DNA of 64,000 nucleotides from Pseudomonadota bacterium (GTDB lineage: Bacteria; Pseudomonadota; Gammaproteobacteria; Steroidobacterales; JBCBZW01): positions 1 through 64,000 of the forward strand of contig JBCBZW010000019.1 in NCBI GenBank assembly GCA_039815145.1, given 5' to 3'. The position numbers and the translations under genes are program-made. Shown here in pieces: positions 1-64,000 of the stretch. Within the stretch, counting starts at the first letter, position 1; the number at the start of each line of letters is the position of its first letter. The notes beneath the pieces are model-generated. The model made no database searches. It was not told the origin of the DNA and was given only the letters and a program-made list of their open reading frames with translations.

Positions 1-162
1 CGGTGGTACGCCGAAGTCGTGGTCAGGGCGGGCGAGGGTAGCTTTCACCTGCTCGCCCGCGAGGAGCGGCGGAGGCAGCACGCGCTGTGCCACCTGATCC
101 GTGCCGATGGTGGCTGCCAGTAGCCGTTCCAGCGGGTCGCGGTGCGTGCGCTTGCTCGTCAT
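1..162 (-). CDS. Partial CDS, N-terminal 54 codons, unknown product
   Basis: An open frame on the minus strand begins with ATG at 162-160 and runs off the left edge without a stop. Its start codon overlaps the TGA of the upstream lipoprotein gene as ATGA, which suggests translational coupling and membership of the same polysaccharide operon. The visible residues (MTSKRTHRDPLERLLAAT...) are hydrophilic, with no signal peptide, and resemble no family I recognise. The coding call rests on the overlap geometry and open frame. Confidence 0.55.
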   Translation of the reverse strand, partial: MTSKRTHRDPLERLLAATIGTDQVAQRVLPPPLLAGEQVKATLARPDHDFGVPP

Positions 163-1775
163 GGCGGTGATTGCGCTCGGGTGAGTTCGATCAGGTGGAG
201 ATCGACGGGGTGATCCAGGGTCTCCACGTGCAGGGGCCATAGAGCGGCCTCTGCATTGTTTGGAATTAACGTGATCCGCAGGGCGTGCCAAGCGCCGCCA
301 CCGGGCACGGTCAGTTGTGCCGAGCGTTGGCCGAGACCGCTCAGTCCCAGCGAGGCGGGGCCGTCCTGCGTAGCGCGTGCGAGGACGGTGAGTTGGAGGG
401 CGTCGGTCCCCGCGTCGGCCAGGAAGTCCTCGTTGAAGTGCACCTCGCAGGTATCGCGCGAGCGCAATCGCGTCGCCCACAGGCCGTAGGGCTGGTCCGC
501 GGGGCCGACCCCGGTGACGCGTTCGCCACAGCCTCGGGCGAGGGCGAGCACGCCGTAGTCACCTGGGATGAAATCGCCGCGGCGAAAGGCGATCCAGGCG
601 CCGCCGCTAGCACTGGGACTCAGGTGGGCGCCCAAGTGGCGCCGCGCGAAGGCGAGGCCGAGGGCGACGCCTGGGTCCTGCGAGCGAATGAGATCCAAGC
701 GATTGACCGCGAGTCGGCTCACGCCGAGGTGCAGATCGGACAGCACTCGCCAATAAAACCATTGGGTAGCCGAGGGGGCGGCCGTGGCGGGGTAGTCCGT
801 GCGTCGATCGGCGGCGAGGGTGATGGCCTCGGCGTAGCAGATGCGTCGGCCCTCGCGGCATTGGGTGCGCATGGTCTCGTACACGTCTCGGCTGAAACCA
901 GAATTGCGCGGTTGGATATCGCTCGAGGTATGGAACACCCCAGCACGACCTGCATCCAGCAAGGGTTGTAGCCGGGTGCGTAGGCGGGCCCCTTGGGCAC
1001 CCTTACCCAGGCGGCTCTGATCCTCCTGAAAGACGGCTCGGCGCACGAGCAGGAACGCGACCGGCGCTACCTTATCGATGTATTGATCGATGACACCTTC
1101 CGCGTAGTTCACCGCACGCTCGGGCGTCCAGTCCGTGCCGGGGGCGACGCCTGGCCCGCGCTCCCACGCGCTGGCCTCACGATAACCCTCGGGAATGGTG
1201 AGGCCCTCCGTGCCGACGGCGTTGTAGCTAAGGCGCACGGCGGCAATCGTGTCGCGATGGGGATGGGTGCGAATCCAGCGCGCCAGCGCGTCGATCAGGG
1301 CGAGTTGGGCGGACAGGTAGGTCGGGTGCCAGTACATGGGAGTGCCGCGTTCCGAGCGCACCGTGTGCAGTTGGAGCGGCAGGTAGGGCACCCGATCGAA
1401 GAGCCATGCAGGGTGGTCGTTCGCGTTGAGCTGCACAGTGGCTTGGCGCCCCGCGTTGCGGATCGCCTCGAGGCGCTCGTCGAGCAAGCTGAAGTCGTAC
1501 TCGCCGGGTGCCGGCTCCACCTGGGCCCACAAGGCCCATACCTGACCACCGACCACCGCTGGCGAAGCGAAGACATCCTGACGCGTCCCGTGCCAGACGG
1601 CGTAGATCCCCACGGGAAACTGGTTCGCCAGGGAAGCGGACGGCGGGGGCGAGGCTACGTCCTGGGCGTCCTCCGGCGTCGCGCATGCGGCCAACAACGC
1701 CAGCGCCCCGAGAATACCCACGAAGAGGCGCTCAACGCCGTGCAAGGTAGCGGCTCGCCGCGTCGGTGGGGCCAT
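159..1775 (-). CDS. Glycosidase-like TIM-barrel lipoprotein (putative)
   Basis: This 538-residue protein starts with a lipoprotein signal: a hydrophobic stretch ending in the lipobox LLAAC (Cys31). The segment after about residue 60 (VWALWAQVEPAPGEYDFSLLD) has the W..vEP.pG.Ydfs..D pattern that opens (beta/alpha)8 glycosidases such as GH42/GH5-type proteins. YNAVGTEG further on could carry an acid/base Glu. The C-terminal ~150 residues look like a beta-rich accessory domain. I chose ATG 1775, which overlaps the sulfotransferase gene by 44 bp; TTG 1745 would give a shorter, equally good signal peptide. Its place beside a sulfotransferase and flippase suggests polysaccharide trimming or binding at the envelope. 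Function is inference; substrate unknown. Confidence 0.7.
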   Translation of the reverse strand: MAPPTRRAATLHGVERLFVGILGALALLAACATPEDAQDVASPPPSASLANQFPVGIYAVWHGTRQDVFASPAVVGGQVWALWAQVEPAPGEYDFSLLDERLEAIRNAGRQATVQLNANDHPAWLFDRVPYLPLQLHTVRSERGTPMYWHPTYLSAQLALIDALARWIRTHPHRDTIAAVRLSYNAVGTEGLTIPEGYREASAWERGPGVAPGTDWTPERAVNYAEGVIDQYIDKVAPVAFLLVRRAVFQEDQSRLGKGAQGARLRTRLQPLLDAGRAGVFHTSSDIQPRNSGFSRDVYETMRTQCREGRRICYAEAITLAADRRTDYPATAAPSATQWFYWRVLSDLHLGVSRLAVNRLDLIRSQDPGVALGLAFARRHLGAHLSPSASGGAWIAFRRGDFIPGDYGVLALARGCGERVTGVGPADQPYGLWATRLRSRDTCEVHFNEDFLADAGTDALQLTVLARATQDGPASLGLSGLGQRSAQLTVPGGGAWHALRITLIPNNAEAALWPLHVETLDHPVDLHLIELTRAQSPP

Positions 1776-2688
1776 CACGACCGGGTATGTAGAGGTCGTT
1801 GCCGAAGCGCTCGAGCACATCGCCGATGCACACGAGGTCTTGCCGCCGCAGGGCGAAGCGCCACCGGGGACTGCCTGCATTCATGGCGCCCTTCGCCCCC
1901 TGATCGGCTTGCTGCGAGGGTTCAGCGAGCACCTTGGCGGAGGGCAGGGAGGGGAGATCCAGCTGTGCCGTCAACCGCGACCATTCCGCCTCGGCGTTGG
2001 CGCCGATGAGGTGTTCGTAGAAATGTACGGAGAATCGGCTCGACTCCCAGTCGTGCAGGGCCACCGCGTGTTGAATGCACCATATTGCGGTGTGCCCGCG
2101 AATCTCGTCGGCGATTCGCCCGGTGCTGTCGAGCAAGGGAGCCCCGAGAAGGGTAGCCACGTGCTCGTTGGCGAGGTAGCGCTCGAGGGTGGGGCGCCAG
2201 GGCCACCCACGGCGGACTCGCGAGGCGACCACCGCACCCGGGTGGCGAATAACGAAGGCGATCCGCGCATCGTAGTGGCGTTCGAGCCAACCCAGCATGA
2301 GGCTCGCCCGCACCAGCTTGTAGATCCAACCGCCCTCAGGACTCGGTCGGCCGTAGCGCCAATAGTTGCTGACGGCGGCGCTCAGCTTGCGCACGACCTT
2401 CGGCAGGGAGTGTTGCGCGCCCGGCCGTAGCTCCTGGCGGTAGGTGCGCGCCAGGGTCCACAAGTTGCGGTACGCACCGTTGAACAGGTCATCGAAGAAG
2501 GTGCGCGCGTGGGCGATGTCGTCGGTCTCGGCGAAGCGTTGGTTGGCCAGGGGAATGGCTTGTGGAATGGCGTCGGGGTTAAGGGGCTCGAAGAGCGTGC
2601 CGGCGCGGTTGGCCGTGCTCAGCGCATCCACCACCCACGTGGTGCCGCTGCGGGCAGAGCCGGCGATGATTCGAGGTTGCAGGTCCAT
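1732..2688 (-). CDS. PAPS-dependent sulfotransferase
   Basis: The 318-residue product begins MDLQPRIIAGSARSGTTWVV, and RSGTTW is the 5'-phosphosulfate-binding loop of sulfotransferases that use PAPS. A downstream IAFVIRHPGAVVASR segment fits the 3'-phosphate-binding element (R-x-P...S). ATG 2688 puts the start 13 bp after the flippase stop and places the P-loop near the N terminus, as is usual; the open frame extends further upstream but only into the flippase gene. No membrane segment or signal is seen, so it probably acts in the cytoplasm on a lipid-linked or nucleotide-linked sugar before export. The context suggests a sulfated surface glycan. Confidence 0.85.
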   Translation of the reverse strand: MDLQPRIIAGSARSGTTWVVDALSTANRAGTLFEPLNPDAIPQAIPLANQRFAETDDIAHARTFFDDLFNGAYRNLWTLARTYRQELRPGAQHSLPKVVRKLSAAVSNYWRYGRPSPEGGWIYKLVRASLMLGWLERHYDARIAFVIRHPGAVVASRVRRGWPWRPTLERYLANEHVATLLGAPLLDSTGRIADEIRGHTAIWCIQHAVALHDWESSRFSVHFYEHLIGANAEAEWSRLTAQLDLPSLPSAKVLAEPSQQADQGAKGAMNAGSPRWRFALRRQDLVCIGDVLERFGNDLYIPGRDGPTDAASRYLARR

Positions 2689-2701
2689 TCGGCAGGGGAT
2701 C

Positions 2702-4051
2702 CTAGGCGCGGTGCAGGTTTTGGTCGTGACGCCACGCCAGCCACAGGGCGAAGGCAAGCTGGAGCATATTGGCGAGGACGCCGGCGATTGCCAAGCTCCC
2801 CACGAGCATGAGTACGTCGTGCGGTGCCCTGGCGCGCGCCGACAGCACGGCGAGCGCGAACAGTCCAAGGCGCACGCACGAGAGGCCTAACATCCAGCGC
2901 TGCTCTTCCAATGCCTGAAACACAGCGCTCGTGGGGCCGACCAGGAGCATGCTGAACGCCCACGGCGCGAGCGGTGGCGCGTAGGGCCCCGCATTCGCCC
3001 ATTTCTCGCCGAGCAAGAGCACCAACAGGGGCTCGCCCATTAGGTAAAGCATGACGAAGGGCAGGGCGGTGGCGGCCGCGAGGATCACCGTGGCTCGCCA
3101 AAGCGGGCCGAACAAGGGTTCTCCGCGCCGCCGACGACCCGCCGTCCTCGGCAACGCGACCTGACGTCCTGCCTGCCCGATGGCACGTGCCGGCGTCAGG
3201 ACCAGGCGCTGAGCGGCGGCGTACAGGCCCACGATCGCCGGGGCAAAGAACGTCCCGATGAGCAGGAGGGGGAGTTGCTGCGTGAGTGCGCGGATGAGGG
3301 TGCTGGGCAGGCCGAACAGGGCGAAGCCGGCGTAGCGTCGGGCGGCCGCGCCCACCGTGGCCGGTTCTGTCGCATCAGGCGGAGCGGTGGTCTTCGGCGT
3401 GGTGGCCGACGGCTGCACGGGTGGGGACGCGCTCGGGAGGCGAGTCAGGTACCAGGCGCGCACGATCAGCCCACTCACGTACGGGACTAGCAGCCCAGGC
3501 AGCGTGGGGCCTAGGCCGAGCCCCCAGCCCACTCGGCCGGCGCTGGTGAGGCCTTGCTGCGCCAGTGTGCTGCGCGCGATCACGCCGAAGGACTTACGGC
3601 GCACCGCCCACGCTTGCAGCACGTTGTTGAGGCCCAAGAGGCCGACGATAGCGGCCAGCAACAGCCACCACGCTGGCATCTGGCTGAGGCTTGCGGGTAG
3701 CCAGTGCGTCGGCCATTGCCATGCCACCAGGGCGAGGACCGAGCAGAACATCAGCAGAAGGATGAGGGACAGGCGTGAGACCTGCCGGGCGCCATGGCCT
3801 TGCCGGGGCAGCGCGATAGCGCCCTCATAGCCGAAGGAACTGGCTTGGTTGAGGGTGGTGGCGAGGGCGACCAGCAGGCTCACGCGTCCGTAATCGGCGG
3901 GGTCGAACAGGCGCGTGATCACGGGGATGGTCAGCACCTGGATAAGCCTCGCGCCGACCACGCCGCTGAGCAACGACGCCAGGTCACGGAGCGCACGACC
4001 CTCGCCGAGCTGCCTGCGCAGCGATCGCACCGCCGAGCGGAGGCGGCTCAT
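2702..4051 (-). CDS. Polysaccharide flippase (Wzx/MOP superfamily)
   Basis: This 449-residue, very hydrophobic protein shows about 12 to 14 membrane segments. Its N-terminal region (LLSGVVGARLIQVLTIPVITRLFDPADYGRVSLL) is typical of polysaccharide_synt/Wzx proteins of the MOP superfamily. Such proteins flip undecaprenyl-linked repeat units across the inner membrane. It is the first visible gene of a minus-strand operon leading into the sulfotransferase and lipoprotein genes. Residues 205-235 form a polar Pro/Thr/Ala-rich loop that is longer than usual. No glycosyltransferases are visible here; they may lie beyond the left edge. Confidence 0.85.
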   Translation of the reverse strand: MSRLRSAVRSLRRQLGEGRALRDLASLLSGVVGARLIQVLTIPVITRLFDPADYGRVSLLVALATTLNQASSFGYEGAIALPRQGHGARQVSRLSLILLLMFCSVLALVAWQWPTHWLPASLSQMPAWWLLLAAIVGLLGLNNVLQAWAVRRKSFGVIARSTLAQQGLTSAGRVGWGLGLGPTLPGLLVPYVSGLIVRAWYLTRLPSASPPVQPSATTPKTTAPPDATEPATVGAAARRYAGFALFGLPSTLIRALTQQLPLLLIGTFFAPAIVGLYAAAQRLVLTPARAIGQAGRQVALPRTAGRRRRGEPLFGPLWRATVILAAATALPFVMLYLMGEPLLVLLLGEKWANAGPYAPPLAPWAFSMLLVGPTSAVFQALEEQRWMLGLSCVRLGLFALAVLSARARAPHDVLMLVGSLAIAGVLANMLQLAFALWLAWRHDQNLHRA

Positions 4052-4202
4052 GAGCGGACCTGGGCCGTCGAGCGCAAGGCACTGCGGAACCTCGCCCCCA
4101 CGGTCGAACTCATGAAGCCATCGCTCGGTGACGCGTGAGTTGTGACGTGGTCGACATATCGGCGATACGAGTGGGTCACTTGCGTGCTAATTTGTGTGGT
4201 GA

Positions 4203-4223
4203 CGTCTCGTAAGCACTGAGACG
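4203..4223. promoter_or_regulatory. Inverted repeat in the 5' region of the alpha/beta hydrolase gene
   Basis: CGTCTC (4203-4208) and GAGACG (4218-4223) are perfect inverted arms separated by nine bases. They sit just upstream of the Shine-Dalgarno GAGGAGG (4225-4231). The repeat lies in the divergent region between flippase and hydrolase genes and could be an operator or an mRNA hairpin next to the ribosome site. Confidence 0.35.
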
Positions 4224-4241
4224 CGAGGAGGCAGCGGTCCG

Positions 4242-5177
4242 GTGACGGGTGAGGCGGTTCAACACTTCAGCGGCTCTGGCGCCAACGGCGCGTCGTTGCC
4301 CCCGGCGATCGATGCCAGTCGGCTCACGGTCGACGGACGGTCTGGCGCGCTCAGCTACTACCACGCGGGATCCGGAACTCCCGTCTTGCTGGTCCATAGT
4401 ATCAACGCGGCCGCCTCCGCCTTCGAGATGCGCCCCATCTTCGAGCATCTCCGAGGTAAGCGCAGCACCTACGCGATGGATCTCCCCGGCTTTGGTTTCT
4501 CCTCGCGCGTCGATCGCCGCTACGACGTACCGCTGTACGCCACCGCGATCGAGGACATGCTGGACGTCATCGCCCAAGATCTGCCCGATCGCCCCGTGGA
4601 CGTCATCGCCCTGTCGCTCTCCTGTGAATTCGTCGCCAGGGTCGGCGCCGAACACGGGCACCGCATTCGCAAGCTCGTCATGATCAACCCGACCGGCTTC
4701 AACCGCTTGGGAGCCCAGGCCAACGGACCGCCACTGGCCAACCGGGAGATCCCCGGTATGCACGCCTTGCTTTCGGCGCCCCTGTGGCGTGAGTCGCTCT
4801 ACCGGGCCTTGACCCGCCCAGGCACCATCCGCTATTTCCTGCGGCGCACCTACGGCAGCGATCAGGTGGACGAGGACATGGTGAACTACGACTATCTCAC
4901 CGCCCGCCAGGAAGGGGCCAGCCGCGCCCCGCTCGCGTTCTTGAGTGGACGGCTGTTCAGTCGCGACGTGCGACGTCTGTACGAAGAGCTGACCATGCCC
5001 ATCTGGGTGCCCCACGGCACCCGTGGCGACTTCAAGGACTTCTCTCACGCGGAGTGGGCCCGCAAACGGTCCAACTGGCACTTCAGTGCGTTCAGCACCG
5101 GGGCCATGCCCCACTTCGAGCGGCGCATCGAGTTCACCGCCGAGCTGGACAACTTCCTCGACATCCACGCTCCCTGA
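4242..5177 (+). CDS. Alpha/beta hydrolase fold protein
   Basis: This 311-residue protein has the alpha/beta hydrolase layout. LLVHSINAAAS is in place of the oxyanion HGxxG strand, followed by MDLPGFGFS, and VIALSLSCEF is the nucleophile elbow with Ser125. The elbow reads A-L-S-L-S rather than G-x-S-x-G, so both flanking glycines are replaced by small residues. A late His (GAMPHFE) could complete the triad. The GTG start at 4242 is supported by GAGGAGG ten bases upstream. There is no signal peptide, so it is probably cytosolic. The substrate cannot be deduced; an esterase or haloalkane-dehalogenase-like role is possible. Confidence 0.8.
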   Translation: MTGEAVQHFSGSGANGASLPPAIDASRLTVDGRSGALSYYHAGSGTPVLLVHSINAAASAFEMRPIFEHLRGKRSTYAMDLPGFGFSSRVDRRYDVPLYATAIEDMLDVIAQDLPDRPVDVIALSLSCEFVARVGAEHGHRIRKLVMINPTGFNRLGAQANGPPLANREIPGMHALLSAPLWRESLYRALTRPGTIRYFLRRTYGSDQVDEDMVNYDYLTARQEGASRAPLAFLSGRLFSRDVRRLYEELTMPIWVPHGTRGDFKDFSHAEWARKRSNWHFSAFSTGAMPHFERRIEFTAELDNFLDIHAP

Positions 5178-5219
5178 GAGCCGTTCGGCGCGAGCGCCCG
5201 CCCGTCAGTTTGGGTCCTC

Positions 5220-5558
5220 TTAAAATACATAGGACGTGGCGTAGTCGCTGAACTCGAAATACACCTTCTTGCGCCGCTCCTCATCGTCGATGGTGCCGTT
5301 CAGGTTGGCGTCGAAGAAACCGTAGCCGAAGCGATAAGGTCTCGCCTGGGAACCGCTGGTGCCACGCGCTGTCGTCAGCTTGTCGATGCCCATGAAGCGG
5401 CGTACCAGCTTGTCCCCCGCGTAGATCTCCAGCACCCCGTCGGTGCCGGTCCAGTTCTGTACCGCGCGGCCGAGGTTGTTCTGCGTCTCCTGGGTGCACG
5501 CGCCGAGCAAAGCGATAGCAAGGCTGAGTGCGAGTATGGCTGTGAGGCGACTGTTCAT
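5220..5558 (-). CDS. Small lipoprotein with EF-hand-like loop
   Basis: The 112-residue product starts MNSRLTAILALSLAIALLGAC, a clear lipoprotein signal with lipobox LLGAC. The mature part contains FFDANLNGTIDDEE, which fits a single EF-hand-type calcium loop (D-x-N-x-N-G-x-I-D-x-x-E). A preceding IYAGDKLVRRFMGIDKLTTA segment is polar. The longer open frame upstream overlaps the xdhC-like gene and is not needed; ATG 5558 starts the signal directly. I recognise no named family. It likely sits in the periplasmic leaflet of an envelope membrane. Confidence 0.75.
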   Translation of the reverse strand: MNSRLTAILALSLAIALLGACTQETQNNLGRAVQNWTGTDGVLEIYAGDKLVRRFMGIDKLTTARGTSGSQARPYRFGYGFFDANLNGTIDDEERRKKVYFEFSDYATSYVF

Positions 5559-5586
5559 CGGATTAAGTACCCTCTTCGGTAGAGTG

Positions 5587-6648
5587 TCAGGGAGTGCTCG
5601 GTGGCGTGGTGCGCCCGCGTAGCGTCGCGGTGATCTGCGCCAGAATGGCGAGGGCGATTTCGGCGGGGTTACGCGCGCCGATATCCAAGCCGACGGGGCC
5701 GTGGATGCGAGCGATCTGCTTAGGTTCATGGCCGCCTTCGACGAGGCGTGCCTGGCGCTTAGCCTGCGTGCGTCGACTGCCGAGGGCGCCAATGTAGAAG
5801 GCGTCGGACCGTAGCGCTGCCTGGAGGGCGGGGTCGTCCAGCTTCGGATCGTGGGTCAGGGTCACCACGGCGCTACGAGCGTCGAGGGCGAGCGTTTTGA
5901 GCGCATCGTCAGGCCAGTCACCGCAGGTGGCGACGCCACGGAATCGATCGCGCAGAAACGCCTCTCGCGGGTCGACCACGATCACCTCGTAATTGCATCG
6001 CTGGGCGATCGCCGCCAAGTGCTGCGCTACGTGTACGGCACCCACGATCACCAGGCGCAGGCGCGGATTGAAAACTTTCATGAAATGCTCGCCGTCACGG
6101 CCACTTCGGTCGGCCAGGGCGCAAGCCGACGCGCGCGCCCCGAGTGAGTGATCCTGCCCGGGGCGGCCGGGTGAAGGCTTGTGCAGTTCGCAGATGCCGG
6201 TGTGGAGGTCGCAGCTCAACACGGCCGGGATGCGTCGCTCCAGGCAGTCCAGGGCGTCCTGGAGCAGGGCTGGCGCCAGTGCGTGCGTCGAGCCCTCGGC
6301 GAGGCCTTGCAGCCAGATCTCGACCGTGCCTCCACACGCGAGGCCGACCTCGATTGCCGCCTCGTCGCTCACCCCGTAGGTGAGGAGTCGGGGCGCGGCG
6401 GGTTCGTCGCCCCCGCCGAGCATGGCGACGGCCTCGGCGATCACTGCGCTCTCGACGCAGCCGCCGGACACCGACCCTTCGAAGTGCATGTCGTCGCGGA
6501 CCAACAGCTGGCTACCCGCCGGGCATGGGGCGGATCCCCAGGTGGAGACGACGCTCGCGATAGCGACGCGGTGGCCGCTGGCGTGCCAGGCGAGGCCCTG
6601 TCGCAGGTGTGCGAGATCCGCGGAGGTTTGCTCGGTGCTCTTGTCCAT
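5587..6648 (-). CDS. XdhC/CoxI family molybdenum-cofactor maturation protein
   Basis: This 353-residue protein has both halves of the XdhC/CoxI family. The N-terminal domain contains STWGSAPCPAGSQLLV and GSVSGGCVE, with the conserved Cys. The C-terminal Rossmann domain contains LRLVIVGAVHVAQHLAAIA, VVDPREAF, TLTHDPKLDDPAL and YIGALGSRRT. Family members bind or deliver (often sulfurated) Mo cofactor to xanthine-dehydrogenase-type enzymes. No xdhAB or coxLMS genes are in this window, so its client is elsewhere. The small lipoprotein gene follows 28 bp downstream on the same strand. Confidence in the family is high, in the client nil. Confidence 0.9.
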   Translation of the reverse strand: MDKSTEQTSADLAHLRQGLAWHASGHRVAIASVVSTWGSAPCPAGSQLLVRDDMHFEGSVSGGCVESAVIAEAVAMLGGGDEPAAPRLLTYGVSDEAAIEVGLACGGTVEIWLQGLAEGSTHALAPALLQDALDCLERRIPAVLSCDLHTGICELHKPSPGRPGQDHSLGARASACALADRSGRDGEHFMKVFNPRLRLVIVGAVHVAQHLAAIAQRCNYEVIVVDPREAFLRDRFRGVATCGDWPDDALKTLALDARSAVVTLTHDPKLDDPALQAALRSDAFYIGALGSRRTQAKRQARLVEGGHEPKQIARIHGPVGLDIGARNPAEIALAILAQITATLRGRTTPPSTP

Positions 6649-6713
6649 GTGCGCGCGTAGTGTACCGGAGCTGTCGGTGGGCTCGGCTCCCGTTGGGCGG
6701 CGAGCGGCCGGTG

Positions 6714-6740
6714 TAACGCATGCGTTATCCTAGGGGGATA
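6714..6740. promoter_or_regulatory. Two adjacent palindromes upstream of the SYLF gene
   Basis: TAACGCATGCGTTA (6714-6727) is a perfect 14-bp palindrome. It overlaps a second inverted repeat, TATCC-TAGGG-GGATA (6726-6740). Both lie in the 117-bp divergent gap between the XdhC-like and SYLF genes, just before the strong Shine-Dalgarno AAGGAAGGAG. This arrangement is what a repressor or activator operator would look like; the binding protein is unknown. Confidence 0.45.
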
Positions 6741-6765
6741 CGCAGATCAAGGAAGGAGATCCACA

Positions 6766-7383
6766 ATGAGCGCACCGCATTCGCTTCGCCAGCGCATGAG
6801 CCAACTGTTGGTGCTCACGCTGCTCGGGGCTGGGCTGCTGCTCGCTGGAGGGGAGTCGGCGCAGGCCGGCTTCTTCGCCACCGCTTCCGAGAAGCGCGCC
6901 AAGGTCGATGCACTGGCCGAGGAGACCTTGAATCGTCTGTTCCGCGAAAGCCCGAAGGCAAAGGCTTTGTTCGATCGGTCCGTGGGCTACGCCGTGTTCG
7001 ACGCCACGAAGGTCTCCCTGCTGGTCACCGGCGGCGGAGGCACCGGGGTGGCTGTCGATCGAGGCACCGCTCAGCGAACGTATATGCACATGGGGACCGG
7101 TGGGCTGAACCTGGGCATCGGCGGCCAGGTGCTGCGCCTGGTGTTTCTCTTCGGTGATTACGAGACGATGTCCGACTTCGTCAACGGGGGCTGGGGCGCT
7201 GGAGGGGGTGCCGCAGCCGTGGCCGGTCGCCATGCGGCGGCAGCGGAGACCAGCTTCATTAACGGCGTGGCCGTCTTCCAGCTGACCGACGCGGGCCTCC
7301 TGCTCGTGGCCGAAGTGACGGGCACCAAGTTCTGGCGTAGCCGCAAGTTGAATATTCCCGCCGTGCTGGAGACCAGCAACTGA
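6766..7383 (+). CDS. SYLF-domain (DUF500-type) exported lipid-binding protein
   Basis: A 205-residue protein with an N-terminal signal peptide, probably cut after SAQA near residue 35. The rest is one SYLF domain, seen in FDRSVGYAVFDATKVSLLVTGGGGTG and the glycine-rich GGLNLGIGGQVLRLVFLF. SYLF domains bind phospholipids or phosphoinositides in eukaryotes; bacterial members are exported and poorly understood. The start ATG follows AAGGAAGGAG at ideal spacing. Its last codons overlap the presumed CTG start of ccmA, so it may be co-transcribed with the cytochrome c maturation operon. Confidence 0.88.
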   Translation: MSAPHSLRQRMSQLLVLTLLGAGLLLAGGESAQAGFFATASEKRAKVDALAEETLNRLFRESPKAKALFDRSVGYAVFDATKVSLLVTGGGGTGVAVDRGTAQRTYMHMGTGGLNLGIGGQVLRLVFLFGDYETMSDFVNGGWGAGGGAAAVAGRHAAAAETSFINGVAVFQLTDAGLLLVAEVTGTKFWRSRKLNIPAVLETSN

Positions 7384-8030
7384 CAGCGCTCGCTAAGGAA
7401 CAGCTCGCCGACGACGGGTTAGTCGCCGAGGCGCTCGAGCTCTGGCGGGGCGAACGCCTGCTCTTCGCCCGCCTCAGCTTTCAGGTTCAGGCCGGCGAGG
7501 TACTTCACGTCACCGGTCCGAACGGCATCGGTAAGTCCAGCCTGCTGCGGGTGCTGGCGGGGTTGACTCGCCCCGAGACCGGTACGGTGCGCTGGGGCGG
7601 TCAGGACGTTTTCAAAGATACCTACGACTTCTATTCAGCATTGTCCTATCTCGGCCACCGCGATGGTCTCAAGGGCGAACTCAGCGCGATCGATAACCTC
7701 ACCTTCGCGAGTGCGCTGCGACCCGAGGGGGCCACGCGCACGGAGATCGGCGAGGCGCTGGCGGCGGTCGGGCTGACGGCGGTCGGGGGGCTCCCCCTGC
7801 GTCTCCTGTCGGCAGGGCAGCGCCGACGCGTGGCCATCTGCCGTTCACTCCTCGCACGGGGAGCCCTATGGATCCTCGACGAACCGTTCTCTAACCTGGA
7901 CGTGGCCGGTCGCGAGTGGGGGCACCAGCGGGTGGCGCAGCACCTCGAGGCGGGCGGTCTGGCCATCATCACCTCCCACCACGCGCTCACCGTGCCGGGC
8001 GTTGCCGTGCGCGAGTTGGCCCTCGGATGA
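7380..8030 (+). CDS. ccmA: Heme exporter ATP-binding protein CcmA, apparent CTG start
   Basis: This ABC ATPase powers the CcmABCD module that releases holo-CcmE for cytochrome c maturation. Walker A is GPNGIGKSS, the signature LLSAGQRRR, and Walker B LWILDEPFSNLD. No ATG, GTG or TTG exists in frame between the upstream stop at 7338 and Walker A. The only near-cognate start giving a full-length product is CTG 7380, which overlaps the SYLF stop as CTGA and follows GGAG at 7368. It yields 216 residues, the normal CcmA length. A GTG at 7551 would remove Walker A and can be excluded for a functional protein. Confidence 0.9.
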   Translation: MTALAKEQLADDGLVAEALELWRGERLLFARLSFQVQAGEVLHVTGPNGIGKSSLLRVLAGLTRPETGTVRWGGQDVFKDTYDFYSALSYLGHRDGLKGELSAIDNLTFASALRPEGATRTEIGEALAAVGLTAVGGLPLRLLSAGQRRRVAICRSLLARGALWILDEPFSNLDVAGREWGHQRVAQHLEAGGLAIITSHHALTVPGVAVRELALG

Positions 8031-8046
8031 GCCAGGCGAGGCGCCC

Positions 8047-8712
8047 ATGAGCGCGTTCGTGGCGGTCCTTCAGCGCGAGCTGCGCTTGGCGTTGCGACGC
8101 CCGGGGCAACTGGTCAACCCGCTGGTGTTCTTCGCCGTGGTGTTGGTGCTGTTCCCCTTGGGCCTCGACCCCGGTGCCGAGCTACTGCAGCGCATCGCGC
8201 CCGGGGTGATGTGGGTGGCAGCGCTGCTCGCCATGCTGCTGTCGCAGGAGACCCTGTTTCAGGGCGATTTCGACGACGGCAGCCTGGAACAAATGGCCCT
8301 GCAACCGCAGCCGCTCTGGTGGCTGGCCCTGGCCAAGGTGTTGGCGCACTGGCTGCTTACGGGGCTGCCCCTGGTGTTGGTGAGTCCCCTCGGGGCAGGG
8401 GCGTTCTTCGTGCCAGCCTCCGCTGTGCCCGTGTTGATGCTGGCCCTGCTCCTCGGCACGGCGATTTTGAGCCTGCTCGGTGGGGTCGGCGCGGCGCTCA
8501 CGGTCGGTTTGCACCGCGGAGGCGTGCTGATCGCGATTCTGATCGTGCCCCTGCTGGTGCCCACCATGTTGCTGGGCACGCGTGCCATCGAACAGGCCAT
8601 GATCGGCCTTTCCCCAGAGGGCGTGCTCCTGTGGCTCGCCGCGCTCCTGGCATTTCTGGCCTGCGTCACGCCGTTCGCGATCGGCGCCGCCCTACGCATA
8701 CATCTGGACTGA
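8047..8712 (+). CDS. ccmB: Heme exporter membrane protein CcmB
   Basis: A 221-residue inner-membrane protein with about six hydrophobic helices. It begins FVAVLQRELRLALRRPGQLVNPLVFF and contains LLSQETLFQGDFDDGSLEQM, both characteristic of CcmB, the permease partner of CcmA. ATG 8047 lies 16 bp after the ccmA stop. With CcmA and CcmC it forms the ABC-type complex that drives release of heme-loaded CcmE. Confidence 0.93.
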   Translation: MSAFVAVLQRELRLALRRPGQLVNPLVFFAVVLVLFPLGLDPGAELLQRIAPGVMWVAALLAMLLSQETLFQGDFDDGSLEQMALQPQPLWWLALAKVLAHWLLTGLPLVLVSPLGAGAFFVPASAVPVLMLALLLGTAILSLLGGVGAALTVGLHRGGVLIAILIVPLLVPTMLLGTRAIEQAMIGLSPEGVLLWLAALLAFLACVTPFAIGAALRIHLD

Positions 8713-8756
8713 GTATTCGCGGGTCGAACGCGGTCCACATTCGCCGACGACGTCGT

Positions 8757-8786
8757 TTGGTATGGGCTCCAGGCGAAGCATACAAT
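8757..8786 (+). promoter_or_regulatory. Candidate internal sigma-70 promoter before ccmC
   Basis: TTGGTA (8757-8762) and TACAAT (8781-8786) are separated by 18 bp in the 118-bp gap between ccmB and ccmC. This is the only sizeable gap in the operon, so ccmC onward may have its own transcript. It is a sequence match only. Confidence 0.45.
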
Positions 8787-8830
8787 TGACGGGTTTCGTG
8801 CGGGCAAGGCGCCGCTGGAGAGTTGGATTT

Positions 8831-9661
8831 ATGTGGAAGTGGTTTCACAAGCTGGGCTCGCCGCCACACTTCTACCGGATCGCTGGCGCCTGGGCGCCGT
8901 GGTTCGGCTGGGGCGCGGCGCTGCTGATCGCGGCCGGCCTGTACGGTGGCTTGGTGCTGGCACCGCCCGACGAGGAGATGGGCGAGGGCTTTCGCATCCT
9001 CTACGTGCATGTGCCTGCGGCGTGGATGTCGCTGTTCGCGTACACCTACATGGCCGTTTTGGCCGCGATCGGACTCATCTGGCGCATGAAGCTGGCCCAT
9101 GCCGTAGCCAGCGCCTGCGCCGTGCTCGGCGCCTCCTTCACGTTCCTGGCGCTGGTCACCGGCGCCATCTGGGGCAAGCCCATGTGGGGTGCGTTCTGGG
9201 TGTGGGATGCGCGGCTCACCTCGGAGCTGCTGCTGCTGTTCCTCTTCCTCGGATACCTGGCCTTGCGTGAGGCCTTCGACGATGTGGGCCAGGCGGATCG
9301 GGCGAGCGCGGTGCTCGCCATCGTCGGCGTGGTGAACGTCCCGATCATCCACTACTCCGTGGAGTGGTGGCGCACCTTGCACCAACCGCCCACGGTGATC
9401 ACCAGCGAGGGGCCGCGGATCGCCGCGAGCATGGCCACGCCTTTGATCATGATGGCGCTCGGCTACACCTTGCTCTTCGCCTCACTGGTGTGTGTGCGCG
9501 TGCGTACGGAGGTGCTGCGTCGCGAACGCCAGAAGGCCTGGGTCAAGGCCCTGGTGCTGGGCGAAGACAACGACCCGGGACAGCAGGCGACGCGGAACCC
9601 CGCCGGCCCGAGTGCCTCCAACCCTACGCCGAGTCCGAGCGGCGCACCGGGAGCTGGATGA
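8831..9661 (+). CDS. ccmC: Heme handling protein CcmC
   Basis: This 276-residue polytopic protein loads heme onto CcmE. It has the tryptophan-rich WWD-type motif (GKPMWGAFWVWDARLTSE) between flanking His residues in YVHVPAAWMS and IHYSVEWWRTLHQPP, which ligate heme in this family. ATG 8831 was chosen over an in-frame ATG at 8762 because MWKWFHKL is the normal CcmC N terminus. The C-terminal tail (from about residue 245) is Pro/Ser-rich and longer than typical. Confidence 0.95.
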   Translation: MWKWFHKLGSPPHFYRIAGAWAPWFGWGAALLIAAGLYGGLVLAPPDEEMGEGFRILYVHVPAAWMSLFAYTYMAVLAAIGLIWRMKLAHAVASACAVLGASFTFLALVTGAIWGKPMWGAFWVWDARLTSELLLLFLFLGYLALREAFDDVGQADRASAVLAIVGVVNVPIIHYSVEWWRTLHQPPTVITSEGPRIAASMATPLIMMALGYTLLFASLVCVRVRTEVLRRERQKAWVKALVLGEDNDPGQQATRNPAGPSASNPTPSPSGAPGAG

Positions 9662-9662
9662 C

Positions 9663-9827
9663 ATGGCCGAGTTCTTTGCGATGGGCGGCTACGCGAGCTA
9701 CGTCTGGAGCGCCGTAGGCATTTCGGCCCTCGTGATAGCGCTGAACATATGGGCGGCCCATCGGGGCCATCGGCAGATGTTGATCACCTTGCGTCGGCGG
9801 GCGCAGGTAGAGAGGGACAGAGGATGA
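9663..9827 (+). CDS. ccmD: Heme exporter protein CcmD
   Basis: A 54-residue protein with a single transmembrane helix (SYVWSAVGISALVIALNIWA) followed by a basic tail, the standard CcmD design. MAEFFAMGGYASYVW is typical of the family. It starts one base after the ccmC stop, and its TGA overlaps the ccmE ATG. CcmD is needed to release holo-CcmE from CcmABC. Confidence 0.92.
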   Translation: MAEFFAMGGYASYVWSAVGISALVIALNIWAAHRGHRQMLITLRRRAQVERDRG

Positions 9828-10261
9828 CGCCTAGACGACAGCGAATGCTGGCCGTGGCGCTGGTCTTGGTCGGGGCCGTGTCGGCCACCGCACTCGGGTT
9901 GGTCGCTGCCAGAAAGAACTTGCTCTACTTCTACAGCCCCACCCAGATCGTCAACGGCGAGGCGCCGGCCGATCGCCGCGTGCGTCTCGGGGGCATGGTC
10001 ACCGAGGGCAGCGTAGAACGCGAGGAGGGCTCCCTGGAGGTCGCCTTCGTGCTCACGGACACGGCCGAGGAAGTGCGGGTGACCTACGAGGGGATCTTGC
10101 CGGACCTGTTCCGGGAGGGGCAGGGCATCATCGTCCACGGCACGGTCGGGGCGGGTGGTGCTTTCGTCGCGGACGAGGTGCTCGCCAAGCACGACGAGAG
10201 CTACATGCCGCCAGAGGTTGCCGAGAGCATGAAGGTGGCACGCGAGGCACGCGGCGAATGA
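9824..10261 (+). CDS. ccmE: Periplasmic heme chaperone CcmE
   Basis: The 145-residue product has an N-terminal anchor (LAVALVLVGAVSATALGLVAA) and the OB-fold of CcmE. The heme-attachment site is present as VLAKHDESYMPPE, where the His forms the covalent bond to heme and the Tyr is an axial ligand. ATG 9824 overlaps the ccmD stop, and its own TGA overlaps the ccmF ATG. Confidence 0.96.
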   Translation: MTPRRQRMLAVALVLVGAVSATALGLVAARKNLLYFYSPTQIVNGEAPADRRVRLGGMVTEGSVEREEGSLEVAFVLTDTAEEVRVTYEGILPDLFREGQGIIVHGTVGAGGAFVADEVLAKHDESYMPPEVAESMKVAREARGE

Positions 10262-12240
10262 TCCCAGAGCTCGGCCACTTCGCCCTGGTGCTGGCCCTCG
10301 CCCTGGCGCTGATCCAGGCATTGATGGGGCTTGCGGGTGGTCAGAGCGGTCGCGCCGAGTGGATCGCGGCCGTGCGCCCAGCGGCCTACGGGCAGTTCGC
10401 CTTTGTCGCGCTAGCCTTCGCAGCGCTCACCTGGTCCTTCGTGCAGAACGACTTCACCGTTCACTACGTCGCCTCAAACAGCAACACGGCGTTGCCGGTG
10501 CCGTACCGTATCGCGGCCGTGTGGGGGGCGCACGAGGGGTCCTTGCTGTTCTGGATCCTGGTGCTCAGCATCTGGACCGTGGCCGTCGCCATCTTCAGCA
10601 ACCGGCTCCCCGCGGCCTACGCAGCGCGCGTGTTAGGTGTGCTCGGGCTGATCAGTGTTGGCTTCGCCCTGTTCACCCTGGAGACGTCCAATCCCTTCGT
10701 GCGCCTGCCGCCCGGCGTGCTCGAGGGGCGGGACCTGAACCCCGTGCTGCAGGACCCAGCCCTCGCGATACACCCTCCGATGCTATACACGGGCTACGTG
10801 GGCTTTGCGGTCGCCTTCGCCTTCGCCATCGCGGCGATGCTCGAAGGCCGGTTGGATAGCGCCTGGTCCCGCTGGACCCGACCCTGGACGACCATCGCCT
10901 GGTCGTTCCTGACCGTCGGCATCGCCCTCGGCAGCTGGTGGGCCTACTACGAACTCGGTTGGGGCGGCTGGTGGTTCTGGGATCCGGTGGAGAACGCGTC
11001 CTTCATGCCGTGGTTGGCCGGGACGGCGCTCATCCATTCGCTCGCCGTGAGTGAGAAGCGAGGGCTGTTCAAGAGCTGGACCTTGCTGCTCGCCATCAGC
11101 GCCTTTTCCCTGAGCTTGCTCGGCACGTTTCTGGTGCGCTCGGGTGTGTTGGTGTCGGTGCATTCGTTCGCGTCGGACCCGACCCGGGGCACGTTCATCC
11201 TCGCCTTCTTGCTGATCGTGGTGGGTGGGGCGCTCGTGCTCTACGCGTGGCGTGCGCCCCAGCTCGACTCCGATGCGCGCTTTGCGGCGTCCTCGCGCGA
11301 GACCTTTATCCTCGCCAACAACCTGCTGCTGGTGGTGGCCACCGCGGTGATCTTGCTCGGCACGCTGTTCCCGCTCTTCTACGAGGCCTTCGGGCCGGAG
11401 AAGATCTCGGTCGGGGTGCCGTACTTCGAGTACGGATTCGCCATCGCCATGACGCCGTTGATCACGATTCTGGCCGTCGGTATGCACGCGGCCTGGAAGA
11501 AGGCCCGGCCGGAGGATCTGCTGCGTACCCTGCGCTGGCCCCTCGGACTTGCCGTTGTGCTCGGTATCGCCCTGCCATTGCTGGTGTTCGGGCGCCTCGG
11601 CCCATCGACGGCGTTCGCCATCATCATGGGGCTGTGGATCGTCTTCTCGGCGCTTCTCGAGCCGCTGACGCGCCTGCGTCGCGGGCGGGGCGTGCCCGCC
11701 ACCGTGCTGGGGATGACGCTCGCGCACATCGGCGTAGGAGTGTTCACCCTTGGCGTTGCCGTCACCAAGACCTACAGCGTGGAGCTGGACACGGCCATGC
11801 AGGTGGGTGAGGTGCAGGAGATCGGCGAGCTCGGCTTCCGCTTCGACGGAGTGGTGCCCGCCGAGGGCCCCAACTACCAGGCCGTGGTGGGCACGGTGAC
11901 CGTGCTGCGCGGCGATGAGGTGCTTACCACCCTCTACCCCGAGAAGCGCGTGTACCGGGTGCAGAAGAGCCCGATGACAGAAGCCGACATCGACGGCACC
12001 CTGGCGCGGGACTTGTTCGCTGCCCTCGGTGAAGATCTCGGTGCATCGGCCTGGAGTGTGCGTCTGCAGTTCAAACCGCTGATTCGCATGATCTGGCTGG
12101 GCGCGCTGCTGATGGCCATCGGCGGTGTCGTCGCGGCTTCGGACCGGCGCTACCGCGCGCGTGCGACCGCCCGCGCTCCAAGCAGCTCGGTGCCGGATGC
12201 GGCGCCGGCGGTGGGTGCGAGCCAAGGGGCGTCGGGCTGA
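10258..12240 (+). CDS. ccmF: Cytochrome c heme lyase CcmF
   Basis: This 660-residue polytopic protein carries the WWD domain (GGWWFWDPVENASFMPWL near residue 240) that presents heme in the cytochrome c synthetase complex. Its N-terminal FTVHYVASNSNTALPVPYRIAAVWGAHEGS segment is highly typical. It ligates heme from CcmE to apocytochrome CxxCH motifs together with CcmH and CcmI. Starts overlap on both sides (ATGA, TGATG), indicating tight translational coupling. Confidence 0.97.
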   Translation: MIPELGHFALVLALALALIQALMGLAGGQSGRAEWIAAVRPAAYGQFAFVALAFAALTWSFVQNDFTVHYVASNSNTALPVPYRIAAVWGAHEGSLLFWILVLSIWTVAVAIFSNRLPAAYAARVLGVLGLISVGFALFTLETSNPFVRLPPGVLEGRDLNPVLQDPALAIHPPMLYTGYVGFAVAFAFAIAAMLEGRLDSAWSRWTRPWTTIAWSFLTVGIALGSWWAYYELGWGGWWFWDPVENASFMPWLAGTALIHSLAVSEKRGLFKSWTLLLAISAFSLSLLGTFLVRSGVLVSVHSFASDPTRGTFILAFLLIVVGGALVLYAWRAPQLDSDARFAASSRETFILANNLLLVVATAVILLGTLFPLFYEAFGPEKISVGVPYFEYGFAIAMTPLITILAVGMHAAWKKARPEDLLRTLRWPLGLAVVLGIALPLLVFGRLGPSTAFAIIMGLWIVFSALLEPLTRLRRGRGVPATVLGMTLAHIGVGVFTLGVAVTKTYSVELDTAMQVGEVQEIGELGFRFDGVVPAEGPNYQAVVGTVTVLRGDEVLTTLYPEKRVYRVQKSPMTEADIDGTLARDLFAALGEDLGASAWSVRLQFKPLIRMIWLGALLMAIGGVVAASDRRYRARATARAPSSSVPDAAPAVGASQGASG

Positions 12241-12794
12241 TGGTGCGCTTCTACGTGCCCGTGGTGGCCCTGGTCGTGCTCGCAGGGTTCCTGTGGGCAG
12301 GCCTGCAACGGGACCCCGGGGAGCTGCCGTCGCCCTTTATCGGCAAGCCGGCACCCGCGTTCACGTTGCCGTCGCTCTACGATGAGACGGTCACCTTCAG
12401 TCAAGCGGACCTAACGGGTCGCGTGGCCCTCGTGAACGTGTGGGGTACCTGGTGTCCTGGCTGTCAGACCGAACACCCCGTGTTGATGCGAATGGCCGAG
12501 GCCGGGGTACCGATCTACAGCATCAACTGGAAAGACGACGATGCCTTGGCCAAGCGTTGGCTGGCGCAGTTGGGCGATCCCTACGTACTCACCGGCGCCG
12601 ACCGCGCCGGGCAGGCGGCGATCGACTGGGGCGTCTACGGCGCGCCGGAGACCTTCGTGATCGACGCCGGGGGGGTCGTGCGCTACAAGCACATCGGCCC
12701 GATCACCGATGCCCTTTGGCAAGAGGTGTTGCTGCCTGCCATGCGCGAGGCCGGTGAGGCCACCACGGCGCAAGCTGCAACGGGCCGGCGATGA
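12240..12794 (+). CDS. ccmG: Thioredoxin-like apocytochrome reductase CcmG/DsbE
   Basis: A 184-residue anchored periplasmic thioredoxin with active site WGTWCPGC. It reduces the disulfide in the CxxCH motif of apocytochromes. The N-terminal helix covers residues 5-22, and the cis-Pro loop region is GAPETFVID. Its ATG shares the last base of the ccmF stop codon. The C-terminal ~20 residues are Ala/Thr-rich and look disordered. Confidence 0.95.
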   Translation: MVRFYVPVVALVVLAGFLWAGLQRDPGELPSPFIGKPAPAFTLPSLYDETVTFSQADLTGRVALVNVWGTWCPGCQTEHPVLMRMAEAGVPIYSINWKDDDALAKRWLAQLGDPYVLTGADRAGQAAIDWGVYGAPETFVIDAGGVVRYKHIGPITDALWQEVLLPAMREAGEATTAQAATGRR

Positions 12795-13285
12795 TGGCCA
12801 GGCGGCAGGTGTGGATGCGCGTGGGTGCGGTGCTGGGGCTGCTGAGCCTCATGGGCTCGGTTAGCTGGGCGATCGACGATCACACGCTCTTCGAGGATCC
12901 TGAACTTCAGACGCGCTACGATCGCCTAACGGAAGAGTTGCGCTGCGTGAAGTGCCAGAACCAGACCATCGGCGACTCGAACGCTGGAATCGCCAAGGAC
13001 CTTCGCCTGAAGGTGCGCGAGATGCTGCTCGCGGGGCGCAGCGACGAGGAGATACTCGAGTACATGGTCGATCGCTACGGCCAGTTCGTGCTCTATCGCC
13101 CGCCCTTCAACGCGAGCACGGCCCTGCTGTGGTTGGCCCCCTTCCTGCTACTCGGTGCTGGGGCGGCAGTGGTGGCGGGGACGGTCCGGCGACGGGTCGC
13201 CGTGGGCGATGACCTGATGGCCTTGGAGCCGGATGACGAGCCACCCGTGGTGGGTGGCGACCACGAGGCTGACAGGGACACGTGA
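12791..13285 (+). CDS. ccmH: Cytochrome c maturation protein CcmH
   Basis: This 164-residue protein has a signal sequence, then the CcmH redox motif LRCVKCQNQ and the three-helix bundle (DLRLKVREML...EILEYMVDRYGQFVLY). A C-terminal helix (TALLWLAPFLLLGAGAAVV) anchors it. It exchanges disulfides with CcmG and the apocytochrome and docks to CcmF. It corresponds to the short CcmH; the TPR half is encoded separately as ccmI. Confidence 0.95.
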   Translation: MMARRQVWMRVGAVLGLLSLMGSVSWAIDDHTLFEDPELQTRYDRLTEELRCVKCQNQTIGDSNAGIAKDLRLKVREMLLAGRSDEEILEYMVDRYGQFVLYRPPFNASTALLWLAPFLLLGAGAAVVAGTVRRRVAVGDDLMALEPDDEPPVVGGDHEADRDT

Positions 13286-14439
13286 GCATCAACCCAGTTT
13301 TTCTCGGGCTCGTCGTGCTGATGACGGGCGTCGCCGTTTGTCTGGTCATCCTGCCCGTGCTCCGATCCGTTGGCACCGAGGGCCGCACGCGTGCCATTAC
13401 CGCCGGCGTGCTGTTGCTTTTGGTGCCGCTGATCGTGCTGCTCTCCTACCCCAGGCTCAGCAACTTCGATTGGGGGACCCTGGGCACGGCGCAGACGGTG
13501 CGGGCGGCCGCGGAGGATGCCGCAGCGGGCGGCGGCGAACCGGACATCGTGGAGGCGCTGGCGCAGCGTCTGCGCAGCGATGGCGGCAGCCTCGAGGAGT
13601 GGCGCCTGTTGGGCCGCTCCTACTTCAACCTAGGGCGCTTCGATGGCGCCGAGCAGGCCTTCCGCGAGGCCTACCGCCAGAGTGCCCAGGGCGAGGATAG
13701 CCAGCTCACCGCCGAGGTGGCCGCCGAGTACGCTGAGGCGATGATCCTGAACGATCAGCGCTCGCTCCTCGGCGAGGCAGGTGACCTGTTGGAGCGCGCA
13801 CTGACGACGTTGCCGGATAACCCTCGCGCCCTGTGGTGGGGTGGCCTGCGCACCTTTGAGCAGGGCGAGTACGCCACGGCCCAGGGGCGCTGGGAGAGGC
13901 TCCTCGCCGCGCCGCAGCTGGCCGATCAGGATCAGATGCGCGAGGTGCTCGAGCAGCGCATCGCCATGGCCACCCAACTCGCGGCCCAGAATGCGCCCCC
14001 GCCCGCGCAGATCCGCGAATCCATGGCAGCTGCTGGCGCCACACCGCCCGATCCCGCCGCGGAGGGCACGGCGGCGGATGACGCGGCGCACAGCACTCGC
14101 CTGCAGGTGCGGGTCGAACTGGCTGACAGTCTGCGCACCGAACTCGCCGCGCAAGACCAGGTGTTGTTCATCATCGCCCGCACCCCTGGCGGCGGCGGAC
14201 CGCCCCTCGCCGTGGTGCGGCGGCGCAGTTCGGAGCTTCCCCTCGACGTCGAACTGAGCGACGCAAACGCGATGATTCCCGGACGAGGGATCTCATCGGT
14301 GAGCCAAGTCGAGGTGGTGGCGAGGGTGTCGGCGAGTGGCAACCCGATCGCCGCGCCCGGGGATCTGTGGGGCAGTCAGGAGGTGGCCGTGAGCGATGGC
14401 GGCGCGATCACCGTGACCATCGACCAGGTGACTCGGTAA
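13282..14439 (+). CDS. ccmI: Cytochrome c maturation TPR protein CcmI
   Basis: A 385-residue protein with two N-terminal transmembrane helices and a TPR region (GRSYFNLGRFDGAEQAFREAY, MILNDQRSLLGEAGDLLERAL). A C-terminal beta-rich domain (about residues 275-385) resembles the CcmH/NrfG C-terminal domain. CcmI binds apocytochrome C-termini and delivers them to CcmFH. The GTG start at 13282 overlaps the ccmH stop. It is the last gene of the nine-gene ccm operon. Confidence 0.92.
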   Translation: MSINPVFLGLVVLMTGVAVCLVILPVLRSVGTEGRTRAITAGVLLLLVPLIVLLSYPRLSNFDWGTLGTAQTVRAAAEDAAAGGGEPDIVEALAQRLRSDGGSLEEWRLLGRSYFNLGRFDGAEQAFREAYRQSAQGEDSQLTAEVAAEYAEAMILNDQRSLLGEAGDLLERALTTLPDNPRALWWGGLRTFEQGEYATAQGRWERLLAAPQLADQDQMREVLEQRIAMATQLAAQNAPPPAQIRESMAAAGATPPDPAAEGTAADDAAHSTRLQVRVELADSLRTELAAQDQVLFIIARTPGGGGPPLAVVRRRSSELPLDVELSDANAMIPGRGISSVSQVEVVARVSASGNPIAAPGDLWGSQEVAVSDGGAITVTIDQVTR

Positions 14440-14483
14440 GCTCTGGCCCTGCCGATACCAACAACACGCTAGGGGGAATTGCC

Positions 14484-14750
14484 GTGAGTGATCTGGAACA
14501 GGCCTTCGCGCAGGCGCAACAAGACGTCAAAGCGCTGACCAAGCGCCCGAGTGATGATGAGATGCTGAAGCTGTACGCCCTGTACAAGCAGGCCTCGTCG
14601 GGGGATATCAGCGGCAAGCGCCCCGGCATGCTCGATATGGTCGGTCGGGCCAAGTACGACGCGTGGGCCAAGGTCAGCGGACTGGATCGGAACGACGCCA
14701 TGGAGAGCTACATCAACACCGTCAAGTCGCTGGTCAGCAGCTCCGGCTGA
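14484..14750 (+). CDS. Acyl-CoA-binding protein (ACBP)
   Basis: This 88-residue protein matches the ACBP four-helix family across its whole length. It has LKLYALYKQASSGDIS, then KRPGMLDMVGRAKYDAW, containing the Tyr and Lys residues that hold the acyl-CoA ligand. It carries long-chain acyl-CoA in the cytosol. GTG 14484 is preceded by AGGGGG at 14471. It follows ccmI by 44 bp and may be read from the same transcript. Confidence 0.92.
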   Translation: MSDLEQAFAQAQQDVKALTKRPSDDEMLKLYALYKQASSGDISGKRPGMLDMVGRAKYDAWAKVSGLDRNDAMESYINTVKSLVSSSG

Positions 14751-14787
14751 GCCGCTCAGTGCGCACCAGCAGCACCTGGCGAGTTGG

Positions 14788-15717
14788 TTAGCTGCCTTCC
14801 TCAGGGCGCTGGGTCGAGGAGCGCATGTTGAGGCCCAGGGGGCCGCGCGGGATGTAGAGCACCAGGCGCTCACCGTCGCGCTCCACCTCGATGGAGGTGG
14901 GGGTGCCGAAGGAGCCCCCTTGGGTCATGGTGACCAGGGAGCGCGTGTCGAACACGCGCGAGCCGTCGTAGCTCAGGATGGCATCCCCGGGCTGCAGTCC
15001 TGCTTCCTGCGCAGGCCCGCCGGTCAGGGTCGTGCGCACCAGTACGCGGTTCGGTCGGCCCGTGGCGTAGAGGAAGCGGTCGTAGTCGTCGTCGCCGAGC
15101 TCCGAACGCAGCTGCTCCACCCCCTCGTTGATCTGAGCCAGCTCCGTGCGATAGCGCTCGGAGCCCATCCAGCCTTCGCGCCGTGCCTGATCGCGCAGGA
15201 ACAGGCGCTGCAAGGACAGCTCATCCTGGCGCGCCTTCAGGTCTGCCGCTCGGTCCGGTGCGAAGCCTGCGTCGATGAAACGTCGCAGCTCGCGTTCGTC
15301 CGGGCTGGCCGCCGCCACCGTTTCGAGTTCCGCCAGGGTCTGCGACAGGGCCGCTTCGGCCAGGGCGTCCGGATCCAGCTCAGGGCTGCTGTTGCCAGCG
15401 AGACGCTGCTCGAGCGCCTCCACCTGGTCCTGCAAGGATGCGATCTGCTCCATTAGGGCTTCGCGCGCGCGGGTCTCTGCGGTCAGGCGTTGGCTGAGCG
15501 CATTCAGGCTCTCATCGGCGGGGGCAGCCGTAGATCGACTGCCACGCTCCCAAGGTGCGCGGTTTGTGGTGTCGTCGAAGGTGCCGCTGGGGAAATCGGT
15601 GAGCGTGGCGTCGTCGCCACCGGCGAAGCGACCGCCGATCACGACGCCGATCAGCAACGCGAGAACGGTCGGCAGCACCTGCCGGGTGAGGGTATGGGCG
15701 AAGGTCTTCTGCGTCAT
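14788..15717 (-). CDS. Membrane-anchored PDZ-domain protein
   Basis: The 309-residue protein has an N-terminal transmembrane helix (residues 12-30), a polar linker, a coiled coil (about 70-110, EALMEQIASLQDQVEALEQRL), a helical middle and a C-terminal PDZ domain (about 220-300). The PDZ core is RTTLTGGPAQEAGLQPGDAILSYDG. No catalytic domain is present. It begins 10 bp after the stop of the anchored aspartic-protease gene, so the two are almost certainly co-translated. PDZ domains bind exposed C-termini, so it may act as a periplasmic adaptor. The partnership is inference. Confidence 0.85.
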   Translation of the reverse strand: MTQKTFAHTLTRQVLPTVLALLIGVVIGGRFAGGDDATLTDFPSGTFDDTTNRAPWERGSRSTAAPADESLNALSQRLTAETRAREALMEQIASLQDQVEALEQRLAGNSSPELDPDALAEAALSQTLAELETVAAASPDERELRRFIDAGFAPDRAADLKARQDELSLQRLFLRDQARREGWMGSERYRTELAQINEGVEQLRSELGDDDYDRFLYATGRPNRVLVRTTLTGGPAQEAGLQPGDAILSYDGSRVFDTRSLVTMTQGGSFGTPTSIEVERDGERLVLYIPRGPLGLNMRSSTQRPEEGS

Positions 15718-15727
15718 CGAACGTGCC

Positions 15728-17569
15728 TTAGCGCAAGCGCAGGGTCATCTCGTTGCGGTTGCGATCCAGTTCCATGTTGAAGTGATCGAGGAATGACAGG
15801 CCGAGGAGCCCATCGTAGCTAGCCAGGGAGTCGAGCACGACCACGTCCAGCTGCGCCACACGGGCGCCGGCCACGTCCAGGGTCGGCAGGGTCACCAAGG
15901 GGGCGTCGACCTGGCCGTTCGCGGTGGTCAGACGCACGGTACCGCGGCTCGTAAGACCCGGGAGCTGAGCGGCCACCCGGGGTGAGATGGCGGTGATGCT
16001 GGCCCCGGTGTCCAGGATGAATCGGAAGGTGCCGGCCGTCCCGGGGATGGTGCCGTTGACGAACAGCGTCGCGCCCTGGCTGAAGATGGGCACCACGGTG
16101 ATGTCCGGGGCGTAGAGGCGCTCTTCCGCCAGGCTGATGAGGGAGGCGAACTCGGCGCCGTAGCGGGCGCCGTCCAAGGCCCGAGCGCGGTACAAGGGCG
16201 GTAGGGCATCGCGGTATCGCGCCTGCTCGAACAGGAGGCGCCCGAGGTCTGCATGGTACGGCGCGTGGTCCGGATCCCACTGGAGCTGTGCCTGGAGCAG
16301 GGCGATGCCGTCTTGGGGTTCGAGCTGCTGGCTCGCCAGAAGATCGCTCAGGAGCCGGCGTGCGGCATCGCGCAGGCTCGCCTGGGTCTGCGGATCTGAC
16401 TGGGCCTCCTGCTGCGCGGCGTTGAGCTGGGCGAGGGCGCCAGCGACATCCCCTTGGGCCCGGGCGACGCGGGCCGCGAGCACCCGTCGCGACGCACTCC
16501 ATCCCAACAGGTCCGACGCCTCGGCGAGAATACGCTCCGCGCGTCGCACACCGTCGCTGCTTGCCAGCGCGTCGGCGATGGTCACCTGAAAGGCCTGCTC
16601 GAGGAGGGGGCGTACGCGATCGGCGATCGGATACGATAGGTACATCAGTTCCGAGCCGGCGGCGATGACGCTCTGCCAGGCGCCTCCCTGGGCGGCGAGC
16701 TCCACGCTGAGGAGGCGGCCGATGTCGCTACTGTCGAAGAAGCTGCCAACGAACGCGTCGAGGCTGCGAGCCAGTGCCGGATCGGGGCCGAGCAGGGGCG
16801 TCAGCGCTTGCAGATCGAGGCCAGCGCGGACGTTGGGCGTGTCGATCCCAGTCGGTGAGCGCACAGCGATACCGATCAGGTCGCCTCGCTCATCCACGAT
16901 CGCCGCCGGGGTGGTCACCGCCGAGGCCGCTGCGCTCAGTGCGTACCAGTAGCCGCCGAGTTCGCTGCGCTGGGCCGAGGAGTCCACGTAGGCAGTTTCG
17001 CGAACGTCGCCTAACCCCAGCAGGGCGAGCGTACGCCCCAGGTACAGCCCTGCATCGGTGCCCTCAGACGGGCTCAGGCCGACCAAGGACGATTCCGATG
17101 CGTCGTCGATCCCGAGCATGACCAACTGGGCCTCCGGGGCCACGGCCAAGACCTCTTGCACGCGCAGGGCACGCCCTCGACCGACAGGTATCAGGACTTG
17201 GGTGGCATCGATCAGGGCGGGTAGGGCGGTGACGATGCCAATGCGGCCATCGCGAAGGGCGATCGTGATCGCGGACAGGCGCACCGGTGCCCGCTCAGCG
17301 TAGCTCACGTTGAGTTCCAGCACGGCGGGCAGTCGGCCCCGAGCGGCGTTGGGCGCTTTGCGCTGCAGGCCCGCGGCCGGGTCCGTTGCGCTCACGCGTT
17401 GGGGCGGTGCCAACTCGGGGACCCACAGGCCGGCGCTTATCGCCAGCCACACTCCTGCGACGCCGATGGCCGCCCCAAGCACGAGGATCAGCAGGTGACT
17501 GCTGAGCGAGCCACGTTCGCGCGACGGTGGGTTTTTGCGTGAAGCGAGCGGCAGGTATGCTCTCGCCAT
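15728..17569 (-). CDS. Membrane-anchored retropepsin-like aspartic protease with degenerate trypsin-like domain
   Basis: This 613-residue protein has a transmembrane helix at 24-49. The C-terminal domain (about 495-613) is a retropepsin-like protease fold with the active-site triplet FILDTGAS (Asp520) and the flap-like and closing segment DGLLGLSFLDHF. The middle (about 340-470) is helical and TPR-like. Residues 85-260 resemble a trypsin-like fold: PAAIVDERGDLIGIAV matches the strand after GDSGGP, but the catalytic Ser motif itself is lost. The predicted orientation puts the domains in the periplasm. It is first in an operon with the PDZ gene. Retropepsin assignment is firm, trypsin-like assignment tentative. 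Confidence 0.82.
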   Translation of the reverse strand: MARAYLPLASRKNPPSRERGSLSSHLLILVLGAAIGVAGVWLAISAGLWVPELAPPQRVSATDPAAGLQRKAPNAARGRLPAVLELNVSYAERAPVRLSAITIALRDGRIGIVTALPALIDATQVLIPVGRGRALRVQEVLAVAPEAQLVMLGIDDASESSLVGLSPSEGTDAGLYLGRTLALLGLGDVRETAYVDSSAQRSELGGYWYALSAAASAVTTPAAIVDERGDLIGIAVRSPTGIDTPNVRAGLDLQALTPLLGPDPALARSLDAFVGSFFDSSDIGRLLSVELAAQGGAWQSVIAAGSELMYLSYPIADRVRPLLEQAFQVTIADALASSDGVRRAERILAEASDLLGWSASRRVLAARVARAQGDVAGALAQLNAAQQEAQSDPQTQASLRDAARRLLSDLLASQQLEPQDGIALLQAQLQWDPDHAPYHADLGRLLFEQARYRDALPPLYRARALDGARYGAEFASLISLAEERLYAPDITVVPIFSQGATLFVNGTIPGTAGTFRFILDTGASITAISPRVAAQLPGLTSRGTVRLTTANGQVDAPLVTLPTLDVAGARVAQLDVVVLDSLASYDGLLGLSFLDHFNMELDRNRNEMTLRLR

Positions 17570-17689
17570 GATCGGTCTTCCTCAGGCGGGGGCGCGCGAG
17601 CGCCGCCGACAACTTGTTCGCACCATGCCTTCGACCACGCGCGAAGGAGAAGGATCCTCAGCACCCCGCCACGGCCGCGGCGACGGCCG

Positions 17690-18592
17690 ATGAGCACGCC
17701 CCTCGCGTACGGGCTCGGCTGCCCCCTGTGGGCCCTGGCCGATTGGGAAGGCGGACTGTACCGCGCTGGTAGTACGTCCGGCGACTACCTGCGCCAGTAC
17801 GCCAGCGTTTTCAACGCGGTCGAAGGCAACACCACCTTCTACGCGACACCGGCTGCGAACACGGTGGCCCGCTGGATGGACCAGGTGCCCGAGCACTTCC
17901 GTTTCTGCTTCAAGTTCCCGCGGGTGGTGACCCACGACGCTCGCCTGCGCGGATGTGAGGCCCCGGCTCGCGCCTTCATCGATCGCTTGCGGCCTCTACG
18001 CGGCCAGATGGGGCCCTTGATGATCCAGCTGCCAGCGTCCTTCGGGCCTGCCTCGCTCAAGGTGCTGTTCGACTTTCTTCAGGGGCTACCCGAGGACTTC
18101 TCGTACGCGGTCGAGTTGCGGCAACGTCGTTTCTTCGACGACGAAATCCTCGCCGACGAGGTGGACGAGCAACTGCAAGCGCTCGGCGTCGAACGCATCG
18201 TTCTGGACTCGCGCCCCATGCGCAGCGGTGATGCGAACCATCCAGATGTGTTAGCTGCCGAGCATGCCAAGCCGAACCTCCCGGTGCGCCCCCTGGCCCT
18301 GACGTCGACGCCCATCGTGCGCTTGATCGCCCATCCCGACGCAGCCGTCACAGCGCCCTGGCTCATGCACTGGGCGCGAATAATTCGCGATTGGCTTAAC
18401 GCAGGCCGGCGCCCGATGATGTTCATGCACTGCCCGAACAACGCGCACAGCCCGACGTTCGCCCGCCTGTTTCATCAGGCCCTGGTGGCCGTGTGCGATG
18501 AGCACTGTCGTGATGTTGGCGCCTTGCCCGCTTGGCCCGGAGAAGAGGCGGTTCTTGGTGGGGCGAGCGCCGGGCAACTGTCACTGCTGTAG
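17690..18592 (+). CDS. DUF72 family protein
   Basis: A 300-residue protein of the DUF72 (YecE-like) TIM-barrel family. Typical segments are YASVFNAVEGNTTFYATP near the N terminus, FRFCFKFPRVVTHD, LPEDFSYAVELRQRRFF and, late, FMHCPNNAHSPTFARLFH. The biochemical role of the family is not established. ATG 17690 begins just before the conserved YGLGCPLW. It is divergent from the protease/PDZ operon across a 120-bp gap. Confidence 0.92.
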   Translation: MSTPLAYGLGCPLWALADWEGGLYRAGSTSGDYLRQYASVFNAVEGNTTFYATPAANTVARWMDQVPEHFRFCFKFPRVVTHDARLRGCEAPARAFIDRLRPLRGQMGPLMIQLPASFGPASLKVLFDFLQGLPEDFSYAVELRQRRFFDDEILADEVDEQLQALGVERIVLDSRPMRSGDANHPDVLAAEHAKPNLPVRPLALTSTPIVRLIAHPDAAVTAPWLMHWARIIRDWLNAGRRPMMFMHCPNNAHSPTFARLFHQALVAVCDEHCRDVGALPAWPGEEAVLGGASAGQLSLL

Positions 18593-18734
18593 AGGCAGCG
18601 ATCGTGCCTATGTCGAAGCGCGGATGAAAATGTTAACTGCGTCTGCGTACCCGCGGCGCCAGCTGATTACGGTAAGGCAGACGTCGGGTCACGCGCAGGC
18701 GGACCCCCTACCAGAACCGACGCGGAGACCTCCG

Positions 18735-19025
18735 ATGAACCAGTCCAAAGGCATGCCCAGTGCGCCGGCAAACCCAACCGAACGTCGCGTTAAGGAACGT
18801 ACGCGCGTGAATTTTTTGCTCACGGAAGATGGTTTCAGCAAGCTCAATCGCGGCGGTGAGAGCGACCCCTGGTCGTGCACGCGGCGTGCGTCCGGCAACG
18901 GCCCGCGTTGGGAAGCCTTCGAGAAGTGGCAGTCCGAGGCACGTAACTCCCAGGCCAAGGTGGTGGATGGCGTGAAGCGCCTCCCGCGCAAGCTGTCCTT
19001 GAAGGCGATGCTCAAGAGCATGTAG
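18735..19025 (+). CDS. Hypothetical small basic protein
   Basis: A 96-residue product with no recognised domain. It is basic and hydrophilic, with a run KVVDGVKRLPRKLSLKAMLKSM at its C terminus that could form an amphipathic helix. ATG 18735 has GGAG seven bases upstream (18724-18727). The frame is open further upstream but lacks a better ribosome site. It lies convergent to the M23 peptidase gene, 11 bp from its stop. Coding status is probable from composition and ribosome site only. Confidence 0.5.
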   Translation: MNQSKGMPSAPANPTERRVKERTRVNFLLTEDGFSKLNRGGESDPWSCTRRASGNGPRWEAFEKWQSEARNSQAKVVDGVKRLPRKLSLKAMLKSM

Positions 19026-19036
19026 CCGATGAGGTG

Positions 19037-19948
19037 TTACGGGTAGGCTGTCAGCCACGCGCCCTGTTCTGGGACGACTGGCTTACCCGCAGTTCCCTCG
19101 AACACGAAGGGCACCGACACGGCCTCCCCACCGGCGTTGCGAAGGATCGCGAAATGCAGGTGGGGGCCGGTGCTGAAGCCGGTATTCCCCGACGCTGCGA
19201 TCAACTCCCCCCGGCGCACTCGCTGACCCGGTCTCACGCGCACCGAAGCGCGATCCAGATGCACGTAGATGGCGTAGGTACCATCGTCGTGTCCGATGCG
19301 CACGAGGTTGGCAGGCGGTGGTCGTGTCGGTGCGTCTGCAAGGCCGGCGAAGTTGGCGTACGCGATCTCCACCACCACCCCCTCACGGGCGGCCATGATC
19401 CCGGTGCCGATCGGCATGGCGATGTCCACCGCATAAGTGCTCGACGGATCCAGGTGCGTGATGCCCCCGTTAAAGCCCTGGCTCACGCGCTGGCGTGATG
19501 CCGCCGCAAACGGTACGCGGTAGGGGCGGGGAGGTTGGTGCTCCGCTTCAGGGTCACCGAGCTGGTAGGCATGCTCGAGGGTGGCGTCCGCGGAAACGCC
19601 CTCGATGGACACGGTCTCAGTCTCTAGCGCGCCAACGACCGTGACGAAACGCTCGCCACTACTGGCGACCACGAGCACCTGAACCGGTATCGAGAAGCCG
19701 TTTTTGAGCGCCACGGACTGTGCATCCACGCGCTGCAGCTCCACCGATGGCGACAGGGTTTCGCGGCCCAGGGTCTGGCGCGTCGCCTCCCCGGTCGCCG
19801 GTGGCTTGTCGGAGAAGTGCCAGTTCCCCTGCTCGTCCTGATAGCGGTAGAGATCGCCGGCGTAGGCCGCCGTCATACACGCTAACCAAGTCGCGCAACA
19901 CCACGCCGTGTGCGCGAGACTCGCCGCTCGGAAACTTAGGATCGCCAC
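19037..19948 (-). CDS. Exported M23 metallopeptidase with DUF4124 domain
   Basis: This 303-residue protein has a signal peptide, then a short DUF4124 domain (DLYRYQDEQGNWHFSDKPP). The C-terminal M23 (LytM) domain has THLDPSSTYAVD for the first zinc ligands, YVHLDRASV, and GPHLHFA for the H-x-H pair. All metal ligands appear intact, so it is likely an active cell-wall endopeptidase. It is divergent from the NHL-repeat gene, with a palindrome between them. Confidence 0.9.
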   Translation of the reverse strand: MAILSFRAASLAHTAWCCATWLACMTAAYAGDLYRYQDEQGNWHFSDKPPATGEATRQTLGRETLSPSVELQRVDAQSVALKNGFSIPVQVLVVASSGERFVTVVGALETETVSIEGVSADATLEHAYQLGDPEAEHQPPRPYRVPFAAASRQRVSQGFNGGITHLDPSSTYAVDIAMPIGTGIMAAREGVVVEIAYANFAGLADAPTRPPPANLVRIGHDDGTYAIYVHLDRASVRVRPGQRVRRGELIAASGNTGFSTGPHLHFAILRNAGGEAVSVPFVFEGTAGKPVVPEQGAWLTAYP

Positions 19949-19963
19949 CCGAACCTCCAGATT

Positions 19964-19976
19964 GGGAAACTTTCCC
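19964..19976. promoter_or_regulatory. Palindrome in the M23/NHL divergent promoter region
   Basis: GGGAAA-C-TTTCCC is a perfect palindrome with six-base arms. It lies 16 bp upstream of the M23 peptidase start in the 126-bp divergent gap and is flanked by AT-rich sequence. It is a candidate operator for either or both genes. Confidence 0.45.
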
Positions 19977-20074
19977 CAAAATATTCGATATGATGAAGCC
20001 GTGACCCCAACGATCGACGGTGCCGGTCTCGGCCAGCACCTGCTTCCCTACTTCGCACGAGGCGTCGCAGGTCC

Positions 20075-21562
20075 GTGACAGCTTACTTTCCAGACCCTGT
20101 GCGCAAGCATCCAGATCCAGGAGTTCTGAACTGGATCAACCTCGAGGGTGACGAGCGGCCAGCGGTCGCGGGCCGGGACGCTCTGCTTTGCTTCTTCTCC
20201 AGTAGTTCCGTCCCGTGCTTGCAGACTCTGAGGTTGCTCAACGAGTTGCTGCCCGCGTACGGGAGCGAGTTGCTCGTCGCTGGCGTATGTTCGCCACGCT
20301 TCGATCGTGAGCGAGACACGCAGAACGTGCGACGCGCTATCGCCAGGCTATCCCTGCGCATGCCGGTGCTCCACGATCGCAGCGGCGAACTGCGCCGCGA
20401 TTACGCGGTAGACACGCTTCCCACCCTGGTCTCGCTCCGCGCAGACGGCACGTTCTCGCGCCACGTGGGTGAACCCGACGTACGGCGCCTGCGCAGCGTT
20501 CTGGAGGAACTGCGCGCCACCGCGGTGGCCGAGACGGGTCCGGTGCGGATTCTGGCGCCAGGTGTCGCCCCGGCAGTGCCAGTACCCCCCGTGGCGCCGC
20601 CGATGTTCCACGGCGCCCTGCGCTTTCCGACGGTGATCAAACCGCTCCCGGGGACACGCCAGCGTTGGGCGGTCGCTGATTGCGGACATCATCAGATCGT
20701 GCTGCTGGATGACGCGGGCGTGGAGCAGGCGCGCTTCGGTGCTGGCGTACCAGGCCATCGCGACGGCAGCGCTGCGCAAGCCTGCTTCTACAGTCCGCAC
20801 GGCCTGGTCTGTAGCGCCGACGCCATCTACGTTGCGGACACCGGCAATCATGCGATCCGGCGCATCGACGTGACAGAACATCGGGTCACCACCGTGGCCG
20901 GTACGGGACGGCGTGGCTACGGCCTGCCACGCGAGCCGCGCAACGCGCTCAGCTGTGCGCTCTCCTCACCCTGGGATCTGGAGCTCGACGGCGGATCGGT
21001 CTACTTCACCAATGCCGGCAGCCATCAGCTGGGTGTCTACAGTCGCGTGGACGACAGCGTTCGGCGCCTTGCCGGCACCGGTGAAGCAGGACGCCAGGAT
21101 GGCCCAGCCGGTCGCTCGCGCCTTTCCCAGCCAGCGCATCTAGCGTTGGAGGAGTCTGGGGATCGCCTGTTCTTCACCGATAGTGACAGCGGCCTCGTCC
21201 GCTCCCTCACCCTGGATGAGACAGGCAGTGTGCGGACCCTTGCGGGGTGCGAACACGATGAGGCCGCAGGCGCGAGGCCAGAGGCCAGCGACCTTCAGTA
21301 TCCGTTAGGTATCGCATGGGTGGACGGGCGGCTGCTGATTGCCGATTGCTACAACGATCGAATCATGCAGGTTGCGGTGGGCGAGGGCGGCGGCGGCAGG
21401 ATCGACACGCCCCCGTGGGCGGAACGCCTGGCGCCCCTGTGTGAGCCGATGGGGATCTACGCGGAGGATGCCGACAGGGTCTTGCTGGTCGACACGAATA
21501 ACCACCGCATCGTGCACTATCTGGCGGGCCCGGATGGGGCCGTCGAACAGTGGCCGCGGTGA
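20075..21562 (+). CDS. Thioredoxin-like/NHL-repeat protein (NHLRC2-like)
   Basis: A 495-residue two-domain protein. Residues 25-155 form a thioredoxin-like domain (LLCFFSSSSVPCLQTLRLL ... DTLPTLVSLRADG). The CxxC position reads S45-V-P-C48, so only the second Cys remains. Residues 180-490 hold about six NHL-type blades, for example YVADTGNHAIRRIDV and LIADCYNDRIMQVAV, which would make a beta-propeller. This order is that of NHLRC2-like proteins, whose bacterial role is unclear. The GTG start at 20075 has no strong ribosome site. There is no signal peptide. Confidence 0.82.
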   Translation: MTAYFPDPVRKHPDPGVLNWINLEGDERPAVAGRDALLCFFSSSSVPCLQTLRLLNELLPAYGSELLVAGVCSPRFDRERDTQNVRRAIARLSLRMPVLHDRSGELRRDYAVDTLPTLVSLRADGTFSRHVGEPDVRRLRSVLEELRATAVAETGPVRILAPGVAPAVPVPPVAPPMFHGALRFPTVIKPLPGTRQRWAVADCGHHQIVLLDDAGVEQARFGAGVPGHRDGSAAQACFYSPHGLVCSADAIYVADTGNHAIRRIDVTEHRVTTVAGTGRRGYGLPREPRNALSCALSSPWDLELDGGSVYFTNAGSHQLGVYSRVDDSVRRLAGTGEAGRQDGPAGRSRLSQPAHLALEESGDRLFFTDSDSGLVRSLTLDETGSVRTLAGCEHDEAAGARPEASDLQYPLGIAWVDGRLLIADCYNDRIMQVAVGEGGGGRIDTPPWAERLAPLCEPMGIYAEDADRVLLVDTNNHRIVHYLAGPDGAVEQWPR

Positions 21563-21566
21563 GTGA

Positions 21567-22163
21567 TCAGTCGTCGTCGGCGGCGGTCAGCGTGGCGTGC
21601 AACAAGGCCCGGCCCATGCGGAGTTCTCGATGCACGGTGGCCGGCGAGATGGAGAGCGCTTCGGCGATCTCATCGTAGGTGAGGCCGCCGAAGAAATGCA
21701 GTTCGACCACGTCGGCTTTGCGCGGATCGAGTTGTTGCAGGTGGGTGAGCGCTTCGTCGAGGGCGAGCAGTTCGACGTTTTCGGCCACGGCGATTTGCAT
21801 CGAGGTGTCGATGTGCAGGGTGGTCTCGTTACCGCCGCGCTTGACCCGGTGCTTGGCCTTGGCGTGATCGACGAGGATACGGCGCATCATGCGCGCCGCG
21901 ACGGCGAAGAAGTGGGCCCGGTCCTGCCAGGAGACATCCACCTTCATCATGCGCACGAACGCTTGGTTGACCACTTCCGTAGCCTGCATGGTGTGCCCGG
22001 GACGTTCCCGTGACATGTAGTGGCGAGCCAGGCGGCGCAGCTCGTCGTAGACGATAGGAGCGAGGCGATCCAGTGCCGCTGGCTCCCCCGCGCGCCAGGC
22101 GCCGAGCAGCTGGGTAACCTCGTCGCGCCGGTCCTCGTTGCTATCGCTGTCAATATCGCTCAT
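21567..22163 (-). CDS. ECF-type sigma factor (PF07638/Sig-70_X6 type)
   Basis: The 198-residue protein has sigma region 2 (LARHYMSRERPGHTMQATEVVNQAFVRMM ... AARMMRRILVDHAKAKHRVKRGG) and sigma region 4 (LDPRKADVVELHFFGGLTYDEIAEALSISPATVHRELRMGRALL). These are hallmarks of the ECF_sub/Sig-70_X6 group, which usually sits beside a Ser/Thr protein kinase. No kinase and no anti-sigma gene is adjacent: the NHL gene converges 4 bp away and the DUF349 gene is divergent. How its activity is controlled cannot be read from this window. Confidence 0.92.
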   Translation of the reverse strand: MSDIDSDSNEDRRDEVTQLLGAWRAGEPAALDRLAPIVYDELRRLARHYMSRERPGHTMQATEVVNQAFVRMMKVDVSWQDRAHFFAVAARMMRRILVDHAKAKHRVKRGGNETTLHIDTSMQIAVAENVELLALDEALTHLQQLDPRKADVVELHFFGGLTYDEIAEALSISPATVHRELRMGRALLHATLTAADDD

Positions 22164-22394
22164 TTGGGGCCTACGTTACTCCAGGCGAGGGGGTGGCGTC
22201 TGCCCCAGGTGCCGTCTGCTGCCGCCGCAGAATACCGTCGTCGGGAGTGGCGTCCAGTGGTTCCTGTCAAATGTCGCGGATCTCCTGGGACGCCTTACTA
22301 CCCCTGTCATCTCCTTGTCGAAGCAGATTGCTATACTCCGCCGCCGTCAAAAGAACACGTCTCCTGACCCCCACCCAAGGACGGACTGACACAC

Positions 22395-25325
22395 ATGTTT
22401 CGCCAGATCTTCGGCTCCAAACTTCAAAGCCCCGACCCGGAGCTGCGCCTGCAGGCCATCGATGAGATCGGCGCCGCCGATCCCCGCTTGCAGGAGCTTG
22501 CCCTCGGTGATGAGGACGGGACCGTGCGTAAGGCTGCCCTTCGCAAGCTGGAGGCACTGGAGGCATTGAGTCAGGCCGCGCAGTCGGACGCCGACGCCGA
22601 GGCGCGCGAGTGTGCCAGGCAGCGGCTCGTGGAGGTAATCGCTACGCCGGCCGCCTCCGACGAGGTTCGCGCCGAACGCGAAGCCTGCCTGTCCCGCTTC
22701 GCGGGGGATCAGAGCGTCGTGGAAGGGGTACTGACGCAGGCGAGCGACAGCGCGCTTCGAAGCGCGGCCTTGGGGCTCGTGAGCAACCAGGCGCTACTGG
22801 CTAAGGTGGCGGCGAGCGATCCCGCAGGTCAGCTTCGTAGCGCCGCCCTGGAGCGCGTCGAGGAGGAGTCCCTCCTGGAGGAGATCGCTCGCTCGGCCCG
22901 CAATCGGGACAAGGGCGTGGCGCGCCTGGCACGGGAACGCGCCGATGGGGCACGCATCGCTCGGGAGCGTGCCGAGGAGGCGGACCGCCTGTGCTCGGAG
23001 ATCGACCGTCTCGCCGAGTCGGCGCTGGACGCGATCGACACGGCGGCCTACGTCAAGCTGGATCAGGAGTGGGAGCAGTGGGCCGGCGGTGATGCCGATG
23101 ACTTTGCCGAGGCCAGGTCGCGCTACGCGGTGGCCCGCGAGCGCATCCAGGCCCGGCTGACGGGTCGCTCCGAGGCGCGCCGGCGAGGGGACGAGATCCT
23201 CGCCCTGATCGAGCGCGAGCTTGCTGCCGATAGCGGTGGCGCGGATCTCGCAGGGTTGCGCGCGGAGTGGTCCGCCCTGACCGATGCTGCTGGCCCAGAC
23301 TACGGCCTCGACGCCTTCGAGGAGGTAGCCGGGCGCCTCGAGGCGATGCGCTCGCGCCGTGCGGAAGATCAGCGCCGGGTGACGGCGCTCGAGGCATGGC
23401 TCGAGGAACGCGAGGGGCAAGAGGGGACCGTCGCTGATGAGTCCCTCAACAGCGCTTGGGAGAGCCTCGCCAAGCCCAGCGACGACTCGATGCTCAAATC
23501 ACTGCTCGCGCGCTTCCAGGCCCTGGGGGCGAGTACCGAAGGAGCTGTTGGCGCGAAAGCGGCAGGCGAAGCAACCGAACCTAGCGAGAACGATAGCAAG
23601 GGTGACGATAAGGGGGAAGGTGCTAAGCCCGCACTGGACCCGGCCGAGCTCGCGAAGCGCCTGGAGCAACTCAACAAGCGCCTGGACGAGGCCGATGCTC
23701 ACATTGCGGCGGGCGACCTCAAGCCCGCCACGGCTGCCTTCGATGCGGCGCGGGTCATCGGTGAGCAGCTCGGCAAGGCGCGAGGCAACGCCGCGATTCG
23801 CACGGCGCGCGAGCGACTCGGCGCCACCGGCCCGAAGCTGAACGAACTGCGCTCGTGGCGCCGCTGGAGCACCGACCGGGCCCGCGAACGGTTGTGCGAC
23901 GAGGTCGAACAGCTGCTGAGCAGCGAGGGTCAGGACCCCGCGGCGCTGGCGCGTACGATCCGCGGCTACCGCGAGAGTTGGAAGAAGCTGGACAAGGCCG
24001 AAGGCGGTGCGGCGAAGGCGCTATGGGAGCGTTTCAACACCGCCTGCACCAAGGCCTACGAACCCTGCCGCAAGCACTTCGCCGCCGAGGCGGACCAACG
24101 CAACGAGAACCTCGCGCGCAAGGTCGCGCTCGTGGAGCACCTCGAAGCGTTGGCGGCCGAGACGGACTGGGAGGGCGAGGTGGACTGGCGCGGCCTCGAC
24201 AAGTCGATGGGACAGTTCCGCCGCGACTGGCGTGCCGTCGGCCCTGTCAACCGACGCGACAACAAGCCCCTGATGGAGCGTCACGATAAGGTGCGAGCCA
24301 TTTTCGATGGGCGCCTCATTCCCGTGCGCGAGGAGGATCTCGAGCGACGTCGTCAGGTGGTGAGAGATCTGGCGGAATTGGCCGAGCGCGATGATCTGCG
24401 CGGCGCGGCCGATCAGGCCAAGCGTGCTCAGGCGGAGTGGACGCCGCGCGTACGCGGACCGCGCAAGGTGGAACAAGCGCTGTGGACCGATTTTCGTGCG
24501 GCGTGCGATCGCATCTTCGAGCGCCTGCGCGAGCAGCGCGAGGTGGCGCAGGGCGCGCGTGACGGTTCGCTCAAGTGTGCGCAGGAGGCCTGTGAACGAA
24601 TCGATAAGGTTGCCGCGGAACTCGGTGCCCTCGGGTTCCGAGCCGAAGATCGTGCGCGGGAGGACGAGCTCGTGCGGGCCTACAGCGAGGCGCGCAGCGC
24701 CTACGCCGATGCGGGTGAGGTGCCACGGGCGAAGGAAGGGGCGCTGAAGTCCCGCTATCGCAAGGCCTGCGACAGCTTCGATACCGCCCGACGCCAACGT
24801 CGCGATGCACGCCAGCTGCAGGGGCTCAGCGCCCTGGCCGATCGCGCTGCGCTGGCTGGGGAGCTCGAGCAGGCCGTACTCGACGACGCTGCGGATCTCG
24901 CCCAGCTAGCGGAAACGGTGAGCGGCCGTTGGGACGCCTTGGAGCGCATCACCGACAAGGGCCTGGAAGCGGTGGCCGCGCGCTACGAACGCGCCTTGGC
25001 CAGCGCCGGCGGGGACGCGGCAGCGACGCAGAACCTGAGGGACTCGGTCGCCGAGAATCTACGCGAGCGCGAGCAACTGTGCCTCGAGCTGGAGATCGCC
25101 ACCGGCGTCGACTCGCCCGCGCACCTGAAGGCGCAGCGCATGGCGTTCCAGATCGACCGTCTGCAGGCGTCGATGAGTGGCACGGAGAAACCGTCCAGCG
25201 CCCAGATCGAGGGCATGTTGCGTCGTTGGCATTCGCTGGGTGCGGTCAGCGTGGAGCATCGCGAGGGCTTGGAGGCCCGCTTCCAACGGGTGAGTGCGGC
25301 AGCCCTCGGCGCGAAGCGGCGCTGA
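22395..25325 (+). CDS. Large DUF349 repeat protein
   Basis: This 976-residue, highly charged helical protein is made mostly of DUF349 repeats, for example WKKLDKAEGGAAKALWERFNTACTKAY and FRRDWRAVGPVNRRDNKPLMERHDKVRAIFD. Each repeat has the W..iG.v....eLw.rF...cd.if pattern. The first ~200 residues resemble HEAT-like repeats. Residues 385-420 are an acidic low-complexity linker. No enzymatic motif is visible; it is probably a cytosolic scaffold or nucleic-acid-associated coiled protein of unknown function. A TATACT -10-like hexamer lies at 22332-22337 without a convincing -35. Confidence 0.9.
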   Translation: MFRQIFGSKLQSPDPELRLQAIDEIGAADPRLQELALGDEDGTVRKAALRKLEALEALSQAAQSDADAEARECARQRLVEVIATPAASDEVRAEREACLSRFAGDQSVVEGVLTQASDSALRSAALGLVSNQALLAKVAASDPAGQLRSAALERVEEESLLEEIARSARNRDKGVARLARERADGARIARERAEEADRLCSEIDRLAESALDAIDTAAYVKLDQEWEQWAGGDADDFAEARSRYAVARERIQARLTGRSEARRRGDEILALIERELAADSGGADLAGLRAEWSALTDAAGPDYGLDAFEEVAGRLEAMRSRRAEDQRRVTALEAWLEEREGQEGTVADESLNSAWESLAKPSDDSMLKSLLARFQALGASTEGAVGAKAAGEATEPSENDSKGDDKGEGAKPALDPAELAKRLEQLNKRLDEADAHIAAGDLKPATAAFDAARVIGEQLGKARGNAAIRTARERLGATGPKLNELRSWRRWSTDRARERLCDEVEQLLSSEGQDPAALARTIRGYRESWKKLDKAEGGAAKALWERFNTACTKAYEPCRKHFAAEADQRNENLARKVALVEHLEALAAETDWEGEVDWRGLDKSMGQFRRDWRAVGPVNRRDNKPLMERHDKVRAIFDGRLIPVREEDLERRRQVVRDLAELAERDDLRGAADQAKRAQAEWTPRVRGPRKVEQALWTDFRAACDRIFERLREQREVAQGARDGSLKCAQEACERIDKVAAELGALGFRAEDRAREDELVRAYSEARSAYADAGEVPRAKEGALKSRYRKACDSFDTARRQRRDARQLQGLSALADRAALAGELEQAVLDDAADLAQLAETVSGRWDALERITDKGLEAVAARYERALASAGGDAAATQNLRDSVAENLREREQLCLELEIATGVDSPAHLKAQRMAFQIDRLQASMSGTEKPSSAQIEGMLRRWHSLGAVSVEHREGLEARFQRVSAAALGAKRR

Positions 25326-25335
25326 GATCGATCGC

Positions 25336-26289
25336 CTACTGACCGGGGGTCGAGGTGGTCGGGTCTTTCTTGGCGTTGATGAATGCCAAGGGGTCGACCG
25401 CGCGACCGTCACGGTGCACCTCGAAGTGCAGGTGAGGGCCCGTCGCGCGGCCCGTCTGCCCCATCAGGGCGATTTGCTCACCGCGCTCGACCGTGGCGCC
25501 CACGGCGACCAGGTTCTTCTGGTTGTGCCCGTAGCGGGTGACCAGGCCCGCCCCGTGATTGATCTCCACCAGATTGCCGTAACCGTAGCGGGGTCCGGAG
25601 TAGACCACGACGCCCGACGCCACGGCCACGATCGGCGATCCCTCCCGGCCAGCGAAATCGATGCCGCGGTGATGCGCGCGGCGACCGGTGAAGGGGTCGT
25701 TGCGGCGACCGAAGAACGAGGAAATCCACCCCCGCGCCACGGGCATGCCTTCGGGCGTTGCCGCTTCCACCACGGCGCGCGACTGCAGTAAATCCGACAG
25801 GGCGGAGAGCTGGAGTTCTTGCTCGCCGGCGTCGCGAAGGGCGCCGGTGAGTTGATCTTGCAGGCCCGTGGACTCTTCCGGCGGCTCGAGCCACTCGATG
25901 GCCGGACCGCCCTGGGAGGGATTGTGGGCGAAGTCGAACTCCGCCGGGTCCAGCGCGGCCTGCTGCACGAGGCGGCTGCCGAGGGCGTCCAGGCGCAGCA
26001 TCCTCGCTTGCAGTTCGCCCAGATGGCGGGAAAACGCCTCGTGCTCGCCAGCGCGCAGCTCGCGCAGGTCATCGAGCTGCTCGTGCGCTTCCGAAAGGGA
26101 CAGGTGGAGCTGATGCTGGGTGCTGTTGAACCAGCGGGCCTGAGCCAGCATGCCGAAGGCGAAGGAAACCGCTAGGAGTCCGAGCATGAACGGACCGATC
26201 AGGCCCGTAAAGCGTAGCGCTTGCGCCGGCTCGCGTAGGTCGAACCGTCGGGTTCGCGCCCCGCGGGCGGTGACCAGCATCACTTTCAT
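25336..26289 (-). CDS. Membrane-anchored M23 metallopeptidase
   Basis: A 317-residue protein with an N-terminal transmembrane helix (about residues 30-50), a periplasmic coiled coil (QHQLHLSLSEAHEQLDDLRELRA) and a C-terminal M23 domain. Zinc ligands are HHRGIDFAG, RYGHNQ and GPHLHFEV, all intact. ATG 26289 follows GGAGAGCG; the longer frame upstream lacks a ribosome site. Such proteins are division- or elongation-associated murein DD-endopeptidases. It converges with the DUF349 gene 10 bp away. Confidence 0.92.
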   Translation of the reverse strand: MKVMLVTARGARTRRFDLREPAQALRFTGLIGPFMLGLLAVSFAFGMLAQARWFNSTQHQLHLSLSEAHEQLDDLRELRAGEHEAFSRHLGELQARMLRLDALGSRLVQQAALDPAEFDFAHNPSQGGPAIEWLEPPEESTGLQDQLTGALRDAGEQELQLSALSDLLQSRAVVEAATPEGMPVARGWISSFFGRRNDPFTGRRAHHRGIDFAGREGSPIVAVASGVVVYSGPRYGYGNLVEINHGAGLVTRYGHNQKNLVAVGATVERGEQIALMGQTGRATGPHLHFEVHRDGRAVDPLAFINAKKDPTTSTPGQ

Positions 26290-26475
26290 CCGTCGCTCTC
26301 CGCTCAAATCAAGGCAGTACCGTGGCCGCCATGGGGCGCAGGACTGCTCAAGTTTTAGCCTGTCACGGAGCCGCCCCGGCAACGAGGAACCGGGTCGCGA
26401 AATCGAGCGGAATCAAGGGGAAACTGGAGGCGCGGTCACGAAACCGAGCCGATCGGAGGGGGCGGGGTGAACCCG

Positions 26476-26509
26476 AGAGCGCCGGTGTCGGCGGTGACGC
26501 CGGCGCTCT
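26476..26509 (-). terminator. Strong GC hairpin downstream of aceA
   Basis: Bases 26476-26489 and 26496-26509 form a 14-bp stem with a single G-U wobble and a six-base loop (core AGAGCGCCGG / CCGGCGCTCT). It starts 13 bases after the aceA stop on that gene's transcript. No T-run follows on either side, so it may pause polymerase or protect the mRNA 3' end rather than act as a classical intrinsic terminator. The rest of the 232-bp gap to the M23 gene shows nothing else. Confidence 0.6.
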
Positions 26510-26521
26510 GCAGTGAAGCCC

Positions 26522-27823
26522 TCAGCTGGCCGTCTTGAACTGCGCCTCTTCGGTGCTGCCGGCCAGTGCGGTGGTGGAGGAGGTGCCCGAGGTCACTACC
26601 GTCTGCACGGCGTCGAAGTAGCCGGTGCCGACGAAGGACTGGTGCTTGGTGGCGCGGAACCCGTTCTCCTCTTGCGCGAATTCACGCTGCTGCATCTGGG
26701 AGTAGGCGTACATACCGTCCTTCGCGTAGGCCTTGCTGAGCTCGAACATGCCGAGGTTCAGGTTATGCCAGCCAGCGAGGGTGATGAACTGGAACTTGTA
26801 GCCCATGCGGCCCAGTTCCTCGCGGAAGGTGCGCATGGTGTCGTCGTCGAGGTTCTTCTTCCAGTTGAAGGACGGCGAGCAGTTGTAGGCCAGCAGCTGA
26901 TCGGGGTATTCGGCGTGGATCGCGTCCGCGAAGCGACGGGCCTGTTCGAGATCGGGCTTGGAGGTCTCACACCAGATCAGGTCGGCGTAGGGGGCGTAGG
27001 CGAGACCGCGTGCGATCGCCTGATCCATGCCGTTGTTGACGTTGAAGAACCCTTCGTGGGTGCGTCCACCGGACAGGAACGGCTTGTCGCGATCGTCGAC
27101 GTCGGAGGTGAGCAGGTTGGCGGCGTCGGCATCCGTGCGCGCGATCACCAGCGTGGGGACTCCCATCACATCCGTCGCCAGGCGCGCTGCGACCAACTTG
27201 TTGATCGCCTCCTGGGTCGGCACCAGTACCTTGCCGCCGAGGTGACCGCACTTCTTCGCCGAGGAGAGCTGGTCCTCGAAGTGCACGCCCGCGACGCCTG
27301 CTTTGATCATCGCTTTCATCAGCTCGAAGGCATTCAGGTTGCCCCCGAAGCCGGCCTCAGCGTCGGCCACGATCGGCACCAGCCAGTCCACGGAGCTGTC
27401 GCCGTTGAGGGCGTAGATCTCGTCGGTGCGCAGGAGAGCGTTGTTGATGCGCTCCACCATCTTCGGCACGGAATCCACGGGGTAGAGGCTCTGGTCCGGG
27501 TAGACCTCACCAGCGCTGTTGCCGTCGCCGGCCACCTGCCAGCCGGAGCAGTAGATGGCGCGGAGCCCGGCCTGCACCTCTTGAATCGCCTGGTTGCCGG
27601 TCATCGCCCCGAGGCCGCAAAGGGGCTGTTCCTCGTGAATCTGCTGCCACATCTTCTCAGCGCCCAGGCGTGAGAGGGTGTACTCGATCTGCACGTGGCC
27701 GCGCAGCTTGACGACGTCCTCGGCGCTGTAGGGGCGCTCAACATTCTTCCAGCGAGGGTTGTCGCGCCATTCGGCTTCGAGTTGGCGAATTTGCTCATCA
27801 CGGGAGGGGGTGGGGTTGGTCAT
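26522..27823 (-). CDS. aceA: Isocitrate lyase
   Basis: This 433-residue enzyme splits isocitrate to glyoxylate and succinate in the glyoxylate shunt. The catalytic signature KKCGHLGGK is present with Cys192, and [15 protein letters not shown] and the late [17 protein letters not shown] are classical. Length matches the short (E. coli-like) class. Malate synthase is not in the window. It is divergent from an XRE-type regulator known in other bacteria to control acetate and propionate metabolism. It would serve growth on the acetyl-CoA produced by acs and the phenylacetate pathway. Confidence 0.97.
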
Positions 27824-27959
27824 AGGACATCGGCTCCGGGAGGGGTTCTGTAGGACCAGCAGGACTCATTCATCGCGTCGATCCGAGCGCCCGACGGTCG
27901 AAGCACGCAGCGGGGCACGGAAACATCAAGCGTCACCTTACCGCTGTCTTTCCGAAAAC

Positions 27960-27986
27960 TTCACAATGAAAATTTCACAGTGTAAA
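27960..27986. promoter_or_regulatory. Tandem TTCACA boxes between aceA and its putative regulator
   Basis: TTCACAATGAA (27960-27970) and TTCACAGTGTAAA (27974-27986) are two related, partly palindromic boxes spaced 14 bp apart in an AT-rich island. They lie in the 257-bp divergent region, about 95 bp before the regulator start. They are good candidates for the operator of the divergent regulator. The remainder of the gap shows no clear feature. Confidence 0.5.
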
Positions 27987-28080
27987 TTTAACTACAGGAT
28001 GCTCAACGCTACGAATGGCTGACCCCAGCGATGCTTATGCTGGCTGTGACGCCGGTCCACCTACTTGATCGGATTTAACG

Positions 28081-29673
28081 ATGTCGACGCTACTCAGACG
28101 CGCGCATTTTTTGGGCGCCAAGCTACGGACCCTGCGCAAGCGGCACACCTGGACCCTGGAAGAGGTGTCCACGCGCTGTTCCCGCCTGGATCCCAGCAAC
28201 GCCCCCTCCGTGTCCTACCTGAGCATGATCGAAACCGGCAAACGGGTACCGTCCCGGGCGCTGCTCGATCTGCTGGCGGACGTTTTCCAAAAGCCCGCCG
28301 CTTGGTTCCTGGATGAGTCCGAGACAGCAGGCGAAGCGACCACGGGCGCGCCGGCGCTCGGCAGCGGTGCCAGCGATGTCCTGACGAGCTTCAGCCTCGA
28401 ACCCCGCGCTCTGTTCTCGGAGGGACAACTCGAGCACGCCATTCCGGAACTGCTGAGCCAAACCGGCACCACAGGCTATCAGTTCGCTCAGCTACTGATT
28501 CGCACCTTCCAGGAAGCACGGCACAACAGCCTGCCCGACCTGGAACGTGCGGCAGAGGCGGTGGGGGGCAAACGCTTCCCCTTGCAGACGGACGATCTGT
28601 TCGCGCTGGCAGATCAGGTCGGCTTACGGATTCGCTGGTTCGATCGCTCACCCTTCGAGACAGGCAGCCAAGAGCAGGGGGCCGCCCACCATGCGTTGGT
28701 GCGCTCGTTCTTCGATCCCCCGAATACGATCTATCTCAACCGCCAACTCGAACGCGCCCCGGCGCGCGTAAAGTACGATGTGGCTACGCACATCGGACAC
28801 AAGGTGCTGCACGGTGGCGATGGCAAGCGTTCCTTTCACACCACTGGTGGCTGGGGCGGCGGCTCGGCGCTGCAGGACGCCTACGGGATCGCTTCGCAAG
28901 AGGTGCTGTTCGCCTGGCGAGACTTCGAGTGTGGCTTCTTCGCGGACGCGCTCCTGTGCCCGCGCACGGCCTACCGCGACTTCCTTCTGCGTCATGAGTA
29001 CGACATGCAAGTGGGGGTGGAGCGCCTGGATCTCACCCTGTCTGTGCTGATGCGTCGCGCCACCGCCGTCTCGCCCTATCAACACTGGCACTACCTCGAT
29101 GCCTACGATGAGGGTCAGTTGCGCCATGTGTACCGAGGCAACGGCATCGCCTTGCCCTGGGGCAACATGCGCATGGTGCTCAACCCCTGTCGCCAGTGGG
29201 CGGTGTTTCGCGTGATTCGGTCGGCGGACCGAACACCCTTTGCACAGATCAGCATCATGGAGCACGAGGGGCGACGCAGCCTCTACGCCTGCGAGACCCA
29301 CCAGTCGCAAGACGCCGCGGGCAATCGCCACGTGATCTGCATGGGGGTCGATTTGGGCCCGGCGCTGCAGACGCAGGATGGGGATGCGGAGTCGGTGATT
29401 TCGAGTATCGCCGAGGCGTGCCATGCCGCCGGCGGCGAGGCGCCCGTGCCCGACGAGGCGGCTGACCAGTTGGCGCGGGCGGCACGCGTGCTCAACATCG
29501 GCTGGGTGCGCCATGGCCTGCGGCGGCCGGCCAATGTGATTTGCGCGAGGAATAGCCATTGCCCGCGGAGCGCTCCGTGCCAGGGCAATCGCGCGCCGCA
29601 ACCGCGTCCGTTGCTGGAGCGCGTTCGCGAGGAGATCCTGAGCGAAGTACATGCTCAACAGGTGGACGGGTAA
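28081..29673 (+). CDS. XRE/IrrE-like short-chain fatty acid metabolism regulator (RamB/ScfR type)
   Basis: A 530-residue regulator. Residues 11-75 are an XRE helix-turn-helix (LGAKLRTLRKRHTWTLEEVS ... SYLSMIETGKRVPSRALLDLLADVF). The middle resembles the IrrE N-terminal-like domain but no HExxH is evident (THIGHKVLHGG). The C-terminal half is DUF2083-like, ending in a Cys-containing region (NVICARNSHCPRSAPCQ). Proteins of this design (RamB, MccR, ScfR) regulate glyoxylate and methylcitrate genes. Divergence from aceA fits that role. The 194 bp after it contain only a small GAGGT/ACCTC hairpin at 29821-29834. Confidence 0.88.
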   Translation: MSTLLRRAHFLGAKLRTLRKRHTWTLEEVSTRCSRLDPSNAPSVSYLSMIETGKRVPSRALLDLLADVFQKPAAWFLDESETAGEATTGAPALGSGASDVLTSFSLEPRALFSEGQLEHAIPELLSQTGTTGYQFAQLLIRTFQEARHNSLPDLERAAEAVGGKRFPLQTDDLFALADQVGLRIRWFDRSPFETGSQEQGAAHHALVRSFFDPPNTIYLNRQLERAPARVKYDVATHIGHKVLHGGDGKRSFHTTGGWGGGSALQDAYGIASQEVLFAWRDFECGFFADALLCPRTAYRDFLLRHEYDMQVGVERLDLTLSVLMRRATAVSPYQHWHYLDAYDEGQLRHVYRGNGIALPWGNMRMVLNPCRQWAVFRVIRSADRTPFAQISIMEHEGRRSLYACETHQSQDAAGNRHVICMGVDLGPALQTQDGDAESVISSIAEACHAAGGEAPVPDEAADQLARAARVLNIGWVRHGLRRPANVICARNSHCPRSAPCQGNRAPQPRPLLERVREEILSEVHAQQVDG

Positions 29674-29867
29674 GCCATCCCCAGTGAGCAGATCCGATAG
29701 GTTCGCGGCACAGCGGCGCAATAGAAGTCGTCTAATCGCGCTCGTGTAACCGCTCGCCGCAACCAACCGCAGCAGCGATGCAAGCGGGAGGCGCCTGCGG
29801 CATACTGGGCGGGCGCAAGCGAGGTCGTCACCTCAGCAGTCAGTAGCAGCCCCGGGGGGAAGCGGTC

Positions 29868-30332
29868 ATGACGATTCAGCAACACGCGGTTCGATTCCTG
29901 GTGCTGTGCATGCTCGGTGCGAGCGGCACACTCGCCGCAGCAACAGCGGCGGAGGGCTGTGCTGCGGAGCGCGGCAACGAGTGTTCCGAGGAGGCACAGG
30001 CGGCAGCTGAGACGTCCGCGGGTAGCGGGGACGCTGCCGTGCCAGGCGAGGCCGATGGTGCCGCGGCTTACTCTTGGGAAGACCTTGTGGAGCTTGTGCC
30101 TGAGCTTCGCGACTACAAACTGTCCTATCAGGGCGATGCTGGGGGGGAGGGCGAGGACAACTACCTCGTGTGCCGCAAATTCAAGGTGACGGGCACCCAC
30201 ATCCCGAAGCGGCGCTGCGCCCCACTTCTGCAGTTCATGGCCTACAAGCTGGCGCAACGACGACGCGCGGAAGCCACCAGAGTGAACATCCTATTGCTCC
30301 CGAGTAAGCCACCGCCGGTAATCCTCCAGTAG
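29868..30332 (+). CDS. Hypothetical secreted protein
   Basis: This 154-residue protein has a signal peptide (HAVRFLVLCMLGASGTLAAATAA), then an acidic low-complexity stretch, and a small C-terminal block YLVCRKFKVTGTHIPKRRC. That block matches a pattern (vC....vtGs.ip...C) I have seen in uncharacterised short gammaproteobacterial periplasmic proteins. The paired Cys may form a disulfide. ATG 29868 follows GGGGGGAAGCGG. Function unknown. Confidence 0.65.
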   Translation: MTIQQHAVRFLVLCMLGASGTLAAATAAEGCAAERGNECSEEAQAAAETSAGSGDAAVPGEADGAAAYSWEDLVELVPELRDYKLSYQGDAGGEGEDNYLVCRKFKVTGTHIPKRRCAPLLQFMAYKLAQRRRAEATRVNILLLPSKPPPVILQ

Positions 30333-30382
30333 GCGGCGCCCCCCGCATCGCCCGGTGACCCTCCCGGCAGGGCGAATCTGGT

Positions 30383-30397
30383 CGCGGGCGTCCCGCG
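30383..30397. terminator. Short GC hairpin in the gap before the gtrA-like gene
   Basis: CGCGGG-CGT-CCCGCG is a perfect six-base-pair stem with a three-base loop, 50 bp after the stop of the secreted-protein gene. No T-run follows, so a terminator role is only possible. The rest of the 210-bp gap shows nothing distinct. Confidence 0.3.
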
Positions 30398-30542
30398 CCT
30401 GAACGGCGGCGTTTCGATCGTCCTGCCTTGAGCAGAGCGGACGCTACAGTGGTAGCATCCCGACCCCAAGTGGGTGTAAGCGACGGACATAACAACGATT
30501 TCCAGTCGCCGCCCGAGATCCCCACGGGCCAGGACGCGCAGA

Positions 30543-30968
30543 TTGGACGGCGATACCGCACACAACGTACCCAGCGAGCTGTCGCGCCTGCGACGCTTCA
30601 CCGCGATCGGCATCTTCAACACCGGCGTGGACCTGGCGGTCTTCTCTTTACTGCGGCTGGTGTTGGAATCCCCCTTGTTGGTGGCGAACTCCGCGGGCTT
30701 CAGCTGTGCCGTTACCACCGGCTTCTTCCTGAACCGGCGCTGGACCTTCGCCGATCGCCGCCACCACCACCCGATGGCGCGTCAGTACCTGGTGTTCCTG
30801 GTCTTGGCGATCGGCGGGCTGACCGTGTCCAACGCGGTCGTCTGGTGGTTGTCGCAGAGCATTCCGGACATGACGGCCAAGCTGGCGTCCTTCGTGTTCA
30901 TCTTCGCCTGGAACTACACCACCTCGCGACTGATCGTCTTCCGGCGCAATCCTGACTTCTGCGCCTAG
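30543..30968 (+). CDS. GtrA family membrane protein
   Basis: A 141-residue protein with four transmembrane helices and the GtrA signature: FTAIGIFNTGVDLAVFSLL, FFLNRRWTF and FAWNYTTSRLIVF. GtrA proteins assist transfer or flipping of lipid-linked sugars in cell-surface glycosylation. The only usable start in frame is TTG 30543, because conserved sequence begins soon after and no ATG or GTG lies upstream. No partner glucosyltransferase is adjacent. Confidence 0.82.
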   Translation: MDGDTAHNVPSELSRLRRFTAIGIFNTGVDLAVFSLLRLVLESPLLVANSAGFSCAVTTGFFLNRRWTFADRRHHHPMARQYLVFLVLAIGGLTVSNAVVWWLSQSIPDMTAKLASFVFIFAWNYTTSRLIVFRRNPDFCA

Positions 30969-31101
30969 TTGCCAAGCGGCTCACTAGCGCGACCTGAAGG
31001 CGCCCTCGACCCCGCAGCACGCAAGAATCGGACAGCGTTGCCCGCAATGCACCGGTACGCTGCGCCGTGGTGAGAGACGCCGGGGGAGGAGGGCAACCGT
31101 C

Positions 31102-32040
31102 GTGAGTAGCGCAGCAATTCGACCGATGACCCCACGCGAGTGGGCGATGCTCCTGGCCCTGTCGGTGCTGTGGGGCGGGTCGTACTTCTTCATCGAGCTC
31201 GCCGTCACTGCCTTGCCGCCTATGACCGTTGTGGCCGCACGCTTGGTGCTGGCGGCGATGATCTTGCTCCTGGCGCTACGCGTGGCGGGGCTGCGTCTCC
31301 CGCGGGAGCCCGAACTCTGGGGGGCTCTCCTGTGCATGGGAGCGCTGAACAACGTGGTGCCCTTCACCCTGATCGTCTGGGGGCAGACGCACATCACTAG
31401 CGGCCTCGCTTCGATCCTCAACGGTACGGCGCCGCTCTTCACGGTGGTGATCGCCCACGCGGTCACCTCAGATGAGAAGCTCACGGCCTCGAGGTTGGTG
31501 GGCGTGCTACTGGGGCTGGTAGGCGTGGCCGAGATGGTGGGCGTGTCGTCCCTGCGCTCCCTCGGGGTGACCAACCTCGCCCAGCTGGCCGTGTTAGGGG
31601 CGGCCCTCTCCTACGCTTGTGCCGGCATCTACGGCCGTCGCTTCAAGGCGGCGGGTATCGGTCCGCTGGCCACCGCCACCGGGCAGGTGATCGCGTCCAG
31701 CCTGGTCATGGTGCCCCTGGCGTTGGTGGTGGATCAGCCCTGGTCCCTGCCTTGGCCGGTACCGCTCACAGCCCTCGGGGCCGTGGTCGCCCTCGCCGTG
31801 CTGTCCACGGCGCTCGCCTACATTCTGTACTTCCGAATTCTGGCGACGGCGGGGCCGACCAACCTGATCCTCGTGACCTTCCTGATCCCAGTCACTGCCA
31901 TCGTCCTGGGTGTCGCGATCCTGGGCGAGCACCTGTACCGCCGGGAAGTGCTCGGCATGCTACTGATCGGCGGAGGATTGGCGGCCATCGACGGACGGCC
32001 GCTGCGCTGGGTGCAGCAGGGGCTGCTGGCGAGACGGTGA
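31102..32040 (+). CDS. EamA/DMT family transporter
   Basis: This 312-residue protein has ten predicted membrane helices as two EamA repeats. The first begins LALSVLWGGSYFFIELAV, and the second LAQLAVLGAALSYACAGIYGRR. The end of each repeat has the usual PLFTVVIAH or LIPVTAIVLGVAILGEHL pattern. DMT proteins export small metabolites such as amino acids; the substrate is not deducible. The GTG start has a strong GGAGGAGGG eight bases upstream. Confidence 0.9.
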   Translation: MSSAAIRPMTPREWAMLLALSVLWGGSYFFIELAVTALPPMTVVAARLVLAAMILLLALRVAGLRLPREPELWGALLCMGALNNVVPFTLIVWGQTHITSGLASILNGTAPLFTVVIAHAVTSDEKLTASRLVGVLLGLVGVAEMVGVSSLRSLGVTNLAQLAVLGAALSYACAGIYGRRFKAAGIGPLATATGQVIASSLVMVPLALVVDQPWSLPWPVPLTALGAVVALAVLSTALAYILYFRILATAGPTNLILVTFLIPVTAIVLGVAILGEHLYRREVLGMLLIGGGLAAIDGRPLRWVQQGLLARR

Positions 32041-32129
32041 CGGACCGGGATGAAGGCCCCCCGTAGGACCGCCGCGCCGTTCCGTGTAAGCTGCGCGGCG
32101 AAATCAACTTACGCACGGAGAGCGCAGGG

Positions 32130-32861
32130 ATGCGCAAGTACATCATCAAGGGCGGTAAGCACCTGCTTCGCTGGTTCGGGGAGTTCCAGGCCAAGCACTC
32201 CAAGGTGCCGACAACACCGTTCATCGACAACGCCGTATTTCCCTGGGTGCCGGCGCTCGAGGCCGAGTCGAGGGCGATTCGCGCGGAACTCGATCAGCTC
32301 CTGGAGCACCCCGAAGACATTCCCGCCTTCCACCAGCTCTCGCCGGACCAGAAGCGCATCTCGAAGGGCAATAACTGGAAGACCTTCGGCTTCTACGTGA
32401 TGGGCAACCGCCTGGAGGAGAACTGTGCCGTGTGCCCGCAGACGGCGGCCGCGCTGGAGCGGATCCCTGATCTGCAGAACGCTTGGTTCTCGATCCTCGC
32501 GCCTGAGTTCCACATCCTGCCCCACCGGGGCCCGACGCGGGCGTTGGTCCGCGTGCACTTAGCCCTGCGCGTGCCCGAGCGCGCCGAGGACTGCTGGATT
32601 CGCGTCGACGAGGAGCGCTACCACTGGCGCGAGGGCGAGGTCGTACTCTTCGATGACACCTACGAACATGAGGTCTACAACAACACCGATGAAGTGCGTG
32701 TGGTGCTGTTCATCGACGTGCTGCGACCTATGGATCGCGTTGGGCAATGGGTCAACGGCACCTTGCTGGCGCTGTTGAAGTCATCCACCTACGTGAAGAA
32801 GCCGCTAGAGAATCTGCGGGAGTGGAATCGCACGCATCCGCCGCGCGGCAACGCTGGCTGA
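32130..32861 (+). CDS. Aspartyl/asparaginyl beta-hydroxylase family (LpxO-like) dioxygenase
   Basis: The 243-residue protein belongs to the Asp_Arg_Hydrox family of Fe(II)/2-oxoglutarate dioxygenases. Iron ligands are seen in APEFHILPHRGPTRALVRVHLAL (His in PHRG) and DDTYEHEVYNNT (His), with the 2-oxoglutarate-binding Arg nearby. Family members include LpxO, which 2-hydroxylates lipid A acyl chains. MRKYIIKGGKHLLRWF at the N terminus is an amphipathic or membrane-touching segment. It converges with the CDF gene with only 5 bp between stops. Confidence 0.87.
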   Translation: MRKYIIKGGKHLLRWFGEFQAKHSKVPTTPFIDNAVFPWVPALEAESRAIRAELDQLLEHPEDIPAFHQLSPDQKRISKGNNWKTFGFYVMGNRLEENCAVCPQTAAALERIPDLQNAWFSILAPEFHILPHRGPTRALVRVHLALRVPERAEDCWIRVDEERYHWREGEVVLFDDTYEHEVYNNTDEVRVVLFIDVLRPMDRVGQWVNGTLLALLKSSTYVKKPLENLREWNRTHPPRGNAG

Positions 32862-32866
32862 CCGCC

Positions 32867-33832
32867 TCAGGCCGGACTCGCGCCGCAGGGGTGGAGCTCG
32901 ACGGTGGTGTGCACGAGGCCCAGCTCCTGCGGTAGTCGGGCCTTCACTTGGTCGGGCGTCAACCCATCGTGGCTGACCAGTACGATCTCTGCCGCGTAGA
33001 TTCCCGGGCCGACGCTCCAGACGTGCAGGTCGCCCACTCGGTCGTCGCTCTGGCCTTCTAGGGAGCTGCGCACCTGCTCGGCGAGGTCACGCGCCTGCGT
33101 GTCCAGTAGCGTGGCACTCGTCGTGCGCAGGAGCCCGATCGACCAGCGGGCGACGAGAACGGCGCCTACGATGCCCATCAACGGGTCCATCCACGCCCAA
33201 CCGAGGAACTTGCCGGCCACGAGCGCCGCGATGGCGAGGAGGGAGGTTAGGGCGTCCGCCAGGACGTGGAAGTAGGCCGCCCGCAGGTTGTGGTCCGACC
33301 CGCCGTGGTGGTGATGATGGTGGCCATGGGCATCGTGGTGATGGTCATGCGAGTGGCCGTGCTCATGGTGATGATCGTTAGCTCCAAGGACGAAGACCGA
33401 GAGTCCGTTGACGACCAGACCGACGCAGGCCACGGCGATCGCCTGATCGAAGGCGATGGGAATGGGCACCACCAAGCGTGTGACGCTCTCCCATGCCATC
33501 GTCGCGCTGAACACGGCGAGCAGCATCGCGCCCGCGAAGCCCCCGAGGGCGTTCACCTTCCCGGTGCCGAAGCTGAAGCGGGCGTCCGCGGCGTGCCGAC
33601 GCGCGTAAGCGTAGGCGAACGCCGTGATCCCCAAGGCCACGGTGTGGGACGCCATGTGTAGGCCGTCAGCGAGCAAGGCCATGGAGCCTGACAGGATGCC
33701 CGTGGTGACCTCGACCACCATGGTGATGGCGGTGAGGGCGATGACGATCAGGGTGCGGTTCTCGCCGGGGCGCTTCGCGTCCTGGCCGAAGACGTGGGCG
33801 TGGGAGAACCGGTGCATGTTATGGGTATGCAT
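32867..33832 (-). CDS. CDF metal-efflux transporter, DmeF-like
   Basis: A 321-residue cation diffusion facilitator with six membrane helices and a cytosolic C-terminal domain. The helix II site reads ADGLHMASH, the DmeF subgroup form associated with Co/Ni/Fe/Mn rather than the zinc HxxxD form. A long His-rich loop lies between helices IV and V (DHHHEHGHSHDHHHDAHGHH and on, about residues 152-185) and would sense or buffer metal. MHTHNMHRFSHAHVFG adds an N-terminal His cluster. It follows the molybdopterin gene by about 50 bp on the same strand. Confidence 0.92.
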   Translation of the reverse strand: MHTHNMHRFSHAHVFGQDAKRPGENRTLIVIALTAITMVVEVTTGILSGSMALLADGLHMASHTVALGITAFAYAYARRHAADARFSFGTGKVNALGGFAGAMLLAVFSATMAWESVTRLVVPIPIAFDQAIAVACVGLVVNGLSVFVLGANDHHHEHGHSHDHHHDAHGHHHHHHGGSDHNLRAAYFHVLADALTSLLAIAALVAGKFLGWAWMDPLMGIVGAVLVARWSIGLLRTTSATLLDTQARDLAEQVRSSLEGQSDDRVGDLHVWSVGPGIYAAEIVLVSHDGLTPDQVKARLPQELGLVHTTVELHPCGASPA

Positions 33833-33885
33833 GTCGCTGTACGGCGCTGGCCACTTAGTCGCTGCTGGATAAGTCAGATCCTACC

Positions 33886-34617
33886 CTAGGGCTCTCGCGG
33901 CTGTCGGTCGCCGTCCCGCTCCTCGTCGGGAGCTTCTTGAGTGGTGTGGCGGAGTAGGGCGCCTTCGAAGGTGGCTGCGGTGCGAGCGATGAAGGGGCGA
34001 TAGAGGTAGCGCAGCACCCTGCCGGGCACCCAGCGCCCCCGCTCTTCGAGTGCGACGCGTGCACGAGGATGGTCCAGCAAGGCACGGATGCCGCGTTTGA
34101 TGCGCGGTAGCTGTGAGTGGTACTCGATGCGCTCCAGGTGCTTCAGGTTCTTGTAGCCGTAGTGGGCGGGTGCGATCAGGCGTACCGGAGCGCCGTGGCG
34201 CGTGTCCAGCGCTGCGCCGTTGAGCTCGGTGGCGAGCAGCACATCCTCGTGGAGTACGTCCTCGAGGGGCAACGAGGTCCTGTAGCCGTCCTGCCCGAAG
34301 AACACGAGCCCTGCGCGTGCGCCCGGTGTGTCGACGCTGTCCTGGATGACGCGCGCGAAGACATCGCGAAAGCGAACACCGGTCCAGCGGTTGTGCAGGT
34401 GGCTCCAGGTGGTCACGCAGTGCAAGGCGCGCTCGAGGGTCGCCCTAGGCAACGAGTCGACACGCAGGTCGAGCTCTGCCAACGGGCAGCCGTCCGCCTG
34501 AATAGCGATGATTGGTTTCGCGCCGGGCCGTGGAAATCGGTTGGCGTAAGGCGGTAAGCCGAAGCGTGGAAAGTCAGGTCGCGGTCGCTGACCGGGGGGT
34601 AACGGCGGGGGGGCCAT
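33886..34617 (-). CDS. Sulfite-oxidase-fold molybdopterin oxidoreductase
   Basis: This 243-residue protein matches the oxidoreductase molybdopterin-binding domain. It has LHCVTTWSHLHNRWTGVRF, whose Cys would bind Mo, and RLIAPAHYGYKNLKHLERIEY. ATG 34617 is chosen because GGGAGAA lies nine bases upstream; ATG 34635 and 34656 have poor ribosome sites. None of these starts gives a Tat or Sec signal, unlike MsrP/YedY. It therefore appears cytoplasmic, with unknown substrate and redox partner. It shares a strand with the CDF exporter. Confidence 0.85.
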   Translation of the reverse strand: MAPPPLPPGQRPRPDFPRFGLPPYANRFPRPGAKPIIAIQADGCPLAELDLRVDSLPRATLERALHCVTTWSHLHNRWTGVRFRDVFARVIQDSVDTPGARAGLVFFGQDGYRTSLPLEDVLHEDVLLATELNGAALDTRHGAPVRLIAPAHYGYKNLKHLERIEYHSQLPRIKRGIRALLDHPRARVALEERGRWVPGRVLRYLYRPFIARTAATFEGALLRHTTQEAPDEERDGDRQPREP

Positions 34618-34667
34618 CGTCAGGAATTCTCCCATCCCGTGGAATCTCTCACCCATCCATTATTTGA

Positions 34668-34683
34668 CATAATATACATTATG
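34668..34683. promoter_or_regulatory. Perfect inverted repeat upstream of lon
   Basis: CATAAT-ATAC-ATTATG has six-base perfect arms and overlaps TTGACA at 34664-34669. It lies in the divergent region between the molybdopterin gene and lon. It could be an operator on a housekeeping promoter for either gene. Confidence 0.5.
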
Positions 34684-34697
34684 CGCAGTTGGGTGAT

Positions 34698-34726
34698 CTT
34701 GAAAGGGTTCGCCGCCGGGACCATGT
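34698..34726 (+). promoter_or_regulatory. Sigma-32 heat-shock promoter of lon
   Basis: CTTGAAA (34698-34704) is followed after 14 bp by GACCATGT (34719-34726). Known sigma-32 promoters read CTTGAAA-N13-15-CCCCATNT, so the match is full at -35 and 6 of 8 at -10. lon is a classical heat-shock gene, and the start codon is 55 bp downstream. Confidence 0.75.
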
Positions 34727-34780
34727 CCCGCTCATGTTTAGCAAGCCGCACGCCCTGCGCGTGCTAGGACAAGAAAACGC

Positions 34781-37216
<2,436 letters not shown>

Positions 37217-37250
37217 GCCAGCCTTCGATCGGCAGCGGAACTTCAGCGAA

Positions 37251-37270
37251 GGAGGGGCCGTCGCCCCTCC
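37251..37270. terminator. Hairpin between convergent lon and FMN reductase genes
   Basis: GGAGGGGC-CGTC-GCCCCTCC is a perfect eight-base-pair stem with a four-base loop, 34 bp after the lon stop. It is symmetric, so it can serve both convergent genes. No T-run follows, so termination strength is uncertain. Confidence 0.6.
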
Positions 37271-37352
37271 ATTCCAAGGCTGAGAAGACCGTTGGCCTAC
37301 CACTCCCAACCGCCTATCGGTGACCAGAGGCGATCGGCCTGTCGCCACGCAA

Positions 37353-37961
37353 CTACATACCGTTTCCGTAGTCTTTACTGATTAGGATGCTGCGGTCCAT
37401 AGTGGCCATGGCCTTTGCGTACTCAGCGAGTCCGCGAAGGGCAAAGTCGCTGCGGCCACGAATGTAGCTGTCCTCTTCCCCCTGGGGCTCCCCATCGTTC
37501 ATCACCTCGCCGACGCTACGCACGATGAGGTGCTCGGGGACAAAGCAAAGGCGACAGTTCTTGTAGGCGCTCGCCCGCAGCTCGACCACCGGATACGCGC
37601 CTCCACGGGAGCCGGATACAGCGGTAACCATGGCGGGCTTGTGCCCAACGGTGGCGGAGGTGAAGAACAGGAACAGGTTCTTCAGGCGCGATGGAACGGT
37701 GCCGTGCCACTCCGGGCTTACGACGATGTAAGCCGCTGCGTTACGTAAGTTGGTGTTCAGGGATGAGAGCTCAGTTTTCCATTGTTCATGATTCGGATCG
37801 AAGGCGCCCTCGTCCCAGAACGGCAGTGTGCTCTCGCTAAGGTCCAGGATCTCGCTGCTCGTGAACAGCTGCAGGTCGACGGATCGTTGCGCCAGATAGC
37901 GGGCAACCTTCGAGGATTGTGAGCCTTTTCGATGACTTCCACTGATCACGAGTAACTGCAT
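37353..37961 (-). CDS. NAD(P)H-dependent FMN reductase family protein
   Basis: The 202-residue flavodoxin-fold protein starts MQLLVISGSHRKGSQSSKVA, the FMN phosphate loop of the NADPH-dependent FMN reductase (SsuE/ArsH/chromate-reductase) family. YIVVSPEWHGTVPSRLKNLF is the second flavin loop. These enzymes reduce flavins, quinones or azo compounds. Codon use is more AT-rich than its neighbours, suggesting recent acquisition. It is divergent from a small winged-helix gene. Confidence 0.85.
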   Translation of the reverse strand: MQLLVISGSHRKGSQSSKVARYLAQRSVDLQLFTSSEILDLSESTLPFWDEGAFDPNHEQWKTELSSLNTNLRNAAAYIVVSPEWHGTVPSRLKNLFLFFTSATVGHKPAMVTAVSGSRGGAYPVVELRASAYKNCRLCFVPEHLIVRSVGEVMNDGEPQGEEDSYIRGRSDFALRGLAEYAKAMATMDRSILISKDYGNGM

Positions 37962-38042
37962 CGTTGCTATGTCCTTGGGAAAATTATTGGTTGAATACGA
38001 AACTAGTAAGCAGCACGGCGATCAAAAACTAAGCACTACAAA

Positions 38043-38076
38043 CGGTTCCATGAACCGAATAGTTTCATGTTACACT
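38043..38076 (+). promoter_or_regulatory. Palindrome and extended -10 promoter before the winged-helix gene
   Basis: CGGTTC-CAT-GAACCG (38043-38057) is a perfect palindrome. It is followed by TG-T-TACACT (38068-38076), an extended -10 element, and TTTCATG occurs twice here (38063-38069 and 38076-38082). The palindrome would cover the -35 region, a typical repressor position. The gap (37962-38202) is notably AT-rich. Confidence 0.5.
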
Positions 38077-38202
38077 TTCATGACCGATCTAGAAGGGCTG
38101 TTCAGTGCCGGGCAAGACGCGTTGGCATCCCCGGAAACCACGGACGGTAGATCGGGATATGAAGAGAGAACTTCTTAACCATGACCGGTGAGTTTACAAA
38201 TT

Positions 38203-38481
38203 ATGAAAAAGAGCAAGCTGATTTCAGCAGTCGATAACGTCAAGACCTACAAGTGGCCCTCCCCGCAGAAGCGCGCCGTGATCACGGCCCTCGCCCTCGG
38301 CGAGTCGGGCAACAGCAGCCACCTGTCAGAGTTGCTCGGTATCCCCCTGCGCACCCTGCACGTGCTCTGGTCCTCCCTGCGCGCAGAAGGCTGGGTGTAC
38401 TGGGACGGCGATCAGTACGCCGTGTCCGAGGACGTCACGGAGATCGTGAACCTCTGGATCAAGCTGGCTGACGCCTCCTAA
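38203..38481 (+). CDS. Small winged-helix DNA-binding protein
   Basis: A 92-residue protein fitting a MarR/ArsR-like winged helix. RAVITALALGESGNSSHLSELLGIPLRTLHVLWSSLRAEGWVYWDGDQYAVS gives helix-turn-helix followed by a two-strand wing. No ligand-binding domain is present. ATG 38203 has a weak GGTGAG ten bases upstream; GTG 38188 would add five residues. Divergence from the FMN reductase gene and the adjacent palindrome suggest it controls that gene and itself. Confidence 0.7.
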   Translation: MKKSKLISAVDNVKTYKWPSPQKRAVITALALGESGNSSHLSELLGIPLRTLHVLWSSLRAEGWVYWDGDQYAVSEDVTEIVNLWIKLADAS

Positions 38482-38580
38482 GGCACAGCACTTGTCGGGG
38501 CCCTGCGCAGCGAAGCTTGTCGCAGGGTCCATCCAGGCAGAGGCCGCGGCCGCGGTACCCTGCCCCGCTACGACGTCTCG

Positions 38581-40527
38581 TTAGCGAATCCGCTCCTCCA
38601 CCAATCGATCCACCACCGCAGGTTCCGCCAGGGTGGAGGTATCGCCGAGCTGGCTCACCTCGTTCTCCGCAATCTTGCGCAAGATACGGCGCATGATCTT
38701 GCCGGAACGGGTCTTCGGCAGGCCCCCTGCAAACTGGAGCTTGTCGATGGTGGCGATGGGGCCGATCTCCGCGCGAACGGCTTTTACCAACGCCGCCCGT
38801 AGCTCGTCAGTACCCTCGAGCCCCGCATTCAGGGTGACGTACGCGTAGATGCCCTGGCCCTTGATCTCGTGCGGATAGCCGACCACAGCGGCTTCCGACA
38901 CGCTGTCCTGGAGCACCAGCGCGCTTTCGATCTCGGCCGTGCCCATGCGGTGGCCGGAGACGTTCAGCACATCGTCCACGCGCCCGGTGATCCAGTAGTA
39001 GCCGTCGCCGTCGCGACGGGCGCCGTCGCCGGTGAAGTACATGCCCGGAAAGGTCTTGAAGTAGGTGTCGATGAAGCGCTGGTGGTCGCCGTAGACCGTG
39101 CGCATCTGGCCCGGCCAGGAATCGACGAGCACGAGGTTGCCCTCGCCCTCCCCGTCGACGGGCTTGCCGTCGCCGTCAACGAGCGCCGGCTGGATGCCGA
39201 AGAAGGGCCGAGTGGCTGAGCCGGGCTTGAGCGGAGTCGCTCCCGGTAGGGGCGTGATCGCCACGCCGCCGGTCTCCGTTTGCCACCAGGTATCGACGAT
39301 TGGGCGCGTCCCATCCCCGACCACGCTGTGATACCACCGCCAGGCCTCAGGGTTGATCGGTTCGCCCACGGTGCCGAGCACGCGAAGGCTGCTGCGACTC
39401 GAGGCCTTCACCGGCGCCTCACCGTCGCGCATGAGTGAGCGAATCACCGTGGGGGCGGTGTAGAAGATCTCCACCTGGTGCTTGTCGATGACTTCCCACA
39501 GGCGCTTGTTGCTAGGGTAGCCGGGCACCCCCTCGTACATCAGCGTTGTCGCACCGTTGGCCAACGGTCCGTACACGATGTAGCTGTGGCCGGTGATCCA
39601 GCCCACGTCGGCGGAGCACCAGTACACCTGGCCTGGTCGATAGTCGAAGACGAACTCGTGCGTCATCGAGGCGTACACGAGGTAGCCGCCGCTCGTGTGC
39701 AGCACACCCTTGGGCTTACCCGTCGACCCGGAGGTGTAGAGGATGAACAGCGGGTCTTCCGCGCTCATCGGCTCCGCTGCGCAGCTGTCGTTCACCTCTT
39801 CGCGCAACTCGTGCCACCAGCGATCGCGGGCGTCGTCCCAGGGCACCGCGCCTCCGGTTCGTCGCACAGTGAGTACGTGTCGTACCTCGTGGTCGCCGGC
39901 CACCTGGGCGATGGCAGCGTCTACGGTGCTCTTCATGGGCACGTGCTTGCCGCCGCGCACGCCCTCGTCGGCCGTGACGACGACGTGAGCGCCGCAGTCC
40001 ACGATGCGGCTGGCCAGCGCCTCGGCGGAGAAGCCGCCGAACACCACCGAATGGACCGCCCCGATACGGGCGCAGGCCAACATGGCGTAGGCCGCTTCCG
40101 GGATCATGGGCAGGTAGAGCACTACCCGATCGCCGCGCTTGACGCCGCAAGCCTTCAAGGCATTCGCGAAGCGGCAGACCTCAACGTGGAGTTCGCGGTA
40201 GGTGATGTGGAGATCAACGCTCGGGTCGTCGGACTCCCAGATGATCGCCGTGTCGTCGGCGCGGGCGGGCAGGTGACGATCGATGCAGTTAGCGCAGACG
40301 TTAAGTACCCCGTCCGTAAACCAACCGATGTGGAGATCGTCCTCCTGGAAGGAGACATCGCGTACGCGGGTGTAGGGCTCGAGCCAATCGAGGCGTTTGC
40401 CGTGCTCGTCCCAGAAGCCTTCGGAGTTGGTGACGGACTGCTCGTAGAGCGTCCGGTAGCGATCCTCGGTGCACCCAGTGCTGTCGAGAATATGCTGAGG
40501 GACCGGAAACACCTCGGCGGTGCTCAC
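38581..40527 (-). CDS. acs: Acetyl-CoA synthetase
   Basis: This 648-residue AMP-forming ligase converts acetate, ATP and CoA to acetyl-CoA. Motifs include the P-loop [19 protein letters not shown] and [17 protein letters not shown], and the catalytic Lys610 in [12 protein letters not shown], the residue usually controlled by acetylation. GTG 40527 ([12 protein letters not shown]...) gives the normal Acs N terminus and has GGAG ten bases upstream; ATG 40548 is an alternative. It lies downstream of cydAB on the same strand with a 119-bp gap. Confidence 0.96.
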
Positions 40528-40646
40528 GCCCTTCTCACTCCCCCCCATACAAGCCCCCAGACTCAGATGTCGTAAGTAAACGCCAAACCTTAATGGATAC
40601 GCGCCTGCCGCGCTACAACCCACTAGTCATGCGCTGCGCGGGAACC

Positions 40647-41654
40647 TCAATGGTAGCCATCATCGGGCGCGACCTTGCCTCGGAACACCCAGTAGCTGTA
40701 GCTCGTGTAGAGGAGGATCAGGGGAATGAGGACGGCCGCGCCCACGAGCAGGAAGCTCAGACTCTTGTCCGGTGCAGCGGCGGCGCGGAAGCTCAGGTCG
40801 GGCGGCAGCAGGTTCGGATAGAAACTGATCGCGAGGCCGATGAAGCTCAGCACGAACAGGAGCATGGTGCCGAGGAAGGGGCCGACGTGCTGCCCGCTGC
40901 GCAGGCCTTGGAGTAATCCCAGGCCCACCATCACCGTGAGCACCGGTACGGGGGCCACGTAGTGGATCGAGGCGCCCGCGAACCAGCGCGCGTTGAACTC
41001 CGGGCGCATCAGCAGCATCCAGGCGCTGATCAGGCCGATGCAGACCAGCAGGGCGGGACACAGCCAGGTGGCGAGTTGGCGGGCACGTTGCTCGAGATCC
41101 TCCGTGCCCTTCATCACCAGCCAGGTGGCGCCGAGCGCTGCGTAGCCGACGACTAAGGCGATCCCCGTGACGACGCTCAGGGGCGATAGCCAGTCCCACC
41201 AGCCGCCGGCGTAGGCGCGCCCCTCGATGGCGATGCCATCGACCAATGCGCCGAGCGTAAGACCTTGGGAGAAAGCCGCGGTGAGTGACCCGAAGGTGAA
41301 GGCGAAATCCCACATCCAGCGCCCGCGCTCCGTGCGCCATCGGTACTCGAAGGCGACGCCCCTGAGGACCAGGCCGATCAGCATGGCGATGATCGGCGCG
41401 TACAGGGCCGTGAGGAGCACGGCGTAGGCGAGCGGGAACGCGGCGTAGAGCCCTCCGCCTCCCAGGATCAACCAGGTCTCGTTGCCGTCCCACACGGGAG
41501 CGACGGAGTTCATCGCTGCATCCCGTTGGCGCTTGCTCTTCAGCAAGGGGAACAGCAGGCCGACGCCGAGATCGAAGCCGTCCAGCAGCACGTAGGCCAA
41601 TACCGCGAAAGCGATCAGCCCGGCCCAGACGAAGGGCAGGTCGAGCCCTGGCAT
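40647..41654 (-). CDS. cydB: Cytochrome bd-type quinol oxidase subunit II
   Basis: The 335-residue polytopic subunit starts LDLPFVWAGLIAFAVLAYVLLDGFDLGVGLLFP, the invariant CydB/CioB opening, and contains SVAPVWDGNETWLI. It partners subunit I in reducing O2 to water with quinol as donor in the inner membrane. It begins 4 bp after the cydA stop. Given the short Q-loop of subunit I, the pair is probably of the CioAB (cyanide-insensitive) class. No cydX-like microprotein is evident downstream. Confidence 0.94.
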   Translation of the reverse strand: MPGLDLPFVWAGLIAFAVLAYVLLDGFDLGVGLLFPLLKSKRQRDAAMNSVAPVWDGNETWLILGGGGLYAAFPLAYAVLLTALYAPIIAMLIGLVLRGVAFEYRWRTERGRWMWDFAFTFGSLTAAFSQGLTLGALVDGIAIEGRAYAGGWWDWLSPLSVVTGIALVVGYAALGATWLVMKGTEDLEQRARQLATWLCPALLVCIGLISAWMLLMRPEFNARWFAGASIHYVAPVPVLTVMVGLGLLQGLRSGQHVGPFLGTMLLFVLSFIGLAISFYPNLLPPDLSFRAAAAPDKSLSFLLVGAAVLIPLILLYTSYSYWVFRGKVAPDDGYH

Positions 41655-41658
41655 CGGC

Positions 41659-43065
41659 CTAGTCTTGGCGCGGCGCGTTGAGCGCCGGCGTCATGGCGGA
41701 CGCGGGGGTGATGCCCGCCGCGCGCGTGGGCACGCCGGTGGGTGGTTCACCCTCGTGCGCGCTGGGTGTCTTACCCATCAAGCGCAGAAGGTAGAACACG
41801 CCCGCCGTGAACACGAACAGGTAGGTGATGACGAAGGCGGCGAGGGAGAAGCCGACGGCTGGCGCCGCGATCGGTGACACCGCGTCAGCGGTTCGCAAGG
41901 CGCCGTAGACCACCCAAGGTTGGCGTCCCGCTTCCGTCACCACCCAGCCGCTGACCACGGCGACGAAGCCCGCCGGGCCCATCAGCACACTGGCCCGCTG
42001 CAGCCACTTGGCGTCGTAGAGCTTGCCTCGTCGGCGACGCCACAGAGACCAGGCCCCGAGCGCGACGATCGCCACACCTATCCCCACCATGATGCGGAAG
42101 GCCCAGAACACGAGCGGCACGTTCGGCCAGTCCTCGCGCGGCCACTCCTCGAGCCCCTTCACCTCACCGTCCAGGTGATGGGTCAGGATCAAGCTCGCAA
42201 GGCCTGGCACCTCGACGGCGTACTTGGTCTCCCGCGCGTCGGAATCCGGTATACCGAAGAGGATGAGTGGCGCGCCCTCATGCGTCTCGTAGTGGCCCTC
42301 CATGGCCGCGATCTTCAGCGGTTGATGCTCCACCGTGTTCAGGCCGTGCATATCGCCGGCGATGATCTGCGCCGGGCCCACCACCGTGGCCATCCACAAG
42401 GCCATCGAGAACATGAGGCGGGCGCTGGCGTTTTGCCGATCCCGCAGCAGGTGAAACGCGCCCACCGCGCCCACCACCAGCGCGGTCGTCAGGTATGCCG
42501 CCAACACCATGTGCACGAGGCGGAACGGGAACGAGGGGTTGAAGATGACCTCCATCCAGCTCACGGGGATGAACTGGCCCACCTCGTTCACAGCGAAGCC
42601 CTGCGGGGTCTGCATCCAGCTGTTCACCGCCAGGATCCAGAACGCCGAGAAGAAGGTGCCGAAGGCGACCAACAGGGTGGCGGCGAAGTGCAGCATGGGC
42701 GGCACGCGCTTCATGCCGAACAACATGACGCCGAGAAATCCCGCCTCCAGGAAGAAGGCGGACAGCACTTCGTAACCCATGAGCGGACCGATGACCGGCC
42801 CGGTCTTGTCCGAGAACACGCTCCAGTTGGTGCCGAACTGGTAGCTCATGACGAGGCCCGACACGACCCCCATACCGAAGGCGACGGCGAAGATCTTCAG
42901 CCAGAACTTGTAGGTGTTCAGATAGACTTCCTGGCGCCGCCACAACCACAGGCCCTCCAGCACGGCCAGGTAGCTGGCGAGGCCGATCGAGAAGGCGGGG
43001 AACACGATGTGGAAAGCCACCGTAAAGGCGAACTGAATGCGGGCGAGATCGAGGGCGTCGAGCAC
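41659..43065 (-). CDS. cydA: Cytochrome bd-type quinol oxidase subunit I
   Basis: A 468-residue subunit with heme-ligating regions near LARIQFAFTVAFHIVFPAFSIGL, the QFGTNWSVF segment and SGWVVTEAGRQPWVVYG, the classic GRQPW signature. It lacks the long Q-loop insert of E. coli CydA, as in CioA. The GTG at 43065 is preceded by GGAGAA seven bases upstream and directly precedes the conserved LDALDLARIQF; the longer open frame upstream is not credible. It forms a two-gene operon with cydB. Confidence 0.94.
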   Translation of the reverse strand: MLDALDLARIQFAFTVAFHIVFPAFSIGLASYLAVLEGLWLWRRQEVYLNTYKFWLKIFAVAFGMGVVSGLVMSYQFGTNWSVFSDKTGPVIGPLMGYEVLSAFFLEAGFLGVMLFGMKRVPPMLHFAATLLVAFGTFFSAFWILAVNSWMQTPQGFAVNEVGQFIPVSWMEVIFNPSFPFRLVHMVLAAYLTTALVVGAVGAFHLLRDRQNASARLMFSMALWMATVVGPAQIIAGDMHGLNTVEHQPLKIAAMEGHYETHEGAPLILFGIPDSDARETKYAVEVPGLASLILTHHLDGEVKGLEEWPREDWPNVPLVFWAFRIMVGIGVAIVALGAWSLWRRRRGKLYDAKWLQRASVLMGPAGFVAVVSGWVVTEAGRQPWVVYGALRTADAVSPIAAPAVGFSLAAFVITYLFVFTAGVFYLLRLMGKTPSAHEGEPPTGVPTRAAGITPASAMTPALNAPRQD

Positions 43066-43109
43066 GAAGGTTCTCCGTCGGGGCCCGAGAGGTCGGGGAC
43101 GCGCGGGCG

Positions 43110-43123
43110 ATACGCGTATTGTA
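43110..43123 (-). promoter_or_regulatory. Palindrome overlapping a -10 box upstream of cydA
   Basis: ATACGCGTAT (43110-43119) is a perfect palindrome. On the minus strand TACAAT (43123-43118) overlaps it and is a good -10 hexamer; no clear -35 is visible. It lies about 50 bp from the cydA start and may be an oxygen- or redox-responsive operator. Confidence 0.35.
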
Positions 43124-43202
43124 CCGGCTGGCGCTATGCGAGAGTGAGGACTGTGAGGCCCGATCAGCAGCCCAATCGGGCGCTGCTGAAGGCGCGACTC
43201 TG

Positions 43203-44078
43203 ATGGTAGAAGACGCTCACACACGGCTCCCGAAGAAAGCCCTCGTGGCCTTCGTACACATCGAGAAGGCCGCCGGCACCACCTTGCTGTATCTGCTGCG
43301 GCGGAACTTCCTCGGCCGCTACCTGGATGTGCGTCCCTACGCCCAGCGTGAGCCGAAGGGCACGTTCATGGCGGACGACCTGCGCGTTGCCCTACGCATC
43401 AATCCCCTCCTCCGCGCCGTCGGTGGCCACGCGGTGACGCCGTGCTCCGATCTGTCCGCCCGCTCTGCCCGGCCTGTGCGCTACATCACCGTGCTGCGTG
43501 AGCCCGTAGCGCGCTACCTCTCGCAATTCCGCTACTGGAACCGGGTGATGGGCAAGGACTGGAGCTTCGAGCGCTTCCTCGATCACGAGCCGTCCTTCGA
43601 TCTGCAAACCCGCAAGCTGAGCGGTGGGCGAGACGCTGGCGCGGCGCTCGCCACCCTACGAGATGAGTTCGCTCTGGTCGGCACGGTCGAAGCGCTGGAT
43701 GAGTTCCTCGTGCAGTTTGCCGCGATCAGCGCCCTACCGTTCGACCCCCACTACCGGGCTCGCAACACGGGCGAGTCGGACCGTGCCGAGGTGGATGAGT
43801 TGATGCAGAAGTTCGGTGATGAAGTTGTGGCGCGCAACCAATCGGACCTGGCCCTGTACGAGCAGGTGACCGACGTGTTGCTCCCCGAGCAGCGCGCGCG
43901 CTACCCAGGAGACTCGCAGGCGGCGCTGGCGCAATTCGTCGCCCGCCAGGCCCTCGGGGGTGCGCCCAAGGTGGATATCCGACTGCTGCTCGACGCGGCC
44001 CTGCGTAAAGGGTGGTACGAGCCGCTGACCGGATGGTTGCGACGGCGAGCGGGGATGCCCTCGCGTGGGTCCTACTGA
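43203..44078 (+). CDS. Sulfotransferase family 2 protein
   Basis: This 291-residue protein has the 5'-phosphosulfate loop FVHIEKAAGTTLLYLL and the 3'-phosphate segment VRYITVLREPVARYLSQFRYW of the carbohydrate sulfotransferase (heparan/dermatan-type, sulfotransfer_2) family. It is unrelated in detail to the sulfotransferase at 1732-2688. No signal or membrane helix is present. ATG 43203 is used because the P-loop begins 15 residues later. It is divergent from cydA and convergent with a GST gene, so its glycan or other acceptor is unknown. Confidence 0.82.
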   Translation: MVEDAHTRLPKKALVAFVHIEKAAGTTLLYLLRRNFLGRYLDVRPYAQREPKGTFMADDLRVALRINPLLRAVGGHAVTPCSDLSARSARPVRYITVLREPVARYLSQFRYWNRVMGKDWSFERFLDHEPSFDLQTRKLSGGRDAGAALATLRDEFALVGTVEALDEFLVQFAAISALPFDPHYRARNTGESDRAEVDELMQKFGDEVVARNQSDLALYEQVTDVLLPEQRARYPGDSQAALAQFVARQALGGAPKVDIRLLLDAALRKGWYEPLTGWLRRRAGMPSRGSY

Positions 44079-44085
44079 GCGCTGT

Positions 44086-44715
44086 CTAGTGCTGCTGGCG
44101 AGCCGCCTCCTCGCGGGCGCGGGCCGCTGCGAAGCAGGGCCGTTCCAGCACCCGTGCCCGGTAGTCACTCACCGCCGGTGAGTCCACGGCGCACTTCGCT
44201 GACACCGCCCAGTTGAGCGTGTGCGCGGCCAGGATGTCGACCAGGGTGAACTGCTCACCCATGGCGTAGGGCCCGTCACCGAAGAGTCGCTCGAAGCCCG
44301 CCAGGGCGCGGGCAAACTCCGCCCTGGCCACGGGTTTGATCGCCTCCACGCGAGCTTCCTTAGGCATCACGAAACTGTGCTTGCCGAGGGTCCAGAGCGG
44401 TTGCTCCAGCTCAGTCACGACGAACCAGAGCAACTGGTCGTGTCGCGCGCGCTCATCCGATCCCTCGGCGGGCAGCAGGGTCCCCTGGCCGTGGCGCGAG
44501 GCGAGGAACTGACAGATAGCGGCCGACTCGATCAAGCTGAGATCGCCGTACTTCAGCACGGGTGTCTTCGCCATACAGTGCAGCTCTTTGGCCAGATCCG
44601 TGCCCGGCATCATGGGACGGAAGTCGTAGTCGAGGCCCAGTTCCTCGAGCGTAGCGGTGACGCGTATGCCGCGGCTGGCGGGGATCGCGTAGAGCGTAAT
44701 CGGCGGTTGAGACAT
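44086..44715 (-). CDS. Glutathione S-transferase family protein
   Basis: A 209-residue protein with the thioredoxin-fold N-terminal domain (LYAIPASRGIRVTATLEELGLDYDF) and the conserved LKYGDLSLIESAAICQFLA, whose ES pair binds the glutathione gamma-Glu. The C-terminal all-helical GST domain ends AMGEQFTLVDILAAHTLNWA. The catalytic position has Ser rather than Tyr or Cys. It follows trpS by 22 bp and may be co-transcribed. Confidence 0.9.
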   Translation of the reverse strand: MSQPPITLYAIPASRGIRVTATLEELGLDYDFRPMMPGTDLAKELHCMAKTPVLKYGDLSLIESAAICQFLASRHGQGTLLPAEGSDERARHDQLLWFVVTELEQPLWTLGKHSFVMPKEARVEAIKPVARAEFARALAGFERLFGDGPYAMGEQFTLVDILAAHTLNWAVSAKCAVDSPAVSDYRARVLERPCFAAARAREEAARQQH

Positions 44716-44737
44716 CGTACTGCTTCGCTCCGAGGGG

Positions 44738-45754
44738 TTAGGGCGTGGTGTGGCGTCGTTGCCAGAAGCCCATGCGTTCGCTCACCTCCTCGACCACCTT
44801 GGCGGCGATCGACTCGGCCCGTTCGGCGCCGCGATTCAGCAGGCTGTCGAGCTCTGCCGGGTCGGCCAGAAGCTCGCGCAGGCGGGCCGCGATCGGCGCC
44901 AGATGGTCCACCGTGGCCTCCGCCATCACGGGCTTGAAGGCGGAGAAGTTCTGGCCGGCGAACTCTTGCAGCACCGACTCGGGAGTGCGTTGGGTGATGG
45001 CGGCGAAGATGTTGATCAGGTTGCGCGCTTCCGGGCGGCCCTCGAGGCCGTCTGGCGAGTCCGGTAGCGGCTCCGGATCCGTCTTGGCCTTGCGGATCTT
45101 CTGCGCGATGGCGTCGGCATCGTCCGTCAGGTTGATGCGGGTCATATCCGACTCCGCAGATTTGCTCATCTTCTCCTGGCCGTTACGCAAGCTCATCACG
45201 CGGGTGGCGGCGCCGAGGATCAGCGGTTCCGGCTCGGGCAGGCATTCGCACTCGTAGCGGAAGTTGAAGGTGCGCGCGATCTCCCGGGTCAACTCCAGGT
45301 GCTGCTTCTGGTCCTCCCCGACCGGCACGTGAGTGGCCTTGTAGACGAGGATGTCCGCCGCCATCAGCACGGGGTAGGCGAACAAGCCGAGGGCGGCCCG
45401 CTCTCGGTGCTTGCCGGATTTCTCCTTGAACTGGGTCATGCGGTTGAGCTCGCCCATCTGCGCCAAGCTGGCGAGCAGCCACATGAGTTGTGCATGGGAG
45501 GGCACGGCCGACTGGGCGAAGACGATAGACCGCTCCGGATCCACCCCCGCCGCGATGTAGGTAGCGGCGACCTCGCGGGTCGCCTCGGCGAGACGCGCGG
45601 GGTCGTAGGGCTGGGTGATCGCGTGGAGGTCCACCACGCAGTAGATGCACTCGTCCATCTCGTCCTGCAGGCCGACCCAGTTGCGAAGGGCGCCGAGGTA
45701 GTTGCCGAGGTGGAGTTGATTGGTGGGCTGCATGCCCGAGAACACGCGCTTCAT
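44738..45754 (-). CDS. trpS: Tryptophan--tRNA ligase
   Basis: The 338-residue class I synthetase charges tRNA-Trp. It has the HIGH-equivalent HLGN (residues 15-18) in [18 protein letters not shown] and the KMSKS loop in [16 protein letters not shown] 45754 gives the standard N terminus; the frame is open further upstream but only into the paaX promoter region. Length is typical of bacterial TrpRS. It is divergent from paaX over 120 bp. Confidence 0.97.
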
Positions 45755-45834
45755 CTGGTGTTTCGAATCGCTGACGGTTGGGAAAACTCGGGGCACTATA
45801 CCGAGAACCTCGATACCGGCAACCGCACCGGAGA

Positions 45835-45845
45835 CCTGATACAGG
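45835..45845. promoter_or_regulatory. Candidate PaaX operator at paaX
   Basis: CCTG-ATA-CAGG is a palindrome 29 bp upstream of the paaX start. It contains CTGATAC, a 7-mer found again in the paaX-paaG gap (46838-46844), suggesting autoregulation. Confidence 0.4.
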
Positions 45846-45874
45846 AATCTCCCGAGATCTGGTATTTTTGTCGA

Positions 45875-46822
45875 GTGAAAACGGCCAGCCCCGACACGCG
45901 TCTGCACACCCTAGCCCGGGAGCTGGTCGCGCAATTCCACACTCAACGCCCGCTGCGCTCCGGGTCGTTGCTGATCACCGTATTCGGCGACGTGCTCTAC
46001 CCGCGCGGGGGCGCGGTGTGGCTGTCCGATCTGCTCGCCCTGATGGAGCGTTTTCAGCTCAGTCAGCGTCTGGTGCGCACCAGCTTGACCCGCCTGGCCC
46101 AGGACGGGTGGTTCGCCATCGAGCAGGTGGGCCGCCGCAGCGTCTACCGCTTGAGCGAAATCGGCGCCGCACGGATTCGCGACGCCTCGCCCAGGATCTA
46201 CGGTGACCCCCGTCGCGATGACTGGGATGGCAGCTGGACCCTCGTGATGCTGGCCGACGTGCCGGCTGACGCGCGTGACGACCTACGCCGCCAACTAGGG
46301 GCGCTGGGCATGCGTCCCGCGACGCCGAACACCTTTATGGCCCCTGAGGGAAATCCTCATCTCAAGACTGCGCTGACCGCGCTCCAGGAGCTGTTTCCAC
46401 TGGTTGTCCTGTCCGGCGCGGCGCCCGACGATCAGTCTCGTGAGCAGTTCACGAAGATGGTCCATGGCGCTTGGGATATTCGTCATATTTCAAAAGGGTA
46501 TAACGATTTCATAGAGCAATTTCAGGGTTTGGTGAGCGCGCCGGGATTTCACGGCGCCGATATCGACGCGCTTCTGACTCGCATCATGCTCTTGCACCAG
46601 TACCGACGCCTCATCCTGCGTGACCCCGGTTTGCCGGCGGCGATCCTGACCGATCACTGGAGTGGCCTGCGCGCGTACCAACTCGTGCGAAGCGCATACG
46701 GTCCACTGCTCGGCCCCTCGGAACGGGCCGTTGACGATCTATTGGGCACGCCCTGGGGCGCCCTTCCCCCGCGCACCAGCTCATCCCCAGGCGTGGATTC
46801 CAATCCTTTTAATTCAATTTAG
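45875..46822 (+). CDS. paaX: Phenylacetic acid degradation repressor PaaX
   Basis: A 315-residue GntR-like regulator. The N-terminal winged helix is seen in [27 protein letters not shown] ... [38 protein letters not shown], typical of PaaX, followed by the Cas2-like middle and C-terminal domain ([24 protein letters not shown]). PaaX represses paa genes until phenylacetyl-CoA binds. The GTG start at 45875 is inferred from domain position; its ribosome site is weak. It heads the catabolic cluster to its right. Confidence 0.93.
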
Positions 46823-46849
46823 ATCAGTATCTTGTGACTGATACCTGAT
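46823..46849. promoter_or_regulatory. Imperfect inverted repeat between paaX and paaG (candidate PaaX site)
   Basis: ATCAGTATC (46823-46831) and GATACCTGAT (46840-46849) form an imperfect inverted repeat with an eight-base spacer. It immediately follows the paaX stop, and paaG starts about 20 bp later. It shares CTGATAC with the site upstream of paaX. Confidence 0.5.
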
Positions 46850-46869
46850 TACTTATGGAGAAGCTCTCG

Positions 46870-47655
46870 ATGGACACGATCTCCTTCTCAGTAACGGACG
46901 GCGTCGCCACGTTGCAATTCAACCGGCCGGATCGCCTGAATGCATTCACCGCCCAGATGCACGCGGAGGTGCACCGGGCGCTCCAGCTGGCCGCCAAAGA
47001 CGAGTCCGTACGCGCTCTGCTGATTTGCGCTGCTGGCCGCGGCTTCTGCGCAGGACAGGATCTCAACGACCGCCAAGTCTCGGCAGGCGGGCAAGGTACC
47101 GATCTCGGAGATACCTTAGATACTCTCTATAACCCGATGATAAAAAAAATAAAAAGTTTAGAGCTTCCGGTGGTGGCGGCGGTCAACGGTGTGGCCGCCG
47201 GAGCGGGTGCCAACATTGCCCTGGCCTGCGACATCGTGCTCGCTGGGCGCTCCGCCTCCTTCATCCAGTCCTTTTGCCGCCTGGGTCTGGTGCCCGATTC
47301 CGGCGGCACCTGGCACCTGCCGAGACTCGTCGGCCCGGCAAGGGCGGCGGGGCTTGCCCTGCTGGGGGATCGGTTGGACGCCGAGACCGCCGAGCGCTGG
47401 GGCCTGATCTGGCGCTGCGTCGATGACGATGCCCTGGTGCCCGAAGCCACCGCCCTGTGCCAGCACTTCGCGCGTCAACCCACCGCCGGGCTTGCTCGCA
47501 TCAAGCGGGCGCTCGCCGCGTCGTGGAGCAACACACTCGCGGAGCAGCTCGATCTGGAGCGTGATTTCCAACGGGGGGCCGGGCGCAGCGAGGACTATCG
47601 CGAAGGCGTGCAGGCATTTCTGGAGAAGCGGGAGGCGAACTTCACCGGCCGCTGA
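46870..47655 (+). CDS. paaG: Ring-1,2-epoxyphenylacetyl-CoA isomerase PaaG
   Basis: This 261-residue crotonase-fold enzyme isomerises 1,2-epoxyphenylacetyl-CoA to the oxepin. It matches E. coli PaaG through GRGFCAGQDLNDR, YNPMIKKIKSLELPVVAAVNGVAAGAGANIALACDIV, LGLVPDSGGTWHLPR and GRSEDYREGVQAFLEKR, including the catalytic Asp in PDSGG. ATG 46870 is preferred over 46855 because GGAGAAG lies nine bases upstream. An A8 run followed by A5 at 47142-47155 gives a patch of rare AT-rich codons in an otherwise GC-rich gene. Confidence 0.93.
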   Translation: MDTISFSVTDGVATLQFNRPDRLNAFTAQMHAEVHRALQLAAKDESVRALLICAAGRGFCAGQDLNDRQVSAGGQGTDLGDTLDTLYNPMIKKIKSLELPVVAAVNGVAAGAGANIALACDIVLAGRSASFIQSFCRLGLVPDSGGTWHLPRLVGPARAAGLALLGDRLDAETAERWGLIWRCVDDDALVPEATALCQHFARQPTAGLARIKRALAASWSNTLAEQLDLERDFQRGAGRSEDYREGVQAFLEKREANFTGR

Positions 47656-47660
47656 TGGTT

Positions 47661-47677
47661 AATGTGATTCAACTATT
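47661..47677 (+). promoter_or_regulatory. Candidate PaaX box before paaA
   Basis: AATGTGATTCAACTATT matches 13 of 17 positions of the E. coli PaaX box as I recall it (WWTRTGATTCGYGTTWT). It lies about 90 bp upstream of paaA in the 109-bp gap after paaG, so paaABCDE may have its own PaaX-controlled promoter. Confidence 0.5.
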
Positions 47678-47764
47678 CGCTAGAGAGGCGAGAAGTCGTA
47701 TCATGTCTGCAGACCCGCACCGCGCTCGCCGCGCCCCCCACACCCAGAGCCATTGGATCGACGC

Positions 47765-48766
47765 ATGTACACCCAAGGTCTAGACCAGCAGCAACCCACC
47801 GTGCGCCCCGCTGGCGGCAGCGAGACGCCCGCCCAACTCGATGCCTTTCAGCAGCGGGTCGATGCGGAAGAGAAGATCGAGCCGCGCGACTGGATGCCGG
47901 CCCGGTACCGCAAGACGCTCGTTCGCCAGATCGCGCAGCATGCGCACTCGGAGATCGTCGGCATGCTGCCCGAGGGCAATTGGATCACCCGCGCGCCCTC
48001 CCTTCGGCGAAAAGCGATCTTGCTGGCCAAGGTGCAGGACGAGGCGGGCCATGGCCTCTACCTCTACGCCGCTGCGGAAACGCTCGGCACCAGCCGCGAG
48101 GCGCTCGTCGATCAATTGCTGGACGGCACGGCCAAGTACTCCAGCATCTTCAACTACCCCACCCTCACGTGGGCCGATGTCGGGGCCATCGGGTGGCTCG
48201 TCGACGGGGCGGCCATCATGAACCAGGTGCCCCTGTGCCGTTGCTCCTACGGTCCCTACGCCCGGGCCATGGTGCGCGTGTGCAAGGAGGAGAGCTTTCA
48301 CCAGCGCCAGGGCTTCGAGCTGATGCACGTGTTGGCGAACGGTACGCAGGCGCAGCGCGAGATGGCTCAGGACGCGCTCAACCGCTGGTGGTGGCCTGCA
48401 CTGATGATGTTCGGCCCCAACGACGCCGAGTCCGTGCATACGGCGCAGAACATGGCCTGGAAGATCAAGCGCTTCACCAACGACGAGCTGCGCCAGAAGT
48501 TCGTCGACGTCACGGTGCCCCAAGCCCACTACCTCGGCCTGGAGGTGCCCGACCCGGCCCTCACCTTCGACGAGGCCAGCAGCCATTGGCGCTTCGGTGA
48601 GATCGACTGGTCGGAGTTCCACGCGGTGCTGCGCGGCGACGGCCCTTGCAACCGCGAGCGCCTCGAGGCGCGGCGCCACGCACACGCGCAAGGCGCCTGG
48701 GTGCGCGAGGCGGCCGAGGCCTACGCGCAGAAGCATCGCAGCGCCCAGTCTCCCGCCGCGGCCTGA
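47765..48766 (+). CDS. paaA: Phenylacetyl-CoA epoxidase subunit PaaA
   Basis: The 333-residue catalytic subunit of the di-iron monooxygenase PaaABCE, which epoxidises the ring of phenylacetyl-CoA. Iron-binding helices are visible in [16 protein letters not shown] and [18 protein letters not shown] (E..H pairs). The four-helix ferritin-like core and length are standard. ATG 47765 begins MYTQGLDQ; an upstream TTG would add only four residues. Confidence 0.96.
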
Positions 48767-48802
48767 CGGCGAGCCAGGGATCAGCAGCAGGAGTCATTAC
48801 GT

Positions 48803-49105
48803 ATGAGCGAAGCGGACGCGACAACGCCAACCACCCAACTGTTCGAGGTCTTCGTGCGATCCAAGGCCGGCCTGCACCATCGACACGTCGGCAGCGTGCA
48901 CGCGACCGACGCCACCATGGCCCTCGACCACGCTCGGGACGTCTACACGCGTCGCCAGGAAGGGGTAAGCCTGTGGGTGGTGCCCTCGAATGCCATCATC
49001 GCCTCGCAATCGAACGAGTCGGCCGAGCTGTTCGATCCGGCGGACGACAAGATCTACCGCCATCCCACCTTTTACGAGGTGCCGGACGGGGTGGAGAATC
49101 TATGA
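48803..49105 (+). CDS. paaB: Phenylacetyl-CoA epoxidase subunit PaaB
   Basis: A 100-residue small subunit, with LFEVFVRSKAGLHHRHVGSVHATDATMALDHARDVYTRRQEGVSLWVVPS, the near-invariant PaaB core. PaaB bridges PaaA-PaaC heterodimers in the epoxidase. Its stop overlaps the paaC start (ATGA). Confidence 0.96.
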   Translation: MSEADATTPTTQLFEVFVRSKAGLHHRHVGSVHATDATMALDHARDVYTRRQEGVSLWVVPSNAIIASQSNESAELFDPADDKIYRHPTFYEVPDGVENL

Positions 49106-49896
49106 TGGCCCCGGCAGCAGGTGCGGACGCTGCACCCGGGCCCAAGGAGGTCTTGCTGGAAGCCGTGCTGCGCCTCGGCGACAACGCCCTGGTGCTCGGT
49201 CAACGGCTATCCCAGTGGGTCGGTCAAGGACCCACCCTCGAAGAGGAGATGGCCCTCGCCAACCTGGCCCTGGACCTCGTCGGTGAGGCGCGGATGTTCC
49301 TTGCCTACGCGGGTGAGATCGAGGGCGCCGGCCGCGATGAGGACGCCCTGGCATTCCTGCGTGACGACCGCGCTTTGCGCAACCTCAACCTGCTCGAGCA
49401 ACCCAACGGCGACTTTGGCGACACGATCGTGCGCCAGGTGCTGTTCGAGGCGTGGCACGTCGAGCTGCTCGCCGCGTTGTCGGGTTGCCGGGATCACCGA
49501 GTCGCCGAGATCTCACAGCGATGCGTCAAGGAGGCGCGCTATCACCTGCGCCACGCAGGGCACTGGCTGGTGCGCCTCGGCGATGGTACGCAGGAGAGTC
49601 ATGCGCGCGTGAGCGCGTCGCTTGTGCGCCTATGGCCGCTGACCGCTGAGATGTTCACAGGGGATGGCCAGGATTCAGCCTTCCAGCAACATTTCGAGGG
49701 TCCGGACCTCGGCGAGCTCGAAGCTCGTTCGCGCGCAAGCCTGGCGCCCTTGTTCGCCGAGGCCAAGCTCGAACTGCCCGCCGCCGCCGCTCCCAACATC
49801 GCCCAGGGCAAGCAGGGGGTGCACAGCGAGCACCTAGGGTATCTGCTCGCCGAGATGCAACACCTTCACCGGTCGCACCCGGGCGCCAGCTGGTGA
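49102..49896 (+). CDS. paaC: Phenylacetyl-CoA epoxidase subunit PaaC
   Basis: This 264-residue structural subunit shares the ferritin-like fold of PaaA but lacks a full iron site. GDNALVLGQRLSQWVGQGPTLEEEMALANLALDLVGEARMFL and the C-terminal HLGYLLAEMQHLHRSHPGASW are characteristic. The start ATG at 49102 overlaps the paaB stop. Its own TGA overlaps the paaD GTG. Confidence 0.95.
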   Translation: MMAPAAGADAAPGPKEVLLEAVLRLGDNALVLGQRLSQWVGQGPTLEEEMALANLALDLVGEARMFLAYAGEIEGAGRDEDALAFLRDDRALRNLNLLEQPNGDFGDTIVRQVLFEAWHVELLAALSGCRDHRVAEISQRCVKEARYHLRHAGHWLVRLGDGTQESHARVSASLVRLWPLTAEMFTGDGQDSAFQQHFEGPDLGELEARSRASLAPLFAEAKLELPAAAAPNIAQGKQGVHSEHLGYLLAEMQHLHRSHPGASW

Positions 49897-50405
49897 GTCA
49901 GGCCCTGGAAGTGCCTGCGGTCCCGACTCAGGGGGATCGCGAACTCATCGACCGCGCGTGGTCTGTGCTCGGCGACGTGCTGGATCCGGAAGTGCCGGTG
50001 CTGAGCGTGGTGGACCTGGGGGTGATCCGACGCCTGGAGGTGGGTGCGCAGCGCATCACCGTCGGCGTGGCGCCCACCTACAGCGGCTGCCCGGCGGTGG
50101 AGGTCATCGAGCGCTCTATCAAACTTGCCTTGGAGCGGGCCGGGTGGCGCGAGGTGGCCGTTGAGCGACTCCTCGCACCGCCGTGGACCACCGAGTGGAT
50201 CAACGCCCAGGGCCGGGAGAAGTTGCGCGCCTACGGTATCGCCCCGCCTCCCCGCCTCACCGGCGCGGCGTCGATGCCCATCCCCTGCCCTCGCTGTCAC
50301 AGCGAGCGGACGGAGCGACTCAGTGAGTTCGGCGCCACGCCATGCAAGGCGCTGTACCGTTGCCAGCAATGCTTGGAGCCCTTCGAGCACTTCAAGTGCC
50401 TGTAA
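49893..50405 (+). CDS. paaD: Phenylacetate pathway Fe-S assembly protein PaaD
   Basis: A 170-residue protein with an N-terminal MIP18/DUF59 domain (VLGDVLDPEVPVLSVVDLGVIRRLEV ... PTYSGCPAVEVIE, including the reactive Cys). A C-terminal zinc-ribbon-like region follows (CPRCHSERTERLSEFG ... YRCQQCLEPFEHFKC). PaaD is needed to mature the epoxidase, probably the Fe-S or di-iron centre. GTG start coupled to paaC. Confidence 0.94.
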   Translation: MSQALEVPAVPTQGDRELIDRAWSVLGDVLDPEVPVLSVVDLGVIRRLEVGAQRITVGVAPTYSGCPAVEVIERSIKLALERAGWREVAVERLLAPPWTTEWINAQGREKLRAYGIAPPPRLTGAASMPIPCPRCHSERTERLSEFGATPCKALYRCQQCLEPFEHFKCL

Positions 50406-50429
50406 GCGTTTGAGGATCCCGTTGTCGCC

Positions 50430-51518
50430 ATGAAGCACTTTCAGCCCCTCACCGTGGTGTCGGTGCGCACGCAAGGCCAGGAGGCCGTACGCCTGCGCCT
50501 GGATGCGCCCCCTGAGCAGCGCGAGCAATTCACCTTCCGCGCCGGCCAGCACGTGCCGGTGCGCGCGCGCGTGGGGGGACGCACGGTCCAGCGCACCTAC
50601 AGCATCTGCTCGCCGCCCGGTGTGTGGCCCCTTGAATTGGGCGTTCGCGTGCAAGCGGGAGGGCGATTCTCCGAGTGGGCGGCGCAAACTCTGCAGGTGG
50701 GCGATGAGCTCCTGGCCCTACCGCCGGTCGGTGCCTTCGTGGCCGATGAGTCCCTGGGCGCAGGCCATCGGGTCGCCATCGCCGCGGGCAGCGGCATCAC
50801 GCCGATCCTCGCCATCATCACGGAACTACTGGAGGACCCGACCCAGCGCGTCACCCTCCTCTACGGCAACCGGACCCTGGCCAGCACGATGTTCGTCGAG
50901 GAGCTGTGGGCGCTTAAGAACCGTCACCTCGACCGCCTCGCGCTGCACTTCGTCTTCAGCCGCGAGCCCCAGGGAGAGGGCATCTACGAGGGCCGCCTCG
51001 ACGGCGAGCGGGTGGGCGCCCTGTGGCAGGCATTTTGCGTGTCGACGGACGTGCCCGTGCGTGAGGTGTTCGTCTGCGGTCCGGGCGATATCGCGGAAGT
51101 CGCTACGGCCGCGTTGGAGGCCCTCGGGGTGAACCCGGCCATCGTCAAGAGCGAACGCTTCACGGCTGCGCGACGGCCCAAGGGCGAAGACGTCGCAGCA
51201 CCGGCGGCCGTACCGTCTCCGGCCGCGGCGGAAGCGCAGGTCGAAGTCGAGCTGATCATGGACGGCAAGCGCCGTCAGTTCACGATGCCGGCGAATGGCA
51301 GTACGGTGCTCGAGGGCGCGGAGCGGGCTGGCCTCGATCTCCCGTTTTCGTGCCGAGGCGGCGTGTGCGCCACTTGTCGCACCCACGTGCGCGAAGGCAG
51401 CGTCGAGATGGCGGTCAACTACGGTCTGGAGCCCTGGGAGCTGGAACGAGGATTTGTCCTCGCGTGCCAGGCCGCCCCCACGAGCGAGCGTATCGTGCTC
51501 GACTACGACTTGACCTGA
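50430..51518 (+). CDS. paaE: Phenylacetyl-CoA epoxidase reductase PaaE
   Basis: The 362-residue reductase supplies electrons from NADPH to PaaABC. It has an FAD domain (RTYSICSPPG), a nucleotide domain (AIAAGSGITPILAII) and a C-terminal plant-type [2Fe-2S] ferredoxin with CRGGVCATC and a fourth Cys (308, 313, 316, 346). It follows paaD by 24 bp. Confidence 0.95.
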   Translation: MKHFQPLTVVSVRTQGQEAVRLRLDAPPEQREQFTFRAGQHVPVRARVGGRTVQRTYSICSPPGVWPLELGVRVQAGGRFSEWAAQTLQVGDELLALPPVGAFVADESLGAGHRVAIAAGSGITPILAIITELLEDPTQRVTLLYGNRTLASTMFVEELWALKNRHLDRLALHFVFSREPQGEGIYEGRLDGERVGALWQAFCVSTDVPVREVFVCGPGDIAEVATAALEALGVNPAIVKSERFTAARRPKGEDVAAPAAVPSPAAAEAQVEVELIMDGKRRQFTMPANGSTVLEGAERAGLDLPFSCRGGVCATCRTHVREGSVEMAVNYGLEPWELERGFVLACQAAPTSERIVLDYDLT

Positions 51519-51529
51519 CGGGGACCCCT

Positions 51530-53647
51530 ATGACGCAACCTACCCCGACCTCACCAGCAGTCCACCTCAGCTTTGAGTACGATCCGTCGCTCGCCCTGAT
51601 CACGATCGACAACCCACCGGTGAATGGAATCTCCCAGGCGGTGCGCGAGGGGTTGCAGGGAGCGCTCAGCCAAGCGGCGCAAGCTCCAGCGGCCCGGGCC
51701 GTGCTCATCGTGTGCGCGGGCGACAACTTCCTCTCGGGGCAGGATATCCGGGAGTTCGGCGCACCCAGTGCTGCGCCTAGCCTGCGAGAGTTGTTCGGCC
51801 AGATGGATTCGCTGCCGATTCCGATCGTCGTGGCCGCCCACGGCGTGGCCCTGGGCGGGGGGATGGAACTGATGCTCTGCGCCGATCACCGTGTGGTAGC
51901 GAATGACACCTGGCTGGGCTTCCCCGAGATCAACTACGGATTGGTTCCGGGCGCCGGTGGCACGCAGCGATTGCCCCGCCTGATCGGCGCCCAGGCGGCG
52001 CTGGAACTGATGGCGGGCGGTAAGCGGATCCCGGCGAGCAAGGCGCTGGCACTGGGCCTGGTGGATGCGCTCTACGACTGTGGACGTTCTCCAGCGGCGG
52101 CTGCCGTCGACGCCGCACGCGAGCTGTTGCAGCAAGGCGCCCTGCGCCGGCGCGTCAGCGATCGCGGCGTAGACGCGCAGAGCGCGGGCGAGGCCTTCGA
52201 CCGAGCCGCGGCAAAGCTGCTCGCGCGCAGCCGCGGGTATCGCACGCCGGGGCGTTTGGTCAGCTGCGTGCGCGCGGCGAGCGCCGCCACCTTCGAGGAT
52301 GGCTTGGCGGTGGAGGCGGCCGAGCACGAGGCTTGTAGTGAGGATCTGCAGCATACGGCCATGCTGCACATGTTCTTCGCCGAGCGCCGGGCACGACAGC
52401 TGCCCGCCGCCGCGCACGGCGCGGCCGACGCGCTGGAGAAGGTGGCGGTCATCGGCGCTGGCACCATGGGGATCGGCATCGCCCTCGCCTCCCTGCACGC
52501 AGGGCTCGAGGTCACGCTCTATGACCAGAACGACGAGGCCACCCAGCGCGCACGGCAACAGATCGACAGGCTGCTGAGTCGCGACGTGGAGCGGCAGCGC
52601 CTCACCCAGGACCAGGCGGATGCGCGCAAGGCGCGCTTGCGGATCACCGACGAACTCGCGCAGCTCGGGGCGCCACAGGTGGTGATCGAGGCGGTGTTCG
52701 AGGACCTCGCCTTGAAGCAACAGGTGTTTCGCGACCTCGACGCAGCCCTGCCCGACGCGGCGCTTCTCGCCAGTAATACATCGACCCTCGATGTGGCTGC
52801 GATCGCCCAGGCGACGACGCGACCCGAGCGAGTGGTCGGCTTGCATTTCTTCTCGCCCGCGCACCTGATGCCCCTGGTCGAGGTGGTCGCCGGGGACTGG
52901 AACCACGAGGCCAGCGCACATCTCGCCAGGGATCTCACCCGCCGCCTGAACAAGGTGGGCGTGGTGGTCGGCAATGGCTTCGGCTTTGTCGGCAACCGAA
53001 TGCTCTACGCCTACGGGCGCGAGAATCAGCTAATGCTGCTGGAAGGCGCCGAGCCACAGCAGATCGATGAAGTGCTCGAACACTTCGGCTTCGCCATGGG
53101 ACCAAACGCCGTGGGCGACCTGGCCGGTCTCGATGTGGGTTACCGGGCTCGCCGCGCGTGGACCGAGCGCCCTGACGATCCGCGCTTCTATCGGGTGGCC
53201 GATGCATTGGTGGAAGCGGGGCGCCTCGGGCAGAAGACCGGGGCCGGCTGCTACCGCTACGAGGCGGGAAGCCGTAAGCCCCTCCCCGACCCCGCCACGG
53301 ACGCCCTCATTCGCCAGGAGGCGCAGCGCCTGGGCGTTGCCCAGCGCGAGATCACCGATGAGGAGATCCTCGAGCGCTGCCTCTTCGCGCTGGCGGTGGA
53401 GGGAAGCCGTCTGCTGGAGATGGGCATAGCCGGCTCCGCCTCCGATATCGATGTCATCTGGTGCAACGGCTACGGTTTTCCTCGCCACCACGGTGGCCCG
53501 ATGCACTTCGCTGAGCAATGCGGGCTCGATGAGGTGATCGAGGCCGCTGAACGCTACGGTGTCGCGACGGGGCAGGAGGATGAGTGGCGAATCCCGGCAA
53601 GCCTGCGAGCGGCCGCGCAGGGCGCAGGGCGCTTCACGGAGCGGTAG
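51530..53647 (+). CDS. Fused enoyl-CoA hydratase/3-hydroxyacyl-CoA dehydrogenase
   Basis: A 705-residue bifunctional enzyme. Residues 1-190 form a crotonase domain with the oxyanion segment HGVALGGGMELML and both catalytic Glu residues (113 and 133, the latter in FPEINYGLVPGAGGTQRLP). From about 303 comes an NAD-binding 3-hydroxyacyl-CoA dehydrogenase (VAVIGAGTMGIGIALAS, G309-x-G-x-x-G314), then two C-terminal helical domains. It begins 11 bp after paaE, so it likely performs the PaaF and PaaH steps of the phenylacetate pathway in one chain. General fatty-acid oxidation is an alternative role. Confidence 0.9.
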   Translation: MTQPTPTSPAVHLSFEYDPSLALITIDNPPVNGISQAVREGLQGALSQAAQAPAARAVLIVCAGDNFLSGQDIREFGAPSAAPSLRELFGQMDSLPIPIVVAAHGVALGGGMELMLCADHRVVANDTWLGFPEINYGLVPGAGGTQRLPRLIGAQAALELMAGGKRIPASKALALGLVDALYDCGRSPAAAAVDAARELLQQGALRRRVSDRGVDAQSAGEAFDRAAAKLLARSRGYRTPGRLVSCVRAASAATFEDGLAVEAAEHEACSEDLQHTAMLHMFFAERRARQLPAAAHGAADALEKVAVIGAGTMGIGIALASLHAGLEVTLYDQNDEATQRARQQIDRLLSRDVERQRLTQDQADARKARLRITDELAQLGAPQVVIEAVFEDLALKQQVFRDLDAALPDAALLASNTSTLDVAAIAQATTRPERVVGLHFFSPAHLMPLVEVVAGDWNHEASAHLARDLTRRLNKVGVVVGNGFGFVGNRMLYAYGRENQLMLLEGAEPQQIDEVLEHFGFAMGPNAVGDLAGLDVGYRARRAWTERPDDPRFYRVADALVEAGRLGQKTGAGCYRYEAGSRKPLPDPATDALIRQEAQRLGVAQREITDEEILERCLFALAVEGSRLLEMGIAGSASDIDVIWCNGYGFPRHHGGPMHFAEQCGLDEVIEAAERYGVATGQEDEWRIPASLRAAAQGAGRFTER

Positions 53648-53694
53648 ACTACGGCGTTTGCTTCACCCCAGCCCTTGCCGCGGAGCCCGCGCCC

Positions 53695-54903
53695 ATGATG
53701 TTCGACGCCCTCACTCCCAACCCGCCCGATCCCATCCTGGCGCTCATGGAGCGCTACCGCGCGGACACCAGCCCGCAAAAGCTCGACCTCGGCATCGGCG
53801 TCTACACAGATGAGCACGGCGTGACCCCCGTGTTTCCCTCCGTCCTCGAGGGTGAGCGACGGGTGCTGGCGAAGCAGACCACCAAGACCTACGTGGGCAT
53901 CGCTGGGGATCCGCAGTTCTGCGATCTGCACCAGGCCCTGACCTTTGGCGAGGATCACCCCGCCCGCCGCGATGGCCGCTTGCGCACGATTCAAACCCCC
54001 GGTGGCTCAGGCGGGTTACGGGTGGCCGCGGAACTGCTCAACCGCGCGGCGAAGCCGCCCACGGTGTGGGTGAGCACGCCGACCTGGGCCAACCACGTGC
54101 CGCTGCTGAGCTCCGTCGGCGTGCAGCTGAAGAAGTACCGCTACTACGACGAGACCACCCACGCGGTGAACATCGAGGGCATGCTCGAGGACATCGCCGA
54201 GGCGCACGCCGGGGATCTCATCCTGCTCCACGGCTGCTGCCACAACCCCACAGGCGCCGACCTCACGCAAGCCCAGTGGACGCAGGTCACCGACCTCATC
54301 CTGGAACGCAATCTGGTTCCCTTCGTCGACCTGGCCTACCAGGGCTTCGGTCGCGACGTGGACGGCGACGTGGCGGGCGTGCGCGCCATGGCCGAGCGCG
54401 TGCCCGAGATGCTGGTGGTGGCGTCCTGCTCGAAGAATTTCAGCCTCTACCGAGAGCGCACCGGCTCCCTCAGCGTGCTGTCGCGCGATGCGGCCACGGC
54501 CGGTGTCGTGGCCAGCAACATGTCGGCCGTGGCCCGCAGCATGTACTCGATGCCGCCCCACCACGGCGCCGGCATCGTGGCCGAGGTGCTGAGCGATGCG
54601 GATCTAAAAGCCCAGTGGCGTGGCGAAGTGACCGCCGTATGCAAGCGGGTCGCCGCCCTTCGCAGCACCTTGGCGGAGGCTCTGAACGCCCACGTGCCCG
54701 GCCGGGACTTCACGTTTCTTACCCAACAGCAGGGCATGTTCTCGCTGCTGGGCGTGCCTCGGGAGGTGATCGACCGCCTGAGCGACGAACATCACATCTA
54801 CATCGTGGGCTCGGGGCGCATGAATCTGGCGGGGCTGCCGGCCCAGCGGGTGGGCGATCTGGCCGCCGCCGTGGCGGAGTCGATCGAAGCGACCGCCACC
54901 TAG
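53695..54903 (+). CDS. Aromatic/aspartate-type aminotransferase
   Basis: This 402-residue PLP enzyme belongs to class I aminotransferases of the AspC/TyrB type. It has LDLGIGVYTDEHGVTPVFPSV, GGSGGLRVAAELL, LHGCCHNPTGADLT, the PLP Lys in VASCSKNFSLYRERTGSLSV, and GMFSLLG. Substrate preference between aspartate and aromatic amino acids cannot be fixed by eye. It sits 47 bp after the paa-linked dehydrogenase on the same strand, which suggests transamination of phenylalanine to phenylpyruvate. Confidence 0.88.
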   Translation: MMFDALTPNPPDPILALMERYRADTSPQKLDLGIGVYTDEHGVTPVFPSVLEGERRVLAKQTTKTYVGIAGDPQFCDLHQALTFGEDHPARRDGRLRTIQTPGGSGGLRVAAELLNRAAKPPTVWVSTPTWANHVPLLSSVGVQLKKYRYYDETTHAVNIEGMLEDIAEAHAGDLILLHGCCHNPTGADLTQAQWTQVTDLILERNLVPFVDLAYQGFGRDVDGDVAGVRAMAERVPEMLVVASCSKNFSLYRERTGSLSVLSRDAATAGVVASNMSAVARSMYSMPPHHGAGIVAEVLSDADLKAQWRGEVTAVCKRVAALRSTLAEALNAHVPGRDFTFLTQQQGMFSLLGVPREVIDRLSDEHHIYIVGSGRMNLAGLPAQRVGDLAAAVAESIEATAT

Positions 54904-54927
54904 GGCTGAAGATCGGTCGCCGGCGCC

Positions 54928-56247
54928 CTAGGCGTCCGGCCGTTCCGTGTTCCACCCCTCGAGGGTGGACACCACCTTGCCGAGAAAGCGGTTGGCCTGA
55001 TACGCGTCCAACACGCGATGGTCGAGCGACAGGGTCAGGTAACACAGGGGGGCGATGCGGATCACGTCTTCGCCCTCGATCTCCCTGACCACCACCTCCT
55101 TGCGCAACTTGCCGATGCCGAGGATGGCCGACTGCGGTTGGTTGATGATCACCGGTGCCGCAAGCACGCTGCCGCTCACCCCGTGGTTGGAGATGGTGAA
55201 CGTGCCGCCGTCCATGTCCTTTGCGGTCAGCGAGCGCGACCTGGCGCGGTCGGTCATGTCAGCGATGCCCTGGGCAATGCCGAATAGATTTCGTTGGTGC
55301 ACGTCGCGGAGCACCGGCACCACCAGGCCCTCATCCCCCAGGGCCACAGCCAACCCGATGTGGATCTCCTCCCACAGGAGCAGGTCATCGCCGTCGAGGG
55401 AACTGTTCACCTCGGGCACCTCGCGCAGGGCCTGCGCCGTCGCCGCCACGAAGTACGCGCTCAGGGTGAGGTCCACGCCACGCTGGCGATAGTCGTCGCG
55501 GTGCGCCTTACGATGGGCGAGCACACGGGACATGTCGCATTCGAACACCGTGGTGACATGGGGCGCCGTGTGCAGCAGGCTGCGCGAGAGGTGCTCGGCG
55601 ATGGCGCGACGCATGGGGCTGAGGGGAACCCGACGCGACGCGCCATCGTCGGCGCGGCTGGACGCAGGACGAGGGTCGCTCGTCACGCCCTGGGGATCAT
55701 TGCTGTCGTTGTGGCGGCGGGCACCTGATTGGCGATCGAGGTAGCCGCGGACGTCGGCGGCGCTCAAGCGACCGTCGCGACCGGAGCCGCGCACGCTCGC
55801 CAGCAGGGTGGTGAGATCGAGGTGGTTCTCGGCCACCAGGCGCTTCACGGCGGGGCTCAGGCGACGGCTTGCATCAGGCCCACCGTTGCGTACGCCCACC
55901 GTTGGTGGGTCGCTTGCTTCCGTCACGGGTGTCGGGGAAGCGTCGGTGCCTTCCACGTCGCCGCCGCGCGAAAGGCGCGCGACCACGGCGCCGCCCGGCA
56001 GGTCATCACCCGGCTGGAAGCACCACTGCGCCAGGACGCCGTCGCAGGGGGCGGCGAGCTCCACTACCACCTTGTCCGTTTCCACTTCGGCGATGGGCTC
56101 GTGGGCCTGCACGGCATCACCCACGCCCTTCAGGCAGGTGCCGAGGACGGCGCGGGTCCCGTCCTGAAGGTCTTGCTCCATGCTCACGCAGACCAGGTCG
56201 TCGCCGGTCACAGTGCCATCGGCGATGGCCGGATCGTCCGTGTGCAC
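54928..56247 (-). CDS. 2-oxoacid dehydrogenase E2 (dihydrolipoamide acyltransferase)
   Basis: The 439-residue E2 has one N-terminal lipoyl domain (ETDKVVVE, Lys59 lipoylated), a peripheral-subunit-binding domain (SRRLSPAVKRLVAENHLDLTTL, about 165-205) and a C-terminal acyltransferase with LSLDHRVLDAYQANRFL (His410, Asp414). The usual Gly after the Asp is Ala here. The GTG start lies 2 bp after the E1 stop. It most resembles branched-chain (Bkd) E2 proteins. No E3 gene is adjacent, so the complex must borrow lipoamide dehydrogenase. Confidence 0.9.
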   Translation of the reverse strand: MHTDDPAIADGTVTGDDLVCVSMEQDLQDGTRAVLGTCLKGVGDAVQAHEPIAEVETDKVVVELAAPCDGVLAQWCFQPGDDLPGGAVVARLSRGGDVEGTDASPTPVTEASDPPTVGVRNGGPDASRRLSPAVKRLVAENHLDLTTLLASVRGSGRDGRLSAADVRGYLDRQSGARRHNDSNDPQGVTSDPRPASSRADDGASRRVPLSPMRRAIAEHLSRSLLHTAPHVTTVFECDMSRVLAHRKAHRDDYRQRGVDLTLSAYFVAATAQALREVPEVNSSLDGDDLLLWEEIHIGLAVALGDEGLVVPVLRDVHQRNLFGIAQGIADMTDRARSRSLTAKDMDGGTFTISNHGVSGSVLAAPVIINQPQSAILGIGKLRKEVVVREIEGEDVIRIAPLCYLTLSLDHRVLDAYQANRFLGKVVSTLEGWNTERPDA

Positions 56248-56249
56248 GC

Positions 56250-58370
56250 TCAAAACTCCAGCAGCGCGCGCAGGGCGTGCTCGATATCCTTGGGCGTGGG
56301 TACCGCCGCCTCCAACAGCGCGGGACTGTGGGGGCTCGGGATGTCGGCCATGGCCAGGCGCCGTACCGGCGCGTCCAGGGCGAAGAAGGCCTCGTCCGTG
56401 ATCGTCGCAGCGATCTCTGCACCGAAGCCTGCCGTTAGGTTGTCCTCGTGCACGATCAGGCAACGACCCGTACGCTGGACAGAACTCAGGACGCACTCGC
56501 GATCCCAGGGCACCAGGGTGCGAAGATCGATGACTTCCACCTCTCCCACGCCCGCCGCCGCCAGCGTGGTGCAGGCCTGCTCGGCGCGGGCCACCATCGC
56601 GCCCCAGGTGACGAGCGTCACGGCATCGCCTGGTCGCACCACACGCGCCTGTCCGAAGGGCAAGACGTAGTCATCGCCGGGGTATTCCGTGCGCGCGCTC
56701 GCCGCGTCCAGGAGGGCGCGATGCTCGAAGAAGATTACCGGGTCGTCGCCGCGCAAGGCGCTGCGCAGCAGGCCCGTGGCATCCTCGGCATTCGAGGGGA
56801 ACGCGAGTTTCCAGCCCACCGCGTGCGCCCACTTCACCTCGCCCGTCTGGCTGTGCCAGGGGTCGCCGCAGCGGAAAAAGCCCCCGGGCATGCGAACCAC
56901 GATCGGCGCCGCGAAGCGGTTGCCCGTGCGCCAGCGCATGCTCCCGCAGTCGTTGAGTTGCTCCTCGGCCGGATCGGCGTACTTACGGAACTGAATCTCC
57001 GGCACGGGCAGCAGGCCCGCCATGGCCATGCCGACGGCGCGACCGATGATTCCCTCCTCGTTGAGGCTGGTGTCGAAGACTCGCGCCTCGCCGTGACGTT
57101 GGGCGAGCCCTAAGGTGGCGCCGTGTACGCCGCCCTTCGCTCCCACATCCTCACCGAACACGATCATTCGCTCGTTGCGGCTGAGCTCCGCGTCGAGGGT
57201 GCGGCGAATGGCGGCCAGCATGTTCACCCGTCCTGGCTGCGCCTGCACCTCGCGACTGCCGGCGAGCGGCGCGACCCCAACGCCGCGCAGACCACCGATC
57301 TGTTGCGCTTCCTGCGGATCGGAGAAGACGAAGCGGGTCACCGTAGCCGGATCCAGGCTCGGCCTCGCCAGCGCACGGTCCAGGGCATTCTCCACGGTGG
57401 CGCTCGCCACCTCCGCGTGCACCTGCCAGTCGTGCTCGCTCATCTGCGTGGGCACGAGAAAGTCGTGAAGGCGCGCGAGTGGGTCGCGGTGCCCCTCCGC
57501 CTCCAGTTCGGCGTCAGGCCGGTAGGCTTGCGTGTCCTGCGCCGAGTGCCCGCTCAGTCGGGGGACGGAAAGACGCAGCATGGCGGGGCGACGCTGACCT
57601 CTCACGTACGCCACGGCGTCGCTGATCGTCGTCGCCGCGATCTCGGGCTGCGTGCCGTCGCCGTCGAAGATCTCGAGGTTGCCGTAGCTCGCCAGGTTGG
57701 CGGCGATGTTGCCGCCAGGGGTTTGCACGGTCGAGGGCACGGAGATGCCGTAGCCGTTGTCTTCCACGAAGAACAGCATGGGCAGGCTCTGGGCCGTGGC
57801 GATGTTGAGCGCCGACCAAAAGCCGTTGGTCGCGCAGGACGCATCACCGCCCATCGCGACGGCGATCGCCTCGTCGCACGCCTCACCCAAGGCCTGCTCG
57901 CGGTAGCGCAAGGCTTGGGCCCAGCCCGCGATCGGCGTGTACTGAGCACCCACGCCGCCGCACATGGGCAGCATCTTCGGTCCGTTGGGGTTCGGGAGGT
58001 TGAAGACCACGCCGATGTCGCGGCCATCGCTGAACCCGCCTACCTTCATCAAGGGCCCGGCGAGCGCCTCCTCAGGATCCAGGCCGAGGCCGAGCATCAT
58101 CGGCCGCGAGCGGTAGTAGCCGTTCACCGCATCGGCCGGGTTATTCAGACGCTGAGCGAGGAGGAGTTGGGCGAGATCGTGACCGCGAGCGGAGAACTGA
58201 TAGAAGAGCTTGCCTTGGGGGAGCAGTTGCTCTTCCTCGATCGAATCGAGGGCGCGGGAGAGCAGCATCAGTCGGGCGACTTCGGGCCAATCGAAGCTCG
58301 CGCTGCCGGCGCCACTGGAACGGCTCCCGTTGCCGCTGCCGCTGCCGCGTAAGGGGGTTGCTGCCGCCAT
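56250..58370 (-). CDS. 2-oxoacid dehydrogenase E1, fused alpha-beta subunits
   Basis: A 706-residue fusion of E1-alpha and E1-beta. The ThDP motif lies at about 174-205 (MGGDASCATNGFWSALN ... VEDNGYGIS). The beta part starts near residue 380 (VNMLAAIRRTLDAELSRNERMIVFGEDVG) and ends with the transketolase C-terminal domain. Fused forms occur in the branched-chain 2-oxoacid dehydrogenase group. ATG 58370 is followed by a Gly/Ser-rich linker; upstream frame has no homology. It is divergent from an Lrp regulator and heads the E1-E2 operon. Confidence 0.9.
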   Translation of the reverse strand: MAAATPLRGSGSGNGSRSSGAGSASFDWPEVARLMLLSRALDSIEEEQLLPQGKLFYQFSARGHDLAQLLLAQRLNNPADAVNGYYRSRPMMLGLGLDPEEALAGPLMKVGGFSDGRDIGVVFNLPNPNGPKMLPMCGGVGAQYTPIAGWAQALRYREQALGEACDEAIAVAMGGDASCATNGFWSALNIATAQSLPMLFFVEDNGYGISVPSTVQTPGGNIAANLASYGNLEIFDGDGTQPEIAATTISDAVAYVRGQRRPAMLRLSVPRLSGHSAQDTQAYRPDAELEAEGHRDPLARLHDFLVPTQMSEHDWQVHAEVASATVENALDRALARPSLDPATVTRFVFSDPQEAQQIGGLRGVGVAPLAGSREVQAQPGRVNMLAAIRRTLDAELSRNERMIVFGEDVGAKGGVHGATLGLAQRHGEARVFDTSLNEEGIIGRAVGMAMAGLLPVPEIQFRKYADPAEEQLNDCGSMRWRTGNRFAAPIVVRMPGGFFRCGDPWHSQTGEVKWAHAVGWKLAFPSNAEDATGLLRSALRGDDPVIFFEHRALLDAASARTEYPGDDYVLPFGQARVVRPGDAVTLVTWGAMVARAEQACTTLAAAGVGEVEVIDLRTLVPWDRECVLSSVQRTGRCLIVHEDNLTAGFGAEIAATITDEAFFALDAPVRRLAMADIPSPHSPALLEAAVPTPKDIEHALRALLEF

Positions 58371-58438
58371 CTCGCTCGCTCCGCGTTCGCTGGTTTCAGG
58401 AAGTGTAGAGCGCAAAGCCGGCAAGGTGCTGCCCTTTT

Positions 58439-58449
58439 CTTTGGCAAAG
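58439..58449. promoter_or_regulatory. Palindrome in the E1/lrp divergent promoter region
   Basis: CTTTG-G-CAAAG is a perfect palindrome in the 130-bp gap between E1 and lrp, with further AT-rich sequence (58460-58475) alongside. Lrp-type regulators often bind such loosely conserved sites. Confidence 0.35.
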
Positions 58450-58500
58450 CAGCGCAGCATTAGTAGAATATTGCTCCAGGAGAGGTATGGGGAAAAGAAT

Positions 58501-58977
58501 GTGCCCTCGGAATTGGATGACGCGGACTTCCGCATCCTGCAGCAACTGCAGGAAAATGCGCGCCTCTCGAACAAGGCTTTGGCCGAGCGGGTAGCGCTCT
58601 CGGCCTCCCCCTGTTGGCGGCGAGTACGCGAGCTCGAGGAACAGGGGGTGATTACGGACTACGTGACGCGCCTGGATCGCCATCGCCTCGGCTATCGTAT
58701 TCTGGCGCTCGCCAGCGTCTCACTGGAGAACCACCACACCGAGTCGGTCGCCGCCTTCGACGCGGCCATCCAAACCTGGCCGGAGGTGCTCGAGTGCCAC
58801 AAGATCAGCGGCGCTTACGACTACATGCTGAAAGTGGTGGCCGAGGACCTCGCCAGCTACGACGAGTTCATCTCCAAGCGCGTGTTGCAGTTGCCATGCG
58901 TGCGGGAGCTGAACACCACCTTTTCGATGCGAGAGATGAAGAGCACCACTCGCCTCCCACTACCCGGCGACACGTGA
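58501..58977 (+). CDS. Lrp/AsnC family regulator (BkdR-like)
   Basis: This 158-residue regulator has the Lrp helix-turn-helix (LDDADFRILQQLQENARLSNKALAERVALSASPCWRRVRELEEQGVI) and the RAM ligand domain (VLECHKISGAYDYMLKVVAEDLASYDEFI). The GTG at 58501 has GGGGA seven bases upstream and gives the normal N terminus. Divergence from the E1-E2 operon mirrors bkdR of pseudomonads, where Lrp-like protein activates branched-chain keto-acid dehydrogenase genes. The ligand may be an amino acid such as Leu or Phe. Confidence 0.92.
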   Translation: MPSELDDADFRILQQLQENARLSNKALAERVALSASPCWRRVRELEEQGVITDYVTRLDRHRLGYRILALASVSLENHHTESVAAFDAAIQTWPEVLECHKISGAYDYMLKVVAEDLASYDEFISKRVLQLPCVRELNTTFSMREMKSTTRLPLPGDT

Positions 58978-59018
58978 ACGAACGCGAGAACTTGTCAGCG
59001 CCCGTGGAGGGTGGTCAA

Positions 59019-59099
59019 ATGCTGGCCATGAACGTGATCGCGCCCCTCGCCACCCGTCGCCGACTGCGACGCCGACGCTCCCGAGCCTTCTCCGGGTAG
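59019..59099 (+). CDS. Arginine-rich leader peptide of the arg operon (candidate)
   Basis: A 26-codon ORF begins at ATG 59019 with GGAGG (59006-59010) eight bases upstream, an ideal ribosome site. It ends with TAG at 59097. Codons 13-22 read RRRLRRRRSR: eight Arg codons out of ten, four of them CGA. The peptide has no other recognisable feature. It lies 41 bp after lrp and 120 bp before the arg operon, and is followed by mutually exclusive hairpins and an intrinsic terminator. This is exactly the layout of an amino-acid attenuator leader. An initiating ATG at 59028 is also possible. Confidence 0.75.
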   Translation: MLAMNVIAPLATRRRLRRRRSRAFSG

Positions 59100-59168
59100 A
59101 GCACGCGCGCGCAGGCATAACAGGCCGCACACCGTTCCTCGAAAACCCGGCATCCGCTGGGTTTTTTT
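59052..59168 (+). promoter_or_regulatory. Candidate arginine transcription attenuator
   Basis: Three short segments can pair alternatively. Segment 1 ACCCG (59052-59056, at the start of the Arg run) can pair with segment 2 CGGGT (59093-59097, overlapping the leader stop). Segment 2 extended, CCGGGT (59092-59097), can instead pair with ACCCGG (59145-59150), which is the 5' arm of the terminator. CCCG (59080-59083) is another partner for segment 2. A ribosome stalled on Arg codons would free segment 2 and prevent the terminator; one reaching the stop codon would cover it and allow termination. Pairings are seen; regulation is inferred. Confidence 0.65.
59142..59168 (+). terminator. Intrinsic terminator before argF'
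   Basis: AAAACCCGGC (59142-59151) and GCTGGGTTTT (59156-59165) form a ten-pair stem with one G-U and an ATCC loop, directly followed by the rest of a seven-T run (59162-59168). It is the best intrinsic terminator in the window. It lies upstream of an operon rather than after one, supporting an attenuator role, though it could also end lrp transcripts. Confidence 0.85.
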
Positions 59169-59223
59169 ACATCTGAAGCTCAGTCCGCCGCCGCCCACAC
59201 CTTCTCGACTGGACCCAAAACGC

Positions 59224-60231
59224 ATGCGACATTTCCTGACCACCGCCGACTGGTCACGTGACGAGTTAGCCCATCTGCTGGATGAGGCGAGCAAGCTCAA
59301 GCAGGCGCGCTACGGCGACGCCCTCGCCAACCGCAGCATCGCCCTGCTCTTCTTCAACCCATCCCTGCGCACGCGCACGTCCTTCGAGCTCGGCATGCAT
59401 CAGCTCGGCGGCAAGGCGATCGTGCTCCAACCGGGCAAGGACGCCTGGGGTATCGAATTCGAGCCGGGGGCGATCATGGACGGCGAGGCAGAGGAGCACA
59501 TGAGCGAGGTGGCGGGTGTGCTCTCGCGGTACGTGGATCTGATCGGCGTGCGCGCCTTCCCCAAGTTCCAGGATTGGCACGTCGACCGCGAGGACCGTCT
59601 CCTCAACGCCCTGGCGACCCACGCCAGCGTGCCGGTGATCAACATGGAGACGATCACCCATCCCTGCCAGGAGCTGGCCCTGATGCTCACCCTCAAGGAG
59701 CACCTCGGGCGCCTGGAGGGGCGTCGCTTCCTGCTCACCTGGACCTACCATCCGAAGCCCCTGAACACAGCGGTAGCGAACTCCGCCCTGCTCATCGCCG
59801 CCAAGTTCGGCATGGACGTGACCTTGCTGTGTCCCAACCAGGACTACCTGCTGGACGAGCGGTACATGCACCTAGGGGAGGCGTTCACTCAACAGAACGG
59901 CCGATCGCTGACCGTGACCCACGACGTCGACAAGGCGTACGAAGGGGCTGAAGTGGTCTACGCCAAGAGCTGGGGGGCGCTGCCCTACTTCGGCCGCTGG
60001 GAGGAGGAGAAACCCGTGCGCGAGGCGCACCGCCATTTCATGGTGGACGAGGCGAAGATGGCGCGGACCGACGGCGCCCTGTTCAGCCACTGCCTGCCCG
60101 TGCGCCGCAACGTGAAGGTGAGCGACGCGGTCCTCGACTCGCCGGCCTGCGTGGCCATCGATGAGGCGGAGAACCGTCTCCACGTGCAGAAAGCCCTGAT
60201 GATCGATCTACTGCAGAGGAATGGCGCATGA
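59224..60231 (+). CDS. argF': N-acetylornithine carbamoyltransferase
   Basis: This 335-residue transcarbamylase makes N-acetylcitrulline from N-acetylornithine and carbamoyl phosphate. The carbamoyl-phosphate loop is SLRTRTSFELGMHQLGG, rather than the STRTR of ordinary OTCase. LQPGKDAWGIEF, MDGEAEEH, TWTYHPKPLNTAVANSALL and SHCLPVRRNVK match the Xanthomonas AOTCase. The Glu pair in AEEH covers the residue (Glu92 there) that selects acetyl- over succinyl-ornithine. ATG 59224 starts the conserved MRHFLTTADWSRDEL. It is first in a tightly overlapping operon behind the leader. Confidence 0.93.
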   Translation: MRHFLTTADWSRDELAHLLDEASKLKQARYGDALANRSIALLFFNPSLRTRTSFELGMHQLGGKAIVLQPGKDAWGIEFEPGAIMDGEAEEHMSEVAGVLSRYVDLIGVRAFPKFQDWHVDREDRLLNALATHASVPVINMETITHPCQELALMLTLKEHLGRLEGRRFLLTWTYHPKPLNTAVANSALLIAAKFGMDVTLLCPNQDYLLDERYMHLGEAFTQQNGRSLTVTHDVDKAYEGAEVVYAKSWGALPYFGRWEEEKPVREAHRHFMVDEAKMARTDGALFSHCLPVRRNVKVSDAVLDSPACVAIDEAENRLHVQKALMIDLLQRNGA

Positions 60232-61457
60232 GCAATACACCCGTCGTACTCGCCTTCTCCGGCGGCCTGGACACCAGCTACTGCGTGCCCTGGCTGCGCG
60301 AGCAAGGCTATGAGGTGACGACCCTGTTCGTCGACTCCGGCGGCGTGAGTCGGGAGGAAGTGATCGCCATCGAGGCGCGTGCTCACGAGCTCGGCGCCGT
60401 GCGCCACGTGACCTTCGACGGCGGCGATCGCCTATGGCAGGACGTGGTGATCCCCCTGGTCCGTGCCGGCGCCACCTACCAGGACCAATATCCCCTGCTC
60501 TGCTCCGACCGATACCTCGTGGTGCAACGCTCCTTGGAGCTGTGCCGGGAGATCGGCGCCTCGCACTTCGCCCACGGTTGCACCGGGATGGGCAACGACC
60601 AGGTGCGCTTCGACATCGCGGCACAAACCCTGGGCGATGCGACCGGCGGCATCAGCATCGTCGCCCCCGTGCGGGAGACGCAGGCTCAGGTGGATGGGGT
60701 GCGGGACTACGAGATGGCGTACCTGCGCGAGCGTGGCTTCGGCGTATCCGCCAAGGCCAGCCGCTACACGGTGAACGAGAACCTGCTCGGGGTAACCATC
60801 TCGGGCAACGAGATCGACGAGTGGCAGGCTCCCGGCGAGGGCACCTGGCAACTGTGCCGTCCCCGCGCGGAGTGGCCCACCGAAACCATGTCGGCGCAAA
60901 TCGAGTTCGTCGAGGGCGTTGGGGTGGCGCTGGACGGCGAGGCCATGCCCGGGGCCGCCCTCCTCCAGGCGCTCAATCAGCGCTTCGGTGCCTACGGCGT
61001 CGGGCGCGGGATCTACACGGGCGACACCTGCGTAGGTCTCAAGGGCCGCATCGTCTTCGAGGCACCCGGCCTTACGGCACTGTTGACCGCCCATCGTGCC
61101 TTGGAAGAAGCGGTGAGTTCACGCCTGCAGAACCGCTTCAAGCCGATGGTGGCGGACAAGTGGGTGGAGCTCGCCTACGAGGGCCTCTTCTTCGATCCCT
61201 TGCGGGCGGATCTGGAGGCCTACCTGGCCAGCGCCGCACGCTGCGTAAACGGTCGCGTCACTCTCTCCACGGACGGCGCGAAGGTGCATGCCACGGCGGT
61301 GGAATCGGCGCATCTTCTGCGCGACGCCGACGCCGTCTACGCACAGAAAGCAAGCTGGAGCGGTATCGAGGCGCAAGGCTTCATTCGCCTGTTCGGGCAG
61401 AGCTCACGCCTCTGGTCGCAGGTGAACGGGGGCGCGTCCTCGGAGGATCAGCAATGA
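60228..61457 (+). CDS. argG: Argininosuccinate synthase
   Basis: A 409-residue enzyme joining citrulline and aspartate with ATP. The PP-loop is FSGGLDTSYC (SGGLDTS at 11-17), followed by THGCTGMGNDQVRFD-type sequence (FAHGCTGMGNDQVRFD) and FKPMVADKWVELAYEGLFFDPL. The start overlaps the argF' stop as ATGA. In this pathway citrulline is provided by deacetylation of acetylcitrulline by the next gene product. Confidence 0.96.
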   Translation: MSNTPVVLAFSGGLDTSYCVPWLREQGYEVTTLFVDSGGVSREEVIAIEARAHELGAVRHVTFDGGDRLWQDVVIPLVRAGATYQDQYPLLCSDRYLVVQRSLELCREIGASHFAHGCTGMGNDQVRFDIAAQTLGDATGGISIVAPVRETQAQVDGVRDYEMAYLRERGFGVSAKASRYTVNENLLGVTISGNEIDEWQAPGEGTWQLCRPRAEWPTETMSAQIEFVEGVGVALDGEAMPGAALLQALNQRFGAYGVGRGIYTGDTCVGLKGRIVFEAPGLTALLTAHRALEEAVSSRLQNRFKPMVADKWVELAYEGLFFDPLRADLEAYLASAARCVNGRVTLSTDGAKVHATAVESAHLLRDADAVYAQKASWSGIEAQGFIRLFGQSSRLWSQVNGGASSEDQQ

Positions 61458-62602
61458 CCGATCGACAAGCCCTCGAGCGAACGCTCGAACACCTGGCCGC
61501 GCTGGTGTCCTTCGACACGCAGAACCCACCGCGCGACATCGATGAAGGGGGGCTGTTCGCCTACGTCGCCGACCAGCTGCCGGACTTCACCGTCGCGATC
61601 GACAATCATGGCGCAGGGTGCGTCTCTCTGCTGGCCGTACGTGGCCAGCCGGACACGGTGTTCAACGTGCACATGGACACGGTGCCCGGCACAGCCCATT
61701 GGCAGCGCGATCCCCTGAGCTTGAGCATCGAGGATGGACGCGCCTACGGCCTCGGCGCCTGCGACATCAAGGGTGCTGCGGCCTGTTTGCTCACCGTGGC
61801 AGCACAGACCGACAGTCCGATGGCGTTGCTGCTGAGCTCGGATGAAGAGGCCGGCGACAACCGGTGCATCGCCAACTTCCTACGCAAGGACCATGGTTTT
61901 CGCCGGGCGGTGATCGCAGAGCCGACCCGCTGCGAGGCGGTGCTGTGCCACCGCGGCATCAATTCCTGGGCGGGTCGCTTCACCGGCGAAGCGGGTCACT
62001 CCTCGCAAGTGCGTGCGCTCACCGATAGCGCCCTGCATCAGGCAGCCCATTGGGTGAGTGCTGCCGTGAGCTGGGCACAAGCGCAACAGCGCGAGGCGCA
62101 CTTCGACGGCCTGCGCGGCGTCTGCTTCAACACGGGCACGCTGCACGGGGGCGTGAAGAACAACGTGATCGCGCCCACCGCAGAGCTGACCTTTGGCTTG
62201 CGCCCGCTGCCGGGCCAGTCACCGCAGGCTCTGGCGCAAGCGGTGCACAGCCTGCACCAGGGTGAGCACCCGGTGGAGTGGACGCCGCGTTACGCGGGCC
62301 CGGCCCTGCCAGACGCTGACGCCCAGGGTGGCTTCGATGCGGCACTCGCGACCGCGCGGGCGTTCGCCGAGGAGCTGGGGTTGCCCCTCGGTGCTGCGGT
62401 GGACTTCTGGACCGAGGCTGCCCTCTTCTCAGCGGCTGGCTTGCCGGCCATGGTCTTCGGTCCCGGCGATATCGCGCAGGCGCATACAGCTGATGAATGG
62501 GTTAGCCTCGATCAACTGGGCACGGCTCTTGCCCACTACCAGCGAATCTTCGGTGCGTCCGACGCCACCAAGGTAGCGTCTGCCGCCGCGGGTGAGGGCT
62601 GA
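61454..62602 (+). CDS. argE': N-acetylcitrulline (acetylornithine-type) deacetylase
   Basis: The 382-residue M20-family metallohydrolase has all di-zinc ligand motifs: VHMDTVPG, GLGACDIKGAAA, SSDEEAGDN (catalytic Glu plus ligand), IAEPTRCEAV and a late His in AQAHTADEW. In an operon with acetylornithine carbamoyltransferase its likely substrate is N-acetyl-L-citrulline, as in Xanthomonas. ATG 61454 overlaps the argG stop; the open frame extends far upstream inside argG but that part is not coding. Confidence 0.92.
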   Translation: MTDRQALERTLEHLAALVSFDTQNPPRDIDEGGLFAYVADQLPDFTVAIDNHGAGCVSLLAVRGQPDTVFNVHMDTVPGTAHWQRDPLSLSIEDGRAYGLGACDIKGAAACLLTVAAQTDSPMALLLSSDEEAGDNRCIANFLRKDHGFRRAVIAEPTRCEAVLCHRGINSWAGRFTGEAGHSSQVRALTDSALHQAAHWVSAAVSWAQAQQREAHFDGLRGVCFNTGTLHGGVKNNVIAPTAELTFGLRPLPGQSPQALAQAVHSLHQGEHPVEWTPRYAGPALPDADAQGGFDAALATARAFAEELGLPLGAAVDFWTEAALFSAAGLPAMVFGPGDIAQAHTADEWVSLDQLGTALAHYQRIFGASDATKVASAAAGEG

Positions 62603-62605
62603 GCG

Positions 62606-63919
62606 ATGAAGACCCGTCGCCTGGTCGTCCAGCTGCTCGGCAGCATCGGCAGCACCCGGGAGATACGCCAGTACCTGCAGCGCTTCTCGGGCCTGGATAC
62701 GCACAGCTTCGCGGTGGTGAAGGTGGGCGGTGCCATCCTGCGCGATCAGTTGGATGAGCTCGCCGGTTCCTTGAGCTTCCTGCACCAACTGGGGTTGTTT
62801 CCCGTCGTGGTGCACGGCGCCGGCCCGCAGCTCGATGAGGCCCTGGACGCGGCCGGTATCGACCGCGAGTACCACGAGGGGATGCGTTGCACGTCGGCAC
62901 AGGCGATGCCCCACATCCGTGCGGTCATCCTGCGTCAGAACCTGGCCCTGGTGAGCGCCTTGGAGCGCAACGGCGCCCGCGCCCGGTCGATCCTCACGGG
63001 CACCTTTGAAGCGGAGGCTATCGACGAGGCCACCTACGGTTACGTCGGCCGTGTCGCCCGCGTCCACACGGAGGCCATCGATGCCAGCATCGAGGCGGGT
63101 TGCATCCCGGTGCTGGGTTGCCTCGGCGAGACGGCGGGCGGTCAAACCCTCAACGTCAACGCGGATCTGGCCGCCAATGAACTGGTCGCGACCCTGCAGC
63201 CGAACAAGATCGTGTTCCTGACCGGCACGGGAGGGCTGCTCGATGAGTACGGAGAGATCCTCTCCTCGATCAATCTGCGCACCGACTACGACGCGCTAAT
63301 GAAGGCCGAGTGGGTGCACTCGGGCATGCGCTTGAAGCTGCAGCAAATCAACGCCCTGCTCGAGCGGCTGCCGCCGGACAGCTCCGTTTCCATCACCCGG
63401 CCCCAAGCGCTGGCGCGGGAGCTCTTTACCCACGGGGGTGACGGCACCCTCGTGCGTCGCGGTGAGCAGGTCCACGCCTACGACGCCTGGGACGCCCTCG
63501 ACCGGGAGCGCGCCACCGCCTTGATCGAGTCGGCCTTTCAGCGCCGCCTGGTGCCTGAGTATCAGGACCGCGTGCCATTGCGCGCAGCATACATCTCCGA
63601 TAACTACCGGGCCGGTGCCATCATCAGCGAGTGGCAGGGCATCGCCCGCCTCGACAAGTTCGCCGTCGCCGAGCAAGCGCGCGGCGAAGGCCTGGGCAGG
63701 GTCATCTGGGAGCGCTTACGCACCCATCACCCGAGCATGTTCTGGCGCTCGCGCCCGGACAACCCGGTGAACGATTTTTACTTCGCCGAGAGCGATGGCT
63801 GCATGAAGGGCGATACCTGGAACGTCTTCTGGTACGGCCTCGACGACTTCGACCTGATCCGTGGCTGCGTCGCCTACGCGCGGGCGCAACCGCCGAGCCT
63901 GACGGACCACCTGCCATGA
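62606..63919 (+). CDS. argB: Bifunctional N-acetylglutamate synthase/kinase
   Basis: A 437-residue fusion. The N-terminal amino-acid kinase domain has VVKVGGAIL, LFPVVVHGAGPQLDEAL, NVNADLAANELVATL and IVFLTGTGGLLD. The C-terminal GNAT domain (about 290-437) has RAAYISDNYRAGAIIS, LDKFAVAEQARGEGLGRVIWE with the acetyl-CoA loop, and FWRSRPDNPVNDFYF. This is the Xanthomonas/vertebrate-like NAGS-K type, which does both first steps of arginine synthesis. It begins 3 bp after argE' and overlaps argC. Confidence 0.94.
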   Translation: MKTRRLVVQLLGSIGSTREIRQYLQRFSGLDTHSFAVVKVGGAILRDQLDELAGSLSFLHQLGLFPVVVHGAGPQLDEALDAAGIDREYHEGMRCTSAQAMPHIRAVILRQNLALVSALERNGARARSILTGTFEAEAIDEATYGYVGRVARVHTEAIDASIEAGCIPVLGCLGETAGGQTLNVNADLAANELVATLQPNKIVFLTGTGGLLDEYGEILSSINLRTDYDALMKAEWVHSGMRLKLQQINALLERLPPDSSVSITRPQALARELFTHGGDGTLVRRGEQVHAYDAWDALDRERATALIESAFQRRLVPEYQDRVPLRAAYISDNYRAGAIISEWQGIARLDKFAVAEQARGEGLGRVIWERLRTHHPSMFWRSRPDNPVNDFYFAESDGCMKGDTWNVFWYGLDDFDLIRGCVAYARAQPPSLTDHLP

Positions 63920-64000
63920 CCGCGCGGGTCGCGCTGGTGGGCGCGCGCGGACATACAGGCAGCGAGCTGGTCCAGCTGATCGACAAGCACCCCTACCTGA
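63916..64000 (+). CDS. argC: N-acetyl-gamma-glutamyl-phosphate reductase, 5' part
   Basis: Only the first 28 codons are in the window. They read MTARVALVGARGHTGSELVQL and continue, the NADP-binding GARGxTGxEL start of ArgC. The ATG overlaps the preceding TGA as ATGA. The gene continues past the right edge. Confidence 0.9.
   Translation, partial: MTARVALVGARGHTGSELVQLIDKHPYL

Follow-up and report, generated by a model that had tools for sequence, protein, structure and literature searches.

The ribosome-mediated attenuators of the enteric his and trp operons combine a leader ORF rich in codons for the product amino acid, a stop codon at the antiterminator arm, a mutually exclusive antiterminator and intrinsic terminator, and a first gene of the cognate pathway downstream. 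For arginine, a comparable bacterial case is the Salmonella speF leader, in which consecutive Arg codons of the short ORF orf34/speFL (PF10940) sense arginine by ribosome pausing (PMC6386406). The fungal arginine attenuator peptide (AAP) is likewise a short arginine-related ORF located upstream of a gene of the arginine pathway; it differs in being eukaryotic and translational, and in acting by arginine-induced nascent-peptide arrest. Textbook bacterial arginine control is by ArgR, and the RNA-level arginine regulation that an actinobacterial survey records elsewhere is confined to T-boxes.

Here we analyzed a 64,000-nt stretch of DNA (the window) that carries a short Arg-rich ORF before an argF'-led operon (Table 1). 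Our analysis suggests that positions 59028-59168 likely form a ribosome-mediated transcription attenuator, which would sense charged tRNA-Arg and thereby control an arginine operon of six genes, although no expression data with and without arginine are available. The locus shares all the listed features of the his and trp attenuators. In contrast to them, it would respond to arginine instead of His, Trp, Leu, Ile, Thr or Phe, its leader mRNA is predicted to be near-leaderless, and its 6-pair core antiterminator helix is extended by inner helices. Unlike this locus, orf34/speFL controls a polyamine gene via Rho, RNase G and translation, without an intrinsic terminator (PMC6386406). Nor do argF' leader peptides match Pfam: five of them returned no family, PF10940 included, up to E 10, a search of low power with such very short queries. 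The class of mechanism is known, while the amino-acid specificity is probably new. The open-access literature we searched contained no case of a biosynthetic operon attenuated through an arginine leader peptide, and the main text of the attenuation surveys examined mentions none; subscription papers were mostly uncovered, and a prior description is not excluded.

Table 1 Features of the argF' leader and operon in the window.
Feature	Positions	Strand	Evidence or remark
Predicted sigma-70-type promoter, TTGTCA (58992-58997), 17 nt, TCAAAT (59015-59020)	58992-59020	+	Best score in region
GGAGG, ribosome site of the earlier note	59006-59010	+	Within promoter spacer; missing in G001; probably unused
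Leader ORF, preferred reading MNVIAPLATRRRLRRRRSRAFSG, then stop	59028-59099	+	Start region as in G001, 7 nt past -10 box; Arg-rich leader conserved in family
Control codons	59055-59084	+	8/10 Arg, all CGT/CGC/CGA (four CGA); family avoids CGG/AGR and is enriched in CGA
Segment 1 (protector arm)	59052-59091	+	Pairs with segment 2 and downstream GAGCACGCGCGC if ribosome-free; P(1:2)=0.98 in free RNA
Segment 2, CCGGGT overlapping leader stop; antiterminator 5' arm	59092-59097	+	Pairs with 59145-59150; conserved in family
Inner helices extending antiterminator	59099-59139	+	Minimum-energy structures with ribosome stalled at R61-R76
Segment 3, AAACCCGGC; common to antiterminator and terminator	59143-59151	+	Conservation and pairing in relatives
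Segment 4, GCTGGGTTT and T run; terminator 3' arm	59156-59168	+	168/168 sequence-by-pair cells paired (28 sequences)
argF' (N-acetylornithine carbamoyltransferase type)	59224-60231	+	Best PDB match 3kzc, N-acetylornithine carbamoyltransferase, E 9e-152; Pfam OTCace
argG (argininosuccinate synthase)	60228-61457	+	Family search
argE'-type M20 deacetylase	61454-62602	+	Family search
argA/argB fusion (amino-acid kinase and NAT domain)	62606-63919	+	Family search
argC start, continues beyond window, then argH	63916-64000	+	argC-like and argH-like, named from sequence alone

Leader ORF, predicted promoter and operon

An earlier note on this DNA had described an Arg-rich 26-codon ORF, an overlapping CCGGGT and a terminator with a seven-T tail. 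All of these statements were confirmed, and the anatomy of the element is shown. The ORF as described comprises ATG 59019 plus 25 codons and ends at TAG 59097-59099, and its control codons read CGT CGC CGA CTG CGA CGC CGA CGC TCC CGA. The Arg-rich leader exceeds chance expectation: among 3000 dinucleotide shuffles of the intergenic sequence (58978-59223), none produced an ORF with eight Arg in ten codons and 3 reached seven, and only one further such ORF of 10-60 aa exists in the entire 64 kb, on the opposite strand.

The note had also placed the start at ATG 59019, with an ideal GGAGG site. The GGAGG is present, but both the start and the ribosome site are probably wrong. None of 50 shuffles scored as well as the predicted promoter, and a genome of the same genus (G001) carries TTGTCA-17-TGAAAT at the same place. 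In G001 the ATG aligned to 59019 is out of frame (ATGCAATGA), and the start region common to both genomes is ATG 59028. As the promoter lies 7 nt before this ATG, with the RNA start predicted at about 59027-59028, on the ATG itself, the transcript would be leaderless and the GGAGG would fall inside the promoter spacer. We consider it likely that the leader starts at ATG 59028 on a near-leaderless transcript and that the longer reading from 59019, with its GGAGG, is not used; the promoter is only predicted, the 5' end in this organism is inferred, and the disuse of the GGAGG is inferred from that promoter and the comparison with G001. A -10 box ends 6-9 nt ahead of the leader ATG in 16 of 37 scored relatives. 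For transcription beginning upstream of the leader ORF, the window offers a predicted promoter, and a RACE 5' end comes only from Xanthomonas oryzae.

Codon choice in the leaders differs from that in argF'. CGG, AGA and AGG make up 11% of leader Arg codons versus 35% in argF' outside Xanthomonadales, and 3% versus 15% within; for CGA the values are 29% versus 10% and 36% versus 2%, respectively. This direction agrees with the idea of leaders reading one tRNA box sensitive to limitation, but the p-values are inflated by relatedness and RNA pairing. Selective charging of tRNA isoacceptors, Arg included, has been discussed (PMC1183508).

The operon content is shown by the searches in Table 1, and beyond the window an argC-like ORF (117-1067 of L148) is followed by an argH-like ORF. 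Upstream, an Lrp/AsnC-type gene (58501-58977) lies on the same strand and ends about 41 nt ahead of the ATG. Within 54928-58977 this regulator adjoins divergent 2-oxo-acid dehydrogenase-like genes, named from their sequence, among which a 774-aa ORF resembles fused E1 alpha and beta; a BkdR-type pair is possible.

Membership in the attenuator class calls, among other things, for a short leader ORF with several product-amino-acid codons, met by 8/10 Arg and by Arg runs in relatives; for an intrinsic terminator between the leader ORF and the first structural gene, also met; for an antiterminator that excludes the terminator and is freed by control-codon stalling, met on computed folds and conservation; and for genes 3' of the element that make the sensed amino acid, met by argF'-argG-argE'-argA/B-argC(-argH).

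Competing folds of the leader RNA

In the proposed mechanism, the RNA would start at about 59027-59028 and the leader would be translated almost from its 5' end. When arginine is ample, the ribosome would reach the stop and cover segment 2 (59092-59097), segments 3 and 4 would pair, and polymerase would stop at the T run. Under arginine shortage, the ribosome would instead stall on the Arg codons and mask segment 1; segment 2 could then pair with segment 3 ahead of the synthesis of segment 4, and the operon would be transcribed. Without translation, the 1:2 hairpin would hide segment 2, leading to termination. Both the stalling and the response to arginine are inferred.

The Arg run begins with ACCCG (59052-59056), and the terminator consists of AAACCCGGC (59143-59151), ATCC and GCTGGGTTT (59156-59164), with seven T at 59162-59168. 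We simulated the switch with RNA present only as far as segment 3 and the ribosome stalled at set positions. For the window, P(2:3) before segment 4 was 0.01 in free RNA, rose to 1.00 for stalls at R61-R76 and was 0.00 for a ribosome at the stop; this last value follows from the assumed 13-nt ribosome footprint. With a ribosome stalled on an Arg codon, 54 of 55 leaders formed the antiterminator. Across leaders, P(2:3) in free RNA had a median of 0.62, which counts against a general protector hairpin. In this set a few rows have the wrong reading frame, which displaces the stall positions by only 1-2 bases. The earlier description of the antiterminator as a helix of only six base pairs failed, as inner helices within 59099-59139 lengthen and strengthen it, giving a folding energy of -21 kcal/mol for 59089-59152.

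Even with a stalled ribosome, the terminator is favored over the antiterminator at equilibrium, and it is always the more stable fold in the complete RNA. Therefore, the switch must be kinetic. Other attenuators also work kinetically. Whole-RNA folding energy was ordinary (z -0.58), which is expected of a switch in GC-rich DNA. The protector hairpin has only modest support across the family and remains a possibility: despite its high probability in the window (0.98), it does not exceed chance there (shuffle rank 0.30; mean 0.28 over 28 leaders), and many relatives lack it.

Conservation at argF' loci and distribution of ArgR

We collected argF' homologues from named genomes (L001-L080) and from genomes of the same order as the window's (L081-L110), of which L001-L097 are the 97 argF'-type loci, including the window's own locus and two repeats. 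About 78 of the 97 combine an ORF containing Arg codons, a G[CT][CT]GGG segment close to the stop of that ORF, and a CCC[G/A]GC terminator, and the element is present at essentially every gammaproteobacterial argF' locus. The 18 loci without it belong nearly all to Myxococcota, Planctomycetota, Acidobacteria or alphaproteobacteria, according to the sequence records. These counts combine automatic filtering with reading and are approximate: two of the 78 (L027, L037) show the Arg leader alone, further upstream, and the truncated L055 is counted in neither group. L040 passed the automatic filter and was dropped as it has no Arg leader. Imperfect copies exist; in L045/L086 the 2:3 pairing is broken at one position and there is no ATG start, and in L036/L084 the leader ends 8 nt short of segment 2. 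One locus recorded as a 'Rhizobium sp.' MAG (L063) has an Arenimonas-like argF' locus and leader and clusters with L069, probably a binning error.

Conservation of the element is shown at both the codon and the pairing level. Arg identity is retained in relatives while synonymous bases and flanking residues differ; in G001 the 31-nt Arg stretch is identical and flanking codon changes alter the peptide. Xanthomonadales leaders share LTSARMAAGMTSRARRPxxxxxAG followed by the stop, whereas Kangiella and families of the window's order have QQRRRSRI, RRRR and similar runs. Segments 2, 3 and 4 vary in concert (GCCGGG/CCCGGC versus GCTGGG/CCCAGC), their middle bases being C-G-C in 26 of 55 leaders, T-A-T in 19 and otherwise wobble, with one mismatch (L045). 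In an alignment of 28 representative sequences (A2), segments 2:3 were paired in 95% of cells versus at most 72% when slid, and segments 3:4 in 100% versus at most 66%, with both-side changes at three pairs of 3:4. Because the sequences had been cut at the segments prior to alignment, these counts are biased in favor of the structure. A co-change test of segments 2/3 on the argF' tree gave the right direction, but with about six changes, too few for significance.

The window's genome has one copy of the element (E 7e-9) and none before other genes, the next match being at E 0.64. Across 274 genomes of the class, the three top matches were the three argF' genomes. Of the weak matches in other class genomes, those we read resemble ordinary terminators with no Arg leader, and we set them aside. 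The gene 5' of the attenuator is often divergent and varied, argD-, gltB- or cysS-like by sequence (L094, L085, L089, L020, L006), which gives each lineage a promoter region of its own for the attenuated operon.

Membership in the ArgR regulon is not met: no ArgR was found in the window's genome, which is 99.5% complete, and control genomes were positive. This absence is shown, but by itself it is weak evidence because the ArgR Pfam family is present in just 24 of the 274 class genomes. The useful comparison is within the order. Among 59 of its genomes, ArgR occurs in none of the 17 with argF' and in 32 of the 42 others, where it usually lies about 5 kb from an ordinary argF. The pattern is an association within related lineages and does not prove replacement. 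Five genomes of one family of the order (G009, G022, G035, G046, G056) gave neither a carbamoyltransferase-query match nor ArgR; arginine synthesis in that family could be lost or divergent.

Xanthomonas RNA Xoo5 and rival explanations

The Rfam family RF02242 (sRNA Xoo5) covers the 5' portion of the Xanthomonadaceae argF' leader, with matches at L066:4747-4870, L060:4831-4914 and L080:1201-1327. It shares the position before argF', the leader ORF and segment 2 with the element described here. It differs in having been described as a non-coding RNA with no function assigned, in a model that stops before the terminator and leaves the leader ORF unannotated, and in not matching the window (58900-59300, no match up to E 5); no other Rfam family or leader model matches the window. 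In X. oryzae, the RACE 5' end of sRNA-Xoo5 lies 2 nt ahead of the leader AUG, and the RNA directly precedes PXO_00353, an N-acetylornithine carbamoyltransferase (PMC3039613). Northern blots gave bands of about 130 and 100 nt, the longer in early growth only, and no function or arginine link was proposed (PMC3039613). The short Xanthomonas leader RNA is shown. The 124-nt Xoo5 clone ends about 8 nt short of the terminator stem, outside the T run (judged on the X. massiliensis match, L066), and the Northern bands are compatible with terminated or trimmed leader RNA. We propose argF' attenuation as the likely role of RF02242, with the arginine response inferred.

The earlier note's central claim, ribosome-mediated arginine attenuation, was supported wherever checks ran, the arginine response itself being inferred. 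The checks it had named came out in favor: Arg codons and pairings are conserved in relatives, the competing folds switch as predicted, and no argR was found in the genome. A transcription start downstream of 59168, which the note said would refute it, is contradicted by the homologous Xanthomonas RNA with its 5' end 2 nt before the AUG. Its suggestion that the system may be undescribed needs qualifying, as the Xanthomonas version was already catalogued as Xoo5 without a function.

Among rival readings, nascent-peptide arrest survives best. Here AGMTSRARR in the ribosome tunnel would make the ribosome stall in response to arginine or a pathway intermediate, at least in Xanthomonadales, and not through codon hunger alone. 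In its favor, this motif is almost invariant over 50 distinct Xanthomonadales leaders (L001-L080) despite free synonymous sites (Thr ACC/ACG/ACT/ACA, Arg CGC/CGT), an invariance stronger than a codon-hunger sensor requires, and these leaders have few Arg codons (3-4). Against it, leaders outside Xanthomonadales, including the window's, have in common only Arg codons and the overlap of stop and segment 2; the codon choice (CGA, one tRNA box) agrees with codon hunger; and some third positions are also fixed in Xanthomonadales leaders (TCG, GCG, CGA), which suggests an RNA constraint. We regard peptide arrest as unlikely. The same doubt applies to a bolder reading, in which a ligand-dependent Xanthomonadales arrest peptide and the codon-sensing attenuator would be homologous versions that replaced ArgR in argF' lineages.

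A trans-acting small RNA with a target elsewhere, its place before argF' being incidental, is very unlikely. Xoo5 was published as an sRNA with the Northern bands given above, but Xoo5-type elements always lie directly before argF' in tens of genera, encode a conserved ORF and end at a terminator read in the same direction of transcription. For the terminated leader, a secondary role in trans cannot be ruled out. A third rival takes the element as merely the terminator of the upstream Lrp-type gene, beside a chance Arg-rich ORF in GC-rich DNA. It is suggested by the end of that gene at 58977 on the same strand but is all but excluded: relatives keep leader and terminator although their upstream genes differ and are divergent in several cases (gltB-, argD-, cysS-like), so the element is no upstream gene's terminator, and the shuffles (0/3000) speak against a chance ORF.

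Attenuation through charged tRNA-Arg remains our preferred reading. On this reading, attenuation seems to govern the argF'-type operon across a branch of the Gammaproteobacteria to which Lysobacter, Dyella, Kangiella and the plant pathogen genus Xanthomonas belong, and a catalogued orphan small RNA family, RF02242, gains a likely function. The mutual exclusion of attenuator and ArgR in one order would represent a natural case of an RNA regulator taking the place of a protein.
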